Source of the DNA: Brumimicrobium aurantiacum
GTDB taxonomy: Bacteria > Bacteroidota > Bacteroidia > Flavobacteriales_D > Crocinitomicaceae
Length of the DNA: 64,000 bases
NCBI RefSeq assembly: GCF_003402975.1
Contig: NZ_QURB01000008.1
Coordinates: 1-64,000, forward strand
Direction: 5' to 3'
The translations under genes and the position numbers were made by a program. The notes under the pieces are model-generated. The model saw only the letters and a program-made list of their open reading frames with translations, had not been told where the DNA came from and did no database searches. Positions 1-64,000 of this stretch are shown piece by piece (position 1 is the first letter of the stretch; every line of letters begins with the position of its first letter).

Positions 1-402
1 ATTAAACCCTATTATGGTGTGACTATTATGAGTGAAATAAGTTCCAATCATGAAAATGGGTTTATTGCGGATTCTTCTTTTATTGTCGGAAATAATTATT
101 CTAAAGGCAATGGGTTCTATCCTAATTACTATAATGCTTCTGGATTCTATTATGGAACTCCTTTTTTTGGTGGATTGTCAATTGGATTTGATTTTCGTTT
201 GATTAGTACCTTGTATTTAAGCATGGATTTTGGCCTTGGCATAAAAGTAATGCGATATAAGTATTTAGAATGGTACGAAAACGAAGATTATAGAGAAATT
301 TTAGAAGGTATGCCGATTCAATCTAGAAACCTGTTATATACTAATGCGCAATTGAGCCTACGCTATGATTTTTCATTTGGAAAAAAATCTAAAAAGGAAT
401 GA
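1..402 (+). CDS. outer-membrane beta-barrel protein, 5' end outside window
   Basis: The frame is open from base 1, so the N-terminus lies outside the window; the GTG at 19 is not a credible start. The roughly 130 visible residues align end to end with the C-terminal half of the complete protein at 1425-2150, sharing the segments SGFYY-TPFFG, MRYKYLEW and EDYRE. Alternating hydrophobic/aromatic strands ending in LRYDFSFGKKSKKE fit the last strands of a small outer-membrane barrel. No substrate can be assigned. The close paralogue 1 kb downstream points to a tandem duplication later separated by the gene at 475-1428. Function is unknown; the barrel call rests on strand pattern and on the signal peptide of the paralogue. 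Confidence 0.7.
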   Translation: MKPYYGVTIMSEISSNHENGFIADSSFIVGNNYSKGNGFYPNYYNASGFYYGTPFFGGLSIGFDFRLISTLYLSMDFGLGIKVMRYKYLEWYENEDYREILEGMPIQSRNLLYTNAQLSLRYDFSFGKKSKKE

Positions 403-411
403 TAATCAATG

Positions 412-440
412 AAAACAACATAATGCTCAAAGCCTAACGC
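412..440. repeat. copy of an AAAGCCTAA-type intergenic repeat
   Basis: The gap between the first barrel fragment and the next ORF contains a run with CAAAGCCTAACGCC. Related words (TTTAAGCCTACTG, TTAAAGCCTAAAG) recur at 2180-2220, after the paralogous barrel gene, so the same short repeat follows both barrel copies. Its function is unknown. Confidence 0.4.
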
Positions 441-474
441 CAAAAAAACCAAATAATTTTCATAAATTGAAAAA

Positions 475-1428
475 ATGAAACCTGAGAATAAAAATATGAA
501 AATACTTTTGAAGAGGCAAATGACCCTCGGTTTCACTGGAGTTGCTGGGTTTCACTTATGGAATGGTAGAGCGGAACATACTGCAAATTATATTGAACTT
601 TGGAAGAACACTTTTAGAGCCCAAAACCACATGAATGGGGATGATGTGATTAGTACCTTGAGTGATGGCTGGGGCGATTGGAAGCATGGGATGGGGATAG
701 CTGAAAGAAAGTCTTCGTTGTTCGAAAGATATTCAGTAGAGCATCAATACTACACTTCGTCAGATAGAAAGAATGCAGTAGGGTATGTAAAAAACAGGAG
801 TTTTAATGTGAAAACGAGGAGTAGTTACAGTTCATTGTGTTATAATGAAGATTTCGGAGTAGTAAACAATTCTCCAAGAGATACTGAATGGAATGATGTG
901 AAAAATAGCGATCGTTTACGGGTAAAAAACCTTAAAACACATACAGAGTATCAAATTAATTGGTACAGTAATAATCAGTATATAAAAACTGACTGTATTG
1001 AGACCAATAAAAAAGATGGAGTCTGGGGCATAACTTTAGAATATCCTGAACTTACGGTAAGCCATACAGGAAGTAATGATTTGCCTGTTGTTTGGTATGT
1101 GATACAACAACAAAGTTGTAGCTCCGGAATGGTTCAGCAAGATGATATAGAAGAAGTTGAGGAAGGTATGAACAGAAAACAATTATTGAATAATCAGGAA
1201 AATAATGAAACTATTTTAAATGTTCATCCTAACCCATTTCAAAATCATATCTCTATACAAAGTCCTCAAAAAGACGAGTTGATTTTAAAGTCTATTGAAG
1301 GAAAAATTATTGATAATTATGAGATTGAGAAGGGATATTCAAGAGTGAACACTGCGAACTTATCAAGTGGTATATACATTCTCACCTTTGTCAATCAAAA
1401 TAAAACTTTTAAAGTAGTTAAGCGATGA
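475..1428 (+). CDS. T9SS-sorted surface protein, probably a 5'-truncated remnant
   Basis: The 317-residue product ends (about 240-317) in a type IX secretion type A sorting domain: HPNPF near 248, a short beta-sandwich, then GIYILTF and a basic end. T9SS cargo should begin with a Sec signal peptide, and none is present; the N-terminus (MKPENKNMKILLKRQ) leads directly into FTGVAGFHLWNG, which looks like the end of a catalytic barrel of the kind seen in secreted glycoside hydrolases. I therefore infer loss of the 5' part of a larger cell-surface enzyme. The middle (residues 80-220) looks like beta-sandwich sequence with a few cysteines. The stop overlaps the next start by 4 bp (ATGA). It could still be a genuine short gene with an unusual start. 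Confidence 0.55.
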   Translation: MKPENKNMKILLKRQMTLGFTGVAGFHLWNGRAEHTANYIELWKNTFRAQNHMNGDDVISTLSDGWGDWKHGMGIAERKSSLFERYSVEHQYYTSSDRKNAVGYVKNRSFNVKTRSSYSSLCYNEDFGVVNNSPRDTEWNDVKNSDRLRVKNLKTHTEYQINWYSNNQYIKTDCIETNKKDGVWGITLEYPELTVSHTGSNDLPVVWYVIQQQSCSSGMVQQDDIEEVEEGMNRKQLLNNQENNETILNVHPNPFQNHISIQSPQKDELILKSIEGKIIDNYEIEKGYSRVNTANLSSGIYILTFVNQNKTFKVVKR

Positions 1429-2150
1429 GAATATTAATATTTACAGTATTTTTGTTTATACTTCCCAATGGACTTACACAGATTAATGACATTAAATTAT
1501 CCTTAAAAGCAAATTATGGATTCTATACTACTATTTTCTCTAATTACGGGATTATTCTTAACTCAACTGATATTGATATTGGTCTCGTTAAGCAATCTGA
1601 AAGAGCTGTATCATATCTTAGCTTAGCATACTTATATAATACAAACTCCTTTAATATGAGACTTGATAATGGGTATGGATTGTATAACGGTCACTATTTT
1701 GGACTCACCTTTGAGCATCACTTTGTAAATGATCAAAAACGATTTAGCCCCTTTATTGGACTGTCGTTAATGAGTGAAGTTACTTCGAATTATAAAGAAG
1801 GTTTTTTATCGGGGTCATTGGAAGGAACCTATTTCCTTCCTGTAGACAGCCATGTAAAGTATTCTGAGTATAATAATGGCTATCCTTATACTTTTAACAG
1901 CTCTGGTTTTTACTATTCCACGCCTTTTTTCGGAACAGCGTCTTTCGGTTTTGATCTTCGTTTAATCAAAGATTTGCATCTTAGTTTTTCCTTGGGTTAT
2001 GGCATGCAACTTATGAGGTATAAATACTTGGAGTGGAAAAATGATGAGGATTATCGTGAAATGTTAAAAGATATTCCAATGGAAACAAGAATGTTACATT
2101 ATGTAAATGCGGAGTTGGGATTACGGTATGTGTTTTCGTTTGGGAAGTAG
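1425..2150 (+). CDS. outer-membrane beta-barrel protein
   Basis: The 241-residue protein starts with a Sec signal peptide (MRILIFTVFLFILPNGLTQ), followed by alternating amphipathic strands rich in Tyr, Phe and Gly and a terminal strand LRYVFSFGK, as in small Bacteroidota outer-membrane barrels. It starts inside the stop of the preceding surface-protein remnant (ATGA overlap), which suggests translational coupling. Its C-terminal 130 residues are clearly paralogous to the partial gene at 1-402. No family name or substrate is recognisable. The pair suggests that each barrel once sat next to its own cargo or partner gene. Confidence 0.75.
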   Translation: MRILIFTVFLFILPNGLTQINDIKLSLKANYGFYTTIFSNYGIILNSTDIDIGLVKQSERAVSYLSLAYLYNTNSFNMRLDNGYGLYNGHYFGLTFEHHFVNDQKRFSPFIGLSLMSEVTSNYKEGFLSGSLEGTYFLPVDSHVKYSEYNNGYPYTFNSSGFYYSTPFFGTASFGFDLRLIKDLHLSFSLGYGMQLMRYKYLEWKNDEDYREMLKDIPMETRMLHYVNAELGLRYVFSFGK

Positions 2151-2169
2151 CTTAAAGTTTTATGTAGTT

Positions 2170-2225
2170 GGCTATTTGCTTTAAGCCTACTGTCTATCGC
2201 TTACTGCTTAAAGCCTAAAGTCTAT
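2170..2225. repeat. AAAGCCTAAAG-type low-complexity intergenic repeat
   Basis: A stretch of near-repeats (CTTTAAGCCTACTG, TCTATCGCTTACTGC, TTAAAGCCTAAAGTC) lies between the barrel gene and the M36 promoter. A shorter relative is at 412-440. It looks like a dispersed intergenic repeat; no coding potential is seen. Confidence 0.4.
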
Positions 2226-2236
2226 AAATCAACACA

Positions 2237-2268
2237 TTTGCCAAATTCACTTATTTAAGTTACTTTTG
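2237..2268 (+). promoter_or_regulatory. Bacteroidota-type promoter of the M36 protease gene
   Basis: TTTG at 2237-2240, a 20-bp spacer and TACTTTTG at 2261-2268 match the Bacteroidota sigma-A pattern (TTTG, about 19 bp, TAnnTTTG). Transcription should start near 2274, which rules out the ATG at 2266 and leaves little leader for the one at 2275, and so selects the ATG at 2296. Confidence 0.7.
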
Positions 2269-2295
2269 GAATCCATGCTTATAAAACCCATTAAA

Positions 2296-5256
2296 ATGCG
2301 ATTAAATTTTTTTAAAATTTTCGTTTTTGTTTTGACTTTGCCTTTTGTAGCTTTAAGTCAAGATAAATCCGAATTATTACAACAAACACTTCAAGAAAAC
2401 ACCAAACAACATCAACTTTCTGAATCAGATGTTTCTAGTTGGAAGTTAATTAATCATCACACCAACGAAAAAACTGGAATTGAATTTAATTATTTGCATC
2501 AAACATTTAATGATGTTTTAATTTATAATGCGATAAGTGTCGTTGCTGTCAAAGAGGATCTTGGAATTCTCGCTTCAAATGGCTTTGTCTCAGATCTTGC
2601 TTCAAAAGTACAAACCTCAACAGCAACGATTACTCCAACAGCAGCGATTCATGCGGCGGCAAATCATTTAGGTCTCGATAATGTTGGGGACCTTAAATTG
2701 TTATCAGAAAAAGAAAACAATACTTTTGTTTTTGAAGCAAATGATCTTTCCGTAGAAACCATTGATGTTCAGTTGAAATTGTTTAAAGTAAATGAAAACT
2801 CAATGCGTGCCGCGTGGGATTTACACATCTATCAATTGGATCAAAAACATTGGTGGAGTTTAAGAGTTGATGCTCAAACAGGCGAGATCTTAGATCAAAC
2901 TGATTGGGTGGTGAGTTGTGATTTTGAGAAAGATAATACTCATAACCATTCTCACGCGGGACATCAACATACAAAATCGGAATTTATGTTTCCAATGCCA
3001 CCACAACAATCGTTTGGAAATGGTGCAGGGTATAACGTTTTTCCAATCCCTTTAGAAAGTCCGAATCATGGCCCACGTCAATTATTAATTGACCCTTCAG
3101 ATTCAATAGCCTCTCCTTTTGGATGGCACGATACAGACGGTTTAACTGGTTCTGAATATACAACAGCACAGGGTAACAATGTTTATGCAAGCGAAGATAG
3201 AGCGGATACTGATGCTTTTGGACATACTCCAGAAGGAGGAAGTACGCTTGACTTCGATTTTCCACTTGACTTTAATCTGTCTCCAATCGATTATCAAGAT
3301 GCTGCCATAACGAATTTGTTTTATATGAATAATATAATGCATGACGTTTGGTATCACTATGGATTTAACGAAGAGAGCGGAAATTTTCAAGAGAACAATT
3401 ATGCAAATGGAGGTTTTGATGATGATTACGTAAATGCACAAGCTCAAGACGGTGGTGGAATGAATAATGCGAATATGGCGACAGGTCCAGATGGGTATAA
3501 TCCAAGAATGCAAATGTATTTGTGGTCTTCGTCATCACCAGATATTATGACCGTAAATTCTCCTTCTATTTTGAGCGGTACTTATGATGCCGAACCAGCT
3601 AGTTTTGGTCCTCCTATTACAACAACCCCAATTACTGCCAACTTAGCACTTTTTGAGGACGCTACCCCAGATATAAATGATGCTTGTAGCCCGGCGGTGA
3701 ATGCAGCTATGTTGAATGGTAAAATTGTAGTGGTTAAAAGAGGAAATTGTAATTTTACTGATAAGGTAGAAAATGCTGAAAATGCAGGAGCTATTGCTGT
3801 AATTGTAGTAAATAATGGAGGGAATGTTATCTCGATGGGAGGGACAAATCCGAATATTGGAATTCCTTCAGTGATGATTTCTGCAACTGATGGAAATACC
3901 CTGATAATGCAAATTCAGAGTGGTTTAGCGGTTAATGTTACACTTCAATCCCCAACAGGATCTTTCTATAAAGATGGAGATTTTGATAATGGAATTGTTG
4001 CTCACGAATATGGTCATGGAATTTCTACTCGTTTGACGGGTGGAGCTTCAGTTTCAAATTGTTTATACAATGAAGATCAAATGGGTGAAGGTTGGTCAGA
4101 TTGGTTCGCATTAATGCTAACAATTGAACCGGGAGATCAAGCAGAGGATGTTCGAGGAATTGGAACTTATGCTACTGCTGAGCCAGTAACTGGAGGAGGA
4201 ATTCGTCCTATGCCATACAGTACAGACTTGTCGGTAAATAACATTACGTTTGCCGCAACAAATAATGTGAATGGTATTTCACAACCACATGGAATTGGAT
4301 TTGTTTGGGCTACTATGTTGTGGGATCTAAATTGGGCTTTGATTGATAAATATGGTTTTGATTCTGATGTTTATTATGGAACAGGTGGAAATAATATTGC
4401 TATGCAATTGGTGATTGATGGACTGAAACTTCAACCTTGTTCTCCAGGTTTTGTAGATGGTCGTGATGCAATTTTATTGGCAGATCAATTGAACAATAAT
4501 GGTGCAAATGAATGTCTGATTTGGAAGGTGTTTGCAGATAGAGGTCTAGGTTTTTCTGCACAACAAGGAAATACAGACGATAGAACTGATCAGGTGGAAG
4601 CCTTTGATTTACCTCCAAACCTTGTTCCATCACCAAATTATGCGGTAGTCACAGCATGTAATTCTTATACATGGCCAGTGAATGGACAAACATATACAGG
4701 TTCTGGAAATTATACACATTTGGAAGGAAGTGCAGGGGTTTGTGATGCGTTAATGTCACTTGACCTTACAATTCAAGAGATCAATACGAATGTTACCATT
4801 GCTGATTTTGGAGGTACTTTAGAAGCACCAACAGGTTATCAATCATATCAATGGATTGATTGTGGTGAAGGTAATGTTGAAATCGCAGGAGAAAACAATT
4901 CAACCTTTGAACCTTCTAATAATGGATCTTACGCAGTGATTATCGGTAACGGAACTTGTGCAGATACATCGGATTGTTTCACTTTGAACAGTGTTGGTCT
5001 TGAAACAAATGATTTTGAAGACATCAGTGTGTACCCAAATCCTACTGAAGGAAAAGTGATGGTGAACCTACCAAATAAAGTAAATCATGCAACGATTCGT
5101 GTGGTTGAAATGACAGGTAAAGTTGTTCAAGAAATGGAGATTCAAAACTCATCAGAATTTTCATTTAACCTAAAAGGTGAAAATGGTATTTACTCGATTG
5201 AAGTAAAAACAGATAATGGTGATGTTTATAGAAAACGCATCAGTAAGCTAGATTAA
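2296..5256 (+). CDS. M36-family (fungalysin) metalloprotease with PA domain and T9SS signal
   Basis: A 986-residue secreted zinc metalloprotease. Domains in order: signal peptide (MRLNFFKIFVFVLTLPFVALSQ), an FTP/PepSY-like propeptide to about residue 210, the first part of the peptidase, an inserted PA domain (about 440-550), the zinc site HEYGH (His570, Glu571, His574) with GEGWSD giving the third ligand Glu598, a Cys-containing linker domain, and a T9SS type A sorting domain over the last 80 residues (VYPNPTEGKV near the start). It should be exported by Sec, passed across the outer membrane by T9SS and anchored or released to digest proteins or peptides. The start at 2296 is chosen because the promoter at 2237-2268 overlaps the longer ORF and the signal peptide begins there. 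A strong terminator follows, so it is monocistronic. The family call is firm; the substrate is unknown. Confidence 0.93.
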   Translation: MRLNFFKIFVFVLTLPFVALSQDKSELLQQTLQENTKQHQLSESDVSSWKLINHHTNEKTGIEFNYLHQTFNDVLIYNAISVVAVKEDLGILASNGFVSDLASKVQTSTATITPTAAIHAAANHLGLDNVGDLKLLSEKENNTFVFEANDLSVETIDVQLKLFKVNENSMRAAWDLHIYQLDQKHWWSLRVDAQTGEILDQTDWVVSCDFEKDNTHNHSHAGHQHTKSEFMFPMPPQQSFGNGAGYNVFPIPLESPNHGPRQLLIDPSDSIASPFGWHDTDGLTGSEYTTAQGNNVYASEDRADTDAFGHTPEGGSTLDFDFPLDFNLSPIDYQDAAITNLFYMNNIMHDVWYHYGFNEESGNFQENNYANGGFDDDYVNAQAQDGGGMNNANMATGPDGYNPRMQMYLWSSSSPDIMTVNSPSILSGTYDAEPASFGPPITTTPITANLALFEDATPDINDACSPAVNAAMLNGKIVVVKRGNCNFTDKVENAENAGAIAVIVVNNGGNVISMGGTNPNIGIPSVMISATDGNTLIMQIQSGLAVNVTLQSPTGSFYKDGDFDNGIVAHEYGHGISTRLTGGASVSNCLYNEDQMGEGWSDWFALMLTIEPGDQAEDVRGIGTYATAEPVTGGGIRPMPYSTDLSVNNITFAATNNVNGISQPHGIGFVWATMLWDLNWALIDKYGFDSDVYYGTGGNNIAMQLVIDGLKLQPCSPGFVDGRDAILLADQLNNNGANECLIWKVFADRGLGFSAQQGNTDDRTDQVEAFDLPPNLVPSPNYAVVTACNSYTWPVNGQTYTGSGNYTHLEGSAGVCDALMSLDLTIQEINTNVTIADFGGTLEAPTGYQSYQWIDCGEGNVEIAGENNSTFEPSNNGSYAVIIGNGTCADTSDCFTLNSVGLETNDFEDISVYPNPTEGKVMVNLPNKVNHATIRVVEMTGKVVQEMEIQNSSEFSFNLKGENGIYSIEVKTDNGDVYRKRISKLD

Positions 5257-5305
5257 TTATAGATCACATTTTAAGGCTTAACTCGCCTTATATTAAATAT
5301 TATAA

Positions 5306-5350
5306 GAGGAAGAAAATTGACAATTGGTCAGAATTTTCTTCCTCTTTTTC
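5306..5350 (+). terminator. rho-independent terminator after the M36 gene
   Basis: A perfect 13-bp inverted repeat (GAGGAAGAAAATT at 5306-5318, AATTTTCTTCCTC at 5332-5344) is followed by five T residues. It lies 50 bp after the M36 stop codon. Confidence 0.85.
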
Positions 5351-5406
5351 ATAGAATAGCAACTTGTTGTAAAGCTCAATCGTTCATGTCCAAAAATTGA
5401 ATAGAT

Positions 5407-6627
5407 ATGAAAAAAATATTGTGTTTTATAATGGTACTTTGTCTTTCTTATGGTTTTAGTCAAAGTGATAAAAAAGTGCTTTTTATTGGGAACAGCTATA
5501 CAGGCGCCAACAATCTTCCGCTATTGATTTCGGAATTGGCAAATGATGCAGGAAATGGGATTTCAACAGACCAGCATATACCAGGAGGTTCGCAATTGAG
5601 TCAACATGCCGTAAATTCCACTGTATTAAATAAAATTGCATCAGAAAAATGGGATTTTGTAGTGCTTCAGGACCAAAGTCAGAAACCATCTTTTGAATAC
5701 GATTATGTTCAAAATAATGTGTATCCTTTTGCTGAAATTCTTGTTGATAGTATTTATTCAAATGATGAATGTTCGACACCTCTTTTTTATGGTACTTGGG
5801 GAAGGCAAAATGGTGATCCTCAGTGGGACAGTATCAGTACCTTTCAAAAAATGAACACACGTTTGTTTAACGCCTATTCTCATATGGCGAGTGAAGCAGA
5901 AGGTATGCTTTCTCCCGTCGGAATTGGATTTGCTCATGTATACCAAGATCCATCAGGTGTAGTTTCGTTTGGGGATTTGTATACGGGTGATGGGAGTCAT
6001 CCCACAATAAAAGGTTCATATTTAGCGGCATGTATTTTTAACAACTTGATTTTCGAAACAGTTTCTACAGGAAATAATTACTTGCCGAATGGGATGAATA
6101 CAGCTGAAGCAAATTACCTCCAAGGTGTTGCCGATCACGTAGTTTATGATGTAGATAGTGTTCAAGTGGATTTTAAACCCAATTTAAATAACAATGATTT
6201 CAATTTTACTTTGGTGGAAGAAACGGTTAGCTTGACTCCAAATGTTGTAGAAGGCACTTTTGATTACTGGGATTTTGGAGATGGACAAATATCGACACAA
6301 GAAAATGCAACACATACCTATCTCGATAATGGAACATATGAGCTGAAAATGTTTACCAAAGCGAGGTGCCAAAGCGATAGTTCAACGCAGCAAGTAGTCA
6401 TCAATACTTTAAATCTTTTGGACGAAAAAATACAATCAATTAATGTTTATCCTAATCCATCAGAAGACGGTATGTTGAATATACAATACCAAGGTAAGGA
6501 GAACTTTAAAGTAATTTCAGTACTTGGTGAAATAGTGTTTTCTGGGAATTCAAATCAAATTGAACTCAAAAGTGGACTTTACTTCATCCATTTTAATGAG
6601 CAAGTGGTAAAAGTCGTTGTGAAATAG
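5407..6627 (+). CDS. secreted SGNH/GDSL hydrolase with PKD domain and T9SS signal
   Basis: 406 residues: signal peptide (MKKILCFIMVLCLSYGFSQ), SGNH hydrolase domain (about 22-240), PKD-like domain (about 245-332, with YWDFGDG) and a T9SS type A sorting domain (about 335-406, VYPNPSEDG). The hydrolase shows block I GNSYT with nucleophile Ser30, an oxyanion Gly in PGGSQ, and the block V pair Asp195/His198 in DGSHP. The family contains surface esterases and lipases, often acting on acylated polysaccharides; the real substrate cannot be read from sequence. The PKD module usually serves as spacer or binding domain. It stands alone between the M36 terminator and the PASTA gene. The catalytic set is complete, so I expect an active enzyme. 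Confidence 0.88.
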   Translation: MKKILCFIMVLCLSYGFSQSDKKVLFIGNSYTGANNLPLLISELANDAGNGISTDQHIPGGSQLSQHAVNSTVLNKIASEKWDFVVLQDQSQKPSFEYDYVQNNVYPFAEILVDSIYSNDECSTPLFYGTWGRQNGDPQWDSISTFQKMNTRLFNAYSHMASEAEGMLSPVGIGFAHVYQDPSGVVSFGDLYTGDGSHPTIKGSYLAACIFNNLIFETVSTGNNYLPNGMNTAEANYLQGVADHVVYDVDSVQVDFKPNLNNNDFNFTLVEETVSLTPNVVEGTFDYWDFGDGQISTQENATHTYLDNGTYELKMFTKARCQSDSSTQQVVINTLNLLDEKIQSINVYPNPSEDGMLNIQYQGKENFKVISVLGEIVFSGNSNQIELKSGLYFIHFNEQVVKVVVK

Positions 6628-6767
6628 TTTTTTTCATATTCTAAAACATAATGTTATCATTTGCCTTCATCTTGAATCAATGATATAAAGACGTTTAAAA
6701 AACGTGAATTTTTGATATTTTTTGACATTCCCTGGCTAATTACTAAATAGAGTTTAAACAATTTAGT

Positions 6768-6775
6768 TAGTTTTG
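6768..6775 (+). promoter_or_regulatory. -7 element upstream of the PASTA gene
   Basis: TAGTTTTG matches TAnnTTTG 26 bp before the start codon. No clear TTTG is present at the expected -33 position, so the promoter is only partly supported. Confidence 0.45.
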
Positions 6776-6801
6776 TTTAATTATTTATTCCAATTGTAAT
6801 T

Positions 6802-7602
6802 ATGGGCTTCATTAAGAAACTAGGAAATTTTATTATTAGTCGAAAATTCATTTTAAATTTTTTGATGTTTGGGTTGGTTTGGTTTTTAATTATTTGGGGA
6901 GCAACTAGCTATTTTGATAGTTATACACGTCATGGTGAGGAGATTGAAGTGCCTAATCTTCTAGGAAATAATGTTAAAGATATTTCAACTTTAATTGGAG
7001 ATAGAGAAATTGAATATGAAATATTGGATTCCATTTACAATCCTAATCTAGTTGAAGGAACTGTTATTTATCAAAATCCGATGCCAACTGATTCTTCTGG
7101 ACTTTCAGTTAAATCTAATCGCGTCGTGAAAGTAAGGGTTTCAAAACGCTCTCGATTGGTTAATGTTCCAATTGTTGTGAGTAAAAGTCACCGCTTCGCA
7201 GAAGCCATTTTAATGACCAAAGGATTAAGAACACGTGTGAATTTTGTTCCTAGTAACGAAGATCAAGGAAGTGTTATTTCTCAAAAGTATAAAGGAAAAA
7301 GTATCGAAAGTAACCAACAAGTGCCAATAAACTCTGTTATTGAATTAACCGTTGGAAAAAGAACACAAGGAGAAATGGTGTCTATCCCTAATCTTAATGG
7401 ACTTACAATAAATGAAGCGGAAAAACGTTTTCCAAGTAGTTCTAGTTTAAGATTGTATGCTGTTTTTAATAATTGTGAAACGAAAAGTGATAGTCTTCAA
7501 GCTAGAGTTACCCGTCAAACGCCTGTTGCATCAGATAGCAGCCAGATACCTGAAGGGTCAACAATTACCATATTTTTATCTCCTGGTGCAAACGGAGAAT
7601 AA
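6802..7602 (+). CDS. membrane-anchored protein with three PASTA domains
   Basis: 266 residues with one N-terminal transmembrane segment (about 17-37) and a periplasmic part made of three consecutive PASTA-like repeats (about 47-112, 117-186, 190-264), each beginning with a VPNLLG or IPNLNG type motif and ending in a short beta-hairpin. PASTA domains bind or sense peptidoglycan-related ligands, or act as spacers, in penicillin-binding proteins and Ser/Thr kinases. Here no kinase or transpeptidase domain is attached, so it is a stand-alone periplasmic PASTA protein. It leads an apparent operon with a T9SS cargo gene (17-bp gap) and an RluD-type gene (2-bp gap). A role in cell-envelope maintenance is inference. 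Confidence 0.88.
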   Translation: MGFIKKLGNFIISRKFILNFLMFGLVWFLIIWGATSYFDSYTRHGEEIEVPNLLGNNVKDISTLIGDREIEYEILDSIYNPNLVEGTVIYQNPMPTDSSGLSVKSNRVVKVRVSKRSRLVNVPIVVSKSHRFAEAILMTKGLRTRVNFVPSNEDQGSVISQKYKGKSIESNQQVPINSVIELTVGKRTQGEMVSIPNLNGLTINEAEKRFPSSSSLRLYAVFNNCETKSDSLQARVTRQTPVASDSSQIPEGSTITIFLSPGANGE

Positions 7603-7619
7603 TTAGGAAAATAGCAAAC

Positions 7620-9860
7620 ATGAAACACATTAAGATACTTTTATTTACCCTTTTCGCTTCTTTTACATTTGCACAAGACGGTGTTGGACCTTTAACAGCA
7701 AATCCAGATTTGTTTAATAAAGTAAAAGAAATCCCAACTAAAGCTTTGGTCAATAGTTTCGACAGTACCTTTCATTATGTTTCTGATACGATTGCGTTGC
7801 CTTTTTTCGATGATTTCTCGAGAAATAAATTCCAAAACTATGACGCTGATTTTGGTGATGCCAATGTGACGGAAGAACTTTTCTATAGAATGTTAGATGA
7901 GCTAACAAGTCTTCCTTTAGATCCAGAAACAAAACTTACAAATACAAGGACTTATCGTTCGGAATATGATATTGCTCTAGATACTACGATATATTATTAC
8001 TTCGATTCAGTAAGATTCCTATATGATGACCTGTCTGTTTATGAGCCGAATCATATTCAAACTTATGCTTATCCTAATTATTTCATTTATGATACAATTG
8101 GAGGTGCTCCAAATGCTCAAGATACTGTTTGGGGAAACAATCCTGAATATGTGCAAGATTCTGCAAGAATTTTTATTGCTGCCATCAATGATCCTGAAAA
8201 ACTGTGGTTAAATGACCAAGCCTATCATAATTACAGAATGGCAGTAAATCCTTGGTCACTTGGAGTCGTGACTTTTGATGGATTGGATGAATATGGATAT
8301 CCATACAATTTTAGTACTTCCACAAACGGAACAGCAGATACGCTTTACAGTAAACCGTTGGATTTGTCTACAAATAGTCCAGCTGATTCTGTGTATTTTA
8401 GTTTTTTATATCAAACTGAAGGATTTGGTGATGCTCCAGAAAGTGATGATTCACTGTATTTAGAGTTTTATTCACCGGTTACTGAATTGTGGCAACGTGT
8501 TTGGCGTGCTGAAGGAGCACCAAACACTGATTTTAAAGTTGGACATGTTGCATTGACGAATCCAGATTATTTTCAAAACGGATTTCAATTTAGATTCATG
8601 AATTATGGTTCAATGGCTGGGGCTTTAGATCATTTTCATATTGATTATGTAAATCTAAGACCGCTATCTGGATACCAAGATACTTTGTTTAAGGATTTTG
8701 CCATCGTTTATCCTATATCCTCTTTACTTGATGAATACATCAGTGTTCCATGGAAGCATTACCGTAACAATCCTTCAGGAAAAATGGGGGGTGAAGTTGA
8801 AGTGACGGTGCGAAATGGGAGTGAGTTAACAGAAAACAATCAAAATGGACAAGTAAATGTTTACTATGATGGTAGTTTAGAAGGATCATTTACTTTAAAT
8901 GCATCGACTTTGTCAGGGGGGAATATTAACTATGAGCCGCGAACAACATACTCCAGTTTACATGATTTCTCTACTGGATATGAATACGATCCTACATTGT
9001 CAAATGATACCTTAGCTCACTTTGACTATGAGGGAATTGCGAGTGCACAGTTTCCAAATGACCCAATTAATGATACTACTTTTGGTAGGCAAGTCTTTGA
9101 AAACTACTATGCTTATGATGACGGTACAGCGGAGAAGGCTTATGGAGTGACAGGGGAGCAAGGATTATTGGCTTATAAATTTAATGCTTATCAAGAAGAT
9201 TCATTAGTCGCAATTCAAATTCACTTTGTTCCTTCTGTCGTAGATGTTTCGAATAACTTGTTTTTACTTTCTGTGTGGGACGATAATAATGGAGAACCAG
9301 GAGATTTACTTTTTGAAGATGAGTTCTTCTATCCTCGTACACCAGTTTATAAAAGTGGTAGAAATAGATTTAAGTCTTATTTCTTTCCAGATTCTTCGAA
9401 AATTGGAGTAGGAGAGACATTTTATATTGGTATGCGTCAAATTGAGACAGAAAGATTGAATATTGGCTTTGATGTAAATAATGATCATTCAGATAAGATT
9501 TTTTGGAGCATCGATGGAGGAGGAAGTTGGAATAATTCTAGTTTTGCAGGTGCTGTGATGATGCGTCCTGTAGTGACGAGTAAAATGGATTATCAATTAG
9601 GAATAAAAACCAATGAAATAGAAAAAGTTGATCAAGCGTTTTTATTGTACCCTAATCCAGCCCATGAAATATTAAATATTGAAGGAGAAAATATTACTCA
9701 ATCTACAACTTTTGAGATGAGAGATCTAAATGGTCGATTACTCAAACAATTTTCATCGACGACACAAATTGATATTTCAAATGTCGAAAATGGAATTTAT
9801 TTAATCAATCGCTTAGAAAAAGGTCAGGTGATAAAAACAAAGAAACTGGTAGTTCATTAA
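7620..9860 (+). CDS. large T9SS-sorted surface protein of unknown function
   Basis: 746 residues: signal peptide (MKHIKILLFTLFASFTFAQ), a long beta-rich region with many Asp/Tyr/Asn residues, and a C-terminal T9SS type A sorting domain (about 675-746; LYPNPAHE, then GIYLINRL). I recognise no catalytic motif. The segment LPFFDDFSRNKF near 55-70 and the sugar-binding-like patches around 220-350 and 490-660 suggest several beta-sandwich modules. It starts 17 bp after the PASTA gene and stops 2 bp before the pseudouridine-synthase gene, so a secreted surface protein is embedded in a housekeeping operon. Function unknown; T9SS export is well supported. Confidence 0.8.
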   Translation: MKHIKILLFTLFASFTFAQDGVGPLTANPDLFNKVKEIPTKALVNSFDSTFHYVSDTIALPFFDDFSRNKFQNYDADFGDANVTEELFYRMLDELTSLPLDPETKLTNTRTYRSEYDIALDTTIYYYFDSVRFLYDDLSVYEPNHIQTYAYPNYFIYDTIGGAPNAQDTVWGNNPEYVQDSARIFIAAINDPEKLWLNDQAYHNYRMAVNPWSLGVVTFDGLDEYGYPYNFSTSTNGTADTLYSKPLDLSTNSPADSVYFSFLYQTEGFGDAPESDDSLYLEFYSPVTELWQRVWRAEGAPNTDFKVGHVALTNPDYFQNGFQFRFMNYGSMAGALDHFHIDYVNLRPLSGYQDTLFKDFAIVYPISSLLDEYISVPWKHYRNNPSGKMGGEVEVTVRNGSELTENNQNGQVNVYYDGSLEGSFTLNASTLSGGNINYEPRTTYSSLHDFSTGYEYDPTLSNDTLAHFDYEGIASAQFPNDPINDTTFGRQVFENYYAYDDGTAEKAYGVTGEQGLLAYKFNAYQEDSLVAIQIHFVPSVVDVSNNLFLLSVWDDNNGEPGDLLFEDEFFYPRTPVYKSGRNRFKSYFFPDSSKIGVGETFYIGMRQIETERLNIGFDVNNDHSDKIFWSIDGGGSWNNSSFAGAVMMRPVVTSKMDYQLGIKTNEIEKVDQAFLLYPNPAHEILNIEGENITQSTTFEMRDLNGRLLKQFSSTTQIDISNVENGIYLINRLEKGQVIKTKKLVVH

Positions 9861-9862
9861 GG

Positions 9863-10915
9863 ATGAAAGAAGAAGAACAAAACGAGAATATCGAAGAAAC
9901 GCAAAACGAGGAGTTATACGAACACCACAAGTTTATTGCAGACAAAGGTCAAGAAGTACTTCGTGTAGATAAGTTTCTGATGGATCGTTTGGCAAATACA
10001 TCAAGAAATAAGATTCAAAACGCAGCCAAAAATGGAAACATTTTGGTGAATAATAAAGCGGTAAAACAAAATTATAAGATTAAGCCAGAAGATGAGGTTT
10101 CTATTGTGATGCCTTACCCTGTGCGAGAAATAGAATTAATTCCTGAGGATATTCCATTGGATATTCACTATGAAGATGATACCGTAATTGTGGTAAATAA
10201 ACCTGCAAATATGGTTGTTCATCCTGGTTATGGTAACTATTCTGGAACATTGGTAAATGCTTTAATTCATCATATTGATCAATTGCCAACCAAGCCAGAT
10301 GATTATTATGGTCGTCCAGGACTTGTTCATCGATTAGATAAGCACACCACAGGATTGATGGTAATAGCAAAAACAGAAGATGCTTTAACAAACTTATCAA
10401 AGCAATTTTTCGACCGTACTACGGAAAGGAGGTATCATGCGTTGGTTTGGGGTGATGTAAAAGAAGATGAAGGAACGATTACTGGTAATCTTGGGCGCTC
10501 CTTAAAAGATAGGAAGTTGATGACTGTCTTTCCTGATGGAGATTATGGAAAACACGCAGTTACCAATTACAAAGTGTTGCGACGTTATGGTTATGTTACA
10601 TTAATTGAGTGTAAATTAGAAACTGGAAGAACTCATCAAATTCGTGCGCACATGAAATATATAGGACATACTTTATTTAATGATTTAGAGTATGGCGGAA
10701 ATAAAGTGCTAAAAGGAACAACTTTTACGAAGTATAAACAATTTGTGATGAACAATTTTGCTTTACTTACTGGTCAAGCTTTACATGCAAAGACTTTGGG
10801 GTTTGTACATCCTAAAACAAAAGAATTTATGCGATTCGAATCAGACTTACCGGATGATTTTTCAGCTGTTTTAGAGAAATGGGAAGTTTATCTTTCAGCT
10901 CGTGATAAAGCTTAG
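9863..10915 (+). CDS. rluD: RluA/RluD-family 23S rRNA pseudouridine synthase
   Basis: 350 residues: an acidic N-terminal tail, an S4 RNA-binding domain (about 30-85), then the pseudouridine-synthase domain (about 95-330) with the catalytic HRLDK motif, Asp159, followed by TTGLMVIAKT and RTHQIRAHM. It should isomerise uridines in 23S rRNA. The S4 plus RluA architecture and length fit RluD (positions 1911/1915/1917 in E. coli numbering), but other RluA members share it, so the exact sites are inferred. The start is 2 bp after the upstream stop with AAGGA-like spacing. An internal segment around 285-305 (KGTTFTKYKQFVMNNF) is the usual Bacteroidota-length insert. Confidence 0.9.
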   Translation: MKEEEQNENIEETQNEELYEHHKFIADKGQEVLRVDKFLMDRLANTSRNKIQNAAKNGNILVNNKAVKQNYKIKPEDEVSIVMPYPVREIELIPEDIPLDIHYEDDTVIVVNKPANMVVHPGYGNYSGTLVNALIHHIDQLPTKPDDYYGRPGLVHRLDKHTTGLMVIAKTEDALTNLSKQFFDRTTERRYHALVWGDVKEDEGTITGNLGRSLKDRKLMTVFPDGDYGKHAVTNYKVLRRYGYVTLIECKLETGRTHQIRAHMKYIGHTLFNDLEYGGNKVLKGTTFTKYKQFVMNNFALLTGQALHAKTLGFVHPKTKEFMRFESDLPDDFSAVLEKWEVYLSARDKA

Positions 10916-11145
10916 ATGTTGTTCAGGTTTAGAATTGATTTTTATTTGTATGAGAATAAGTGTCTGTAAATGAGGTGTGTAATTATTTGTTCTGCTAAAA
11001 AAAGAGCGTTCCGACCGATTTTTAGACAAAAAATATTAATTTTAGAAGATTATTATGAAATCAAGTGTGAATTTTGAATGAATACTTGTGTTTAAATTTT
11101 TAAATTACTTTCTTTCGAGAAAATAACATGTTAAATATTGCTTTT

Positions 11146-13260
11146 ATGAAAAACTGTTTACTATTAATTTCATTATTCATTTCAGCTTTGGTGTTTGCAC
11201 AGCCAGCTGCAGTGTACAAGGCGGATGCTGCTTTTAAAAGCGGAAAGTATTACGAAGCCGCAAAACTTACTGTTAAAGCGTATGAACGAATTTCTCCTAA
11301 AAATGCAAAAGCATTGGCTTTGAAGTCTGAATTGGCTTATAAAGCGGGGTATTCATTTGATATGGCGTATGACTTAGATAAATCAGTAGATTGGTATCAG
11401 CGTGCTATTGATTTAAAACACTATGAGCAAAATCCTTATGTGTATTTTAGAATTGGAAACAATTATAAAGTTAAAGGTGAATACGACAAAGCAAGAGAAA
11501 ATTATGAAGAGTTTTTAGCTTTAGTTCCTAATGATAAACAGGTTTTGAATGCACTTGAATCATTAGAGGATGCAGTTGTAATGAAAGATAACAGAACAAG
11601 ATACACTGTTAAATCTGAGTTGAAAATTAACACAGAAGGTTTAGATATGGCGCCAATCATCTCGAGTCGTCGTGGAAATGTTGTTGCTTTCGGTTCTACA
11701 AGACCATCTGAAACATCTTCAGGAAAAGATCCAATTACAGGAGAAGGGTTTTTCAATATTTGGGAAGCAGAAATTGATCGTTCAGGAAACTGGACAGAGC
11801 CAAAACTATTTGAAGGCGATAGCTTAAATAGTGAATTCAATGAAGGTACAATCGCAATGGATGGTCGATTCAGAACGGTATACATCACAAGATGTCCTTC
11901 AGAGTTTAAAAAGCATTTGGCTTGTCAAATTTGGAAAGCTGAGAAAAAAGGTAGAAGCTTTGGAGTTCCTACTCGTGTTATTTTAGGTGTTGCGGATTCA
12001 ATTAGTGTTGGTCACCCATTACCAAACGAAGATGGTTCAATTTTGATTTTTTCTTCAGATATGCCAGGAGGTGAAGGAGGAAAAGACTTATGGTATTCTG
12101 AATATCAAAGAAGAGAGGATTCTTGGTCAACTCCAGTTAACCTAGGTCCAGAAGTTAACTCACCAGGTGATGAGCTTTTCCCAACATTTTCATTAGAAGG
12201 TGATTTATTATTCGCCTCAAACGGTCACATTGGATTAGGTGGTTTAGATATTTTTCAATCTCCAAAATTAGAAGGTAAAATGAAATTTGGTGAACCAGAA
12301 AATATGGGTACACCAATTAACTCTGATGCTAACGATTACCAGTTAGTTGAAGTTGATGAAAAAAATGGTTACTTCACATCAAACAGAAAAGGTTCTAAAG
12401 GAACAAAAGGTTTACCAGACATCTGGTCTTACTTATTGCCACCAAACGTATTTGACTTGAAGGTTATTGTAACAGAAGTTGGTGGTGCTGAAAGAGTAGA
12501 TGGAGCAACTGTTCAAATTATTGAACTTCCTAGTGAGGTTGAAGAAGGTGAAGAGCCTGGTGATACTGTATTCTACGAAGGAACTACTAATGAATATGGT
12601 GAAATCTTCTGGGATAGAAAGCCTGATGGAGACCGTTTCATTAATGAAGATAAAGATTATATGGTAAAGATTCTTCCATTAGAAGGATTCCATCCAAGTG
12701 ATGTTGTTGAGGAATTCTCAACAATTGGATTGTCTTATGACCAAAACTTTATCCTTGAGATGAGTATGCTACCAAAAAGACCAATTGTACTTCCAGAGGT
12801 ACGTTACGCTTTAGGATCTGCTAAACTTCAAGTAATAGAAGGAGAGATTAATTCAAAAGATTCGTTGAACTATGTTTATGAAATGCTTGAGGAGTATCCA
12901 GGAATGGTGCTTAAACTTGTATCTCATACAGATGCGAGAGGTAGAGCAAGTTCAAATGCAAGCTTGGCAAAAAGAAGAGCTCAATCTTGTATCAATTACC
13001 TAGTGAATGAAAAAGGTGTTGATCCAGAAAGATTAATCCCAGAAGGAAAAGGTGAAAGTGCACCTAGAATTGTTTTCTTGCAAGATGGTAAATATTATGC
13101 TAAAAAACCTGAAGGTGAATTTGAAGCTGTTGAGTTGACTGAAACTTACATCAATCAATTTAAAACATCTGATAAAGAAACATTCGAGAAACTACACCAA
13201 TATAACCGTCGTACGGAAGGTGAAGTTGTAAGAATGGATTATACAGCAAGTGAAGAATAA
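11146..13260 (+). CDS. PorE-like TPR / beta-propeller / OmpA protein
   Basis: About 704 residues from the ATG at 11146 (MKNCLLLISLFISALVFAQ signal peptide); an ATG at 11128 would add six residues. Domain order: TPR repeats (about 25-140, with AVYKADAAFKSGKYYEAAKL), a PD40/WD40-type beta-propeller (about 160-430), a carboxypeptidase-regulatory-like beta-sandwich (about 438-550) and a C-terminal OmpA peptidoglycan-binding domain (about 555-690, HTDARGRASSNASLAKRRAQ). This is the architecture of the T9SS component PorE, which ties the outer-membrane machinery to peptidoglycan. Bacteroidota encode several paralogues of this architecture and this one lacks a lipobox, unlike PorE of Porphyromonas, so the PorE identity is only likely. 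It is monocistronic, with a terminator right behind it. Confidence 0.8.
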   Translation: MKNCLLLISLFISALVFAQPAAVYKADAAFKSGKYYEAAKLTVKAYERISPKNAKALALKSELAYKAGYSFDMAYDLDKSVDWYQRAIDLKHYEQNPYVYFRIGNNYKVKGEYDKARENYEEFLALVPNDKQVLNALESLEDAVVMKDNRTRYTVKSELKINTEGLDMAPIISSRRGNVVAFGSTRPSETSSGKDPITGEGFFNIWEAEIDRSGNWTEPKLFEGDSLNSEFNEGTIAMDGRFRTVYITRCPSEFKKHLACQIWKAEKKGRSFGVPTRVILGVADSISVGHPLPNEDGSILIFSSDMPGGEGGKDLWYSEYQRREDSWSTPVNLGPEVNSPGDELFPTFSLEGDLLFASNGHIGLGGLDIFQSPKLEGKMKFGEPENMGTPINSDANDYQLVEVDEKNGYFTSNRKGSKGTKGLPDIWSYLLPPNVFDLKVIVTEVGGAERVDGATVQIIELPSEVEEGEEPGDTVFYEGTTNEYGEIFWDRKPDGDRFINEDKDYMVKILPLEGFHPSDVVEEFSTIGLSYDQNFILEMSMLPKRPIVLPEVRYALGSAKLQVIEGEINSKDSLNYVYEMLEEYPGMVLKLVSHTDARGRASSNASLAKRRAQSCINYLVNEKGVDPERLIPEGKGESAPRIVFLQDGKYYAKKPEGEFEAVELTETYINQFKTSDKETFEKLHQYNRRTEGEVVRMDYTASEE

Positions 13261-13280
13261 CTGATGAATTAGATATTAAA

Positions 13281-13315
13281 AAAGCCCGCTCTCATTTTGA
13301 AAGCGGGTTTTTTTT
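13281..13315 (+). terminator. rho-independent terminator after the PorE-like gene
   Basis: CCCGCT (13285-13290) pairs with AGCGGG (13302-13307), followed by eight T residues. The preceding A-run may let it also serve the convergent hydrolase gene ending at 13339. Confidence 0.88.
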
Positions 13316-13338
13316 ATGTTCAATATTTTTTTAATATT

Positions 13339-14100
13339 TTATCTTAAAGCAAATCCTAAAACCTCTTCTATAAACTCTTCAGGTGCTTCGGCATGTATCC
13401 AGTGGCCAGCTCTTTCAATGGTGTGAAAATCAGCCAATGGAAACAATTCTCTAATGGAATCTTGGTCCTCGGCTAAAACGTAGTCCGATTGTCCACCAGA
13501 AATAAATAAAGTATCCAACATTGTTTCTTTTTTAGGAAGCGCTTTCACAACCTCAGGTAATTTCTCTTCTAAAACCTTGAGGTTTATACTCCATGCCAGC
13601 TGACCTTTTTCTTTCCAATATAAGTTCTTCAATAAAAACTGGCGAATAGATTTATTGTCAATGTATTTTTCTAATTGTTTGGCGGCGCCACTTCTTGAGT
13701 CGATTACAGATAAATCGATTGATTTTAGCCCTTCAATTATCGTGTCGTGCGTAATGGGATATTCTTTTACTCCCATATCTACAATAATTAATTTATCGAT
13801 CATTTCAGGGTGTTTTTGCGCAAAACGTAATGCTGTTTTTCCACCCATTGAGTGTCCCATCAATACAATTTCATCGAGTTGGTGTTCGTTTAAAAAATTA
13901 TATAAATCGTCTGCCATAATATCATAGTTGAAATCGTCACTCCAACCAGATTCACCATGATTTCTTTGATCTACGAGGTAAACATCAAAATATTCAGCAA
14001 TTTTCTTTCCATGTGTTTGCCAATTATCCGACGAACCAAAAAGTCCGTGCAAGATTACAAATGCCTTTCCTTCACCAAATTGTTTATAATGTAATTCCAT
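13339..14100 (-). CDS. alpha/beta-hydrolase (YbfF-like esterase)
   Basis: 253-residue single-domain alpha/beta-hydrolase: oxyanion HGLFGSSDNW (about 18-27), DQRNHGES, nucleophile elbow GHSMGG (Ser84) and catalytic His in AGHWIH near residue 232. Length and motifs match the YbfF/BphD-like acyl-CoA or carboxylester hydrolases. The substrate is unknown. Its ATG follows the pdxJ stop with no gap (TAG-ATG), so the two are cotranscribed and probably translationally coupled. No signal peptide, so it should be cytoplasmic. Confidence 0.88.
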   Translation of the reverse strand: MELHYKQFGEGKAFVILHGLFGSSDNWQTHGKKIAEYFDVYLVDQRNHGESGWSDDFNYDIMADDLYNFLNEHQLDEIVLMGHSMGGKTALRFAQKHPEMIDKLIIVDMGVKEYPITHDTIIEGLKSIDLSVIDSRSGAAKQLEKYIDNKSIRQFLLKNLYWKEKGQLAWSINLKVLEEKLPEVVKALPKKETMLDTLFISGGQSDYVLAEDQDSIRELFPLADFHTIERAGHWIHAEAPEEFIEEVLGFALR

Positions 14101-14814
14101 CTATTTAAGTAATTCTAAATATTTTTCAATCGTTTTTTCTAGTCCAAAATACAATGCATCAGCAATTAGTGCATGTCCGATACTTACCTCAGCAAGATTT
14201 GGAACAGCATCTTTAAAGAATTTTAAGTTATCAAGATTTAAATCATGTCCAGCATTAATTCCAATTCCTAATTCATTCGCAAGTTGTGCTGCTTCGGTGT
14301 ATTCTTTTACTGCATTTTCTTTGTTTTCATCAAAATGATCAGCGTATGGTCCAGTATAAAATTCAATACGATCAGTACCTACTTCTTTTGCACCTTTCAT
14401 GTTATTCAAATCGGTATCAATAAATATCGAAGATCGAACTCCCCATTCATTCAACTGTCTACAGGTATCTGTTAAGAATTCTTTGTGTTTAATGGTGTCC
14501 CACCCAGCATTTGAAGTTAAAACATCTGGCCCATCAGGGACTAAAGTGGCTTGGGTTGGTCGTGTTTCCTCAATAAGTTTCATGAAACGCTCATTTGGAT
14601 ACCCTTCGATATTATATTCTGTTGTGACAACTTTATGTAAATCGTACACATCTTGAGTTGTAATATGACGTTCGTCAGGACGTGGGTGAATAGTAATGCC
14701 TTGAGCCCCAAATTTTTCACAGTCAATTGCTACTTGAGTTACATTTGGAATATTCCCACCTCTAGCATTTCGAATGGTTGCTATTTTATTAATATTAACG
14801 CTTAGTTTTGTCAT
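14101..14814 (-). CDS. pdxJ: pyridoxine 5'-phosphate synthase
   Basis: The 237-residue protein matches PdxJ throughout: N-terminal [16 protein letters not shown], the ligand loop HPRPDERHI (about 43-50), and C-terminal [10 protein letters not shown] and [11 protein letters not shown]. PdxJ condenses 3-amino-2-oxopropyl phosphate with deoxyxylulose 5-phosphate to make pyridoxine 5'-phosphate, the ring-closing step of the DXP-dependent vitamin B6 pathway, in the cytoplasm as a TIM-barrel octamer. It is the first gene of a minus-strand pair with the hydrolase and is divergent from the CBS-nadK-porG cluster. A TAACTTTG -7 motif lies about 20 bp upstream. Confidence 0.96.
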
Positions 14815-14834
14815 AATACCATTAATTTTTACAA

Positions 14835-14842
14835 CAAAGTTA
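14835..14842 (-). promoter_or_regulatory. -7 element of the pdxJ promoter
   Basis: On the minus strand TAACTTTG matches TAnnTTTG, 21 bp before the pdxJ start. It lies in the 65-bp gap shared with the divergent CBS gene. Confidence 0.55.
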
Positions 14843-14879
14843 TATACATTAACGCAGAATTACTACTTTGGTCTTTATA

Positions 14880-15542
14880 ATGATAGCAATAGATTTAATA
14901 ACAGAAGAAATTCCACCGTTGAAACACACGGATACTGGGGAAACTGCTTTACTTTGGATGGAAGAATTCAAGGTGAATCATCTTTCGGTGCTTAAAGGAG
15001 ACTGTTTTGTAGGTTTAGTTTCTGAAGATGATTTGTTAGATAAATCTGATTTAACCCAAACCTTGGACGAATTATTCATTCATTTACCGCGTTCTTATGC
15101 TAAGGACAGTTCGCATATTTATGAGGTTTTAAGTATCGCTTCAATTGACCGACTTTCTGTTATTCCAGTTTTAGATGTAGAAGAAAATTATCTTGGAAAC
15201 ATTAGTGTAGCCAAATTGATGCAAAATATTGCTGCTACAGGAAGTATTAAAGAAGCGGGAGGAATTATTGTTCTTGAAATGAGTGATACTGATTATTCAT
15301 TAACGCATATTTCTCAAATTATAGAAAGTGAGAATGCTAAAATTTTAAGTTCTTTCATCACTTCTAAGCCAACGTCCAAAAAGCTGGAGCTCACGCTAAA
15401 AATTAATCAGTTGGAATTGGGACGCGTGATAAGAGCATTAGAACGCTATGATTTTCATGTGAAAGCAAGTTTCCAGCGTGATAGTTATCATGATGATTTA
15501 AAAGATCGTTATGATGAATTAATGAATTATTTGAACATCTGA
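14880..15542 (+). CDS. CBS-domain protein
   Basis: 220 residues from the ATG at 14880; the TTG at 14868 lies in the likely promoter region (TACTACTTTG at 14861-14870). The first 120 residues form two CBS motifs (LITEEIPPLKHTDTGETAL and a second ending in IPVLDVEENYLGNISVAKL), which bind adenine nucleotides; the rest (about 135-215) resembles an ACT-like alpha/beta regulatory fold. Such proteins lie next to NAD kinase in many Flavobacteriia. Here nadK begins 3 bp after its stop, so the two are cotranscribed; an adenylate-sensing role beside NADP synthesis is plausible but inferred. Confidence 0.85.
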   Translation: MIAIDLITEEIPPLKHTDTGETALLWMEEFKVNHLSVLKGDCFVGLVSEDDLLDKSDLTQTLDELFIHLPRSYAKDSSHIYEVLSIASIDRLSVIPVLDVEENYLGNISVAKLMQNIAATGSIKEAGGIIVLEMSDTDYSLTHISQIIESENAKILSSFITSKPTSKKLELTLKINQLELGRVIRALERYDFHVKASFQRDSYHDDLKDRYDELMNYLNI

Positions 15543-15545
15543 TTT

Positions 15546-16427
15546 ATGAATGTAGCCGTATATTCTCGTAAAATATTGAAGCATGAAGTTTTATTTTTTA
15601 ATAAATTCTTCAAGCAAATGGATGACTTAAATTGGAACCCAATTATTGAAGAAGAATTCTACCTTCAATTGAAAAGCCAAATTGGTTTGAAAGATGGGTT
15701 CGATACTTTTAATAGTCATAAAGATTTTATCTCAGGAATTGATATGGCCATTAGTATCGGTGGAGATGGTACATTCTTGAAATGTGTGAGTTATGTGAGA
15801 TCGAGTGGTGTACCTATCTTAGGGATTAATACTGGTCGATTGGGTTTTTTAGCTGATACAAATACAGCTGATTTTGAAAAAACACTGGATAAAATAACGA
15901 AGAAGGATTATATTTTTCAAGAACGTTCATTAATTCAAGTGGAAACTGAAGAGAATATCTTTGGCGATAGAAACTTAGCTTTAAATGAATTGGCTGTTCA
16001 TAAAAAAGATACCGCTTCAATGATTACTGTTGAGGCCTATTTAGGAGGTGAATACCTGAACTCTTACTGGGCGGATGGATTATTGGTAGGGACACCTACA
16101 GGATCAACCGCGTATAGTTTAAGTTGTGGTGGACCAATTATGAGTCCTGGATGTGCTGTACATTTCTTAACGCCAATTGCAGCACACAATTTAAATGTTC
16201 GTCCTGTGGTTGTTCCAGATCATATTCCAATTACATTAAAAGCGGTAGGTAGAGATAGAAACTTTTTATTAACCTTAGATTCTCATTCGAAGCCGGTGAA
16301 GAATGGAACAGAAATAAAACTCTTTAAAGCTAACTTCACAATTAATGTGGTGAAATTTAAAGAAAATGGATTCTTTAAAACAATACGTGAGAAAATGATG
16401 TGGGGAATTGATCAACGTAATGAATAG
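15546..16427 (+). CDS. nadK: NAD kinase
   Basis: 293 residues with the diagnostic GGDGT motif (72-76), NTGRLGFLAD, the conserved NELAVH segment and the substrate loop WADGLLVGTPTGSTAYSLSC followed by GGP. It phosphorylates NAD to NADP with ATP (or polyphosphate) in the cytoplasm. It follows the CBS gene by 3 bp and precedes the PorG-like gene by about 160 bp with its own promoter. Length and motifs are normal for the family. Confidence 0.96.
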   Translation: MNVAVYSRKILKHEVLFFNKFFKQMDDLNWNPIIEEEFYLQLKSQIGLKDGFDTFNSHKDFISGIDMAISIGGDGTFLKCVSYVRSSGVPILGINTGRLGFLADTNTADFEKTLDKITKKDYIFQERSLIQVETEENIFGDRNLALNELAVHKKDTASMITVEAYLGGEYLNSYWADGLLVGTPTGSTAYSLSCGGPIMSPGCAVHFLTPIAAHNLNVRPVVVPDHIPITLKAVGRDRNFLLTLDSHSKPVKNGTEIKLFKANFTINVVKFKENGFFKTIREKMMWGIDQRNE

Positions 16428-16556
16428 TGAGTAACCGCTTACTTCTATTTAAATATCTAAGCTTTTATTCTTTTCTTTCAAATCGTTTGTCTTTTTCTTT
16501 GCACTAGAAGAGAGAAGAGTATGTACCATGCGTATTTATTATACGCAATAATTCCT

Positions 16557-16564
16557 TATTTTTG
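16557..16564 (+). promoter_or_regulatory. -7 element upstream of porG
   Basis: TATTTTTG matches TAnnTTTG and puts the transcription start near 16571. This excludes the TTG at 16573 and supports the ATG at 16585. A small inverted repeat (GCGTA at 16530, TACGC at 16542) covers the -33 area. Confidence 0.5.
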
Positions 16565-16584
16565 ACGTTTATTTGTTCCCTGTG

Positions 16585-17418
16585 ATGACTAAATTTAAAT
16601 TAGTAATTCTTATTGGCTTGATTTTGTTTGGAGCAAATCAAGTGAATGCCCAACTCGAAAACTTTCGTTCGAAATCGTCTATCGGTGTCATCGTTGGTGG
16701 TAGCTACTATATTGGAGATTTAAATAAATATGATCACTTTAAAAATACGAATCTTTCTTTTGGATTAATCTACAGGTACCATGTTAATTCCAGATTAGAG
16801 TTGCGAACTTCTCTAAGATATGGTAGAGTTGAGGCCTACGATTCTGAATCTGAAAGACCAGATCAAATAGCAAGAAACCTTTCTTTTGAGTCACCACTTT
16901 ATGAAGTTACTGGAGGGTTAGAATTCAATTATTTAAATTATAAACTAGGGAATAAAGACTACTTTTTTACACCATATATGTTTATTGACATTGGATTATT
17001 TAAAATGAATCCTCAAACAGAATATAATGGTGAAATGGTAGAGTTGCAAACAATTGGAACCGAAGGTCAGAACAGTGATTTAACAGAGAAAAATTCCTAT
17101 TCATTAACGCAACTTGTCGTTCCTTTTGGAGTTGGTTTTAAAATTAACTTAGGTGAAAGGGCTGCATTTTCATTAGAATATGGAATTAGAAAAACATTTA
17201 CAGATTATTTAGATGATGTAGGTAAAGGAGTTTATTTGAACAGAACAGAATTGGCAGAGCAAAATGGAAATATTGCAGCAGTTCTATCTGATCGTTCGCC
17301 TTCAGATATTCAGATGACTGGACAGCGTGGTAATGCAGAAACCAAAGATTGGTATTCCATGTTTGGGGTGATGCTTACTTTCTCTTTAGGAAATCCAGAT
17401 ATTTGTTATTACCGTTAA
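16585..17418 (+). CDS. porG: PorG-like outer-membrane protein (DUF6089), probable T9SS component
   Basis: 277 residues from the ATG at 16585: signal peptide ending VNAQ, then an outer-membrane barrel with the typical DUF6089 opening GVIVGGSYYIGDLN and RYHVNSRLELR, and YGIRKTFTDYLDDV later. This is the family of PorG, an essential T9SS barrel in Porphyromonas. The neighbourhood supports it: CBS protein-nadK-porG is the usual Bacteroidota order. Normally isoprenyl transferase (uppS) and bamA follow; here a minus-strand membrane gene converges with a 4-bp overlap, so that linkage is broken. Confidence 0.8.
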   Translation: MTKFKLVILIGLILFGANQVNAQLENFRSKSSIGVIVGGSYYIGDLNKYDHFKNTNLSFGLIYRYHVNSRLELRTSLRYGRVEAYDSESERPDQIARNLSFESPLYEVTGGLEFNYLNYKLGNKDYFFTPYMFIDIGLFKMNPQTEYNGEMVELQTIGTEGQNSDLTEKNSYSLTQLVVPFGVGFKINLGERAAFSLEYGIRKTFTDYLDDVGKGVYLNRTELAEQNGNIAAVLSDRSPSDIQMTGQRGNAETKDWYSMFGVMLTFSLGNPDICYYR

Positions 17419-18764
17419 TGTTTATTTGCTTCCGTGATTTCATTTGATTTTGCGGGTCTAGAAGCAAAAAAGATGATAATAAATGCCATAAAGGGCGCTT
17501 TAAATCTTATCAATACATTGAATAGTCCAGATGTAAATCCTGCAAAGAATCCTAAGATCAGTGAAAATAGAAGTGCAAAAATCAAGAACTCTTGAGACCT
17601 TACGAATTTTAGGTGTTTGCGGAATCCTCCAGACCTGAAAAAGAAACCATATGTTAAAGCGATAAGCAGCAATCCTTCAAAAGCACTTAGCATAAGAAAA
17701 GCACTGCTGGCTTCCCAGGGAAAAGGCCTGTAAAATGCCGTGAAAATGGAGATAGGTATCGCTTTTATAATGCCAAATGGAGTATAGTCTGTCACTCCAA
17801 GGTCATAACGAGGTCCGGTATAAAGTTTATTATTAGCAAAATCCTGTTGTATAACTGCGAGTTCTTCGAGGTAGGCATTTTCTGCGAGTTGAGCGGCCAT
17901 TACTTGCAAGTAAACTGCAGAAAATCCGATAATAACGATTCCAAAGAAGAATCTCATTGACCATAAAAGCACAGTATTATCTTTAATTTTCTTAATGAAT
18001 CTTTGCATTAATACCGTGGCTAAAGGAACACCAATGGCTACCAACATAAAGTCACGCATTTTAAACAAAAACAAAATTGAAATGGCCAAAAGGATAAAGT
18101 ATTTGAAACTAAAGGATTTCCCTTTGATAATCATGGCAAAAGAGATGTAAACTATGGTTTGAAAAGCCGCTAAAACAAAAGTGTCTTTTGAAACACCAGA
18201 ACACCAAAAAGCTACTGTTGGAATAAATAAGGTTGCTGTGGCTAGTATCCAATGTTTACAAAATGTGAAATCTTTGACGAGTTCATAAAGCTTCCATGAA
18301 GTTATCCCAACTACAGAGGCCGACATTACTGACATTGCAAGGTAACTGTTGAAAGAAGCAAAACTGAAAAAAGAAAGTATTTTACAAACAAAGAAACTTT
18401 CTGGTTCACTATATATCCATGATGGAGGATAACCAGTACGTGAATTAAAGTTGATGCGAATGGTTTCTGAAGATGGTACTTGCCACATTTCAGCAAAGTA
18501 TGCGCTTGGACTATCGTAAAAAAGTTGATTGAGCTTTACAGCACCTCCCCAATAAGCTGTTGTGTCTCCACCTCCAAGAACCAATACGTAAGTTAATGCA
18601 AATATCACTGCAAAACCTAACTTGAACGCCATAGCAGGAAAGAAGAGTTTGTAATGTGAAATGTCGTTTTTAAACAGTCGTACGACCCAAAATGAAGACA
18701 ATAGAATCACAAGCCAACTAAAGCCAACTATGATGTCGAAAAAACCAATTAACTCGGTATTCAA
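17415..18764 (-). CDS. polytopic membrane protein, GT-C / O-antigen-polymerase-like
   Basis: 449 residues with about ten to twelve hydrophobic segments from the N-terminus on. A first periplasmic loop contains GGGDTTAYW and a long segment with NSRTGYPPSWIYSEPESFF; a later loop has WCSGVSKDTF. Acidic residues in the first outside loop are typical of GT-C glycosyltransferases and related polymerases using polyprenyl-phosphate donors, but I cannot assign a named family. It starts 23 bp after the dioxygenase gene, so they may share a transcript. Its stop codon overlaps the porG stop on the other strand (TTAA). Confidence 0.7.
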   Translation of the reverse strand: MNTELIGFFDIIVGFSWLVILLSSFWVVRLFKNDISHYKLFFPAMAFKLGFAVIFALTYVLVLGGGDTTAYWGGAVKLNQLFYDSPSAYFAEMWQVPSSETIRINFNSRTGYPPSWIYSEPESFFVCKILSFFSFASFNSYLAMSVMSASVVGITSWKLYELVKDFTFCKHWILATATLFIPTVAFWCSGVSKDTFVLAAFQTIVYISFAMIIKGKSFSFKYFILLAISILFLFKMRDFMLVAIGVPLATVLMQRFIKKIKDNTVLLWSMRFFFGIVIIGFSAVYLQVMAAQLAENAYLEELAVIQQDFANNKLYTGPRYDLGVTDYTPFGIIKAIPISIFTAFYRPFPWEASSAFLMLSAFEGLLLIALTYGFFFRSGGFRKHLKFVRSQEFLIFALLFSLILGFFAGFTSGLFNVLIRFKAPFMAFIIIFFASRPAKSNEITEANKH

Positions 18765-18787
18765 GGCAGTAAATTATTTAATGAATC

Positions 18788-19312
18788 CTAAATAAATCGT
18801 TCATCAACTTCCATGATCTTTCCACAATTATCACATGTTCTATGCTCTTCTGAACTATAAAACTCCTTAAATCGAGGTAGAAAGTCTTTTTCTATATTCT
18901 CAAGTTTGAATTTGTATGTTTTTAAAGGGTGGTTGCAAGATTCACAAAACCACATTAATCCATCAATCAGATTCGTGCCTTTTCGAACTCTTTCAATGAC
19001 CAAACCAACAGTGTTTTCACCACGTATTGGAGAGTGTGGAATTCTTGCTGGTAGTAGAAACATCTCACCTTCCTTAATTTCGATGTCTTTTGATTTTCCG
19101 TTTTCTTGAATCTTAACAGTGATGTTTCCTTCTAATTGAAAAAATAACTCTTCCGATTCGTTGTAATGATAATCTTTTCTTGAATTTGGTCCTCCAACAA
19201 CCATTACAATAAAATCACCTGCTTTAACGTAAAGATTTTTGTTCCCGACTGGTGGTTTCAACAAATCTCTATTGTCTTCAATCCATTTGAATAAGTTAAA
19301 AGGTGCATTCAT
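18788..19312 (-). CDS. nbaC: 3-hydroxyanthranilate 3,4-dioxygenase
   Basis: 174 residues, the normal bacterial length. The cupin iron site is visible as His49 and Glu55 (DYHYNESEELFF) and His93 (PARIPHSP); the C-terminal rubredoxin-like metal site is complete with Cys123/Cys126 (CESC) and Cys160/Cys163 (CDNC). It opens the ring of 3-hydroxyanthranilate to give the semialdehyde that cyclises to quinolinate, in tryptophan degradation (kynurenine route) and in de novo NAD synthesis. No other kynurenine-pathway gene is in the window; the next gene downstream is a membrane protein. Confidence 0.95.
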   Translation of the reverse strand: MNAPFNLFKWIEDNRDLLKPPVGNKNLYVKAGDFIVMVVGGPNSRKDYHYNESEELFFQLEGNITVKIQENGKSKDIEIKEGEMFLLPARIPHSPIRGENTVGLVIERVRKGTNLIDGLMWFCESCNHPLKTYKFKLENIEKDFLPRFKEFYSSEEHRTCDNCGKIMEVDERFI

Positions 19313-19368
19313 GATTTCTAATTTTTATTAAATATAGTTATTCCGTACTAAATCTTCAACATTAAGAT

Positions 19369-19403
19369 AAAAAAAACAGAGATAAATTGAAATCTATCTC
19401 TGT
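19369..19403 (-). terminator. terminator of the DUF4168 gene
   Basis: Inverted repeat ACAGAGATA (19376-19384) and TATCTCTGT (19395-19403); read on the minus strand it is followed by eight T residues. It lies 20 bp after the DUF4168 stop. Confidence 0.8.
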
Positions 19404-19422
19404 CTCTTCATTTTTTATAAAT

Positions 19423-19896
19423 CTAGCCTTGAATCATTGCACCAAATTTTTCTTGTAAACTTTTGTCTTGTTGCAATGCAGCGAAAACTTCTTGGTATCG
19501 TTTAACCGTTAATCCCTCTTCTTGAATCATTTCAGCAACCTTCGCTTGAAATTCCGTTTGAATTTTCTGAATTTTTGTATTGATTTTCGTTAATTGTTTT
19601 GATTCTTTTTCTGTGGCATCAGCTTCTTTATTTGGATTTTTATTGGCCTGAGCTAATTCATTAAAACGCTCCAATTCCATACCTTCTTCTTGAATGATTT
19701 TAGCTGCGTTTTGTTGCATTTCCTGACTTTTTTCTTGAACATCAACATAGATTGTTGCAAATTTTTCCAATTCACTATCTGAAACAGTTGTTGTTTGCTG
19801 TTGTGGTTGAGGCATTGGTGTTCCCGTATTTTGACTCAAAGCAGTTGTAGCTCCTGTTGATAATGCGATTGCTAAAATTAATGTTGTAATTTTCAT
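19423..19896 (-). CDS. DUF4168 secreted helical protein
   Basis: 157 residues: signal peptide (MKITTLILAIALSTGATTALSQ), a Pro/Gln-rich linker, then a helical domain with two related halves, each containing IQEEG followed by RF or RYQEV (about 65-85 and 122-142). This matches DUF4168, a periplasmic family of unknown role. It is monocistronic with its own terminator. The duplicated helical motif is visible by eye; nothing indicates a ligand. Confidence 0.85.
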   Translation of the reverse strand: MKITTLILAIALSTGATTALSQNTGTPMPQPQQQTTTVSDSELEKFATIYVDVQEKSQEMQQNAAKIIQEEGMELERFNELAQANKNPNKEADATEKESKQLTKINTKIQKIQTEFQAKVAEMIQEEGLTVKRYQEVFAALQQDKSLQEKFGAMIQG

Positions 19897-20103
19897 AAAA
19901 TAATAATTTGATTAAGTTTCAAAGCTAGGGTTAATATAATGGAATGAAAAATGAGAATTGCAAAGTACTGTTAAATGATTTTTTTCATTTTTTTTAAATT
20001 AGGAACAACCTATTGATTTCTTTTATCGTCATAATATTAGTTTGTTTGGGTTTTTATTGAAGGGGTTCAATTTTAACGAACAAATGTTCTCTTGCAGAGT
20101 TAA

Positions 20104-20155
20104 CTCAGAAAAGACTAATGTCACGTGTTATACGAAGGACCCAGTCTTTTTTGAG
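20104..20155 (+). other. strong orphan stem-loop upstream of the YdjM-type gene
   Basis: CTCAGAAAAGACT (20104-20116) pairs with AGTCTTTTTTGAG (20143-20155) over 13 bp with one G-T wobble, enclosing a 26-nt loop with a CACGTG palindrome. The gap 19897-20250 lies between divergent genes, so no annotated gene ends toward this hairpin. It could be a leader/attenuator of the gene at 20251 or the end of a small RNA. Nothing else was recognised in the gap. Confidence 0.5.
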
Positions 20156-20250
20156 TTTTTTTATTTCCATCATAATTCATTCTAAACCAATTGTACTTCT
20201 CGTTGTTTTATTGCTTAGTTTAGCAATCAAAATTTTAGGAATAAGAGTTT

Positions 20251-21249
20251 ATGGATTCATTGACACAAATCGTTTTAGGAGCAGCAGTTGGAGAAGCGGT
20301 TCTCGGTAAAAAAGTAGGAAATCGTGCCATGTTTTATGGAGCCTTAGCGGGAACTATTCCAGATTTAGATGTGATTTCATCCTTTTTTGTGGATTCTGTT
20401 ACGGCATTGGAAATACACAGAGGCTTTACCCACTCCTTACTTTTCTCCATCATATTCGCACCCATTTTCGGATTTTTAATTGCTAAAATTGATGCCTATA
20501 AATCCTATAAAGATTGGACTAAATTATTTTTCTGGGCATTGTTTACGCACCCTATCTTGGATGCGCATACCACTTGGGGAACTCAACTTTTTTGGCCGCT
20601 CGACATTCGATTGGCGTTTAAGACAATCTTTGTAATCGATCCAATCTATACATTGCCATTCTTAACCTTTTTAATCTTGGCAATGTTTCAAAAAAAGGAT
20701 GCCCCGAAACGTCAATTTTATAATCGAACTGGTCTTGTTATTAGTACTTCTTATTTAGCACTGACTTTCTTGTTTAAAGGACTTTCTTATTATCAATTTA
20801 CAGAAGCTTTGGATCAACAAAATATTACTTACCAAGAAATTGATACGAAGCCTGCGCCAATGAATACCATACTTTGGTCAGCTAATGTGAAAAGGGAAAA
20901 TGAATTTTTAATTGGGAGCTATTCCTTTTTTGATAATAGTGCTATTCGTTTTTCACACTATCCAAAAAATCATCACTTGGCCAGTCATTTGATGGAAAAA
21001 GATAAAATGAAACGAATGATCCATATTTCTAAAGGTTGGTACACCATTACAGAAGATCATGGAGAATTGTTTTTTAATGACTTGAGATTCGGTTTGCTAA
21101 GTACCCATGATAATGCCGAAAATTTTGTTTTCCAATATAAAATCATTGAAAATGCTGATGGTACATTAAATTTCCTCGAAACTGAAAAGGATATGGCAGA
21201 TGGAAAAAAATTACTTTTAGAATTGTGGGAAAGAGTTAAAGGAAGATGA
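20251..21249 (+). CDS. membrane-bound metal-dependent hydrolase, YdjM/DUF457 family
   Basis: 332 residues. The N-terminal 190 residues are membrane-embedded and hold the family metal motifs: GTIPDLD (about 34-40), HRGFTHS (about 55-61) and HPILDAHTTWG (about 98-108). A soluble, less conserved domain (about 195-332) follows the last membrane segment. The family is described as membrane-bound metal-dependent hydrolases (E. coli YdjM is LexA-controlled); the substrate is unknown, with phospholipid suggested by the fold. The start ATG at 20251 begins the conserved MDSLTQIVLGAAVGE block. It lies alone, with an unusual hairpin about 100 bp upstream. Confidence 0.88.
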   Translation: MDSLTQIVLGAAVGEAVLGKKVGNRAMFYGALAGTIPDLDVISSFFVDSVTALEIHRGFTHSLLFSIIFAPIFGFLIAKIDAYKSYKDWTKLFFWALFTHPILDAHTTWGTQLFWPLDIRLAFKTIFVIDPIYTLPFLTFLILAMFQKKDAPKRQFYNRTGLVISTSYLALTFLFKGLSYYQFTEALDQQNITYQEIDTKPAPMNTILWSANVKRENEFLIGSYSFFDNSAIRFSHYPKNHHLASHLMEKDKMKRMIHISKGWYTITEDHGELFFNDLRFGLLSTHDNAENFVFQYKIIENADGTLNFLETEKDMADGKKLLLELWERVKGR

Positions 21250-21309
21250 TTCTTGAGAGAAGGTTTTAGAAAGAATAATAGGGATAAGGAGAGTTTTAAG
21301 GAGAGGAAT

Positions 21310-21942
21310 TTAGATCCTGTATTTTAAGACGAGACTGAGGCTGGTGAAAAACTGACCTTGACTCAACATTTTTTGATGCCAAGTTCCGAATACAAAAAGT
21401 GCTGGTGGATAGGCTTGTTCGTTGGCGTGATTGCGAACTGGAAGTATTGAATTTTGAAATCGTCCTTCTACATCCCAATTGTCATTGATTGTATAAGCGA
21501 CCCCGAGTTGCAAACCAAAATCGAATGGTTTGAATTCGTGATAAGGTTCAATTGCTCCAAAAGTGTTACGTTCTTTTTGGTTAATTTTTACACCGAAATA
21601 AAGCCCTGGATTGATTGTAAAGCGATCAATTTGATAATTTAGTGTGAATGGAACTTCGAGGTAATTTACTCGCAACCGGTAGGCGCTATATACAGAAGAA
21701 GATTGGTAATTCCTTGCGCCTTTTTGATTAAATTGTAATCCTATACTGGCTGATAGGTGATCTTTGATTTTGTAACTTGTTTCTGCACCAAGTATTCCTC
21801 CAAATTGTGCAAAGCCATATATCCCATCTCCACTGATCTGGCTAGAAGTTAGTCCGCCCAGTATTTTCATTGAGAATTTTTGTCCAAATAATGTTGAACT
21901 GAAAATGAGACCAAAGAGCAGCAATGTAATTTTATTTCGCAT
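21310..21942 (-). CDS. PorT-family-like outer-membrane beta-barrel protein
   Basis: 210 residues: signal peptide (MRNKITLLLFGLIFSSTLFGQ), then about eight amphipathic strands including GILGAETSYKI, SIGLQFNQKGA and INPGLYFGVKIN, ending in a canonical barrel terminus LVLKYRI. This is the common Bacteroidota small-barrel type (OMP_b-brl_2 / PorT-like). It begins 31 bp after the MFS gene on the same strand, so the two probably share a transcript. Specific role unknown. Confidence 0.82.
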   Translation of the reverse strand: MRNKITLLLFGLIFSSTLFGQKFSMKILGGLTSSQISGDGIYGFAQFGGILGAETSYKIKDHLSASIGLQFNQKGARNYQSSSVYSAYRLRVNYLEVPFTLNYQIDRFTINPGLYFGVKINQKERNTFGAIEPYHEFKPFDFGLQLGVAYTINDNWDVEGRFQNSILPVRNHANEQAYPPALFVFGTWHQKMLSQGQFFTSLSLVLKYRI

Positions 21943-21973
21943 AGGGATAAAATTACTTATTGTTGAGGAGAAT

Positions 21974-23164
21974 TTATACTTTTTGGTCTTTTCCTACACC
22001 AATCCCCAAAATTAATTTTAGGATTCCAACAACAATTAAGAGGAGAATTGCATAATTCCATATATGTGTAAGATCATAAATTACACCAACAGCAAAAGGA
22101 CCTGTTGCGGCAATAAAGTAACCAATTGACTGAACAATTCCAGAAAGTTCGGCAGCTGTTTCAGAATCATTGGAACGTAAAACGATTAGCAATAACGCCA
22201 ATCCAAAAGTACCTCCTAAAACAATTCCTATCATACTTACCCAAAGTTCAACAATTCCAATTTCAGGAATCATTAAGCAAGTCAAAGCAACGATTTCAAT
22301 AATAGACAAAACGAGAATAACCAAACGCTGGTCTTTTCTTCTTCCTGCCCAGATAGGGATAACCATTGCTCCAATAATTCCAGTAACTTGCGAAAGTGAT
22401 AACATCCATCCAGCGTAATTTGCATCCATGCCTTTACCAATCAATATTGAAGGAAGCCATGCCAATACTGTATAAAAGGCGAAAGATTGTAGCCCCATAT
22501 AAAGCGCCAGTTTCCAAACCAATAATGAACCACTTAATTTTTTAATGGCAACTTTGAAACTTCTTCTAGGTGGTACTCTTTTGATACGTTTTATGTTTGG
22601 TGTCCAAATAATTATTGCCAGAATTGAAAACGCAGACCAGATTGCCAAAGAACCTTTCCATCCAAGATTGAATTCTGTTGCTAAAGGGAAACTCAAGCCT
22701 GCAGCTAATGCCGCACCTAACGACATTACTCCTGTATAAAGACTTGTGACCAATCCTGCAATATGTGGGAAATTACGCTTAATTAGTGCTGGAATAAGTA
22801 CATTTCCAAACGCAATGGCAATTCCCAGTAATATAGTACCGAAATATAGCGGGAATATTCCTCCAAGAGATCGGATGATTATTCCTAAGGTAAGCAATAT
22901 TAATGAACCCAATAGAGTATTTCCTATGCCGAATTTTTTAGTGAAAACTGGGGTGATGGTAGAGACTACTCCAAATGCGATAAGAGGAAGTGTGGTCAAT
23001 AATCCCAATAAGGCTTCAGTTAATTGATAATCTGCACTTATGAGTTCAATCAACGGACCAATCGCTGCGAGGGCAGGTCTAAGATTTAGAGAGATAATTA
23101 AAACTCCAACCAATAGTAAAATTCGAGTAGACTTACTCAGTCCATTTTCATCCAGTTCTTCCAT
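21974..23164 (-). CDS. MFS transporter, CynX/NimT family
   Basis: 396 residues with twelve hydrophobic segments and the family signature near the first helix, SLNLRPALAAIGPL, as in CynX/NimT (cyanate and 2-nitroimidazole) transporters. The start is placed at the ATG at 23162-23164: the longer ORF begins with TTG at 23176, right where the TACTTTTG promoter (23182-23189) would start transcription. It should be an inner-membrane secondary transporter; the substrate cannot be read from sequence. A small barrel gene follows on the same strand. Confidence 0.9.
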   Translation of the reverse strand: MEELDENGLSKSTRILLLVGVLIISLNLRPALAAIGPLIELISADYQLTEALLGLLTTLPLIAFGVVSTITPVFTKKFGIGNTLLGSLILLTLGIIIRSLGGIFPLYFGTILLGIAIAFGNVLIPALIKRNFPHIAGLVTSLYTGVMSLGAALAAGLSFPLATEFNLGWKGSLAIWSAFSILAIIIWTPNIKRIKRVPPRRSFKVAIKKLSGSLLVWKLALYMGLQSFAFYTVLAWLPSILIGKGMDANYAGWMLSLSQVTGIIGAMVIPIWAGRRKDQRLVILVLSIIEIVALTCLMIPEIGIVELWVSMIGIVLGGTFGLALLLIVLRSNDSETAAELSGIVQSIGYFIAATGPFAVGVIYDLTHIWNYAILLLIVVGILKLILGIGVGKDQKV

Positions 23165-23181
23165 ATTTCGCTTCAAGAATG

Positions 23182-23189
23182 CAAAAGTA
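23182..23189 (-). promoter_or_regulatory. -7 element of the MFS gene
   Basis: On the minus strand TACTTTTG matches TAnnTTTG; the start of transcription would be near 23175, giving a leader of about 10 nt to the ATG at 23164. Confidence 0.6.
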
Positions 23190-23264
23190 GGGTTTTGTTT
23201 TTTGGAAAGCGTGGTGAATAGTGATAAATAAGGTGAAATATCGTTGAGCGATGAGTTTCAAAAT

Positions 23265-23304
23265 AAAAAAAGCGCCGGTAAATGATTACTCATTGACCAG
23301 CGCT
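23265..23304 (-). terminator. terminator of the TonB-dependent receptor gene
   Basis: AGCGC (23271) pairs with GCGCT (ending 23304), with inner GT..AC and ATGA..TCAT pairs. On the minus strand seven T residues follow. Confidence 0.75.
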
Positions 23305-23343
23305 AAATTGCTTTGATGGCATTTGAATGATTAAAAAAGCAAT

Positions 23344-25734
23344 TTAATTTAACCCCATTTTTAATCCCATGAAAAGTGTTCTTGGACGTGAAGGTCCGTA
23401 GACATATCCAGCATCTCTTTCTGCTCCAATATCAAAATCAGTTTGATAGCTGTTGAAGATGTTTTGAATGCCTGCAAAAAGTTCAATTTTGTAAGTTTTC
23501 TCAATTTTGAAATTATATGCAACTTTTATGTTGTGTTCGAAGAATGAAGGTGCTTCTTCAATGATAGTTCTTTCGGAATCTATATCTATAACGTGCGGAA
23601 CTTCCATGGTTCCTGTATACACTCCTGAGTACGATAAACTTAATGACCTTGTAGGTTTGTATGAAATGGTAAAGTATCCATACGCATCAGGTGTTCTCAA
23701 AAGACGGTCTGTCGTTGTTGCAGGAGTTGGGTCTGAAGAGTCTTCAGGAGCCCAAATTTCTTCAGTTTTTGAATAAGTTGCCGATTGAATTGTAGCTCCA
23801 GATTGAAAAATGAATTTACTTCCAATTGCAAAATTAGCTTCTAAATTGATTCCTTGTACACTTGCTCCATCACCGTTTCTTTTCACAATTACTGAAGTTC
23901 CTGTCGGTAAGGCTGTTTGTCCTGATAAAATGAAAGGGTTGTTCAATTGATTATAAAATCCTTCCAAAACAAAATTCATTTGAGTTTTCTTTAATGTTTT
24001 ACTGTAATTTAGAGAGGCTGTAATACTGTTAGATCTTTCCATTTCTAGATCTGGTGAAAGACTAATAAAACGAACATCACCACCTACAGATTCTATATGT
24101 AAGTCTTCGTCAAATGCTTGTGGTGCTCGATATCCTTGAGCATAAGAAGCTCTGAATTTTAAATCTTTATTGATTTCATACATTGCCGATAATCGAGGAA
24201 CGAATACATCAAAGCTTTTGTCATCATTGAAATCCTCAGATCCTAATTGGTAATTCCCTAGAATATCAATATGGTCATATCTTCCTCCAAGTAAGAAGGT
24301 TAATTTTTCAATTGGACGAAACTCTAATTGTGCATAAGAACCGATCGTTTTGACTTCTTGATCAACCGTTCTTTCGTATCCAGGCATTTCATCCATTACA
24401 TCATTGTATTGATATTCTGCTCCAGTAGTTAAATTAAACATTTTGTTGATTTCATAATTATATTGTAATCCTCCAACTGTTGATATGTCCTTAGATTTTC
24501 CATAGGCATTGATTGCAATAATATCATCAAGAGAAATTATCGTGTCGTTTTCGGTTAAAACGCTTCCTCCAGCGCCATAATAACTATCTCTATTTACAAA
24601 TTGAGCAGAGCCATAAACGGATAATTTGTGTTTTTTATTCTTTGAAAACTGCTCGTATGATATGTTTGTACTTAATATTTTATGGTCCAGTTGCTCTGTG
24701 ATGTCACTTTGGTGAGGTTCTAAATCAAATTTATTTCCTCCTCTTCTGAATTCGCTTATTGAATACAATCCAAGTTTCAATTTACTTCTTTCTGAAGTAT
24801 TCCAAAAAGCGTCAAAACCAAATGTATTGTTTTCTTGCTTTGTCATTTCTGAAAAACCATCTCCGTTGGCATCCCAAGGATCTCGACTTCTATTGTATCC
24901 GAATATTGTTATTCCCTTCTTGAAATCATCACTTACAATTGAACCATTTAATGTAATTGTTCTGTCTGGTGTGTCAAAATCTATAAAAGATTGGTTTATT
25001 CCCACTTCAAACGAATTAACTATGGGGTCTTTGGTAATGATATTTACTGATCCTCCAATGGCATTTCCTCCATATAAAACAGAACCACCACCTCGTACAA
25101 CTTCAATTTTATCTACCATATTTGCGGGTAGCATTTCTAAGCCATAAACACCCGCCAAAGCTGAAAATATTGGTCGACTATTGACCAGGATTTGAGAATA
25201 TGGACCTTCAAGTCCATTCATTCTGAGTTGATTGAATCCGCAATTTTGACAATTGTTTTCCATTCTTAAACCTGGAGAAAAATTTAATCCTTCCGAAATT
25301 GTTAAGGATTGCGTGGTTTCAAAAGTTCTATTTGAAATTGTATTGACAATAACTGGGGTATTGTATTTTTCAATTTGCTTTCTTGTTCCTGAAATAACTG
25401 CTCCTTCCAATTGAAGCACATCTTCTGTCATCTCAAAGTCCATCACTTTGACTTCACCTGATTTTATTTCAAAGGTTTCATCAATAGCAATGTGTCCATT
25501 ATAGCTGATTCTAATCTTGTAGATACCTTCTTTAAGGCCTGTGATTGTATATTCTCCATTCACATTTGTTCTTTCACTTTTGCTTAATTCCGGTAAATAA
25601 AGACTTGCTTTAGGCAGCGGTTCCCCATTTGCCGTTATTTTTCCTTTAATACTTCCTGTTTGGGCTTTTCCAACCATACTTATCCCTATAATCATGATAA
25701 GAAAAAATAGATCTTGAATATGTTTTGTGTTCAT
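23344..25734 (-). CDS. TonB-dependent outer-membrane receptor
   Basis: 796 residues: signal peptide (to about 24, GKAQ), a carboxypeptidase-regulatory-like domain (about 26-105), the plug domain (about 115-235, with LPANMVDKIEVVRGGGSVLYG and GGSVNIITKD) and a 22-strand barrel ending in FMGLKMGLN. It imports a large ligand such as a metal chelate or cofactor using TonB energy. The plug has an unusual cysteine pair, Cys162 and Cys165 (NNCQNCGFNQLRMNGLEG), just before the hinge that normally contacts ligand. It is monocistronic with its own terminator; no partner lipoprotein is adjacent, so ligand and regulation remain open. Confidence 0.92.
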   Translation of the reverse strand: MNTKHIQDLFFLIMIIGISMVGKAQTGSIKGKITANGEPLPKASLYLPELSKSERTNVNGEYTITGLKEGIYKIRISYNGHIAIDETFEIKSGEVKVMDFEMTEDVLQLEGAVISGTRKQIEKYNTPVIVNTISNRTFETTQSLTISEGLNFSPGLRMENNCQNCGFNQLRMNGLEGPYSQILVNSRPIFSALAGVYGLEMLPANMVDKIEVVRGGGSVLYGGNAIGGSVNIITKDPIVNSFEVGINQSFIDFDTPDRTITLNGSIVSDDFKKGITIFGYNRSRDPWDANGDGFSEMTKQENNTFGFDAFWNTSERSKLKLGLYSISEFRRGGNKFDLEPHQSDITEQLDHKILSTNISYEQFSKNKKHKLSVYGSAQFVNRDSYYGAGGSVLTENDTIISLDDIIAINAYGKSKDISTVGGLQYNYEINKMFNLTTGAEYQYNDVMDEMPGYERTVDQEVKTIGSYAQLEFRPIEKLTFLLGGRYDHIDILGNYQLGSEDFNDDKSFDVFVPRLSAMYEINKDLKFRASYAQGYRAPQAFDEDLHIESVGGDVRFISLSPDLEMERSNSITASLNYSKTLKKTQMNFVLEGFYNQLNNPFILSGQTALPTGTSVIVKRNGDGASVQGINLEANFAIGSKFIFQSGATIQSATYSKTEEIWAPEDSSDPTPATTTDRLLRTPDAYGYFTISYKPTRSLSLSYSGVYTGTMEVPHVIDIDSERTIIEEAPSFFEHNIKVAYNFKIEKTYKIELFAGIQNIFNSYQTDFDIGAERDAGYVYGPSRPRTLFMGLKMGLN

Positions 25735-26049
25735 TTTTTAAGTTTGAAATATATTTATGGTTGTAAAACTAATAATTTAGATTAGTCTAAAAATATATTT
25801 CGACACTTTTGTTGAAATTATTTTTCACTGAAATTTAGTAGGGGAGCTTACTACTTGTAGATGGGCGTTTGTGGTACGAATTGTAGATTTTTGTATCGCC
25901 AAATTAGACCATTATTCTCAGTAATGAGTAAAATTAGGGTTCTAAGGGGTACATTATTATTGATTTAATGTGTTGATGGAGAATAGAATTATTCTATATT
26001 CATTTGAATATAGTTTTTTTAGGTTTTTTACTCCATTGAATAGTTGAAT
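25735..26049. other. AT-rich gap upstream of the TonB receptor
   Basis: 315 bases between the receptor start and the small ORF at 26050. It should hold the receptor promoter (TAGTTTTA about 45 bp upstream on the minus strand is a weak -7 match). I found no Fur-like palindrome, riboswitch or coding sequence. Confidence 0.4.
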
Positions 26050-26286
26050 CTACAAATCCTCTAATTTTTTAATCGCTTGATGATACAACTTAAGTATATC
26101 TGCTGATAAATCTTGAGCTCCATTATTTTCAGGAATGTCATTGAATTTTTTCCATTTTTTAAGTGTTCCAAGAAGCAGGTCTTTAGGCATATTGCCAATC
26201 TCAATTTCATTCTTTAGAAGCTCAATGATTTTGGGATCGAGAAGCATTTCTGGCTCACTTTGTAAGATATGAAAAAAGGTAATCAT
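26050..26286 (-). CDS. small hypothetical protein
   Basis: 78 residues, mainly predicted helix, with an ordinary amino-acid mix (IIELLKNEIEIGNMPKDLL, LKKWKKFNDIP and an acidic/basic C-terminal helix). No signal peptide or known motif. The start could be the first Met or Met14. Compared with nearby random ORFs it looks protein-like, but no family is recognised and its neighbours give no clue. Confidence 0.5.
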   Translation of the reverse strand: MITFFHILQSEPEMLLDPKIIELLKNEIEIGNMPKDLLLGTLKKWKKFNDIPENNGAQDLSADILKLYHQAIKKLEDL

Positions 26287-26349
26287 TGTTGTACGGAAAA
26301 GTTTTTGTCATATTATCAATTTGTTGCTATTAAAGGAAAGCAAATAGTT

Positions 26350-26529
26350 TTACGCGTTTATGGCTAGTTTTATCATAAATGATGGATTCGGAGCGTTTGG
26401 GATTCCACAGCGAAAATGAGTTTTCATGCGAAATTGCATTTCTCTTTGAGAAATATAGCATGTAGCATAAGAAAATCTCATGGTGCGCAGCATTCGCCTT
26501 GGAATTCCATTGATTTTTTTACTCACCAT
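26350..26529 (-). CDS. 59-codon ORF in a hairpin-rich, repeat-like stretch
   Basis: On the minus strand an ATG at 26527-26529 opens a 59-residue frame rich in Arg, Met and Cys, with MLRTMRFSYATCYISQRE and HFRCGIPNAPNPSF, ending at 26350. The DNA also contains hairpins, such as ATTTCTC-TTT-GAGAAAT at 26438-26454. The composition differs from surrounding genes. It may be a translated reading of a dispersed repeat or structured RNA and not a genuine gene. I do not know its function. Confidence 0.35.
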   Translation of the reverse strand: MVSKKINGIPRRMLRTMRFSYATCYISQREMQFRMKTHFRCGIPNAPNPSFMIKLAINA

Positions 26530-26537
26530 TGTTTATA

Positions 26538-26726
26538 TCAATTGTGTTCGTGAGCTTCCTTTGGTCGGTTGTTTCGTTTTTTTATCAAGAAAAAAATGAA
26601 CATAAACAAAGCGAGCTCATGAAGACCTTTAAAAAATGACAAGACTAAATAAAAAGACAAAGTATAAAGAGCTAAAGTTATATTTTTAGAATAAAGTTTA
26701 TTTAATCGGACAATAGTGTTTTGCAT
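26538..26726 (-). CDS. possible small membrane protein
   Basis: 62 residues with two hydrophobic stretches (about 15-33 and 36-48) followed by a basic/His-rich tail (KKRNNRPKEAHEHN). The topology is credible for a tiny membrane protein, but the region is AT-rich and such ORFs arise by chance; there is no other support. Confidence 0.3.
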   Translation of the reverse strand: MQNTIVRLNKLYSKNITLALYTLSFYLVLSFFKGLHELALFMFIFFLIKKRNNRPKEAHEHN

Positions 26727-27041
26727 ATTTTCAATTCATCAAATTTAACAATTATTTCATAACTCATAATCTCCCTCAAAATCAGTGGTTAAACTTTGTC
26801 GCGTTAAAAGTTGAAGATTCATTCTTCTGGAAAAAGGTAGAAGGGTTCGAACCTCAGTATATGAGCCGACCCGATTCCATTTTGATGAGGTTAAGGATTT
26901 TGTGTTTTCTGTTTTGTTGAAACATGAAAAGCTCAAATATTGAGCTTAATATTGAACCTTTTGTTCGTGTCAATTTGTGATTTGAACTAATAAAATAAGG
27001 AATAAAAAAACCTTAAAATCTTTATTCCATATTTATTGTCG
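26727..27041. other. non-coding gap upstream of the helicase
   Basis: No gene recognised. It contains the palindrome GGTTCGAACC at about 26847 with a GAAGA/TCTTC hairpin before it, which superficially resembles tRNA T and anticodon arms but does not fold as a tRNA. The helicase promoter lies at the right edge. Confidence 0.4.
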
Positions 27042-27049
27042 TACCTTTG
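27042..27049 (+). promoter_or_regulatory. -7 element of the DEAD-box helicase gene
   Basis: TACCTTTG matches TAnnTTTG; transcription should begin near 27056, downstream of the ORF's first possible start (27036) and 16 bp before the ATG at 27072. Confidence 0.65.
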
Positions 27050-27071
27050 CAGCCAAATTTTAAATAAAAGT

Positions 27072-28820
27072 ATGACCTTTAATGAATTAGGGCTGAGAAG
27101 CCAAGTGGTCAAAGCTGTTACAGACATGGGGTTTGAACAGCCAACGCCAATTCAGCAAGAAGCGATTCCACATTTACTCAAGTCTAAGAGTGATTTTGTA
27201 GGATTAGCTCAGACTGGAACCGGGAAAACTGCCGCTTTTGGATTACCATTAGTGAACAGAATTACAGAAAGCCGAAAATATCCAACAGGCTTAATTATTT
27301 GTCCAACCAGGGAATTATGTTTACAGATTGCAAAAGATGTAACGAACTATTCTAAACACGAGAAAAGTGTTAAAGTAGAAGCCGTTTACGGTGGTGCAGA
27401 TATTCAACGTCAAATTAAAAACATCAGAAATGGAGTGTCTATTATCGTAGCAACTCCAGGAAGATTATGTGATTTGATTAAACGTAAAGCCATTAAGCTT
27501 GACGAAGTTGAAGTAGTAATACTCGATGAAGCAGATGAAATGCTAAACATGGGATTCAAAGAAGATTTGGATTTCATTTTGAGTGCTACACCTGACGAGA
27601 AAAGTACGTGGTTGTTTTCTGCAACAATGCCAAAAGAAGTGGCTAGAATTGGGAAAACGTATATGACTGACCCTCTTGAGGTGAGCATAGGTAACAAAAA
27701 TGAAGGAAATTCCAACATTGACCACATTTACTTCACAGTAAAAGAAAGAGATCGTTACGCTGGACTGAAACGTTTAATTGATTTCAACCCGAAAATTTTT
27801 GGACTTGTTTTTTGTAGAACAAGAAGAGAAACACAACAGGTTGCTGAGAAATTAGGGAAAGAAGGATATAGCGCTGAAGCATTGCACGGAGATTTATCTC
27901 AAGCACAACGTGACCGCGTTATGAACTTGTTCAGAAACAGAAGTATTCAATTGCTTGTTGCAACTGATGTTGCTGCTCGTGGTATTGATGTTGACGATAT
28001 TACACACGTAATTAACTATAATCTACCGGATGAGGTAGAGAATTATACACACCGTAGTGGACGTACAGCTCGTGCTGGAAACACTGGTGAATCTTTAGTT
28101 TTGATCAACACGCGTGAAAAGTATAAAATCAACCAAATCGAAAAGATTATTGGTTCGAAATTTACAGCTGCTGAGATTCCTGGACCTGAAGCAATTTGTG
28201 CTATTCAGTTGGAATCAATGATCGATAAAGTAAAAGCAACTAAAGTTAACGAAGAGGAGATTGCTCCATTTATCCCACATATTTTAGAAGACCTTGAAGA
28301 GTTATCTAAAGAAGAAGTGATTAAAAAATTCGTTTCTGCTGAGTTTAACCGTTTCTTAGATTATTATAAGAAAGCTGGTGACTTAAATGCTAAAGCATCT
28401 GACAGAGGTGATGATAGAGGAAGAGATAGAAAAGACCGCGGTAGAAGAAGAGAAACTGATGCCAACAAACAACGTTTCTTTGTTTCACTTGGTGATAAAG
28501 ATGGTTTAAATCCAGGTGGATTGTTACGTGTAATATGTGATGCTACAGGATTAAAATCAAACACGATTGGTAGAATTGATATTATGCCAGCCTTTTCATT
28601 TTTTGATGCAGACAAAGCAGATGCTGATAAAATCTTAGCCCAAGTAAATGGTGCAGATTTCGAAGGGAAAAGCATGAACATCGAAAAAACACAAGAGAAG
28701 TCGAAAGGCGGCGGCGGAAGAGGTCGTGGCGGAAATCGTGGCGGTGGTCGCGGTGGAGACAGACGTGGTGGCGGAGACCGTAGAGGTGGACGCAGTGGTG
28801 GAAGAAGCCGTAGAAGATAA
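27072..28820 (+). CDS. DEAD-box ATP-dependent RNA helicase with RGG tail
   Basis: 582 residues: Q motif (FEQPTPIQQ), Walker A AQTGTGKT (46-53), DEAD at 152-155, SAT, then helicase C with VATDVAARGIDVDD and HRSGRTARAG, a DbpA-type RNA-binding domain (about 470-545; RFFVSLGDKDGLNPGGLL) and a 35-residue Gly/Arg tail (RGG repeats). This is the DeaD/CsdA type, which unwinds structured RNA in ribosome assembly and at low temperature. The start at 27072 is fixed by the promoter at 27042-27049. typA, another ribosome-linked stress gene, follows after 32 bp with no terminator between, so they form an operon. Confidence 0.94.
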   Translation: MTFNELGLRSQVVKAVTDMGFEQPTPIQQEAIPHLLKSKSDFVGLAQTGTGKTAAFGLPLVNRITESRKYPTGLIICPTRELCLQIAKDVTNYSKHEKSVKVEAVYGGADIQRQIKNIRNGVSIIVATPGRLCDLIKRKAIKLDEVEVVILDEADEMLNMGFKEDLDFILSATPDEKSTWLFSATMPKEVARIGKTYMTDPLEVSIGNKNEGNSNIDHIYFTVKERDRYAGLKRLIDFNPKIFGLVFCRTRRETQQVAEKLGKEGYSAEALHGDLSQAQRDRVMNLFRNRSIQLLVATDVAARGIDVDDITHVINYNLPDEVENYTHRSGRTARAGNTGESLVLINTREKYKINQIEKIIGSKFTAAEIPGPEAICAIQLESMIDKVKATKVNEEEIAPFIPHILEDLEELSKEEVIKKFVSAEFNRFLDYYKKAGDLNAKASDRGDDRGRDRKDRGRRRETDANKQRFFVSLGDKDGLNPGGLLRVICDATGLKSNTIGRIDIMPAFSFFDADKADADKILAQVNGADFEGKSMNIEKTQEKSKGGGGRGRGGNRGGGRGGDRRGGGDRRGGRSGGRSRRR

Positions 28821-28852
28821 TTAAACACTTATATAACTAGATACATTTAAAA

Positions 28853-30652
28853 ATGGAAATTAGAAATATTGCGATTATCGCGCACGTTGACCACGGAAAA
28901 ACAACATTGGTTGACCGTATAATCGAAGCAGGAGAAGCATTTAGCGAAAGAGATCGTGAAAATGCAGGTGAATTGATGATGGACAGTAATGACCAAGAAA
29001 GAGAAAGAGGGATTACTATCGTATCAAAAAACGTTTCTGTAAATTATAAAGGAACAAAAATTAACATCATTGACACTCCTGGTCACGCCGATTTTGGTGG
29101 TGAGGTAGAACGTGTATTGAACATGGCTGATGGTGTTTGTTTGTTGGTTGATGCCTTCGAAGGACCAATGCCACAAACGCGTTTCGTTCTTCAAAAAGCA
29201 TTGCAACTTGGTTTGAAACCATTAGTTGTTGTGAATAAAGTAGACAAAGACAACTGTACTCCTGATGAAGTTCATGAAAAAGTTTTTGACTTGATGTTTG
29301 AGCTTGAAGCGAATGAAGATCAATTAGATTTTGAAACTGTTTATGGTTCTGCAAAGAACAAATGGATGTCTAAAGATTGGAAAAAGCCAACAGATACTAT
29401 TGAACCACTTTTGGACACAATTTTGGAGTATTTCCCGCCAGTGAAAATTGAAGAAGGAAATACACAAATGTTGATTACTTCATTAGACTTTTCTTCTTTC
29501 GTTGGACGTATCGCTATTGGTCGTTTACAAAGAGGTGAAATTAAGCCAGGAATGCCAATCGTACTTACGAAACGTGATGGTGCACAAGAGAAACACAAGA
29601 TTAAAGATGTGTTTGTTTACGAAGGTACAGAGCGTATCAAAGCAGACAGCGTTCAACCAGGTGATATTTGTGCGGTAACAGGAATTGAAGGTTTTGAAAT
29701 CGGAGATTCTATTTGTGACGCTGAAAATCCAGAGCCTTTGGAGACAATCACAATTGATGAGCCTACAATGAGTATGATGTTCTCAATTAACGATTCGCCT
29801 TTCTTTGGTAAAGAAGGTAAGTTTGTAACATCTCGTCACATTCAAGAACGTTTGAATAAAGAGTTGGAGAAAAACTTGGCACTTCGTGTTGAGCAAACTG
29901 AAAAAGCAGATAAATGGTTGGTATTCGGACGTGGTGTAATGCACTTGTCTGTATTGATCGAAACAATGCGTCGTGAAGGTTACGAATTGCAGGTTGGTCA
30001 GCCACAAGTAATCATCAAGGAAATTGATGGTGTAAAATGTGAGCCAGTTGAGGAATTGACAATTGATTTACCAGAGCAATTTTCTGGAACTGCTGTTGAA
30101 GCGGTAACGAAACGTAAAGGTGAAATGACAAATATGGAAGCGAAAGGTGACCGTATGATTGTTAACTTTATTGTTCCTTCAAGAGGTATCATCGGATTGC
30201 GTAACTATTTATTAACGCAAACTGCTGGTGAGGCAATCATGAACCATAGATTTGTTGAGTTCCAAAAGTACAAAGGAGAAATCCCTGGACGTATTAATGG
30301 ATCTTTGATCTCTATGGAGCAAGGTGCTGCTATTCCTTATTCTTTGAATAACTTACAAGACAGAGGTAAATTCTTCGTTGATCCTAATGAAGATATTTAC
30401 GGAGGTCAGGTAATTGGAGAAAACACTAGACAAGGTGACTTGGTAATTAACGTTACGAAGACTAAGAAAATGTCTAACATGCGTTCTTCAGGAGCTGATG
30501 ATAAAGTAAGAATTGCACCAGCGCTTAAAATGTCATTGGAGGAAAGTCTTGAATATATTCAATCTGATGAGTATGTTGAGCTAACACCAAGTTCATTGAG
30601 AATCCGTAAGATTCTTTTAGATGAAAATGCACGTAAAAGAGCAAAAAAATAG
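28853..30652 (+). CDS. typA: translational GTPase TypA/BipA
   Basis: 599 residues, full length. GTPase motifs: AHVDHGKTT (10-18), [28 protein letters not shown]; then the EF-G-like domains II, III and V and the BipA-specific C-terminal domain with [12 protein letters not shown]. TypA is a ribosome-binding GTPase needed for 50S assembly and growth at low temperature or stress. Cotranscribed with the RNA helicase upstream, which suits a cold- or assembly-related pair. A good terminator follows 36 bp after the stop. Confidence 0.97.
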
Positions 30653-30685
30653 ACCTTGAAGTAATTTAAGACTATAGAATATATT

Positions 30686-30716
30686 GAACGGCAATCGAAA
30701 GGTTGCCGTTTTTTTT
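30686..30716 (+). terminator. rho-independent terminator after typA
   Basis: CGGCAA (30689-30694) and TTGCCG (30703-30708) form the stem, followed by eight T residues. A decayed copy of this terminator precedes the second lipoprotein copy at about 35617-35645. Confidence 0.87.
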
Positions 30717-30785
30717 GTCTGATCACCAACCCTTTGGAAGGCATATTCGTATAGTTTTAAATCTAATAATGTTAATGTATATAAT

Positions 30786-31103
30786 ATGAAACGAACACTT
30801 AAATTAGCAACAATCTCACTGTTTTCAATCGCTTTCTTCTCTTGCGAATGCCGACAAGAAGCGAGTGGTATTATCCTAGATAAAAACACAAATGAACCCA
30901 TCGATAGTGTTATCGTTCGAGGAGAAGAAGGAATGGATGGTGAAGTTTATTCTGCAGAAGGTGGAAGCTATGCAATTGATGGTGGAATGACGGGCGCAGT
31001 GAAAGGCTGTCCAGACAGCAAAGTATCTTTCAGTAAGGAAGGATATGAAACGATGTATGTTACCAATCCAAATGAAAAAACGATTTATTTAGTGCCGAAT
31101 TAA
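30786..31103 (+). CDS. small lipoprotein with carboxypeptidase-regulatory-like fold, copy A
   Basis: 105 residues: lipoprotein signal (MKRTLKLATISLFSIAFFSC), lipidated Cys20 followed by ECRQEASG, then an Ig-like domain (DKNTNEPIDSVIV, a GSYAIDGGMTG turn, FSKEGYETMYV). It should be an outer-membrane lipoprotein; function unknown. The mature part is identical to copy B at 35714-36043 except for Gly/Asp at one position. Over 30843-31096 the DNA differs from 35783-36036 at only two bases, while the signal-peptide parts have diverged, which indicates recent gene conversion. It has no further genes in its transcript. Confidence 0.8.
   Translation: MKRTLKLATISLFSIAFFSCECRQEASGIILDKNTNEPIDSVIVRGEEGMDGEVYSAEGGSYAIDGGMTGAVKGCPDSKVSFSKEGYETMYVTNPNEKTIYLVPN
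30843..31096 (+). repeat. 254-bp direct repeat, copy A
   Basis: Identical to 35783-36036 except at two positions (T/A near 30869 and G/A near 30960). The offset is 4,940 bp. It covers the mature part of the lipoprotein gene and stops sharply at both ends. Confidence 0.92.
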
Positions 31104-31124
31104 GTATAAAAGGCTAATTTCTTT

Positions 31125-31187
31125 ACCTAAGATCGATATCTCCAAAGACTTCAGTATCTGGGTTTTATTAATATATCGAACTTAGGT
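31125..31187. repeat. 15-bp imperfect inverted repeat, possible shared terminator
   Basis: ACCTAAGATCGATAT (31125-31139) pairs with ATATCGAACTTAGGT (31173-31187), one mismatch, with a 33-nt loop. It lies between the ends of two converging reading frames. A T-rich stretch follows on the plus strand. Confidence 0.55.
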
Positions 31188-31194
31188 TCTTTTG

Positions 31195-32049
31195 TTATTC
31201 TGGTTTTTTAAGGGCATTTTGAATACCACTTAAATGATTATTAAAATCCATTAATTGTGAAATGATTTGTCCCATTTCATTCGTATTGGATAGACCTTTC
31301 AATTTATTGTTTTTCAAAAACGTTGTTTTGATCGATTCCCAGCGCTTTTCCTCATTATCCGTTAAGGTCTGACTCAGTTCTTTATATTTTAATAGATTGG
31401 CTTCTGCTTGTCCAGTTAATGTTTGTGATTCACTTTCATAATGCGTGTGAAGTAGTCGTTTTAGTTCATCGTTGTTCATAATAGAAACAATCTTTTCAAC
31501 CAATTTATTCATGTCTCGATATGAACCTTGTAATTTAAATGCGGGTTCAGTTCTATAAGAATCTTCCATTGCAGCACTTTTGATATATGCCTCGTTAACT
31601 TTCAATACCGTGTCTCTTACCTTAATTACTTTTTCAAGAACGGAAGAATAGTCTTGTAGGTCTTGTTGACTATGAGAGGCTTTAAGTTCTGCCTGTTGAT
31701 CAGTTTGTACCTGTCTAATTAAGGCGTATAAGTCATCCATTGATTTATTCCTCAACTGACTTAAAGTTGAATTAGCTGTTAATGAGTTTTCAATTAAACT
31801 CAGTTCAAATAAGTCTTTCGTGTCTCCAATAATGTCACCTAAATTGTAAATGTCTGCCCTATTGGCAAGCATATCAGGAATTCTAAATCGCTCACCACTT
31901 TCAGTATATGGGTTTCCGGCCATGATTACACTGAACTTTTTACTTCTCAAGTCATACGTTTTAGGCTTACCATTGAATACTCCTTCAATTCGTCTTGTAC
32001 CGTCAGAAAGGGAAATGAATTTTTGTAAAAACTCAGGATTACCATTCGA
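31195..32049 (-). pseudogene. 5'-truncated remnant of a large DNA-repair ATPase (AAA type)
   Basis: The open frame runs from just after a TAA at 32050-32052 down to 31195 (284 codons) with no ATG near its beginning. The sequence starts SNGNPEFLQKFISLSDGTRR, then VIMAGNPYTESGERF and IPDMLANRADIYNLGDI, matching the C-terminal end of the very large (about 1,600-residue) proteins annotated as DNA-repair ATPases in Bacteroidota. ATPase motifs and more than 80 percent of the protein are missing. I read it as a stranded 3' fragment left by a rearrangement whose break is near 32050. It lies between the two lipoprotein repeats. Confidence 0.75.
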
Positions 32050-32192
32050 TTAGTATACATAAACAATTATTAAGGAATATTGATGAGTTAAAAAATAATC
32101 TCATTTTTCAAACACCAATTTTGATAATTAATAACCAAATCTACGATGAATCGAATGGGGTTAATATTTTTGAGTAGAAAAGTTTGTTTGTT

Positions 32193-32236
32193 TATCTTCG
32201 GTACAAAATAAAAAATAGAACCCTTCGTTATATTTG
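32193..32236 (+). promoter_or_regulatory. candidate promoters of the DUF4249/receptor operon
   Basis: Two -7 candidates: TATCTTCG at 32193-32200 with TTTG 20 bp upstream (32169-32172), and TATATTTG at 32229-32236. The second would start transcription just before the ATG at 32255 and argues against the TTG start at 32234. Confidence 0.45.
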
Positions 32237-32254
32237 AAAACTATTTACATTCAA

Positions 32255-33271
32255 ATGGGGAAATCAATAACTTTTATTTTTACGATATTAATATGTATAA
32301 TTTGCTATTCCTGTCAAAAGGAGGTATCTATTGAAGTGCCAAACGCAGAACCAAAATTAGTAATGAGGTCAGAAATTACAAATTGGCCAGATTCTTTAGA
32401 TACAAGTTCTGGAGTTGTTTATTGGGACTCCGCTTATCCTCAAAAAGTACCAAGTTTCTTGGTTATGGGCTTGAGTTCTTCTGTTAATGAAGAGCCAATT
32501 GATAATTTAGTGGATTGTAAAGTTGTGCTCAAAAAGAATAGTACTGTTTATGATACCATTTTTTATGATTCTGAAAAGGAGTATTACCCTTTATTTGTCG
32601 ATGAACAAGAGTTTCCTGAATCTGGAGATGAAATAGAGGTAAAAGTGATCTATGGAGATAAATTTGTGTCGAGTAGATCTAAAATACCTGGTAAAGTGAT
32701 GATTAAATCTGTTGATACTAGCTCTGTTTATGCTTTATTTATTAATGAAAATCAGTTGTATGGTTCTTCAAAATTAACTTTTGAGGATCCCCCAGATGTA
32801 GATAATTATTATGAAATAGTGGTTACGCAAATAAGTTCTCCAGATGCTGAATTAGTTAAATATTCTTTAGGAACTAATGAGGCATTTATTACAGGGTTAA
32901 GTCATCACCCTTCTAATTTTAATGGAAGTACCCCTTCTACAACAAAATCATTGCTTTTTACGGATAAGACATTTAATGGTGAGGAAAAATCTGTAAGTTT
33001 TTATTTCCCAATGGCTACTTATATGGGGAATGGTCCTATTGACTTTAACCATATAAAATTGAATTATCACCTTAGAAATGTTTCTAAAGAGTATTATGAA
33101 TTTGAGACAAGCAAAAGGATTCATTTAATAACAAGTGATATGAGTCAATTGTTTGGTGCCTCTGAACCACAAAATGTCACAGGTAATATAGAAAATGGGC
33201 TTGGTGTTTTGGGTCTTTATTCTCATTCTCAAAAGAATTTTTTCTTTCCGGAGAGAACTATAAATTTCTAG
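32255..33271 (+). CDS. DUF4249 lipoprotein, partner of a TonB-dependent receptor
   Basis: 338 residues from the ATG at 32255: lipoprotein signal ending CIICYSCQKEV, then a beta-rich DUF4249 body (Ig-like N-terminal part with VVLKKNSTVYDTIFYD, C-terminal part with YHLRNVSKEYYEFETS). DUF4249 proteins are outer-membrane lipoproteins usually encoded directly before a TonB receptor and are thought to help capture its ligand. Here the receptor starts 2 bp after the stop, a clear two-gene operon. Ligand unknown. Confidence 0.85.
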   Translation: MGKSITFIFTILICIICYSCQKEVSIEVPNAEPKLVMRSEITNWPDSLDTSSGVVYWDSAYPQKVPSFLVMGLSSSVNEEPIDNLVDCKVVLKKNSTVYDTIFYDSEKEYYPLFVDEQEFPESGDEIEVKVIYGDKFVSSRSKIPGKVMIKSVDTSSVYALFINENQLYGSSKLTFEDPPDVDNYYEIVVTQISSPDAELVKYSLGTNEAFITGLSHHPSNFNGSTPSTTKSLLFTDKTFNGEEKSVSFYFPMATYMGNGPIDFNHIKLNYHLRNVSKEYYEFETSKRIHLITSDMSQLFGASEPQNVTGNIENGLGVLGLYSHSQKNFFFPERTINF

Positions 33272-33273
33272 TT

Positions 33274-35589
33274 ATGCTTAGATTATTTCTTACACTTTCT
33301 ATCCTTTTTTCTGTTGGTTTTTCTGTTGCTCAAAAAAAAGTGCTTAGTGGATATCTTTTTGATAAATCTTCAAATGAGACGATTATTGGTGGTGCTGTTT
33401 TTAGCTTAGAATCAAAAAATGGAGCTACAACGAATGAGTATGGATATTACAGTTTGAGCTTAGATGAAAATGATTCTTTAGTGAAAGTTAGAGCCTTTGG
33501 TTTTAAAGATACTACAGTTATAATTTCAAACATTGAGAACATTAATTCATTCAATGTTTATTTAAAAAGTAAAATCACGAATTTTGAGGAGGTAGAAGTT
33601 ATTGGCAAAAAGAGTGATATAAAAGCCGATGAAATGGGAGTAATCTCTATTCCTATGGAAGATGTCAGAAGATTACCCAATTTATTTGGTGAGGTTGATA
33701 TAATAAAAACCTACCAATTAACACCAGGTGTTGAATCGGGAGGAGAAAACTCTAGTAATTACTATGTTAGAGGAGGGGGTGCAGAACAAAACTTGATGCT
33801 TTTAGATGATGTTCCATTATATAATGTTTCTCATTTTGGAGGATTTTTCTCAGTTTTTAATGCTGACATAATAAAAAGTACGAAATTGATGAAAAGTGGC
33901 TTTCCTGCTGAATACTCTGGAAGGTTATCTTCGGTGTTGGATGTAAGGATGAAGGAAGGGAATTCCAAAGAATTTCAAGTGCAAGGTGCTGTCGGTTTAT
34001 TATCTACAAGACTTTCAATAGAAGGACCAATCATTAAAGATAAAGCATCATTTATTGTCTCAGGTAGAATAAATCCACTGCCAATTTTTAAGATTTTAGG
34101 AGAGGGTATAGATTATCGATTTAATGATTTGAATGCAAAATTAAACTTCAACTCTTCGGATAATAATAAGTTTTACCTTAGTTTTTATCGTGGAAGAGAT
34201 AATTTGAAAATTAATTCGGATAATGAAGGTCTTTCTACATTAGACAATAAGCTCTCATGGGGGAACACAATGTTAGCTTTTAGGTGGAATCATAAGTTTG
34301 GAGCGAGATTGTTTAGTAACACAACTGTTTACTTAACCGATTATAAATATTATGAAGAGTTTCGTTTTGAAGAAGAAACTGAGAATTCACATCAAGAGAT
34401 GAACAATAAACTCACTACAGGAGTTCGAGATTATGGATTTAAAAATGATTATTCGTTTTTTATTAATGACAAGTTGAATCTGCATTTTGGAGTGAATGCA
34501 ATTTACCACGACTTTAATCCAAATGATATTGAATATAGTCAAAAGGGAAGTGAAATTGAAGATTTAGAGCGTAATCAACTTAGTCAATTATTGACCTTTG
34601 AAAGTGGAGCATATGCCGATATGGATTTAGATTATAATTGGTTTTCTCTAAAAGGAGGGCTGCGTTACTCTAACTACTCCGTTGAGGGTGCAAATTATAG
34701 TAATCTTGAACCAAGAGTAGTCTCCAGTCTGAATTTTCTTAAAACTTGGTCTCTCAAGTATTCTTATACAGTTATGCATCAATACATTCATTTATTATCT
34801 TATTCTGGGACAGGTCTGCCTTCTGATTATTGGATGCCTACAAATAATGAGATACCACCATCAAGAGGAGTTCAACATTCAGTTGGTTTATACAAATCAA
34901 TCAATAAGGATAAATATGTTGTAAGTCTAGAAGGATATCACAAAACAGCAAACAACGTGATTAGTTTTAAACCAGGCAAATCATTGATGGGTTATGTTGA
35001 TGAATGGGAAGATTTAGTAGAAAAGAATGGTGAAAATAGAGCTTATGGAATAGAATTCCTAGCTCAAAAAAAGAAAGGAAAATTAACGGGTTGGATAAGT
35101 ACAACTGTTTCGAGATCATTATTGAAATATGAGACTTTGAATGGAGGAAGAGAGTTCCCTTTTAAATATGATCGTCCTTTGAGTGTGAATATAGTTGGGA
35201 TTTACAAGTTAAATAAGAAAATTGACCTATCAGCAACATGGAATTATGGTTCAGGTTATCCGCTAACTTTGGCAAATGAAATTTACACTTACGACGGTGA
35301 CGATATTTATCATTTTGAAGGGATTAATAGTCAAAGGATGAGAGACTATCATCGTTTAGATATTGCTTTTAACCACACTAAAGAGACGAAGTGGGGTGAA
35401 AGAACATGGACAATTAGCATCTTCAATTTATATGGTAGAAAAAATCCGTATTACTATTTTTACCAACATGATTTAATCCCAGTTCAAACTGAGTTTAGTA
35501 CTTCATACGAAAAAGGAGAGTTAAAATTATACCAACAAAGTTTCTTTGGCTTTTTTCCATCGTTTAGTTATAGTTTTAAGTTAAAGTAA
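33274..35589 (+). CDS. TonB-dependent receptor with N-terminal regulatory-like domain
   Basis: 771 residues: signal peptide ending SVAQ, a carboxypeptidase-regulatory-like domain (about 22-95), plug (about 105-225, with GVESGGENSSNYYVRGGG and LMLLDDVPLYNVSHFGG) and a barrel to the C-terminus (FFPSFSYSFKLK). This plug type (YYVRGG, DDVPLYN) is the one usually paired with DUF4249 lipoproteins, as here. It imports an unknown ligand across the outer membrane. The pair sits inside the 4.9-kb segment bounded by the two lipoprotein repeats and may have moved together with it. Confidence 0.92.
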   Translation: MLRLFLTLSILFSVGFSVAQKKVLSGYLFDKSSNETIIGGAVFSLESKNGATTNEYGYYSLSLDENDSLVKVRAFGFKDTTVIISNIENINSFNVYLKSKITNFEEVEVIGKKSDIKADEMGVISIPMEDVRRLPNLFGEVDIIKTYQLTPGVESGGENSSNYYVRGGGAEQNLMLLDDVPLYNVSHFGGFFSVFNADIIKSTKLMKSGFPAEYSGRLSSVLDVRMKEGNSKEFQVQGAVGLLSTRLSIEGPIIKDKASFIVSGRINPLPIFKILGEGIDYRFNDLNAKLNFNSSDNNKFYLSFYRGRDNLKINSDNEGLSTLDNKLSWGNTMLAFRWNHKFGARLFSNTTVYLTDYKYYEEFRFEEETENSHQEMNNKLTTGVRDYGFKNDYSFFINDKLNLHFGVNAIYHDFNPNDIEYSQKGSEIEDLERNQLSQLLTFESGAYADMDLDYNWFSLKGGLRYSNYSVEGANYSNLEPRVVSSLNFLKTWSLKYSYTVMHQYIHLLSYSGTGLPSDYWMPTNNEIPPSRGVQHSVGLYKSINKDKYVVSLEGYHKTANNVISFKPGKSLMGYVDEWEDLVEKNGENRAYGIEFLAQKKKGKLTGWISTTVSRSLLKYETLNGGREFPFKYDRPLSVNIVGIYKLNKKIDLSATWNYGSGYPLTLANEIYTYDGDDIYHFEGINSQRMRDYHRLDIAFNHTKETKWGERTWTISIFNLYGRKNPYYYFYQHDLIPVQTEFSTSYEKGELKLYQQSFFGFFPSFSYSFKLK

Positions 35590-35713
35590 GCTTGAAAAAT
35601 TAGAAATGGAAATGACGATTATCGAAAGTTTGCCGTTTTTTTTTGTTGAATACCAACCTTTTGGGTTTCTAAATCGTTTAGAGGGTAAATCTAATATCTT
35701 TAAATTATTGAAC

Positions 35714-36043
35714 ATGAAACTAGCCAAATACTACACCATTAAACTAGCCACTTTTTCAATTGCTTCTGTACTTTTCCTTTCCTGCGAATGCCGACAAGAA
35801 GCGAGTGGAATTATCCTAGATAAAAACACAAATGAACCCATCGATAGTGTTATCGTTCGAGGAGAAGAAGGAATGGATGGTGAAGTTTATTCTGCAGAAG
35901 ATGGAAGCTATGCAATTGATGGTGGAATGACGGGCGCAGTGAAAGGCTGTCCAGACAGCAAAGTATCTTTCAGTAAGGAAGGATATGAAACGATGTATGT
36001 TACCAATCCAAATGAAAAAACGATTTATTTAGTGCCTGAGTAG
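35714..36043 (+). CDS. small lipoprotein with carboxypeptidase-regulatory-like fold, copy B
   Basis: 109 residues from the ATG at 35714; a TATCTTTA -7-like motif at about 35694 makes the upstream start at 35606 unlikely. Lipoprotein signal ending ASVLFLSC, then the same mature domain as copy A (one residue different). The signal-peptide region and leader have diverged, but the leader retains TCGAAAG-TTGCCG-T-run and ACCAACC, homologous to the typA terminator and leader in front of copy A. This suggests copy B derives from the typA-adjacent locus and that the coding part was later homogenised. Confidence 0.8.
   Translation: MKLAKYYTIKLATFSIASVLFLSCECRQEASGIILDKNTNEPIDSVIVRGEEGMDGEVYSAEDGSYAIDGGMTGAVKGCPDSKVSFSKEGYETMYVTNPNEKTIYLVPE
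35783..36036 (+). repeat. 254-bp direct repeat, copy B
   Basis: Partner of 30843-31096; two mismatches in 254 bp. Recombination between the copies would delete the ATPase remnant and the DUF4249/receptor operon. Confidence 0.92.
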
Positions 36044-36148
36044 AGGAGAAGTTAATAAATTCTTTACTCTATTTTTGTGTTATTTATTTTTACTGTTGAC
36101 TGCATTTAAGTGAATTCGGAATCTTCTCGTTTAATTGTCCTATATCAA

Positions 36149-36179
36149 TTGTCAATTGAATTTTAAAACATTATTTTTG
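36149..36179 (+). promoter_or_regulatory. folD promoter
   Basis: TTG at 36149-36151, a 20-bp spacer and TATTTTTG at 36172-36179; transcription should start near 36186, close to the start codon at 36196. Confidence 0.6.
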
Positions 36180-36195
36180 CAAAAACATATTCGTG

Positions 36196-37074
36196 ATGCA
36201 AATTTTAGATGGTAAGGAGACTTCAAAAGCGATTCGACAAGAATTAGCAGAAGCAGTAGAGGCAAGAAAAGCAAAAGGACAAAAGATTCCTCATTTGGCA
36301 GCTGTACTCGTTGGAAACGACGGTGGTTCGCTAACTTATGTTGGGGCAAAAGTGAGGGCTTGTAAAGAAATTGGATTTGAAAGTTCATTATTTCACCTCG
36401 AAGATAGCATCACAGAAGACGAATTGTTGGCAAAGGTTCACGAATTGAATAACGATGACGAAATTGATGGATTTATCGTACAGTTGCCACTTCCAAAACA
36501 CATCGACGAAAAGAAAATTACTTTAGCAATTGATCCTAAAAAAGATGTGGATGGTTTCCACCCAACAAATTTAGGAAATATGGTTTTGAATCTTCCTGGA
36601 TTCTTACCAGCGACTCCTGCAGGAATGTTAGAGCTTTTCAAAAGATATGACATCGAAACTTCAGGAAAACACTGTGTCGTAATTGGACGTTCGCACATCG
36701 TTGGTTCTCCAATGAGTATCTTGATGGGAAGAAGTGCTAACCCTGGAAATGCTACAGTTACTTTAACACATTCGAGAACACAAAACCTTAAAGAATTAAC
36801 ACTTCAAGCGGATATTATTATCACAGCAATTGGTAAACCAAACTTTTTAACTGCTGACATGGTGAAAGATGGAGTAGTGATAATGGATGTTGGAATAACG
36901 CGTGTTGAAGATGCCAGCAAAAAAAGCGGTTATAAAATCACTGGTGATGTAAATTTCGAAAGCGTTGCAGAAAAAGCTTCTTACATTACGCCAGTTCCAG
37001 GTGGAGTTGGACCAATGACAATTGTTTCTTTGATGATGAATACGCTAAAAGCAATGGAAATAAATCATAAATGA
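36196..37074 (+). CDS. folD: bifunctional methylene-THF dehydrogenase/cyclohydrolase
   Basis: 292 residues from the ATG at 36196. All FolD motifs are present: [14 protein letters not shown] with the catalytic Tyr and Lys, [22 protein letters not shown], the NADP-binding [10 protein letters not shown] and the C-terminal [11 protein letters not shown]. It interconverts 5,10-methylene-THF, methenyl-THF and 10-formyl-THF, feeding purine and fMet synthesis in the cytoplasm. The length is typical. The gene is monocistronic with its own promoter; the leader is very short (about 10 nt). Confidence 0.97.
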
Positions 37075-37205
37075 TTTACAGTAGCGAGAGTGAGTAGGGA
37101 GTTTTGAGGTTAATCTTCATTCACACCTGACTTTATGTAGATTTCTTATAATTTATGTTTTTTCTAGTTCTTGGTTGGTTTGTTGGTGTTTGCGCTGTAA
37201 TGGGA

Positions 37206-37248
37206 CGCAGATAACACGGATCTCCGACCGCAGATTTGAGCAGATTTT
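37206..37248. repeat. CAGAT-type intergenic repeat
   Basis: The stretch contains ACGCAGATAACACGGATCT, CCGCAGATTTGAG and CAGATTTTAAGG, near-repeats of a GCAGAT/CGGAT unit. This type of short interspersed word is seen between genes in Bacteroidota. The rest of the 317-bp gap 37075-37391 holds only the next promoter. Confidence 0.4.
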
Positions 37249-37355
37249 AAGGTGTTTACTTTAATTTTGTAGTAAGTTAATGTAGGTTTTAGGTTAGTAA
37301 TAAAAACCACGTTCCAATTTATTACAGCTCAATTTAACCTTGGAAATTATTTTTC

Positions 37356-37384
37356 TTGTGGTGTAAATATTCCCGCTATCTTTG
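37356..37384 (+). promoter_or_regulatory. promoter of the paired membrane-protein genes
   Basis: TTG at 37356-37358, 18-bp spacer, TATCTTTG at 37377-37384. The expected start of transcription (about 37390) is only one or two bases before the ATG at 37392, implying a leaderless or nearly leaderless mRNA. Confidence 0.65.
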
Positions 37385-37391
37385 TATTCTT

Positions 37392-37937
37392 ATGTTGAAG
37401 AATTCATCTATAATTGGTTATTCCCTGTTTTTGTTCTTACACCTTTTCTTTTTGGTGGTGTGTTTACTAAACATCAGTGAATTTAATCTGAATGCAGTTG
37501 TTTTTTTACTCATTATTGTGCTCATCGGTTTTGGTTACACAAAAATATTTCGTGAAAAATTTAATTCAATCGGACACGTAATTGAGTTTTCTGTGTTGGT
37601 TTTGGGAAGTTTAATCACCTTCTACCTAAACAATTATTTAGGCTGGGGTGCAGTGATTTCTTCCGCAGCAGTAGGATTAGCAGGTGGTTTGTTGCCATAT
37701 CTAAAACGCTCATCTACAATTTTACCATCTATAGCCATAGCTGTTTATTGTGGTTCCTTTGTGGGAATGGCAAGCACTTCATTGTTCACAGAAGTTCATC
37801 ATATTTTTATCGCCAGTGCAATCTCTGGACTATTCTATGTTTACACCAGAGGATTGTTGATTGGATTTGGAGGTAAACTTGGGTCCGTTGCATTTTCAGG
37901 AGTTTTGGCTACAGTTTTATTGTTCTTTTTAAGATGA
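37392..37937 (+). CDS. polytopic membrane protein, first of a related pair
   Basis: 181 residues, almost entirely hydrophobic (about five or six membrane segments). The C-terminal half contains YCGSFVGMAS, an HHIFIASAISGL helix and IGFGGKLGSVAFSG. The next gene has the same arrangement (FYGAAFIGMAS, YFLIGISGL, NGFGGALGTTA), so the two are related. They overlap by 4 bp (ATGA), suggesting the products act together, perhaps as a heterodimeric channel or transporter. I recognise no family. The ATG at 37392 is chosen because the longer ORF start (37356) lies inside the promoter. Confidence 0.72.
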   Translation: MLKNSSIIGYSLFLFLHLFFLVVCLLNISEFNLNAVVFLLIIVLIGFGYTKIFREKFNSIGHVIEFSVLVLGSLITFYLNNYLGWGAVISSAAVGLAGGLLPYLKRSSTILPSIAIAVYCGSFVGMASTSLFTEVHHIFIASAISGLFYVYTRGLLIGFGGKLGSVAFSGVLATVLLFFLR

Positions 37938-38326
37938 TAGTTTTGACCTTATATATCGTCGGTTTACTAGGTGCAGTTATTGCATTTGTGCTCAATAATA
38001 ATTTGAAATTGGGAATTGTCGTTGGATCGGCTTTACCATCTTTGGTATTTGCTCTTCTTGTATTTGCCTTGGAAAGTTATTTACCAATGGAATTTTCTAC
38101 ACAAGCTCCTGCACTATTTTATGGCGCTGCATTTATCGGTATGGCTTCTAATAAAATTGTAGATTCTTATTTCTTGATAGGAATTTCTGGGTTATTGTTT
38201 TCTTTTATATTCTTACATACTGCACCTTACTTTAATGGTTTTGGTGGAGCATTAGGAACAACTGCAGCGCTTTGTTTTATCCCTATTTATTGGATTTCAA
38301 AGGTCTTTAAACGTAATTCAAAGTGA
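37934..38326 (+). CDS. polytopic membrane protein, second of a related pair
   Basis: 130 residues with four hydrophobic segments. It shares with the preceding protein the ordered motifs F-GMAS, a Gly/Ser-rich helix ISGLL and GFGGALGT, but lacks the first two segments of the longer partner. Translation is probably coupled through the 4-bp overlap. The short C-terminal tail is basic (KVFKRNSK), consistent with a cytoplasmic end. No function can be assigned from sequence. Confidence 0.7.
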   Translation: MIVLTLYIVGLLGAVIAFVLNNNLKLGIVVGSALPSLVFALLVFALESYLPMEFSTQAPALFYGAAFIGMASNKIVDSYFLIGISGLLFSFIFLHTAPYFNGFGGALGTTAALCFIPIYWISKVFKRNSK

Positions 38327-38368
38327 TTCTATATTAGATTGAATCAAACTGAAACTCCCTTTTTCCAC

Positions 38369-38376
38369 TATCTTTG
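38369..38376 (+). promoter_or_regulatory. -7 element of the PhnA-type gene
   Basis: TATCTTTG, 20 bp before the ATG at 38396; excludes the longer ORF start at 38339. Confidence 0.6.
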
Positions 38377-38395
38377 CATTCTAATAAATTCAGCT

Positions 38396-38965
38396 ATGAT
38401 TCAAGAAAAATTACAAGAAAGAAGCAACAACCAATGTGAGTTGTGTGCATATACTAATGAATTAACCGTTTATACTGTTCCGCCACGCGATTCAGAAAGT
38501 GAAGAAAATTCTATCCTTGTGTGTGATACTTGTAATACCCAACTCAACGATGCAGAAAAAGTAGAACCAAACCACTGGAGATGTCTAAACGACAGTATGT
38601 GGAGTGAAGTTCCTGCAGTAAAAGTTGTAGCTTGGAGAATGTTGAATCAATTGCGTGGTGAAGGTTGGCCAACTGATTTAATCGACATGATGTACCTAGA
38701 AGACGAAACATTGGCTTGGGCTAAAGAAGGAGCTGAAGAGGAAGAGGAAAAAGTAATCCACAAAGACAGTAACGGAGTAGTTCTAGAAGCCGGTGATACT
38801 GTTGTTTTGATTAAAGATTTACCAGTAAAAGGTTCAAGCATGGTGGCTAAGCGTGGAACTGCTGTAAGACGTATTTCTTTGGACCGCGATAACGAAAACC
38901 ATATCGAAGGGAAGGTTGATGGTCAGCAGATTGTTATTCTTACCCAGTACGTAAAAAAATCCTAG
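38396..38965 (+). CDS. phnA: PhnA/YjdM-family zinc-ribbon protein
   Basis: 189 residues from the ATG at 38396. The N-terminal zinc ribbon has Cys14/Cys17 (CELC) and Cys43/Cys46 (CDTC); the C-terminal PhnA domain (about 120-188) has DSNGVVLEAGDTVVLIKDLP, KGSS and KRGTAVRRI. A middle helical part (about 60-115) with an acidic run EEEEE separates them. Despite the name, PhnA/YjdM is not known to act in phosphonate breakdown; its role is unclear. The family call is firm, the function is not. Confidence 0.9.
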   Translation: MIQEKLQERSNNQCELCAYTNELTVYTVPPRDSESEENSILVCDTCNTQLNDAEKVEPNHWRCLNDSMWSEVPAVKVVAWRMLNQLRGEGWPTDLIDMMYLEDETLAWAKEGAEEEEEKVIHKDSNGVVLEAGDTVVLIKDLPVKGSSMVAKRGTAVRRISLDRDNENHIEGKVDGQQIVILTQYVKKS

Positions 38966-39004
38966 TATTTTTGAAATAGTAGGCTCATTTTCTGCGTTGC
39001 AGGC

Positions 39005-39024
39005 ATTTGTTTAAATCAGTCATT
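39005..39024 (+). repeat. 20-bp direct repeat, first copy
   Basis: ATTTGTTTAAATCAGTCATT, identical to 39123-39142. It is followed by a small palindrome (CATTGACTAATG) and looks like a decayed relative of the hairpin at 39127-39185. Confidence 0.7.
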
Positions 39025-39122
39025 GACTAATGTCAACTCCTTAAATTTAAAAAATACCCGCGCCTTGTAAATAATCCTACTAATTCAAAAAGGATCTATT
39101 TGCAAATGGAATTGTTGTAGAA

Positions 39123-39220
39123 ATTTGTTTAAATCAGTCATTTGCTGCCGCGAGTATCTACTCGTGGTCAAATAACTGATTAAACCATGCTACCTTAAGA
39201 TTCCATCTCGTGGTAGCATG
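39123..39220. repeat. compound hairpin cluster between converging genes
   Basis: A long stem-loop: GTTTAAATCAGTCATTTG (39127-39144) pairs with CAAATAACTGATTAAAC (39169-39185) with one mismatch and one bulge; inside, CCGCGAGT and ACTCGTGG close on an ATCT loop. A second hairpin follows directly: CATGCTACC (39186-39194) with GGTAGCATG (39212-39220), a perfect 9-bp stem. It lies between the ends of the PhnA-type gene and the serine-hydrolase gene, so it may terminate both, but its size and the repeated unit at 39005 suggest a REP/MITE-like element. Confidence 0.7.
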
Positions 39221-39223
39221 TAA

Positions 39224-40321
39224 TTAATAAGCCTTTCCAAGACTCGTTAGCACACTCCACCAACTCGTATTTCCTTGTTTTTTCCCGAGTCTCACAATGA
39301 TCAAGTTTTTTTCTGGATATACATAGATATATTGTCCCAAAATTCCTTGTGCCATAAAGTCTCCATTGTCTGAAGGCAGCCACCATTGATATTGATAAAA
39401 ACGCTCACTACCTTCTGTGCGGTCAATTTTAGTTGATGTTTCTACCCATTCTTCAGAAACAATTTGTTTACCGTTCCAATTTCCTTTGTTGAGGTACAAT
39501 CGCCCAATTTTTGCAAAGTCTCGAGCGCGTGCGTTCAAACAGCAAAATGTTTTTTCGATTCCGTTTTCTTTGTGGTCAGTACTCCAGCTTGCATCATACT
39601 CCATTCCTAACGGAATCCATAATTTTTCTTGTAGATAGTCAGAAATTGTCGTTCCATTTAAAGCACGTTCTAAAACCAAACCTAAAATTTGTGTATTACC
39701 GCTTAAATATTCAAACTTTTCACCGGGTTCATGTTTTAGTTGCATTTTGGGAATCTCTTGCCTCAACTTCGTACCGTAGTAAAATGTTGCAACGTCGCCA
39801 AAAGGATTAAAATAACCTTCATTATAATCCAAACCAGAAGTCATTTGGAGCAAATGTTTGAGGGTCACTTTATCAAAACCATTGGCTTTTAGTTCTGGAA
39901 TGTAATTGGTAACAGGTTCATCAACAGAGCGAATAAAACCTTCATCGATGGCAATTCCTACCAAAATTGAAGTGACAGACTTTGCCATTGAAAAAGACGG
40001 AACAATTGAAGATTCATCGTAGGTTCTAAAATACTTTTCATAGAGAATTGAATCGTTTCTTATGATCATAAACGCAACAGATTTTTGTGCTTTAAGAAAT
40101 TCATCAAATTCCATTTTTTCATCATTCTGCGTTATGGATTTTGGTTTTTTCTCTATTCCTTCGATAAAAGTGAATGAAGAATCTCCTTTTTCAATTGTTC
40201 TATTGGGGAAAATCTTATGATCTTGAATTCCAGCAAAATTATACACAAAGAAACGGCCTACTTTACAGGAAGAAAGCAAAATTGCCAAACTGATAACTGT
40301 AATTAGATGATATTTTTTCAT
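39224..40321 (-). CDS. serine hydrolase lipoprotein, class C beta-lactamase/PBP4 fold
   Basis: 365 residues. Lipoprotein signal MKKYHLITVISLAILLSSC (Cys19). Catalytic SxxK is Ser111-Met-Ala-Lys114; a Tyr motif is seen in EYLSGN near residue 208; further family segments are LLQMTSGLDY and WWLPSDNGDFMAQGILGQYI. The family contains D-amino-acid peptidases, esterases and rarely true beta-lactamases, so the substrate is open and resistance should not be assumed. Predicted to be anchored in the outer membrane or periplasm. An 8-bp palindrome at 40394 lies about 75 bp upstream. Confidence 0.88.
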   Translation of the reverse strand: MKKYHLITVISLAILLSSCKVGRFFVYNFAGIQDHKIFPNRTIEKGDSSFTFIEGIEKKPKSITQNDEKMEFDEFLKAQKSVAFMIIRNDSILYEKYFRTYDESSIVPSFSMAKSVTSILVGIAIDEGFIRSVDEPVTNYIPELKANGFDKVTLKHLLQMTSGLDYNEGYFNPFGDVATFYYGTKLRQEIPKMQLKHEPGEKFEYLSGNTQILGLVLERALNGTTISDYLQEKLWIPLGMEYDASWSTDHKENGIEKTFCCLNARARDFAKIGRLYLNKGNWNGKQIVSEEWVETSTKIDRTEGSERFYQYQWWLPSDNGDFMAQGILGQYIYVYPEKNLIIVRLGKKQGNTSWWSVLTSLGKAY

Positions 40322-40759
40322 TCTCCAGATTTAAATTCGTTTTTAAGTTTAAAATATGTGATTAAATGTATAATTATTCTTTGAGATAATGCGATTAATA
40401 ATCGTTATTAATTATACTGAAAATTTATAGAAATAACGAACGGAATGGTTGCTCGCACTATACAACTTAGAAATTTAGATCAAATAAAAGCGAATTGATT
40501 TTGATAGAATACCATAAATATTTTGTTAAATTAGATTGGGTAAAGGTGATGTTTATTGTCTTTACTGTAGTGTTCTAAAGACTTGATGAGAAGTAGATTT
40601 TTAATAAATCTGAAAAGAATAAGTATGAAAACTCACATGTTTTTAGTCGTTATAGCTATACCATAAGGTAATTGTTGATGTTAAAATATAGGCATGGTTA
40701 TGGCAATAATACGTAATTTAGGTGAGCTTAGTATTTTATTATTTACAAAACTATACGCG
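40322..40759. other. 438-bp AT-rich divergent intergenic region
   Basis: It separates the serine hydrolase (minus) from a barrel gene (plus). It contains ATTAATAA-TCG-TTATTAAT at 40394-40412, a possible operator. No coding sequence, terminator or known riboswitch is evident; the longer barrel ORF start at 40694 is not used here. Confidence 0.4.
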
Positions 40760-41476
40760 ATGAAATATATATTCCTGATTTTCTCCTTAGCTGGATTTTT
40801 AACTCAACTATCAGCGCAATCTGAAACCAAAAAGAGCCAAGCTTTTGGAGCTTTTGTAATCTTTCCTATCGAATTTCCTGTAATTGACAACGAGGAATTT
40901 AATTCTGTTTTAAATGAATCTGGTTTTCCTTCAAGTGATTATTCAGTGGCCAATCTTGGAATTGGCTTGCAGTTGTATCTGAAAAGGTGGATTACGACAT
41001 TGTCATTTAATAAGACTACCAAAAGCAGTTATTTCAATGATTTTTTAACTGAAGTAGAATACCGTTCCACATCTTTTAATTTGGGGTATGATTTAACAAA
41101 GAACCATCGCTATTCAATATATCCCTTTGCAGGTTTGAAATTCTATGGATTAAATTATTTAACTCGTCAAAAAACAGAAGGTGAAATAGATTTTAACGGT
41201 TATTTAAATTCGAATCTAGAGTACAGTGAAATCAATACATCAAGAGCGAATCTAGATTTAGGAGTAGGCTTTTCATATCAATGGTTTTTTCTATTAAATT
41301 TTAGAGCTGGATATTTGCTGCCGTTGGGAGAATCTAGATGGGAAGTGAATGATGGACAAAATAAATTGGGTAATACACCTGTTTTGAATTATGATTATTA
41401 CTTTACCTTAACCATAGGTTTGGGAGGTATTTATGATGAGAACGAAGTTGATCGTCGCTATGGAGTTGAGGAATAA
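40760..41476 (+). CDS. outer-membrane beta-barrel protein
   Basis: 238 residues from the ATG at 40760, where a signal peptide begins (MKYIFLIFSLAGFLTQLSAQ). The rest alternates hydrophobic and polar residues as in an eight-stranded barrel (LGIGLQLYLKRWITTLSF, YPFAGLKFYGLNY, LGVGFSYQWFFLLNFRAGY, YYFTLTIGLGGIY). The last 15 residues are polar and follow the final strand, unusual for a barrel that normally ends in an aromatic residue. No family name recognised. Confidence 0.72.
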   Translation: MKYIFLIFSLAGFLTQLSAQSETKKSQAFGAFVIFPIEFPVIDNEEFNSVLNESGFPSSDYSVANLGIGLQLYLKRWITTLSFNKTTKSSYFNDFLTEVEYRSTSFNLGYDLTKNHRYSIYPFAGLKFYGLNYLTRQKTEGEIDFNGYLNSNLEYSEINTSRANLDLGVGFSYQWFFLLNFRAGYLLPLGESRWEVNDGQNKLGNTPVLNYDYYFTLTIGLGGIYDENEVDRRYGVEE

Positions 41477-41709
41477 TATGTTTAATTCTACAAATGGCTT
41501 TAAATGAGTTGGTCGCCTATGGTAATTTTGGATGCTTATTCTTTATCAGAATCGTACAATGAGAAGAGGAATTTTCAATTAGAAAAACAGTGCCGTTCGA
41601 AAAGTTGGACGATGTAGAATCTTCTTTAAGCAATTAGAAATAAGAAGAGATATGTCCCTCTAATATTTTGAAATGACTATAATTTCAGGGTAAGGAGGGG
41701 AAGAAAATG

Positions 41710-41735
41710 GCGCAACGTTCATTTAAACGCTGCGC
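41710..41735 (-). terminator. probable terminator of the M3 peptidase gene
   Basis: GCGCAACGTT (41710-41719) and AACGCTGCGC (41726-41735), one mismatch; on the minus strand a short T-rich run follows. It lies 15 bp after the stop. The rest of the gap 41477-41709 shows nothing recognisable. Confidence 0.6.
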
Positions 41736-41749
41736 AAATATTAATTTTA

Positions 41750-43462
41750 TTAGTTTGAAACTTCCTCTAGTTCGTGCCCTACGAACTCTGCCAATTCTTT
41801 AATGTTTTGCTTAGAAAAGTCAAAAGTAATATTGGCTTCCTTATAAACTCCAGGGATCGATTTTGTATATCCTAAAGCCATCGCTTTTTTATAGGCTTTA
41901 ATTGTCTTTTGGAAATTGTCTTTACTGTTTTTCCAAATGGCCAAAGCACCCAATTGCGCCATTCCATATTCGATGTAGTAGAAAGGAACTTCAAAAAGGT
42001 GTAATTGACGTTGCCATGAATATGCTCTTACCTCTTCATAGCCTGTCCAATCTGTTGTTCCTGTTCCGTATTCATCAAGCAATGAAATCCATTTTTCTTT
42101 TCTTTCTTCTTTCGAATGTGTTGGGTTCTCATAAATCCAATGTTGGAATTCATCTATCGTTGCCACCCACGGCAATACTTCAAGCACCGTTTCCAATTGT
42201 TCGATTTTTGCGCGTGTTAAATTCTCTTGGTTATCGTAAAACTCATCCCAATAATCCATGGTTAACATTTCCATGCTCATTGAAGCTAATTCAGCAATTT
42301 CTGAAGGGAAACTTTTAAAAGATGTCAATTCCAAATCTCTTGTCAAGAAAGATTGAATGGCATGACCTCCTTCATGAATCATCGTGATTAAATCTCGTTG
42401 AGAGCCCACTGAATTCATAAAGATAAAAGGAACACCAATTTCATATAAAGGATAATTGTATCCTCCAGGAGATTTTCCGTCTTTCGAATCTAAATCTAAA
42501 TAGCCCATCGCCTCCATAGTTCTCAAACAATCACCAAAATAAGTGTCTATTTTATCGAAAATGCTAATGGTTTTTGCTAATAATTCTTTACCGTCTTTAA
42601 ATGGTTTCAGTGGTGCTCTTCCCAATGGGTCAACCTGACTATCCCAAGGTTTTAGCTTTTCTTTACCCATCAATTTAGCTTTCTTTTGACTAAATTGTTT
42701 TACTAATGGAACAATCTCTTCTTTTACAGATTGATGAAAATCAAAACAATCTTCTTTCGAATAGTCGAATCTTCCTAACTCATCAAACATATAGTCACGG
42801 AAATTATCATAACCAGCATTGGTTGCAACTTGATGACGCGTTTGAATCAATTCTGTAAATAAATCGTCCAATTTTTCGGTATCTTCTGCTCTACGCGCTG
42901 CCATTTTTTCGAAAATTGACTTTCTTAATGATTCGTCATTCTCCTTTAATAATGAACTTGCTTTCTGCATTGTGATTTGCTCACCTTCGTGTTCGATAGA
43001 TTGCGCTCCACTCACTGCACCATGAATCTGACTCTTCTCAGCCAACTCCATGTTTAATGGAATATTTTCCTCTCTAAATAATTTAATGGCAGTATCAACA
43101 CCTCTAAAATAGATTTTATACGCTTCGTCTTTAAATTCAGACTTGAATGGAGAAGCAGATAACTTCTTGTTGAGTCTGAAAGAATAAGGTTCCAGTTGTG
43201 GTTGAATTTCTTTTACGAAAAATGAATAAGCGTCTGCAAGTTCTTTATCCTTGGTGTCAATCGTCATTTTGATATAACGCCAAGCTAAGTCTTCTGAAAC
43301 TACTGATTCTAATTCACTTTGGTCTTTTAACCATTGTTCAAACTCTTCTTTTGTTGAAATCGATCTATTTTTTAAATCCATGAAAAATGGTTCTAAACTA
43401 GACCATGCATCAATTTTAAAATTGTCTGGTAAAAAGCTTCTTTTAGGACGTGTAACTTTCAT
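41750..43462 (-). CDS. pepF: M3-family oligoendopeptidase F
   Basis: 570 residues. The thermolysin-like zinc motif HEGGH is at about 365-369 (MIHEGGHAIQSF), with the downstream Glu in SEIAELASMSMEML. Length and the C-terminal AMALGYTKSIPGVYKEANI match PepF-like cytoplasmic peptidases, which degrade peptides of roughly 7-17 residues. The start MKVTRPKRSFLP is typical. Promoter TATTTTTG on the minus strand at 43479-43486. No signal peptide. Confidence 0.94.
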   Translation of the reverse strand: MKVTRPKRSFLPDNFKIDAWSSLEPFFMDLKNRSISTKEEFEQWLKDQSELESVVSEDLAWRYIKMTIDTKDKELADAYSFFVKEIQPQLEPYSFRLNKKLSASPFKSEFKDEAYKIYFRGVDTAIKLFREENIPLNMELAEKSQIHGAVSGAQSIEHEGEQITMQKASSLLKENDESLRKSIFEKMAARRAEDTEKLDDLFTELIQTRHQVATNAGYDNFRDYMFDELGRFDYSKEDCFDFHQSVKEEIVPLVKQFSQKKAKLMGKEKLKPWDSQVDPLGRAPLKPFKDGKELLAKTISIFDKIDTYFGDCLRTMEAMGYLDLDSKDGKSPGGYNYPLYEIGVPFIFMNSVGSQRDLITMIHEGGHAIQSFLTRDLELTSFKSFPSEIAELASMSMEMLTMDYWDEFYDNQENLTRAKIEQLETVLEVLPWVATIDEFQHWIYENPTHSKEERKEKWISLLDEYGTGTTDWTGYEEVRAYSWQRQLHLFEVPFYYIEYGMAQLGALAIWKNSKDNFQKTIKAYKKAMALGYTKSIPGVYKEANITFDFSKQNIKELAEFVGHELEEVSN

Positions 43463-43478
43463 TGTGATGTTCAGTTTA

Positions 43479-43486
43479 CAAAAATA
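43479..43486 (-). promoter_or_regulatory. -7 element of the M3 peptidase gene
   Basis: TATTTTTG on the minus strand, 17 bp before the ATG. Its -33 region falls within the first copy of the GTAGGG repeat (43495-43515). Confidence 0.55.
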
Positions 43487-43494
43487 TATGAGAT

Positions 43495-43556
43495 TGTAGG
43501 GGCGATTTGGTGAATCATAAAAAAGTAGGGACGATTTGATAATCGTCCCTACTTTT
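43495..43556. repeat. REP-like GTAGGG(A/G)CGATTT repeat with a 16-bp hairpin
   Basis: Two tandem copies: GTAGGGGCGATTTGGTGAATC (43495-43515) is a half-unit, and 43521-43556 is a perfect inverted repeat (16-bp arms, TGAT loop) containing GTAGGGACGATT and its complement. On the minus strand six T residues follow, so it can terminate the DUF5606 gene. The related half-unit indicates a repeat-family element co-opted as terminator. Confidence 0.75.
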
Positions 43557-43558
43557 AA

Positions 43559-43984
43559 TTATTTTTCTTTAACCTCTTCGGTTTCCGCTTCTTTTTCTTC
43601 TTCAAGCGTAATTAAACCTGCTTTGTGAAGAATGTTGTACCATTGAAATAACTTCTTAATGTCTGAAGGATAAACACGATCTTGATCGTAGTTTGGTAAG
43701 ATCTCTTCAAGGTATGAAGTTAATTTGTTTAAGCTGTCTTTATGAGAAGGTCCTGCACCACAGTCTTCTTTTTTCGCCAAACTGATGTAGACTTCTTTTA
43801 AAGGAACATCTTCCTCATAAGTATATATACTAATATCTTCTAATGCAGAAATGCGGTCAGTTGAATAGGCTGGGATACGTTTGTTATCGATAAGTGACTC
43901 AACTATGATGTTGTTTTTTGATTGAGCGACTACTTTAAATAATCCAGGTTTTCCTGAAATCGAAATTACTCCTGATAAATCCAT
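43559..43984 (-). CDS. DUF5606 protein
   Basis: 141 residues, cytoplasmic. It begins MDLSGVISISGKPGLFKVV, the conserved DUF5606 opening with an SH3-like beta-barrel (about 1-70), then a helical segment (KDSLNKLTSYLEEILPNYD, DIKKLFQWYNIL) and an acidic tail rich in Glu/Lys. The family is widespread in Bacteroidota and its role is unknown. A TATTTTTG -7 motif at 44010-44017 (minus) lies 25 bp upstream and a hairpin terminator directly follows. Confidence 0.85.
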   Translation of the reverse strand: MDLSGVISISGKPGLFKVVAQSKNNIIVESLIDNKRIPAYSTDRISALEDISIYTYEEDVPLKEVYISLAKKEDCGAGPSHKDSLNKLTSYLEEILPNYDQDRVYPSDIKKLFQWYNILHKAGLITLEEEKEAETEEVKEK

Positions 43985-44009
43985 ATAATGTGTTGTTTTT
44001 TAAGAATGT

Positions 44010-44017
44010 CAAAAATA
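44010..44017 (-). promoter_or_regulatory. -7 element of the DUF5606 gene
   Basis: TATTTTTG on the minus strand, 25 bp before the start codon. Confidence 0.55.
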
Positions 44018-44043
44018 GAAAGAATCTGCTAAACTATACTGCA

Positions 44044-46590
44044 CTATTCTTTAAAAAATGGTAAGACTTTAATTCCGTGACTGGTTTCTATTTTAATAAA
44101 GTATGCTCCAGCCGATAAATCAGATGTTTTTACTTGTGTTTTTTCAGAATTTGTTTTCTGATTTCGTAAAACTTGACCTGCTGTAGATGTAATTTCATAT
44201 CGCTGAATTGTAGCACCTTCTGATTCAATATAAAATAAACTACGAGAAGGATTTGGATAAAGATTTATCGCTAAGTCTTTTTCATCAACAGTAGATAAAG
44301 TCCAGTGATAGGCATTTGAAAAACTTTTACAATTATCTGCTCCTTGAATGGCTACACTATAAAAACCAATGTTCTGTGGAGTGTAAGTTTGCTGTGTGGC
44401 TCCATTGATTGGACTATCGTTAAGATACCATTGATAGTTTGGAGCGTTACTCGAAACTAATGTGTTTCCTAAAGCTTGAATTACTGGATTGTCAAGAGGA
44501 CTTCCTTGCACAATTATAAGTGTATCTGAATAAATTTTACAGCCTTGTACATCACGCCCAAAAACTGAAATAGTGTCTGGTTGAGAGACAATAATATCTG
44601 TCGATAATGCGCCGGTTGACCATTCATATTCTGTTAAACTCGTATTGGTGGTTAAGGTGATAGGCATTTGACAAATAGCAGTATCTCCAAGTATTGAAAG
44701 GTTTCCATTTCTACTCACCAATAAATCAAAAGCATTAACTTTTCCATGTCCAAATCTGTTGTTGGGTGTGGTGCCTGTGAAATTGTCACTTTCTGCAGAA
44801 TTGAATAGGTCATTTTTAAATTCGTTAAACGAACTATTAGGACATCTTTCTAAATACAATGCAGCAATTCCAGCAACAACTGGTGAAGCCATCGAGGTTC
44901 CTCCGTTTCTTAAGTGGTAACCTCCAATGCTAAGTTGACTGTCATAGTTTGAATTTCCAACCATAAATAGTGGAGCACTCCCAAATGTAACGTCTCCTGA
45001 TGCGCTAATGTCTGGTTTTGTGACTCCTGCTCTTGATGGTCCTCTGCTTGAAGATGCAGCGATATCACCTTTAGCTGTTGCAGGTCCAGATGGATAATAT
45101 TGTGTACCTGCATGAGTAATATGACCTTCTCTTCCTCTAAGGTTGGCAACTGATATGATGTCTGGAGAACAGTTCCATGACGAAACAATACTCTGTTGAT
45201 TATCTGGCATTACATAGTTAACGATTGGAGGGTATACAGCTGGAGTAGGTGGGTTATCAACAATTTTACTCAAACCTATCCATTGACCACTCCACAAATC
45301 ATACTTTCCATTACCTGTTGTACTAAATCTCATCCTGTAATCAGTGGAGTCAATTTTTGAAAATAAACCTTGTAAATGATAATTTCCATTGACATATTCT
45401 GTATATATCTCGAGTGTGGCGATTCTTTCTCCATTTGCATTAAATAAGGTGTCATATATTGGGGTTCCAACATTGAGTTGCGCAAAACGAAAAGCTGTTT
45501 GAGCCACATTTGCATAGGAAGGTCCAGGTTGATTCGCGCCGAAAGAATAGTAGAATTGCGCATCGTTTACATCTGACCATAAATCAAAAAACGCGGTGTT
45601 ATTCCCTAAAGATCCATTAGGATTGTTTTCAAACCATATGAAGTTGGTGTCTGTAACATTCATCGTTTGTTGGGCGTGATAATCCTCTGTATTTCCAGAA
45701 TTTCCCGCTGCTGCAATAATGATTCTTCCATTTTTTTCATTGACTAAAGTATTCATTAATTCTGCTGCTGGATCAGTTCCATCATGACTTCCTAAATAAC
45801 TTCCCACACTTAAGTTGATAACTGCAGGTTTGTTTAAACTATCTGCTACACTAAAAATAAAGTCACATGCATCTGCAACAGTTAATGTCCAATTCGCCAA
45901 GTTAAAATTTGTTTCTACAAATACGATTTGAGCCTCGGGCGCCATTCCTTTATTTTTTCCATTGGCCAAGCCATTTCCTGTGCAAATTCCAGTTACTGAA
46001 CTTCCATGACCAACTGATTCCTCGTTACTTGTAATGGTCCCGTTTTGAATTTCGTTGGCATACCATATTTGACCATAATTATAAGGCATCGGAGATTGTG
46101 TGGGATTGGTGATTGAGTGATCCCAATATCGAATAACACGTTTGTTTCCAAATTGATCAATAAAATCTGGGTGATTATGATCGAGTCCAGCATCTACAAC
46201 GCCAATGATTACGTCTTTTCCTGTATAGGCATCAACCAATGGAAAGTCGCCATTGTGCACAGGGTTAACTTTGTGTGTTACACGTACAGAGTCGTCTAGT
46301 AGGCTTGGTGGTGCATATTCAAAATAGAAATCAGATAGTTTTTTTTCTTTAAGGTTTTGAGCAATCCATGCCGGAGATGCCGTAATGTATAACCAGTTTT
46401 TTGTTTGGCGTTTGATGAGAATATCTTCGTTGTTTAAAAATCTGATATTCTGTTCGTTATTTTGAATCGTTAAAGGGATTTTTACCTCAGGATTTGTTTT
46501 CAAAGTTTCATTAAATCCTAGTTTTTGGGCATGAGAAAAACATGTCGAAAAAAGGAGGGAAAACACAATTATCAATTTTTGGAATACCAT
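44044..46590 (-). CDS. secreted subtilisin-family (S8) protease with T9SS signal
   Basis: 848 residues: signal peptide ending FSHAQ, a propeptide-like region (25-110), the S8 catalytic domain with Asp133 (GVVDAGLDHNHPDF), His195 (GHGSSVTG) and Ser near 564 (NGGTSMASPVVAG), an Ig-like region (about 640-760) and a T9SS type A sorting domain (about 770-848, LYPNPSRSL). An insert of about 200 residues between His and Ser, containing a jelly-roll-like part, matches the Bacteroidota surface subtilases. It should act outside the cell in protein degradation or processing. Divergent from the next S8 gene, sharing 118 bp of upstream DNA. Confidence 0.93.
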   Translation of the reverse strand: MVFQKLIIVFSLLFSTCFSHAQKLGFNETLKTNPEVKIPLTIQNNEQNIRFLNNEDILIKRQTKNWLYITASPAWIAQNLKEKKLSDFYFEYAPPSLLDDSVRVTHKVNPVHNGDFPLVDAYTGKDVIIGVVDAGLDHNHPDFIDQFGNKRVIRYWDHSITNPTQSPMPYNYGQIWYANEIQNGTITSNEESVGHGSSVTGICTGNGLANGKNKGMAPEAQIVFVETNFNLANWTLTVADACDFIFSVADSLNKPAVINLSVGSYLGSHDGTDPAAELMNTLVNEKNGRIIIAAAGNSGNTEDYHAQQTMNVTDTNFIWFENNPNGSLGNNTAFFDLWSDVNDAQFYYSFGANQPGPSYANVAQTAFRFAQLNVGTPIYDTLFNANGERIATLEIYTEYVNGNYHLQGLFSKIDSTDYRMRFSTTGNGKYDLWSGQWIGLSKIVDNPPTPAVYPPIVNYVMPDNQQSIVSSWNCSPDIISVANLRGREGHITHAGTQYYPSGPATAKGDIAASSSRGPSRAGVTKPDISASGDVTFGSAPLFMVGNSNYDSQLSIGGYHLRNGGTSMASPVVAGIAALYLERCPNSSFNEFKNDLFNSAESDNFTGTTPNNRFGHGKVNAFDLLVSRNGNLSILGDTAICQMPITLTTNTSLTEYEWSTGALSTDIIVSQPDTISVFGRDVQGCKIYSDTLIIVQGSPLDNPVIQALGNTLVSSNAPNYQWYLNDSPINGATQQTYTPQNIGFYSVAIQGADNCKSFSNAYHWTLSTVDEKDLAINLYPNPSRSLFYIESEGATIQRYEITSTAGQVLRNQKTNSEKTQVKTSDLSAGAYFIKIETSHGIKVLPFFKE

Positions 46591-46708
46591 TTGTTTACCT
46601 ATTTAACCTATTAATGGACGAAAATCGTCATACAAACAATAAATATCGTAAAATTGTGGAATAATTTCAACTTTTGCGTTAATTTCAACGTGTAAAATTA
46701 AATTGAAT

Positions 46709-48295
46709 ATGAGAAAAATATTTTTAAGGATTATGCTTCCTGCTCTTATTGGAGCTTATTTCTCTACAGCTTCGGCACAAGTAGATAAAAAAGTATTGAA
46801 CTGGTACAACTCTAGTAAAACTGGAATGTCAACAGATAAGGCTTATAAGAAGCTAAAAAAGATTACACCAGATACTGTTGTTGTTGCAATTATCGATTCT
46901 GGAATTGATATTGAGCATGAAGATTTACAAGGTAAAATTTGGGTGAACAAAGATGAGATTCCTGGAAATGGAATTGATGATGATAACAATGGTTACATCG
47001 ATGATGTAAACGGATGGAACTTTCTTGGAAATAAAGAGGGTGAAAACATCAACACAGCGCGTTTAAATGTGACTAGAATTTATGCTGAATTAAAGCCAAG
47101 ATTTGAAGGTGTTGATTCTGCAGATGTTAAAGCTGAAGATTCTGAGGATTACGCACTTTATTTAGAAACTAAAGGTGAGGTAGAAAAAAACAGGGAAAGA
47201 TATAAAGCGATTATTGAACAAACAACTCAGTTCAAAGATCAAATGCTTCCAAATCTACCTGATATGATCAAAAATATGATGGACGTTGAAGAATACGACG
47301 AGAAATCATTGAAAAAGTGGAAGGCTGAAGGTCCTCAACAAGAACAAATGAAGCAAATAGGTTTGTCTTTATTGTCAGGAGAATTAAACGAAGAAGTGCT
47401 AGAAGAACAAATTGAGCAACTTCAAGGTATGATTGATGGACACTATAATCCAGATTTAAACGAAAGAGCATTAATTGGTGATGATATTTATGATATCACA
47501 GATACTGATTATGGAAACAACGATGTTGAAGGTCCTGATGCTTTACACGGAACTCACGTAGGTGGTATTGTTGCTGCGACGAGAGGAAATGATTTAGGAG
47601 GTGACGGTGTTGCTGACAATGTTTTATTAATGTCTTTAAGAGCTGTTCCAGATGGAGATGAGTTTGATAAAGATATCGCTTTGGCAATTCGTTATGCAGT
47701 TGACAATGGTGCAAAAGTGATCAATGGATCTTTTGGTAAATCTTATTCAAGTTTGCCAAAGGCAGTTTATGATGCTATTATCTATGCACAAGAAAACGAT
47801 GTGTTATTTGTTCATGCTGCAGGGAATTCAGCTGAAGATTTAGCTATCTATAGTAACTTCCCAGCAGTAAAATATGATTTTCAAGAGTTGCCATTTACGC
47901 ATTTATTGACAATTGGTGCTTCTACAAGAAATCATGAAGAAAAATTAGCTGCTGGATTCTCTAATTATGGAAAGGATCAGGTTGATATTTTCGCGCCTGG
48001 TTATGAAATTTACAATACTTTCCCTGATAACGAATACGAAGCAATCAACGGAACGTCTATGGCTTCTCCAATGGTAGCTGGTGTTGCTGCGTTATTGAAA
48101 GGATACTTCCCAAGCTTATCAATGGAAGAAGTAAGACAAATCATTCTTGATTCGGGAGATTACTTTGGTGATACTTACCAATATGTTCCTGGTACAAAAG
48201 AGTTAGTGAAGTTTGATAACCTTTCTAGATATGGTAAAGTTGTGAATGTAAAAGCAGCTGTATTGTTAGCAAAAGAAAGAACAGAATCAAAATAA
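46709..48295 (+). CDS. S8 subtilase with long insert between Asp and His, no T9SS domain
   Basis: 528 residues from the ATG at 46709 (signal peptide ending STASAQ; the ORF start at 46703 is TTG). Triad: Asp63 (IIDSGIDIEHEDL), His283 (LHGTHVGG), Ser450 (NGTSMASPMVAG). The Asp-His distance of 220 residues is far above the usual 30-40; the insert (about 105-250) is highly charged, predicted helical (EEVLEEQIEQLQGM) and preceded by a Ca-binding-like DDDNNGYIDD. No sorting domain at the end, so it probably stays in the periplasm, in contrast to its divergent T9SS-sorted neighbour. A terminator follows at 48394. Confidence 0.92.
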   Translation: MRKIFLRIMLPALIGAYFSTASAQVDKKVLNWYNSSKTGMSTDKAYKKLKKITPDTVVVAIIDSGIDIEHEDLQGKIWVNKDEIPGNGIDDDNNGYIDDVNGWNFLGNKEGENINTARLNVTRIYAELKPRFEGVDSADVKAEDSEDYALYLETKGEVEKNRERYKAIIEQTTQFKDQMLPNLPDMIKNMMDVEEYDEKSLKKWKAEGPQQEQMKQIGLSLLSGELNEEVLEEQIEQLQGMIDGHYNPDLNERALIGDDIYDITDTDYGNNDVEGPDALHGTHVGGIVAATRGNDLGGDGVADNVLLMSLRAVPDGDEFDKDIALAIRYAVDNGAKVINGSFGKSYSSLPKAVYDAIIYAQENDVLFVHAAGNSAEDLAIYSNFPAVKYDFQELPFTHLLTIGASTRNHEEKLAAGFSNYGKDQVDIFAPGYEIYNTFPDNEYEAINGTSMASPMVAGVAALLKGYFPSLSMEEVRQIILDSGDYFGDTYQYVPGTKELVKFDNLSRYGKVVNVKAAVLLAKERTESK

Positions 48296-48393
48296 AATTT
48301 GACAATTGACCTGTTAAACCTAAAAGAAGAGATTATCTCTTTTAAATAATTTGGTTAATTAATGGGTTTTTAGTTACTTTAAATATTGAATAG

Positions 48394-48420
48394 AAGGGTG
48401 TTCTTAGAGCACCCTTTTTT
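48394..48420 (+). terminator. rho-independent terminator after the S8 gene
   Basis: AAGGGTG (48394-48400) and CACCCTT (48410-48416) with a T-run. It ends just 11 bp before the next start codon. Confidence 0.8.
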
Positions 48421-48434
48421 ACTTTTATATTATG

Positions 48435-49511
48435 ATGAAAAAAATTAGTTTTTTACTCCTTATCCTTACTTCATTTCAAATGAAGGCACAAGAAGTTTTT
48501 CCTTTTTTGAACAACCTTAATTATTTCAAAAGTTTTCATGAAGGAACTGTAACTCAACTCGACTTCTTACCACCAAATGACATGAAATATTCTGAAAAGC
48601 TCATTGCTTACATCGATAATAAAAATGATTTGATGGTCTTTGATGGAGAGGAAACAGAAAAATTAACTGGTTTAGCAAATGGTTACCAGATTGGAATTAA
48701 TATTGTTGCTTGGAATACAGGGCCAGTCTTAAATGTTTGGGAAGATGGAGTTAAACAAACGCTTTCTCGTTTTTCATCTAATTATGTTGTTTCTGATAGT
48801 TTAGTCGTGTTCAATGACACTAGAGATAATGCCGTTCGAGTTTATTATCGTGGTGAAATCCATGACTTATACTACAGTGTTTCTAGTCTCTCTTTTCCTC
48901 AATATATAGGAAGTAATTCTCTTGCTTTTATGGGAAATGGAAATGTGCATTATGCATTTATTCAAGGAAAAAAGTTAGAAATAGGAGTACTAAATGATCC
49001 TGTTCAATATGCAGCCGGTTCAAATCTAATTGTATTTAACGACCCTTTTCATCAGTCTTTTGCAGTTGCATTTAAAGACGAAGTTGTTGATGTTGAACCA
49101 ATGACAGTAGAAGATTATCAAGCAGGTTATGATATGTTCGTTTACAGAGATAGAAACAACAATTTAAAGGCATACATTGATCAAGAACTGGTTACTTTGA
49201 GTTCATATCCAGATTTTTATAAGGTATTTAGAGATATGGTGGTGTGGAGTGAGAATGGAGTACTTTATACTTATAATAAGGGTCAGCGCTATGAAATCGC
49301 AAATTATGTTCCTGAAGAATACAAAATACGTAATGGAATTGTCGCTTTTCGTAATTTAAATGGAGGTGTCTCTGTTTTTCACAATAATAAAGTAGAAATC
49401 ATTAGCAATCTTTCTGGTGCTGCATTTGAAGTCAATGGAAATACTGTAAAAGTTCAAGTGAATAAAGGGAACTTCATCTTCTTTAAGAACGGCTATAAAT
49501 ATCAAGAATAA
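48435..49511 (+). CDS. unrecognised secreted repeat protein, candidate beta-propeller
   Basis: 358 residues (an ATG at 48432 would add one). Signal peptide MKKISFLLLILTSFQMKAQ, no T9SS domain, no lipobox. Nine hydrophobic-aromatic anchors recur at steps of 33-40 residues: LIAY 57, IVAW 91, LVVF 124, LAFM 164, LIVF 199, MFVY 235, MVVW 269, IVAF 303, VKVQ 339 (numbering from 48432). Each is followed by an Asn/Asp/Gly turn, then a second strand (LMVF, NVW, VYY, YAF, VAF, KAY, YTY, SVF) and a third after a Gly/Lys/Glu turn. This is the rhythm of a seven- or eight-bladed propeller, but the repeats match no family I know. It sits between a terminator and marC. Function unknown. Confidence 0.7.
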   Translation: MKKISFLLLILTSFQMKAQEVFPFLNNLNYFKSFHEGTVTQLDFLPPNDMKYSEKLIAYIDNKNDLMVFDGEETEKLTGLANGYQIGINIVAWNTGPVLNVWEDGVKQTLSRFSSNYVVSDSLVVFNDTRDNAVRVYYRGEIHDLYYSVSSLSFPQYIGSNSLAFMGNGNVHYAFIQGKKLEIGVLNDPVQYAAGSNLIVFNDPFHQSFAVAFKDEVVDVEPMTVEDYQAGYDMFVYRDRNNNLKAYIDQELVTLSSYPDFYKVFRDMVVWSENGVLYTYNKGQRYEIANYVPEEYKIRNGIVAFRNLNGGVSVFHNNKVEIISNLSGAAFEVNGNTVKVQVNKGNFIFFKNGYKYQE

Positions 49512-49576
49512 AAAAGCAAAGCTTAAAATTAATTTAATCTACTTCGCAAAAGTTAATTCCATTTTTGCAGAAAAAA

Positions 49577-50212
49577 ATGGAGCTATATCTTTATTCTTTT
49601 GCGGCGATGGTATCTATCGCAAATCCGCTTGGAACGTTGCCAATTTATGTTGGTTTAACCACTGATTACTCGAAAAGTGAACGCAGTAAAACAGCTTTTC
49701 TTACGAGTTTTAATGTCCTCACCATTTTTATTGTTTCCTTTTATATTGGAAGCTATCTTCTAGAGTTTTTTGGAATAAGTTTAAATTCTTTACGCATTGC
49801 AGGAGGTCTAATTATTGTCTCTTCCGGATTTGCATTGCTTACAGGGAGTTTCAATAAACACAAAGGAATGGACCGGGAAAGGGTGAAATCAGATATTGCT
49901 TCACGTGACAGTATTTCGCTAACGCCTTTGGCAATTCCCATGCTGGCTGGACCTGGTTCAATTTCATTATTGATTGGTTTACATGAAGAATATTCCGCTT
50001 GGGAAGATCATCTTATTATTTTATTGGCAACATTAACTGTATGTGTGGTGATATGGCTGATGTTAAAATCTTCAACATTCATTGTGAAATATTTAGGGGC
50101 GTCAGGAATTAATGCTGTCTCCAGAATCATTGGTTTTATTGTTATTGCCATCGGAATCGAATACATTAGCTCATCAGTCACTGATATCTTAATTGAAATT
50201 TCTAAACTTTAA
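49577..50212 (+). CDS. MarC-family membrane protein
   Basis: 211 residues from the ATG at 49577 (the upstream TTG at 49565 lies in a promoter-like CATTTTTG). Six membrane helices and the family motifs ANPLGTLPIYVGLT (about 16-29), SLRIAGGLIIVSSGFALL, PLAIPMLAGPGSIS and RIIGFIVIAIGIEYI. MarC proteins are inner-membrane proteins once linked to antibiotic resistance; their transport activity is unproven. No obvious operon partner. Confidence 0.92.
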   Translation: MELYLYSFAAMVSIANPLGTLPIYVGLTTDYSKSERSKTAFLTSFNVLTIFIVSFYIGSYLLEFFGISLNSLRIAGGLIIVSSGFALLTGSFNKHKGMDRERVKSDIASRDSISLTPLAIPMLAGPGSISLLIGLHEEYSAWEDHLIILLATLTVCVVIWLMLKSSTFIVKYLGASGINAVSRIIGFIVIAIGIEYISSSVTDILIEISKL

Positions 50213-50362
50213 TTCCACCAGACATTTATAGTTTTGCGTTAATACGACAAGCTTAGTTAAACAATTTTCTATCTTTAGGTGTATTATATTCTTCATGAGT
50301 ACTATGCTCATTTCGAAAAGTGAAGCATTTTTCATTGAATAGAGATTAATTGTAATAAATAT

Positions 50363-51703
50363 ATGCCTATGCAACACATTGTTATTATTGGGAATGGAAT
50401 TGCAGGAGTTACTGCTGCACGTCATATACGTAAAAAATCAGATAAAAACATTACAATTATTTCGTCAGAATCGAAGTACTTTTTTTCACGTACTGCTTTA
50501 ATGTATGTGTACATGGGACACATGCGATTTGAGGATATTCAGCCTTATGAAAATCACTTTTGGCAAAAAAACCGCATTGATTTAATAGAAGATTATGTTG
50601 AAAATGTTGATTTCGAATCTAAAACACTCAAATTAGCGCAAACACCACCAATTCATTATGATAAATTGATTTTAGCGACAGGATCCAAACCCAATAAGTT
50701 TGGCTGGAAAGGTCAAGACTATCATGGTGTGCAAGGACTTTACTCGAAAAAAGACCTAGATCTTATGGAGATGAATACCCGTGGTATCAAGGAGGCTGTG
50801 CTTGTTGGTGGTGGATTAATTGGCGTAGAGATGGCTGAAATGCTTTTGTCGAGAGGAATCGACGTGAAATTTCTGATTCGAGAGGCTACATTTTGGGGAA
50901 ACGCTTTACCGAAAGAAGATAGTCATTTTGTGACACAGCACCTAAGAAAACACCACGGATTAACATTGATGTTTGAGGAGGAGTTAGACGAAATTATTCC
51001 AGACGAAAGTAAACGCGCTAAAGCAATTAAAACAAAATCTGGAAAAACTATTCCTTGTCAATTTGTTGGATTGGCTGCAGGTGTTAGTCCAAACGTTGAC
51101 TTTTTAAAAAAATCTGCACTAGAGTTAGATCGTGGAATTTTAGTGGAACAAGACTTGTCAACCAATCAAAAAGACGTTTATGCCATTGGAGATTGTGCCC
51201 AGTTTAGGAAGACAATTAATGATCGTGGACCATTGGAACAAGTTTGGTATACAGGACGAATGATGGGAGAAACAGTAGCACAAACGATTTGTGGAAATCA
51301 TTTAGAATACAAACCTGGTCATTGGTTTAATTCGGCTAAATTTTTCGATCTAGAATATCAAACTTATGGTAGGGTTTGGGCTAAACCAAAAGAGCATGAA
51401 AGTAGATTTGTTTGGAAAAATGATGAAAAGGAAGTGCTATTACATTTTGTATTTGACAAAGAAACCAATGTTTTTATAGGCGTAAATACTTTTGGTTTGA
51501 GGCTACGCCATGAACTTTTTGACCAATGGTTGAATGAAAAAAGGTCGATTCAATATGTGCTTCAGAATTTAAAATCAGCCAATTTCGATCCAGAGTTTTA
51601 TACTTCTTTCGAAAAGGAAATCGTTGAAGCTTTTAATCAAGAGTTTGACGATTCGATTGAAGTTTCATCCAAAAAATGGTGGAGAAAATTACTCAATCAA
51701 TAA
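50363..51703 (+). CDS. NAD(P)/FAD-dependent oxidoreductase (nitrite/rubredoxin reductase-like)
   Basis: 446 residues (a second ATG at 50369 is possible). FAD site GNGIAGVTAARHI at the N-terminus, ATG motif LILATGSKPNK, the NAD(P)-binding AVLVGGGLIGVEMAEML (about 145-160) and the second FAD motif VYAIGDCAQ. The C-terminal part (about 330-446) resembles the small domain of NirB/rubredoxin-type reductases. It should move electrons from NAD(P)H to an unidentified carrier. A membrane iron-sulfur protein is encoded 51 bp downstream on the same strand, so I infer a two-component electron-transfer unit at the inner membrane. Confidence 0.85.
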   Translation: MPMQHIVIIGNGIAGVTAARHIRKKSDKNITIISSESKYFFSRTALMYVYMGHMRFEDIQPYENHFWQKNRIDLIEDYVENVDFESKTLKLAQTPPIHYDKLILATGSKPNKFGWKGQDYHGVQGLYSKKDLDLMEMNTRGIKEAVLVGGGLIGVEMAEMLLSRGIDVKFLIREATFWGNALPKEDSHFVTQHLRKHHGLTLMFEEELDEIIPDESKRAKAIKTKSGKTIPCQFVGLAAGVSPNVDFLKKSALELDRGILVEQDLSTNQKDVYAIGDCAQFRKTINDRGPLEQVWYTGRMMGETVAQTICGNHLEYKPGHWFNSAKFFDLEYQTYGRVWAKPKEHESRFVWKNDEKEVLLHFVFDKETNVFIGVNTFGLRLRHELFDQWLNEKRSIQYVLQNLKSANFDPEFYTSFEKEIVEAFNQEFDDSIEVSSKKWWRKLLNQ

Positions 51704-51754
51704 TGATTTTTAGCAGATTAACAATGCATTTTACTGACATCAAAGATTAGAATT

Positions 51755-53362
51755 ATGGGAACAACAATTAATTATTCCATCGCTGGAGAAAAAACACAGA
51801 ATTTAAATTTGACTCAAAAAATTGGGCTGACCTTGGCTTCAATCTCTTTGTTTATTGTGTTACTTACTTGGATGACAGGAATTACTTTAACGCCGAATTG
51901 GTTGTATTTAAGTATCCTAATTTTTGGTTTTTCTGTTGGGCCAGTTTTGTATGCAGTTGGAACTTACAAAGGAATTCCTGCGGGAATAAAAAATAATGGA
52001 GTTTATTTTAATTCGCTCACGAATCGTGGTGCATTAGGTTGGATAGGAGCAATTATACTTACTTTATTTTACGTTTGTTTGTATTGGTACGGTGATTGGT
52101 TTGGCGATGGAACAGGTGCAAAGGGAGCCAATGAAGGCTTGGTTTCACTTTTTGACCCTTTAAGTCAGTTAATTCGTGGTAAAGCAGCAGATAAATGGTT
52201 TTTATATGGTACTTTTTATACCATAGCGATTGTATTTCTTGGGGTTAAATTCATGATAAAATACCGTCACAGTAAATACCATTTAATCAGAACAATTGTA
52301 GTGATGTTTTCTCAATTGGTTTTGGCTTATATGCTCCCTTATATATTGGAAGGATTGAATGCCACTTCAGGAGGATATTATTCTTTAAATCCAGTAAACT
52401 CATGGCCTTTAAATTATGATTTTATGACTGGCTATAGGATTGACGCTAGAATTGCACCCGAAAATCAACCTTTGGGAGTCGCATATTTGGTTTGGGGAAT
52501 TATTCTTTTTTTGGTTGTGACACCATTTGTGACTTATTTGGTAGGGAAACGTTGGTATTGCTCATGGTTTTGTGGGTGTGGAGGTTTAGCTGAAACAGCA
52601 GGGGATAACTTTAGACATTTGTCAGATAAATCTGTTAAGGCATGGAAAATTGAACGTTGGTTGGTGCATTCTATTATGGTTTTTGTAATGTTTATGACCA
52701 TTGCAGTGATGTATTCTTATTTCGCAAAATCAGAATTTAAACTCATGATGTATTTTCCTGCTGAAGTAGGATATAGTTTGCTTTTTGGATTACTAGGATT
52801 AGCAATTTTGTTGTTCTTGTTTTTGTATTTTAAAGGAAAAGGAAAGTCAAGAAACTTCATGTTAGTAGCTGCAGTAATTGGAATAGTGATGATCGTTTCA
52901 ATGATGTTGAGCTACCTTGGAAACGATTCTCAAGCATTCGGAATTAATAGTAATAGCATTAAAAAAGGATATGGTTTCTTTGTTGGAGCGATATTTTCTG
53001 GGATTGTAGGTGTTGGTTTTTATCCATTATTAGGAAATAGAGTTTGGTGTAGATTTGGCTGTCCAATGGCCGGATATATGGGGATTATCCAAAGATTTAA
53101 GTCTCGTTTTAGAATCACAACGAATGGAGGTCAATGTATTTCTTGTGGTAATTGTTCAACCTATTGTGAACAAGGAATCGATGTGAGATGGTATGCCCAA
53201 CGTGGACAAAATATTGTACGTGCTTCTTGTGTTGGTTGTGGAGTTTGTTCTTCAGTTTGTCCAAGAGGAGTGCTAAAACTTGAAAATGGTCCAGAGGAAG
53301 GTCGCGTAAATGAAAATCCAATAATAATAGGGCATGATGGTCATCCAACGTTAAGAAAGTAG
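51755..53362 (+). CDS. polytopic iron-sulfur protein (NapH/CcoG/NosR-like)
   Basis: 535 residues. Several membrane helices; two cysteine clusters at helix ends, RWYCSWFCGCGG (about 264-275) and VWCRFGCPMAG (about 430-440), as in the NapH/NosR/CcoG family, then two ferredoxin-type 4Fe-4S motifs, CISCGNCSTYCEQG (about 459-472) and CVGCGVCSSVCPRG (about 492-505). Such proteins carry electrons across or along the membrane to periplasmic or assembly partners. The upstream oxidoreductase could reduce it. No nitrate, nitrous-oxide or cbb3-oxidase genes are nearby, so the acceptor is unknown. Confidence 0.87.
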   Translation: MGTTINYSIAGEKTQNLNLTQKIGLTLASISLFIVLLTWMTGITLTPNWLYLSILIFGFSVGPVLYAVGTYKGIPAGIKNNGVYFNSLTNRGALGWIGAIILTLFYVCLYWYGDWFGDGTGAKGANEGLVSLFDPLSQLIRGKAADKWFLYGTFYTIAIVFLGVKFMIKYRHSKYHLIRTIVVMFSQLVLAYMLPYILEGLNATSGGYYSLNPVNSWPLNYDFMTGYRIDARIAPENQPLGVAYLVWGIILFLVVTPFVTYLVGKRWYCSWFCGCGGLAETAGDNFRHLSDKSVKAWKIERWLVHSIMVFVMFMTIAVMYSYFAKSEFKLMMYFPAEVGYSLLFGLLGLAILLFLFLYFKGKGKSRNFMLVAAVIGIVMIVSMMLSYLGNDSQAFGINSNSIKKGYGFFVGAIFSGIVGVGFYPLLGNRVWCRFGCPMAGYMGIIQRFKSRFRITTNGGQCISCGNCSTYCEQGIDVRWYAQRGQNIVRASCVGCGVCSSVCPRGVLKLENGPEEGRVNENPIIIGHDGHPTLRK

Positions 53363-53445
53363 ATTTTCGTAATTTTACTTTTTTTAAACTAAACTGGTTC
53401 GGGATTTATTCAATATCTATATCTCCTTCTTTACAATTTCAAATA

Positions 53446-54159
53446 ATGAATAAAACAGTAGTGATTGATTACACAAAGATTTTTGTTGTAATTCCAGCAT
53501 TTAATGAAGAAGACTCAATAGCAAAAGTGGTAAATGAGATTCCACAAGTTCCAACAAAAAATATTATTGTTGTCAATAACGGATCAACTGATCAAACGCA
53601 ACAAGTCGCTGAAGCTGCAGGTGCAACGGTTTTACTAGAATCACGAAAAGGATATGGTTGGGCTTGTTTGAAGGGCTGTGCATTGGTGGAAGAGTTAAAA
53701 GGAGAAACCATTGTTTTTCTAGATGGTGATTATTCTGATTACCCTGAACAGCTTGTTGACGTTGTCGCTCCGATCTATAATGACGGTGTTGATTTGGTTA
53801 TTGGGTCTCGTGCACTAGGAAAAAGAGAAAAAGGTTCAATGACCATTCCACAACACTTTGGAAATTGGCTCGCATCAAAATTGTTGAAAATTTTTTATGG
53901 GGTGAATTACACCGATTTAGGTCCCTTCAGAGCAATTCGGCTTGAAAGTTATAAAAGTCTCTGTATGAACGATAAAACCTATGGTTGGACAATCGAGATG
54001 CAAATTAAATCAGCGCAAAAAAAGCAAAAATATTGCGAAATTCCAGTCGATTATAAAGCAAGAATTGGACAGTCAAAAGTAAGTGGAACGGTAAAAGGTT
54101 CGGTAATGGCAGGAATTAAAATTATATTTGCAGTTTTTAAGTACAAATTTACGCAATGA
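53446..54159 (+). CDS. family 2 glycosyltransferase, DPM1-like
   Basis: 237 residues, no membrane helices: GT-A fold with VIPAFNEEDSI at the N-terminus, VVNNGSTDQT, the metal-binding DGDYSDYPEQL (about 91-101) and PFRAIRLE. This matches dolichyl/polyprenyl-phosphate sugar synthases lacking the C-terminal membrane part. It would transfer a sugar from a nucleotide donor to polyprenyl phosphate on the inner face of the membrane. It starts a three-gene operon (4-bp overlap with the next gene), which fits supplying a lipid-linked sugar to the GT-C protein encoded third. Confidence 0.88.
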   Translation: MNKTVVIDYTKIFVVIPAFNEEDSIAKVVNEIPQVPTKNIIVVNNGSTDQTQQVAEAAGATVLLESRKGYGWACLKGCALVEELKGETIVFLDGDYSDYPEQLVDVVAPIYNDGVDLVIGSRALGKREKGSMTIPQHFGNWLASKLLKIFYGVNYTDLGPFRAIRLESYKSLCMNDKTYGWTIEMQIKSAQKKQKYCEIPVDYKARIGQSKVSGTVKGSVMAGIKIIFAVFKYKFTQ

Positions 54160-55775
54160 ATTTGGTTTTTATTTTAGACAGTGCCTTTGGCGACCCAACT
54201 TGGATGTTTAATTGGGGAGATGCTTTAGGCTTCGAACATTACTTTGCTCACTTGTTAGCAAAACTAATTCTTATCGTTTACGGATTGAGTTTAGTCTTAA
54301 TCCTCTTTTATAGTATTCTTCAATTGTCTCTGGCGGTGAAATACAAAAGAAGTAAAGCAATAGAAAAAAAGAAACGTCCAGAATTTGATCCTAAAACGGC
54401 TCCGTATGTTACGATTCAATTACCGATGTATAATGAATACTACGTAGCTGAACGTGTGATCGAACGAGTTGCTCAAATGGATTATCCTCAAGATAAACTT
54501 GAAATCCAAGTTTTGGATGATTCTACAGATGAAACTGTAGACGTAATTGCCCGTAAAGTAAAAGAGGTAAAGGAAAAATATGGTGTGGATATTAAACATA
54601 TTCACAGAACCAATCGTATTGGATATAAAGCAGGTGCTTTAGATAGTGCTTTACCAGATGCCAAAGGTGAATTTGTCGCTATTTTTGATGTAGATTTTTT
54701 ACCAGATGTAGATTTCTTACAAAAAACAATGCCTCAATTCGAAGATCCTGAAGTTGGTGTTGTTCAAACACGATGGGGGCATATTAACAAAGATTATTCG
54801 ATGCTGACGGAATTGCAAGCCTTTGGTTTGAATGGTCACTTTGCAATTGAGCAAGGTGGTAGAAATGCAGCTGGTCACTTTATTAATTTTAACGGTACTG
54901 GAGGTGTTTGGAGAATCAAATGTATTGAAGAAGCAGGAGGTTGGGAACACGATACTTTAACAGAAGACTTGGATTTGAGTTATAGAGCTCAAATTAAAGG
55001 TTGGAAGTTTAGCTACCTAGAAGATGTTATTGCACCAGCAGAGTTGCCAATTACAATGAGTGCACTTAAAGGTCAACAACACAGATGGATGAAAGGTGGA
55101 GCAGAATGTTTCCGCAAAATGGCCAAAAGATTATTGACTGCAAAAGGTGTAAAAACAGCTGATCGTGTTCACGGTTTGTCTCATTTGTTTAATTCTTCTG
55201 TTTTTGTATTCATTTTGTTAATGAGTCTTTTAAGTCTGCCTGTTTTACATATTAAAGATAGTTTCTCTGACTTAAATTACTTTATCAAGTTCGGAAGTAT
55301 TTTTATTATGTCAACATTGTTCTTGATGTACTATTATTGGACTTCTTACCGTGATAAAACTGAAGATAAACCAAAAACTTTATTTCAATTCATTAAGCGT
55401 TTTGTTCAGTTTTTGACAATAATGATGGGACTTTCATTAAGTAATGCGATTGCTGTACTTGAAGGATATATGGGAATCAAAACATCTTTTGTAAGAACAC
55501 CAAAATTTAATGTGGCGGCTAAAGTTGAAGGTAAAGTTGAGAATAAATACGATAAGAAATCAATTTCATTAATCACGATTGGTGAAGGAATCTTGTTTTT
55601 AGTTTTTGGATTTACAGCAATTAACAGATTAGCATTTGGAGATTTAGGAATGGTGCCTTTCCACTTAATGCTTTCCATTGGATACGGAACAGTATTCTTT
55701 TATAGTATTGCAGAAGTGCGACCAGCATTGTTTTCTTTTGTTCCAAAATTCAGTACGAGTAACGTAAACGCTTAA
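54156..55775 (+). CDS. processive membrane glycosyltransferase (cellulose-synthase-like GT2)
   Basis: 539 residues: N-terminal helix (about 32-57), cytoplasmic GT2 domain (about 80-320) with LDDSTDETVDV, the metal motif DVDFLPD, TEDLDLSYR and the processivity motif QQHRWMKGG, then four C-terminal membrane helices. The D, DxD, TED and QxxRW set is complete, as in beta-glycan synthases and bacterial glucosyl/mannosyl-ceramide-type enzymes. No PilZ domain or BcsB partner is present, so ordinary cellulose is unlikely. It overlaps the upstream GT2 by 4 bp and precedes the GT-C gene by 1 bp. Confidence 0.88.
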   Translation: MNLVFILDSAFGDPTWMFNWGDALGFEHYFAHLLAKLILIVYGLSLVLILFYSILQLSLAVKYKRSKAIEKKKRPEFDPKTAPYVTIQLPMYNEYYVAERVIERVAQMDYPQDKLEIQVLDDSTDETVDVIARKVKEVKEKYGVDIKHIHRTNRIGYKAGALDSALPDAKGEFVAIFDVDFLPDVDFLQKTMPQFEDPEVGVVQTRWGHINKDYSMLTELQAFGLNGHFAIEQGGRNAAGHFINFNGTGGVWRIKCIEEAGGWEHDTLTEDLDLSYRAQIKGWKFSYLEDVIAPAELPITMSALKGQQHRWMKGGAECFRKMAKRLLTAKGVKTADRVHGLSHLFNSSVFVFILLMSLLSLPVLHIKDSFSDLNYFIKFGSIFIMSTLFLMYYYWTSYRDKTEDKPKTLFQFIKRFVQFLTIMMGLSLSNAIAVLEGYMGIKTSFVRTPKFNVAAKVEGKVENKYDKKSISLITIGEGILFLVFGFTAINRLAFGDLGMVPFHLMLSIGYGTVFFYSIAEVRPALFSFVPKFSTSNVNA

Positions 55776-55776
55776 A

Positions 55777-57120
55777 ATGCTAACGGATTCACGGAGAATT
55801 GGTTTTGCGTTTTTAGTGTATGCCATTGCCCTGTTCCTTATTGCTTATGTGGCAAATCAATCTGATTTTCTACTTAGTTTTAGCGCCTATGCAGTTGCAT
55901 TTTTGGTGTTCCTTTATTTCATTCGTGTTCAAAATAGTTTTGATTTAAAAACATGGAATAAGTTCGCATTGTTGTTGATGCTTATTCCCTTTTTTTCCAA
56001 TCCATCACTCTCTCCAGATGTATATCGTTTTTTGTGGGATGGGGAATTGGTTACGATGGGTATTCATCCTTATGCAAGTGTGCCAAATGAGTTAATGGAG
56101 TCTAATCTTCGTGTTCGTCAGTCCACATACATGAATGAATTATTTGCAGAGATTACAGATCTTTCCAAACGCAATTATTCTATCTATCCATCGGTTAATC
56201 AATTTTACTTTTTAATCGCAGCATTCTTCAGTGATCACCTTCTCATTTCCTTCATTATTTTAAGATTGTTGATGTTGCTCACCATGGTTTTAGGCTATAA
56301 ATTCCTGCTTAAAACTTTAGATTTACTCTCCATTTCAAATCATCGAAGTCTTTTATTGTTGCTCAATCCTATCCTCATTGTAGAGGTTATCGGGAATTTT
56401 CATTTTGAAGGGATAATGCTTTCTTGGCTGATAATTGGCATATATTTTCTTATTCGATCCAATTGGTTAAAAAGTAGTTTGTTTTGGGCGATTGCAATCA
56501 ATATTAAACTCACTCCACTCATATTACTCCCTTTTGTCTTACGATTTCGTAAGTTCAGTTGGACCCTTAAATTCTATTTTTCTACTTTGATTTGTTCTGT
56601 GTTTTTAATGATCATTTATCTATGGCCAACACTGTTTTGGAACTTTATGCAAAGCATCGAATTGTATTTTGATAATTTTGAATTTAATGCGGGTGTGTTT
56701 TATTTAATTAAATGGATTACCTCTTTCTTCATAGAAGGAAATCCAACGCTTATTGTAGGTCCAATTTTATCTATTATATCCTTTCTTGCTATTCTATGCT
56801 TGGCCTTTTTCCAACCTATAAAATCAAATCGTGAATTGTTGACAAGAATGATGTGGGGCTATGTTATTTATTTGATGTTGGCTACTACAGTTCATCCTTG
56901 GTATGTGATATTACCGCTCGGTTTATCTATTTTTTCGGCAAATATAGGAGTGCTCATATGGTCTCTTTTAATCATGTTGTCTTATGGGTTTTATGCTGTA
57001 GGATCAACACAAATAGGGATGGCTTTAATCGCGATAGAATATCTTGTTGTAATCGTATTACTGGTTTTTCCTAAATTAAAAATAACGCGAAAGTTGACGG
57101 ATATTTTACGTTTAAATTAA
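55777..57120 (+). CDS. GT-C-type polyprenyl-phosphate-sugar glycosyltransferase
   Basis: 447 residues, about eleven to thirteen membrane helices. The first large loop has SPDVYRFLWDGELV (about 83-96), whose Asp pair resembles the GT-C catalytic motif, then YSIYPSVNQFYF. Near the C-terminus AITTVHPWYV-type residues (TTVHPWYVILP) recur, as in mannosyltransferases that use polyprenyl-phosphate mannose. It would use the lipid-linked sugar made by the first operon gene. The stop overlaps that of a convergent gene (TTAA). Confidence 0.8.
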   Translation: MLTDSRRIGFAFLVYAIALFLIAYVANQSDFLLSFSAYAVAFLVFLYFIRVQNSFDLKTWNKFALLLMLIPFFSNPSLSPDVYRFLWDGELVTMGIHPYASVPNELMESNLRVRQSTYMNELFAEITDLSKRNYSIYPSVNQFYFLIAAFFSDHLLISFIILRLLMLLTMVLGYKFLLKTLDLLSISNHRSLLLLLNPILIVEVIGNFHFEGIMLSWLIIGIYFLIRSNWLKSSLFWAIAINIKLTPLILLPFVLRFRKFSWTLKFYFSTLICSVFLMIIYLWPTLFWNFMQSIELYFDNFEFNAGVFYLIKWITSFFIEGNPTLIVGPILSIISFLAILCLAFFQPIKSNRELLTRMMWGYVIYLMLATTVHPWYVILPLGLSIFSANIGVLIWSLLIMLSYGFYAVGSTQIGMALIAIEYLVVIVLLVFPKLKITRKLTDILRLN

Positions 57121-57692
57121 CGTAAGGATTTGTAATTGTTAATCCAAGTGGGGTCAATCACATCTTTAAGTAGTTTAAAGAAGCTGGTGTCTACAAAATA
57201 ATCTTGATCATAACCACGAACACCATAACGATCATAGATGTAAACTTGTTGTTTTGTTGAAGGTCTGATTTCACCTTGACTCCAGCCTTCTCCTAACTCA
57301 TGCTTATATGGATGTGCTTCGAACCTGATTTTCCATAGGGAATCAAATGCAGAATTATAATCAACAATTTTTCCGTCGGGTAAGGTGTCAAGTTTAAAAC
57401 CTTTTTCTTCAAATATATTCGTGAAAATATTCGTTCTTGGAATTGGCCATTTTCCAGTTCCTATTTTTATTAAACTCGGTAAATCTATTGGTTGATTACC
57501 TACAAGTTGTTGATCTTTAAAAAAAAACAAAGAATATTGTGTTAACTCTCCAGTAGGCAGTAAACCGATTTTAACGCCAAAAGAAACCCTATTTGGTCCA
57601 TAGCTATACGCGTTTTTACTTGAACCTTTTTCTAGGCTTAGTAGGCCCATTAAAAATAGGGAACTTGCGATATAGATTAAATTACGTTTCAT
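57117..57692 (-). CDS. secreted protein of unknown function
   Basis: 191 residues from the ATG at 57690-57692, chosen because a signal-anchor or signal peptide begins there (MKRNLIYIASSLFLMGLLS) and an AGAGGTG ribosome-binding site lies 6 bp upstream; the frame remains open to 57755. The mature part has no known motif: repeated Tyr/Gly/Pro (SKNAYSYGPNRVSFGVKIG), then two basic/aromatic blocks. Lys/Asp spacing suggests a small beta domain. It is convergent with the glycosyltransferase operon, stop codons overlapping by 4 bp. Confidence 0.6.
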   Translation of the reverse strand: MKRNLIYIASSLFLMGLLSLEKGSSKNAYSYGPNRVSFGVKIGLLPTGELTQYSLFFFKDQQLVGNQPIDLPSLIKIGTGKWPIPRTNIFTNIFEEKGFKLDTLPDGKIVDYNSAFDSLWKIRFEAHPYKHELGEGWSQGEIRPSTKQQVYIYDRYGVRGYDQDYFVDTSFFKLLKDVIDPTWINNYKSLR

Positions 57693-57791
57693 AAACTTCA
57701 CCTCTAAAGTACAAAAAGTGAAGTATTTTTTGAAATTATTTCCAATCGCTTTCAAATTAATGAATTTGCTACTTCTTTAGTCTTGAGTAGT

Positions 57792-59204
57792 CTAAGATTG
57801 TTCAATATGGGATTTGTTTAATAAATCCAACACTGTTTTTACAGGTGTAAATGTTTCAGTAGGAACTTCCACAAATACACTGAGCCAATCTGACATACTT
57901 CCATTCCATAATCCTGGACGTTCAATAAATTTAATGTTCTTTTCCTGGTATGTTTTTTCAACTATAAAGTACTTGTCAGGATCGGCAAACTCCTCAAGAT
58001 CCAGTTTGTTTCCATCAAGGTCTTTTGTTGAAACAGCCATAATAACAGGATTGAAATATTGACTTTGAACCATCAATCGATATTGATTGCCATCCTTGCT
58101 GATCTGTGATTTTTCGACAATTTGTTTCGATTGCATTCCATTCTCCTCAACCCAAAACGGACCACCTCCAGGTTGACCTTCGTTGCGTACCATTCCACAA
58201 ATACGAATAGGGCGGTAAATGAGAGTTTTCAATTCTTCAATGGTCAACTTTTCAAAATCAAAATCATGATTTATGAAGTGATATTTAAGGTTTAATGCTG
58301 CAATTTGTTGTCTAGGATTTGGACTTGCATAAGCTTCTTTTAATTCCATTTTGATGAAATCAAGCATTCCTCCTAGGTATTTTAAATTGTCAATAGAGTC
58401 AGTTGAATGTGCTTCATGCTGTATATTATCAATGTTTTTGATGAATATAATGTCACTATCAATTTGATTTAAATTACTGAGTAAAGCACCGTGACCTGAT
58501 GGACGTGTTAGCACCTCACCATTTTCATCGTGAACGACGTTTTTATCTTTATCAAAAGCAATAGAATTTGTAGAAGGATCTTGTTCACTCCATTCGATAT
58601 TACATTTTCTACCTGTTAGGTGACGAATAGAATTCAAAGCCTCTTTAATTGCTTCTTCATGTGCCTTGTTGATGGTGAAATGAAAGTTAACACCTTCTTC
58701 TTTTAATCTTAATCCTTGAAGGAGTTGTTCTTGAAAAGCATTTAAAATAAAACTTCTCGAACGATGAAATGGAACCAATCCTTTTGGAATTAATCCTAAA
58801 CCTAAACCTTCTTGTTTAAGTAAGTATGAAACAAAATCATCTAGACTAATGTCGTATTCCCTCACTTTTTTCTTGAGTTCATAAGGCAGTAACTCAAAAA
58901 ACGCAAAAGATTCAATAGCGTTCAAAAAGCGTTCAGTTTTACTTCTTGTTTCATCACTAGGATCTGCTAAAAACTCATACAAAAACTTAAACATTCTTGA
59001 ACCTGTTCCAGAGGCTGGAATAAAGAAATGGATATTTTGGTTACCATTGTCAAATTTCACTTTGAATTTATTCTTTTCAAATTCAGAATGACGAATGATC
59101 CCCTCATTTAGTCGACATGGGCTTACTAAATTTAATTCTGGTTGCTTTTTAAAAACAAGCGCTCTATGTTTGTCAATAATTGTCTTGTCGTTTTTTATAT
59201 CCAT
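57792..59204 (-). CDS. DUF4301 family protein, nucleotidyltransferase-like
   Basis: 470 residues, cytoplasmic. A glycine-rich PASGTGSRM (about 64-72) near the N-terminus, RPSGHGALLSNL (about 235-246), FIKNIDNIQ and YRPIRICGMVRNEGQPGGGP recall the pyrophosphorylase fold of UDP-sugar nucleotidyltransferases; the family is DUF4301. I infer a sugar-nucleotide-related activity, unproven. It is divergent from the methyltransferase at 59255, with 50 bp between starts. Confidence 0.85.
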   Translation of the reverse strand: MDIKNDKTIIDKHRALVFKKQPELNLVSPCRLNEGIIRHSEFEKNKFKVKFDNGNQNIHFFIPASGTGSRMFKFLYEFLADPSDETRSKTERFLNAIESFAFFELLPYELKKKVREYDISLDDFVSYLLKQEGLGLGLIPKGLVPFHRSRSFILNAFQEQLLQGLRLKEEGVNFHFTINKAHEEAIKEALNSIRHLTGRKCNIEWSEQDPSTNSIAFDKDKNVVHDENGEVLTRPSGHGALLSNLNQIDSDIIFIKNIDNIQHEAHSTDSIDNLKYLGGMLDFIKMELKEAYASPNPRQQIAALNLKYHFINHDFDFEKLTIEELKTLIYRPIRICGMVRNEGQPGGGPFWVEENGMQSKQIVEKSQISKDGNQYRLMVQSQYFNPVIMAVSTKDLDGNKLDLEEFADPDKYFIVEKTYQEKNIKFIERPGLWNGSMSDWLSVFVEVPTETFTPVKTVLDLLNKSHIEQS

Positions 59205-59254
59205 AAGAATTGATTGTTAAGTTTACGTACTTTTAACGCAGAATTTAAGGGTTT

Positions 59255-60028
59255 ATGATTTATTTAGTTCGTGAATATATAAAATATTGCTTAATTGCAA
59301 AAAATAGGCATGGAGTTCATTCTCCTTATGTTTATGATTTCAATGACCGTTGCCTGTCTACTTCAATTCCCAAAGAACATCAAAGACAATTTAAAGCACT
59401 TAAAAATTCACTTTTGAATGATCAATCTACGATTCAAGTTACCGATTTAGGAGCGGGTTCAAAAAAAATGGAAAAGGATAGAAAAGTCGCTCAAATTGCT
59501 AAAATTTCTGGAAGTCGTTCTAAATATGCGAAACTACTTTATCGATTGGTTCGCCATTATCAACCTCAAAAAGTGCTAGAACTGGGTACTTCCTTAGGTT
59601 TGGGGAGTTATATGTTGGCTTCGGCTACTGATGAGGTGGTGCTAACTACCGTTGAAGGGTGTCAATCAACCATGGGAGTTGCTATGAAGGCTTTTCCAGA
59701 ATCTGTAAAACACAAGGTTGATTTTATTCATAGCGATTTTCTGAGCTTTCTAAAACAGCTAAAAAAAGACCAAGTTTATGATTTGGTTTTTATTGATGGA
59801 GATCATAAAGGCGAAAAACTTGTAGAACAATTAGATTTGCTTAAGCCACATATTCACGACGAAACCATTATTTTAATTGACGATATTCGTTGGTCGAAAG
59901 ATATGTTATCGACGTGGAACTCCTTGTTGCAAAGTGAGAAGTATCATTTAAGTATTGATTTATTTAAAATGGGGATTATTGTACCAAGATTTCATCAAGA
60001 AAAAGAACATTTTGTTATTCGATATTGA
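59255..60028 (+). CDS. class I SAM-dependent methyltransferase
   Basis: 257 residues. Rossmann motif I is VLELGTSLGLGSY (about 109-121), motif II TTVEGCQ, and an O-methyltransferase-like acidic motif FIDGDHKGEKL (about 175-186) followed by ILIDDIRWS, where Asp residues would bind a metal as in catechol-type O-methyltransferases. The first 85 residues (KNRHGVHSPYVYDF) are a conserved Bacteroidota N-terminal helical extension. Substrate unknown. Confidence 0.85.
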   Translation: MIYLVREYIKYCLIAKNRHGVHSPYVYDFNDRCLSTSIPKEHQRQFKALKNSLLNDQSTIQVTDLGAGSKKMEKDRKVAQIAKISGSRSKYAKLLYRLVRHYQPQKVLELGTSLGLGSYMLASATDEVVLTTVEGCQSTMGVAMKAFPESVKHKVDFIHSDFLSFLKQLKKDQVYDLVFIDGDHKGEKLVEQLDLLKPHIHDETIILIDDIRWSKDMLSTWNSLLQSEKYHLSIDLFKMGIIVPRFHQEKEHFVIRY

Positions 60029-60201
60029 CGATAGCAGCTTAAAAGCGGAATAACATGATAAAAATTAAATTTTGATTGTCCACGAGATATAGTAGTGGTT
60101 GGTAATGTTGCATTTGGTAGTAGAATCATCGGAAAAAATCTTTTTTTTCTTGGATAATTAGATTATTTTTATATACCTTGTGGAGATAAACACCTACCAA
60201 T

Positions 60202-60657
60202 ATGAACCGATATTTAGAACAATTAATAGAGGACATGGATGTTGTGATATCCAGTCAAAATGCAGTTAGAAGTCATCTCGATATATTAGGCGAGAGTGAA
60301 TTGTGTGAATCAGAAGAAGGGATCATATGTTGCGAGAGAACAGAAAAACTATCGAAAATTATAGGTTTTGATCGATGTTATTTTCCTCCTCATGAAAAGT
60401 TAACCGATGATCAACTAACAGTTGTATACACCCAATTACTATGTGTACTAGATAATTTTAATTTTTTCCTCGATTTTCCAAATGGTTTAGATGTTCGTTC
60501 AAAATATGTAATGTTATTAGATATTATGGATGAAGAAACAACATATTCAAATGCTAAAGTCACCGTGTTAGAATTTTGTGATTATGATTATGATACTTGT
60601 CCTTTTGGTGCCGAACTTTGTCAATGTAAAGCTTATGAAGAACTAGCTAAATGCTAG
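60202..60657 (+). CDS. cysteine-rich protein of unknown function
   Basis: 151 residues, acidic, no signal peptide, with ten cysteines: 35, 43, 44, 59, 81, 126, 133, 140, 142 and 151. Four of them (133, 140, 142, 151) lie in the last 20 residues, in CPFGAELCQC and the terminal Cys. Such clustering suggests metal binding. The first half is helical (MNRYLEQLIEDMDVVISSQ). I do not recognise the family. It is alone on its transcript, between the methyltransferase and the Na/phosphate cotransporter. Confidence 0.65.
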   Translation: MNRYLEQLIEDMDVVISSQNAVRSHLDILGESELCESEEGIICCERTEKLSKIIGFDRCYFPPHEKLTDDQLTVVYTQLLCVLDNFNFFLDFPNGLDVRSKYVMLLDIMDEETTYSNAKVTVLEFCDYDYDTCPFGAELCQCKAYEELAKC

Positions 60658-60764
60658 TGATAACGGTTTTCCAACTCAAATTCAATCTTGCTTGAAAACA
60701 TTGTGGTTTTGTTTTATTAATGTTTCCTTAACATTGAACTGAAGTAAGCTTAAGATTTGCGGAT

Positions 60765-60772
60765 TATTTTTG
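60765..60772 (+). promoter_or_regulatory. -7 element of the Na/Pi cotransporter gene
   Basis: TATTTTTG, 22 bp before the start codon. No consensus -33 is visible. Confidence 0.5.
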
Positions 60773-60794
60773 TCCCAGAATTTAATAATGTTTA

Positions 60795-62930
60795 ATGAAA
60801 AATAAACTCGTTTTATCGTTTGCCGTTTTCTTTTTCACTTTTTTCGCATTCAATGCGAATGCTCAAAGTGACAACAATGTTGAAAACGCCCCTAAAAAAT
60901 CTATTGGAACAATCAGTTCAAAAACAATAGAAAATGTTTCTTCAAGTTCAGCTGTAGAAGGTTTTAAAGTTTCTTGGAACCTAGATTATGAAGTTTTTCA
61001 AAAGCTAAAATCAGAAGGATATAAAGTTTTAATCAAATACAACACCAAAATTGGTGCTAAACGCCATGAAAAAGGATATGCAAATTCTGATTGGACTGAA
61101 TTAAAAGGAATTGATATTCATGAAACAAAGTACTCAATTAATAATCTAGCTGGTGAAGAATCATACGTGTTTAAAGTAGGAGTTTCTAATGGAACAGATA
61201 CTTTTTGGTCTGAGAAAAAATCAGCGAAAACAAAGAGAGGTTGGGGGATTTTTAAATTCTTAGTATTGATCGGTTCTTTGGGAATGTTCATTTATGGAAT
61301 GAAAATCATGAGTGAAGGTTTACAGCAAGCTGCTGGATCTAGACTACGTTATTTACTTGGTTCAATTACTTCAAATCGAGTGAAAGGTGTATTGACTGGT
61401 TTTGGAATTACTTCGATTGTTCAATCGTCTTCTGTAACAACTGTAATGACCGTTTCTTTCGTGAATGCAGGATTAATGACTTTAGTACAATCTGCAGGTG
61501 TAATGATGGGAGCCAATATCGGTACTACAATCACAGGATGGATTATTAATATTTTTGGATTTAAAGTAAGTATCGGTTCGTACGCTCTCGTATTAATTGC
61601 TATCGGTGCTCCTTTAATGTTCTTTGGAAAACAAAAAGTTAAAGCTTGGTCGAATGCTATTATCGGATTCTCTTTATTGTTTATGGGACTAGGATTCTTG
61701 AAAGATGCAGTTCCTGAATTGGGGCCTGACTCTTGGTTGGTTCAATTCTTTGTAGATTTTAAAGATATACCTTTCCTAAGTACATTGCTATTTGTTTTAC
61801 TTGGTACTTTTGTAACAGTAATCGTACAGTCTTCTTCAGCTGCAATGGCTTTAACAATGACTTTAGTTGCAGGTGGTATTATTCCTTTTGAAGTTGCAGC
61901 AGCAATGATTTTAGGGGAAAACATCGGTACAACAATTACTGCTGAGTTAGCCTCAACAATTGGTAATGTTCACGCAAAAAGATCAGCAAGAATTCACTCT
62001 TTATTTAACATTATTGGTGTTACTTGGGCTGTATTATTATTCCCTTTTATATTGGATGGTATTGAATATTTTATGACTGCAATTGGGACAGGAAATCCAT
62101 TTACTAACCCTAAAGAGCATGCCAATACTGGAATCGCAATTTTCCATACTACGTTTAACTTGTTGAATGTGTTTGTATTAATTTGGTTTGTGCCAAACTT
62201 GGTTCGTGTTGCAGAAAGAACAGTGAAGTCTAAAGGAGGTCAAGATGAAGAGTTCCACTTGGATTACATTGGAGCAGGATATATGTCTACTCCTGATTTA
62301 TCTATGCTGGAAGCGAAGAAGGAGATTGCTAAATTTGGTGAATTAACAAGTAGAATGTCAGGTTTTTCTCGTGAATTATTGTTCGAGAAGAGTAGAAAGA
62401 ATCAACAAAAATTAATCGATCGTATTGCTAAATATGAAGAGATTACGGATAGAGTTGAAATCGAGGTAGCAAATTATCTAGGTAAAATTTCTGAAGGGGA
62501 ATTGAGTGTAGATACTGCTGTGAGAATTCGTGGAATGAACAGTATCGTAAATGACCTTGAAAGAATTGGTGATGTTTTCTACCAAATTTCAAAAGGCTTG
62601 GAAAGAAAAGCAGAGGATAAAATTTGGTTTACACCACAACAAAGAGAGCGTTTAGCAGAGTTGTTTGATTTAGTTGATGAAGCATTTGTAGTGATGATTG
62701 AAAACCTTAACATGCATTCTGCAGATGTGAGTTTAGACGCAGCAATTGCAATTGAAGAGAAAATCAACGCTAAGCGTGATGAAATAAGAAGTGAATACCT
62801 TGACGCACTTTCTAACGATGAAGAGGTTCACATGAAAGGAGGAATTATTTACAATGATATCTTTGCTTCACTAGAAAAAGTTGGAGATCATATTATCAAT
62901 GTTTCTGAAGGAATTGTTGGTAAAGTGTAA
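60795..62930 (+). CDS. Na/phosphate cotransporter with N-terminal FN3-like and C-terminal PhoU-like domains
   Basis: 711 residues. Signal peptide MKNKLVLSFAVFFFTFFAFNANAQ, a fibronectin-III-like domain (about 52-142), then two Na/Pi cotransport repeats with the paired QSSS motifs (Gln210-Ser213 and about 345-348) across eight or so membrane segments, and a helical PhoU-like domain (about 495-705). The transporter imports phosphate with sodium; the PhoU-like part should be cytoplasmic and regulate it. The secreted FN3-like domain in front of the membrane part is an uncommon addition for this family and would lie in the periplasm. The partial porin gene at 63829 supports a phosphate theme. A good terminator follows. 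Confidence 0.92.
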   Translation: MKNKLVLSFAVFFFTFFAFNANAQSDNNVENAPKKSIGTISSKTIENVSSSSAVEGFKVSWNLDYEVFQKLKSEGYKVLIKYNTKIGAKRHEKGYANSDWTELKGIDIHETKYSINNLAGEESYVFKVGVSNGTDTFWSEKKSAKTKRGWGIFKFLVLIGSLGMFIYGMKIMSEGLQQAAGSRLRYLLGSITSNRVKGVLTGFGITSIVQSSSVTTVMTVSFVNAGLMTLVQSAGVMMGANIGTTITGWIINIFGFKVSIGSYALVLIAIGAPLMFFGKQKVKAWSNAIIGFSLLFMGLGFLKDAVPELGPDSWLVQFFVDFKDIPFLSTLLFVLLGTFVTVIVQSSSAAMALTMTLVAGGIIPFEVAAAMILGENIGTTITAELASTIGNVHAKRSARIHSLFNIIGVTWAVLLFPFILDGIEYFMTAIGTGNPFTNPKEHANTGIAIFHTTFNLLNVFVLIWFVPNLVRVAERTVKSKGGQDEEFHLDYIGAGYMSTPDLSMLEAKKEIAKFGELTSRMSGFSRELLFEKSRKNQQKLIDRIAKYEEITDRVEIEVANYLGKISEGELSVDTAVRIRGMNSIVNDLERIGDVFYQISKGLERKAEDKIWFTPQQRERLAELFDLVDEAFVVMIENLNMHSADVSLDAAIAIEEKINAKRDEIRSEYLDALSNDEEVHMKGGIIYNDIFASLEKVGDHIINVSEGIVGKV

Positions 62931-62952
62931 TTGATTTACATCATCTTTTTTG

Positions 62953-62988
62953 AAAGGCTGTTTCGATTTATTCGGAGCAGCCTTTTTC
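62953..62988 (+). terminator. rho-independent terminator after the Na/Pi gene
   Basis: AAAGGCTG (62953-62960) and CAGCCTTT (62978-62985) with a short T-run, 22 bp after the stop. Confidence 0.8.
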
Positions 62989-63285
62989 TTTATCCCCTTT
63001 ATATGTGCTTACTTCAAACGATTTTGTCACAGTGATTTTTTCCAAACATCTTCAATTATTAAATAAATGGTAAAGTTCAAGGTTTGCTTTTGATGCCACA
63101 CAAATCTATTTTAAACCAATTGCTTTGAAAAACAGTATTTTACTCTTGATTTGGCAATGACTAATTATGTAAACTTATGAGAAAAGCTCAATTAAAAACA
63201 GCAACTGTTTACTTCCGTTCATTTTCAAAAGGAAACTAAGTTGTTGAAGTAGTTACACCAAATTCGATTGGACATTCAAAACTAG
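62989..63285. other. decayed non-coding stretch
   Basis: No intact gene. The last part (63220-63297) is related to 63743-63820; frames there read VVEVVTPNSIGH and VVKVAIANPIEH but are broken by stops, so both look like remnants of one duplicated coding sequence. Confidence 0.45.
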
Positions 63286-63711
63286 TTGGGATATGATTCG
63301 ATTAACTCCTTTTTTTGTTTGTTATCAAATGTGGGTATGACTCAATTCAATTCAGTCTTTGAAATTCCGAGTAACTTCAGTGGTTTTGATACTAAGGCTT
63401 TTGAAACAAATGATAACGGTCAATTAATGATTGTTTCAGGACCATATGATGGAAATCCAACAACAGTTGTAAAGGTATATAATAGTGTAGATTATGGTCA
63501 ATCTTGGGATTCAACCTTATTTCTTAATCAATCTATGAAGCGAGATAATGCCTGTGTAGCTGAAGAGCGGAACTTGTGATTTGCCATACAAATCAATGTG
63601 TATTCAACAACCAATTTTCCAGACTATCAAAGAAAAGTACTACATTTAACTTTGGATAATGGTTTTATTTGGACAGAAAAAACCCATGACTCAATGCAAG
63701 GGTTTAATTAA
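63286..63711 (+). pseudogene. fragment of an Asp-box (BNR) surface protein with in-frame stop
   Basis: An open frame with VVKVYNSVDYGQSW (an Asp-box, S-x-D-x-G-x-x-W) runs to a TGA at 63577-63579; reading continues in the same frame as FAIQINVYSTTNFPD up to TAA at 63709, with a second degenerate turn LDNGFIWTEK. There is no signal peptide and no plausible start (the track of 63286 begins with TTG; ATG at 63337). Asp-boxes occur in sialidase-like and T9SS surface propellers. I read it as a decayed fragment of such a gene. Confidence 0.6.
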
Positions 63712-63742
63712 GTGAGGTCACTATCCAATTTCCTCAAAGCAT

Positions 63743-63820
63743 TCATTTTGAAAAAGAAGCTATGTTGTTAAAGTCGCTATAGCAAACCCGATTGAACATT
63801 TAAGAGTAGTAAGGATTTAA
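63743..63820 (+). repeat. degenerate direct repeat of 63220-63297
   Basis: The two stretches align without gaps over about 78 bp at roughly 70 percent identity (CATTTT-AAAA-GAA-CTA-GTTGTT, GATTG-ACATT). They bracket the Asp-box fragment. Confidence 0.5.
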
Positions 63821-63828
63821 TTTAGCAA

Positions 63829-64000
63829 TTAAAACCCAAACTCTACTTGAACTCTCCACATTAGCGCATCATCAGTAAATTGATTTTCATAATATCCTAA
63901 ATCTGTTTGAACTTTTAAACTATGTTCGCGGATATATTTAGAAACAGCAATGACATAATTATTTGTCTCAGTTCCTACGCTTAAGTTTTGAGGAGACAAG
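63829..64000 (-). CDS. C-terminal end of a porin (phosphate-selective OprP-like), partial
   Basis: The minus frame is open from base 64000 to a TAA at 63829-63831, giving about 56 residues: SVGTETNNYVIAVSKYIRE, then HSLKVQTDLGYYENQF and a final strand MWRVQVEFGF ending in Phe. This is the usual C-terminal pattern of trimeric porins of the OprO/OprP family (strand, turn, HNLKLQ-type strand, terminal aromatic). The rest is outside the window. With the Na/Pi cotransporter 900 bp away, a phosphate or polyphosphate role is plausible but inferred. Confidence 0.6.
   Translation of the reverse strand, partial: LSPQNLSVGTETNNYVIAVSKYIREHSLKVQTDLGYYENQFTDDALMWRVQVEFGF

Follow-up and report, generated by a model that had tools for sequence, protein, structure and literature searches.

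The typA-folD interval of Brumimicrobium aurantiacum contains two small lipoprotein genes, A and B, in direct orientation and separated by 4.94 kb (Table 1), and the question raised by this locus is how their mature coding regions can be almost identical when the sequence just upstream of each is clearly diverged. The window, i.e. the whole stretch of DNA that was analysed, is 64,000 nucleotides long, and the comparison set consisted of ten Brumimicrobium genomes, namely the window genome (G000) and nine others. Named relatives (B. glaciale, B. salinarum and an uncultured isolate) agree with the assignment to this genus. The best explanation, considered very probable, is that sequence was copied from the typA side in an older event and that the mature region later underwent gene conversion.

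Table 1. Coordinates of the features in and around the typA-folD interval of the window
Feature	Position	Strand	Details
typA	28853..30652	+	ORF; orthologues throughout the 10 genus genomes, those of the other nine at 83-93% aa
typA terminator	30686..30717	+	GAAA-loop hairpin with T-run; -16.1 kcal/mol, z -4.8
Lipoprotein gene A	30786..31103	+	105 aa, lipobox FFSC; single orthologue at the same place in G001, G004, G009
Homogenised tract, copy A (mature lipoprotein codons)	30843..31096	+	differs from copy B at 2/254
DUF3686-type DNA-repair ATPase gene, C-terminal remnant	31195..32046	-	~281 of 1612 aa
Start of sequence common with the typA-folD interval of G003	32037..32170	+	77% to G003; abuts ATPase remnant
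DUF4249 lipoprotein gene	32255..33271	+	PF14054 E 2e-19; 75% aa to the G003 gene in the same interval and orientation
TonB-dependent receptor (CarbopepD_reg_2 and Plug domains)	33274..35589	+	85% aa in G003, same interval
Hybrid terminator (upstream of copy B)	35615..35645	+	GAAA loop, T-run; hairpin lost, -0.7 kcal/mol
Lipoprotein gene B	35714..36043	+	109 aa, lipobox FLSC
Homogenised tract, copy B	35783..36036	+	2/254 bases unlike copy A
folD	36196..37074	+	directly follows typA-lipoprotein in G009 and G004

Region-by-region alignment of the two copies bears out the tracts, and the divergence of the signal-peptide codons beside them, that had been described in an earlier note on this DNA. 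The mature regions are identical at 252/254 bases, the exceptions being a synonymous difference in a Gly codon (T at 30869, A at 35809) and a Gly/Asp replacement (G at 30961, A at 35901); exact matches extend to 135 bp at most. Identity begins at the codon for the lipid-bearing Cys of the lipobox and ends just 5' of the last sense codon, these edges being also the limits of alignable sequence between A and B. By contrast, 58/84 aligned bases (69%) are identical from the terminator loop to the ATG, 37/57 (65%), plus gaps, in the signal-peptide codons, and 25/53 on the 3' side (Fisher exact test of the mature region against leader and signal peptide, p = 6e-21). The match between the leaders is nevertheless 8.7 standard deviations above shuffles, which implies that they are truly duplicated; the tract is therefore a stretch of abrupt-edged near-identity inside more diverged homologous flanks, as expected of gene conversion. 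In agreement with this, the two paralogues are closer to one another (92% amino acid identity) than to their orthologues (46-51%). No further copies of the gene were detected in the 3.4-Mb draft genome (22 contigs). The beginning of copy B is spanned by a 24-nt imperfect direct repeat (35702-35749), a possible source of its longer signal peptide.

The lipoprotein gene is absent from six of the ten genomes, single in three (G001, G004 and G009) and present twice only in the window genome. Each single orthologue is found directly after typA, where the earlier note had proposed to look for a lone copy; the gene order is typA-lipoprotein-folD in G009 and G004, while another gene separates the lipoprotein gene from folD in G001. 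No second copy, and none of the equally divergent pairs that the same note had named as contrary evidence, was found in any of the nine other Brumimicrobium genomes, nor was any two-copy relative found among 200 genomes of the family. G003 is without the lipoprotein gene; its typA-folD interval holds the DUF4249 and TonB genes, oriented as in the window, plus others. An IS1595-type transposase gene (L038:13233-14132) lies in that genome between typA and DUF4249, where other species have the lipoprotein. The TonB homologue of G004 is at another locus and is not followed by this terminator. The ATPase remnant in the window is 91% identical in amino acids to an intact gene of 1612 aa that G002 carries 5-10 kb upstream of folD, with the two genes oriented to each other as in the window; the remnant is cut at ~32040, where the G003-like sequence starts. 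More generally, the gene content of the typA-folD interval (28853-37074; L035-L046) differs in nearly every Brumimicrobium genome, with lengths from 0.6 to >30 kb, and this variety marks it as a region where genes are often gained and lost, possibly an insertion hotspot. Towards the window's left end, 19-402 and 1425-2150 encode two related proteins sharing MRYKYLEW..EDYRE, apparently paralogues.

An older episode can be traced in the terminators. A hairpin orthologous to that of typA follows typA in G001, G002, G003 and G009, and the typA terminators of relatives fold at -15 to -19 kcal/mol. G001, G002 and G009 each have a single terminator of this type (CGATTATCGAAAGG...), invariably behind typA; G003 and the window genome each have two, one following typA and the other following the TonB receptor gene. 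Generic terminator reuse was ruled out, as the typA-type hairpin is confined to these sites in the genomes matching the pattern; a looser pattern gave one other similar site in the window genome (C2:30427). In the A terminator, with arms ACGGCAATC (30688-30696) and GGTTGCCGT (30701-30709), three inner stem pairs are altered on both sides and pairing is retained, whereas the B terminator has the right-hand half only of these changes. Its left arm (ACGATTATC, 35615-35623) matches the ancestral GCGATTATC at 8/9 positions and that of A at 6/9, and its right arm (GTTTGCCGT, 35628-35636) matches that of A at 8/9 and the ancestral or G003 arms at 4/9. The hairpin after TonB in G003 is intact (-14.4 kcal/mol).

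Hence, although TCGAAAG, TTGCCG, the T-run and ACCAACC do recur upstream of both copies, as the earlier note had observed, its view that the left stem arm of B had decayed has to be turned around: this arm is the ancestral one, and the right arm is foreign. Judged on about nine bases per arm, the B terminator joins an ancestral left arm to an A-type right arm, leaving a dead hairpin. Copies A and B have no similarity left of the loop (z -1.1) and a strong match right of it, which places the junction in the GAAA loop; as the right arm of A makes sense only with the left arm of A, the sequence right of the junction would have come from the typA side. The typA-side copy, previously suggested as the donor, is thus retained as the probable source of an older event, with the terminator now read the other way round. 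This does not extend to the recent 254-bp tract, the direction of which is not readable from the terminator because the accompanying leader is ~30% diverged, making the event older than the tract. The orthologues (~46% amino acid identity) are likewise uninformative for polarising the two differences within it.

The contrast in age is considerable. Between A and B the mature regions have a dS of 0.038, while between G000 and G003 the values are 0.64 for typA, 0.91 for folD, 1.37 for DUF4249 and 1.76 (near saturation) for TonB. As the terminator is double at the same two places in both of these genomes, the simplest reading is that the repeat, if inherited, is older than their split. The split may predate copy B itself, since no recognisable lipoprotein leader follows the TonB terminator of G003 (z ~1). 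A short ORF with a signal-like start at that position was considered as a lipoprotein pseudogene and rejected, its leader not scoring above shuffles against A or B. That the leaders are ~30% apart while the mature regions are nearly identical implies that the latter were homogenised recently; the tract is younger than the duplication, whether the comparison is with the leaders or with the repeat shared with G003 (dS 0.64-1.8).

These results favour gene conversion over a simple new duplication, as the earlier note had argued. Had terminator, leader and gene been duplicated together once, and fairly recently, the leader and signal peptide would have to have diverged fast while purifying selection maintained the mature region, which would suit the tolerance of signal peptides to change, the existence of two copies only and the clear homology of the leaders. 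Selection on the protein does not shield synonymous sites of the mature region, yet only one of ~54 has changed (P ~1e-7 for at most one change under the leader-like divergence of ~30%), and orthologues only 46-51% identical argue that the mature protein is not slow-evolving; this alternative is thought highly improbable. If selection favoured two mature products that are identical but differently expressed, a form of concerted evolution for dosage, this could account for tract edges that coincide with the mature protein, and with its terminator lost B could come under the TonB operon. However, the edges fit the limits of alignable sequence equally well, and it is there that conversion tracts are expected to end; moreover, the gene is missing from six of the ten genomes of the genus and single in three, such that the selection suggested in the earlier note is unsupported and seems distinctly improbable.

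Copy B might instead have arrived with the DUF4249-TonB unit by horizontal transfer from another Brumimicrobium, its mature region being converted afterwards. The unit is patchy in the genus and abuts the broken ATPase gene at ~32040, but the leader of B is much nearer to that of A than to any relative's, and the A-type right arm of the terminator implies that at least this part is local, making such an origin rather improbable. An assembly artefact, in the form of a collapsed or misjoined repeat, might be suspected given that the genome is a draft in 22 contigs, that near-identical repeats of 254 bp are classical places for a misjoin, and that G009 and G004 have folD directly after the lipoprotein gene. 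It is regarded as extremely improbable: the copies retain their two differences and share no exact run above 135 bp, G003 independently has DUF4249, TonB and the terminator in the same interval and orientation, and a misjoin cannot turn diverged copies identical.

The preferred course of events, an older copying followed by conversion, would run as follows. Copy A, after typA, holds the place of the single orthologue of relatives. Sequence copied from the typA side would have been joined, at its left end, to the GAAA loop of a terminator that stood behind the TonB gene beforehand, and would either have created copy B or overwritten its 5' part, leaving a terminator of ancestral left arm and A-type right arm; this would then mark either an old conversion tract or the site where B was first pasted in. 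Much later, in what would be a separate event, RecA-type interlocus gene conversion between the direct repeats would have homogenised the mature coding region, extending to edges beyond which the copies were too diverged to pair. As the intervening terminator no longer folds, copy B could be read from the TonB operon. That a tract ending inside the hairpin replaced one arm, destroyed the DUF4249-TonB terminator and placed B under the operon, a regulatory capture arising as a by-product of the conversion, is a somewhat unlikely extension.

Signal peptides are cleaved off in the standard lipoprotein pathway, and mature A and B would consequently differ only at the Gly/Asp position and the last residue (Asn/Glu). 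The mature protein is predicted to form a beta-sandwich (AlphaFold2, pLDDT 81), the model matching transthyretin-like domains and the SusC N-terminal extension (PDB 5aq0, E 1.1e-4; 9hfj, E 1.8e-4; TMt 0.74-0.81). Against Pfam CarbopepD_reg_2 the copies score 13.6 and 16.2 bits, below the gathering threshold of 32.2, and the lipoprotein is predicted to be a small free-standing protein of transthyretin-like, CarboxypepD_reg-type fold. From fold and neighbourhood, it might be guessed to be a partner of a TonB receptor. The Capnocytophaga surface-export motif, C-X-K-(D/E)2-X after the lipid-bearing Cys (PMC5080379), is absent in that form, both mature proteins starting CECRQEASG.

Interlocus gene conversion is an ordinary, known kind of bacterial event, and the biological weight of this case is modest because the lipoprotein has no known function; what is unusual is the readable scar in the neighbouring terminator. 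Where the two arms of a hairpin differ in ancestry, one end of the copied stretch and the probable direction of copying are preserved, and such a structure could serve as a general marker of tracts ending in terminators. As with tufA and tufB of Salmonella (PMC5485169), two paralogues on the same chromosome may be kept alike by non-reciprocal transfer, with identity stopping at coding-sequence boundaries. However, the tuf genes encode the highly expressed EF-Tu and are inversely oriented at a distance of 762 kb, whereas here a dispensable lipoprotein is encoded by direct repeats separated by 4.9 kb, and the signal peptides are not part of the tract. Paralogues closer than orthologues also characterise the recurrent concerted evolution of prokaryotic duplicates (PMC6053082), although those cases mostly last >500 million years and recur, while the present one is seen in one genome only. 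With respect to the product, the mature lipoprotein shares its predicted fold with the SusC N-terminal extension and transthyretin-like domains (PDB 9hfj, 5aq0, 6ytc), but what in SusC is the N-terminal part of a TonB receptor is here a free-standing lipoprotein, scoring below the Pfam gathering level.
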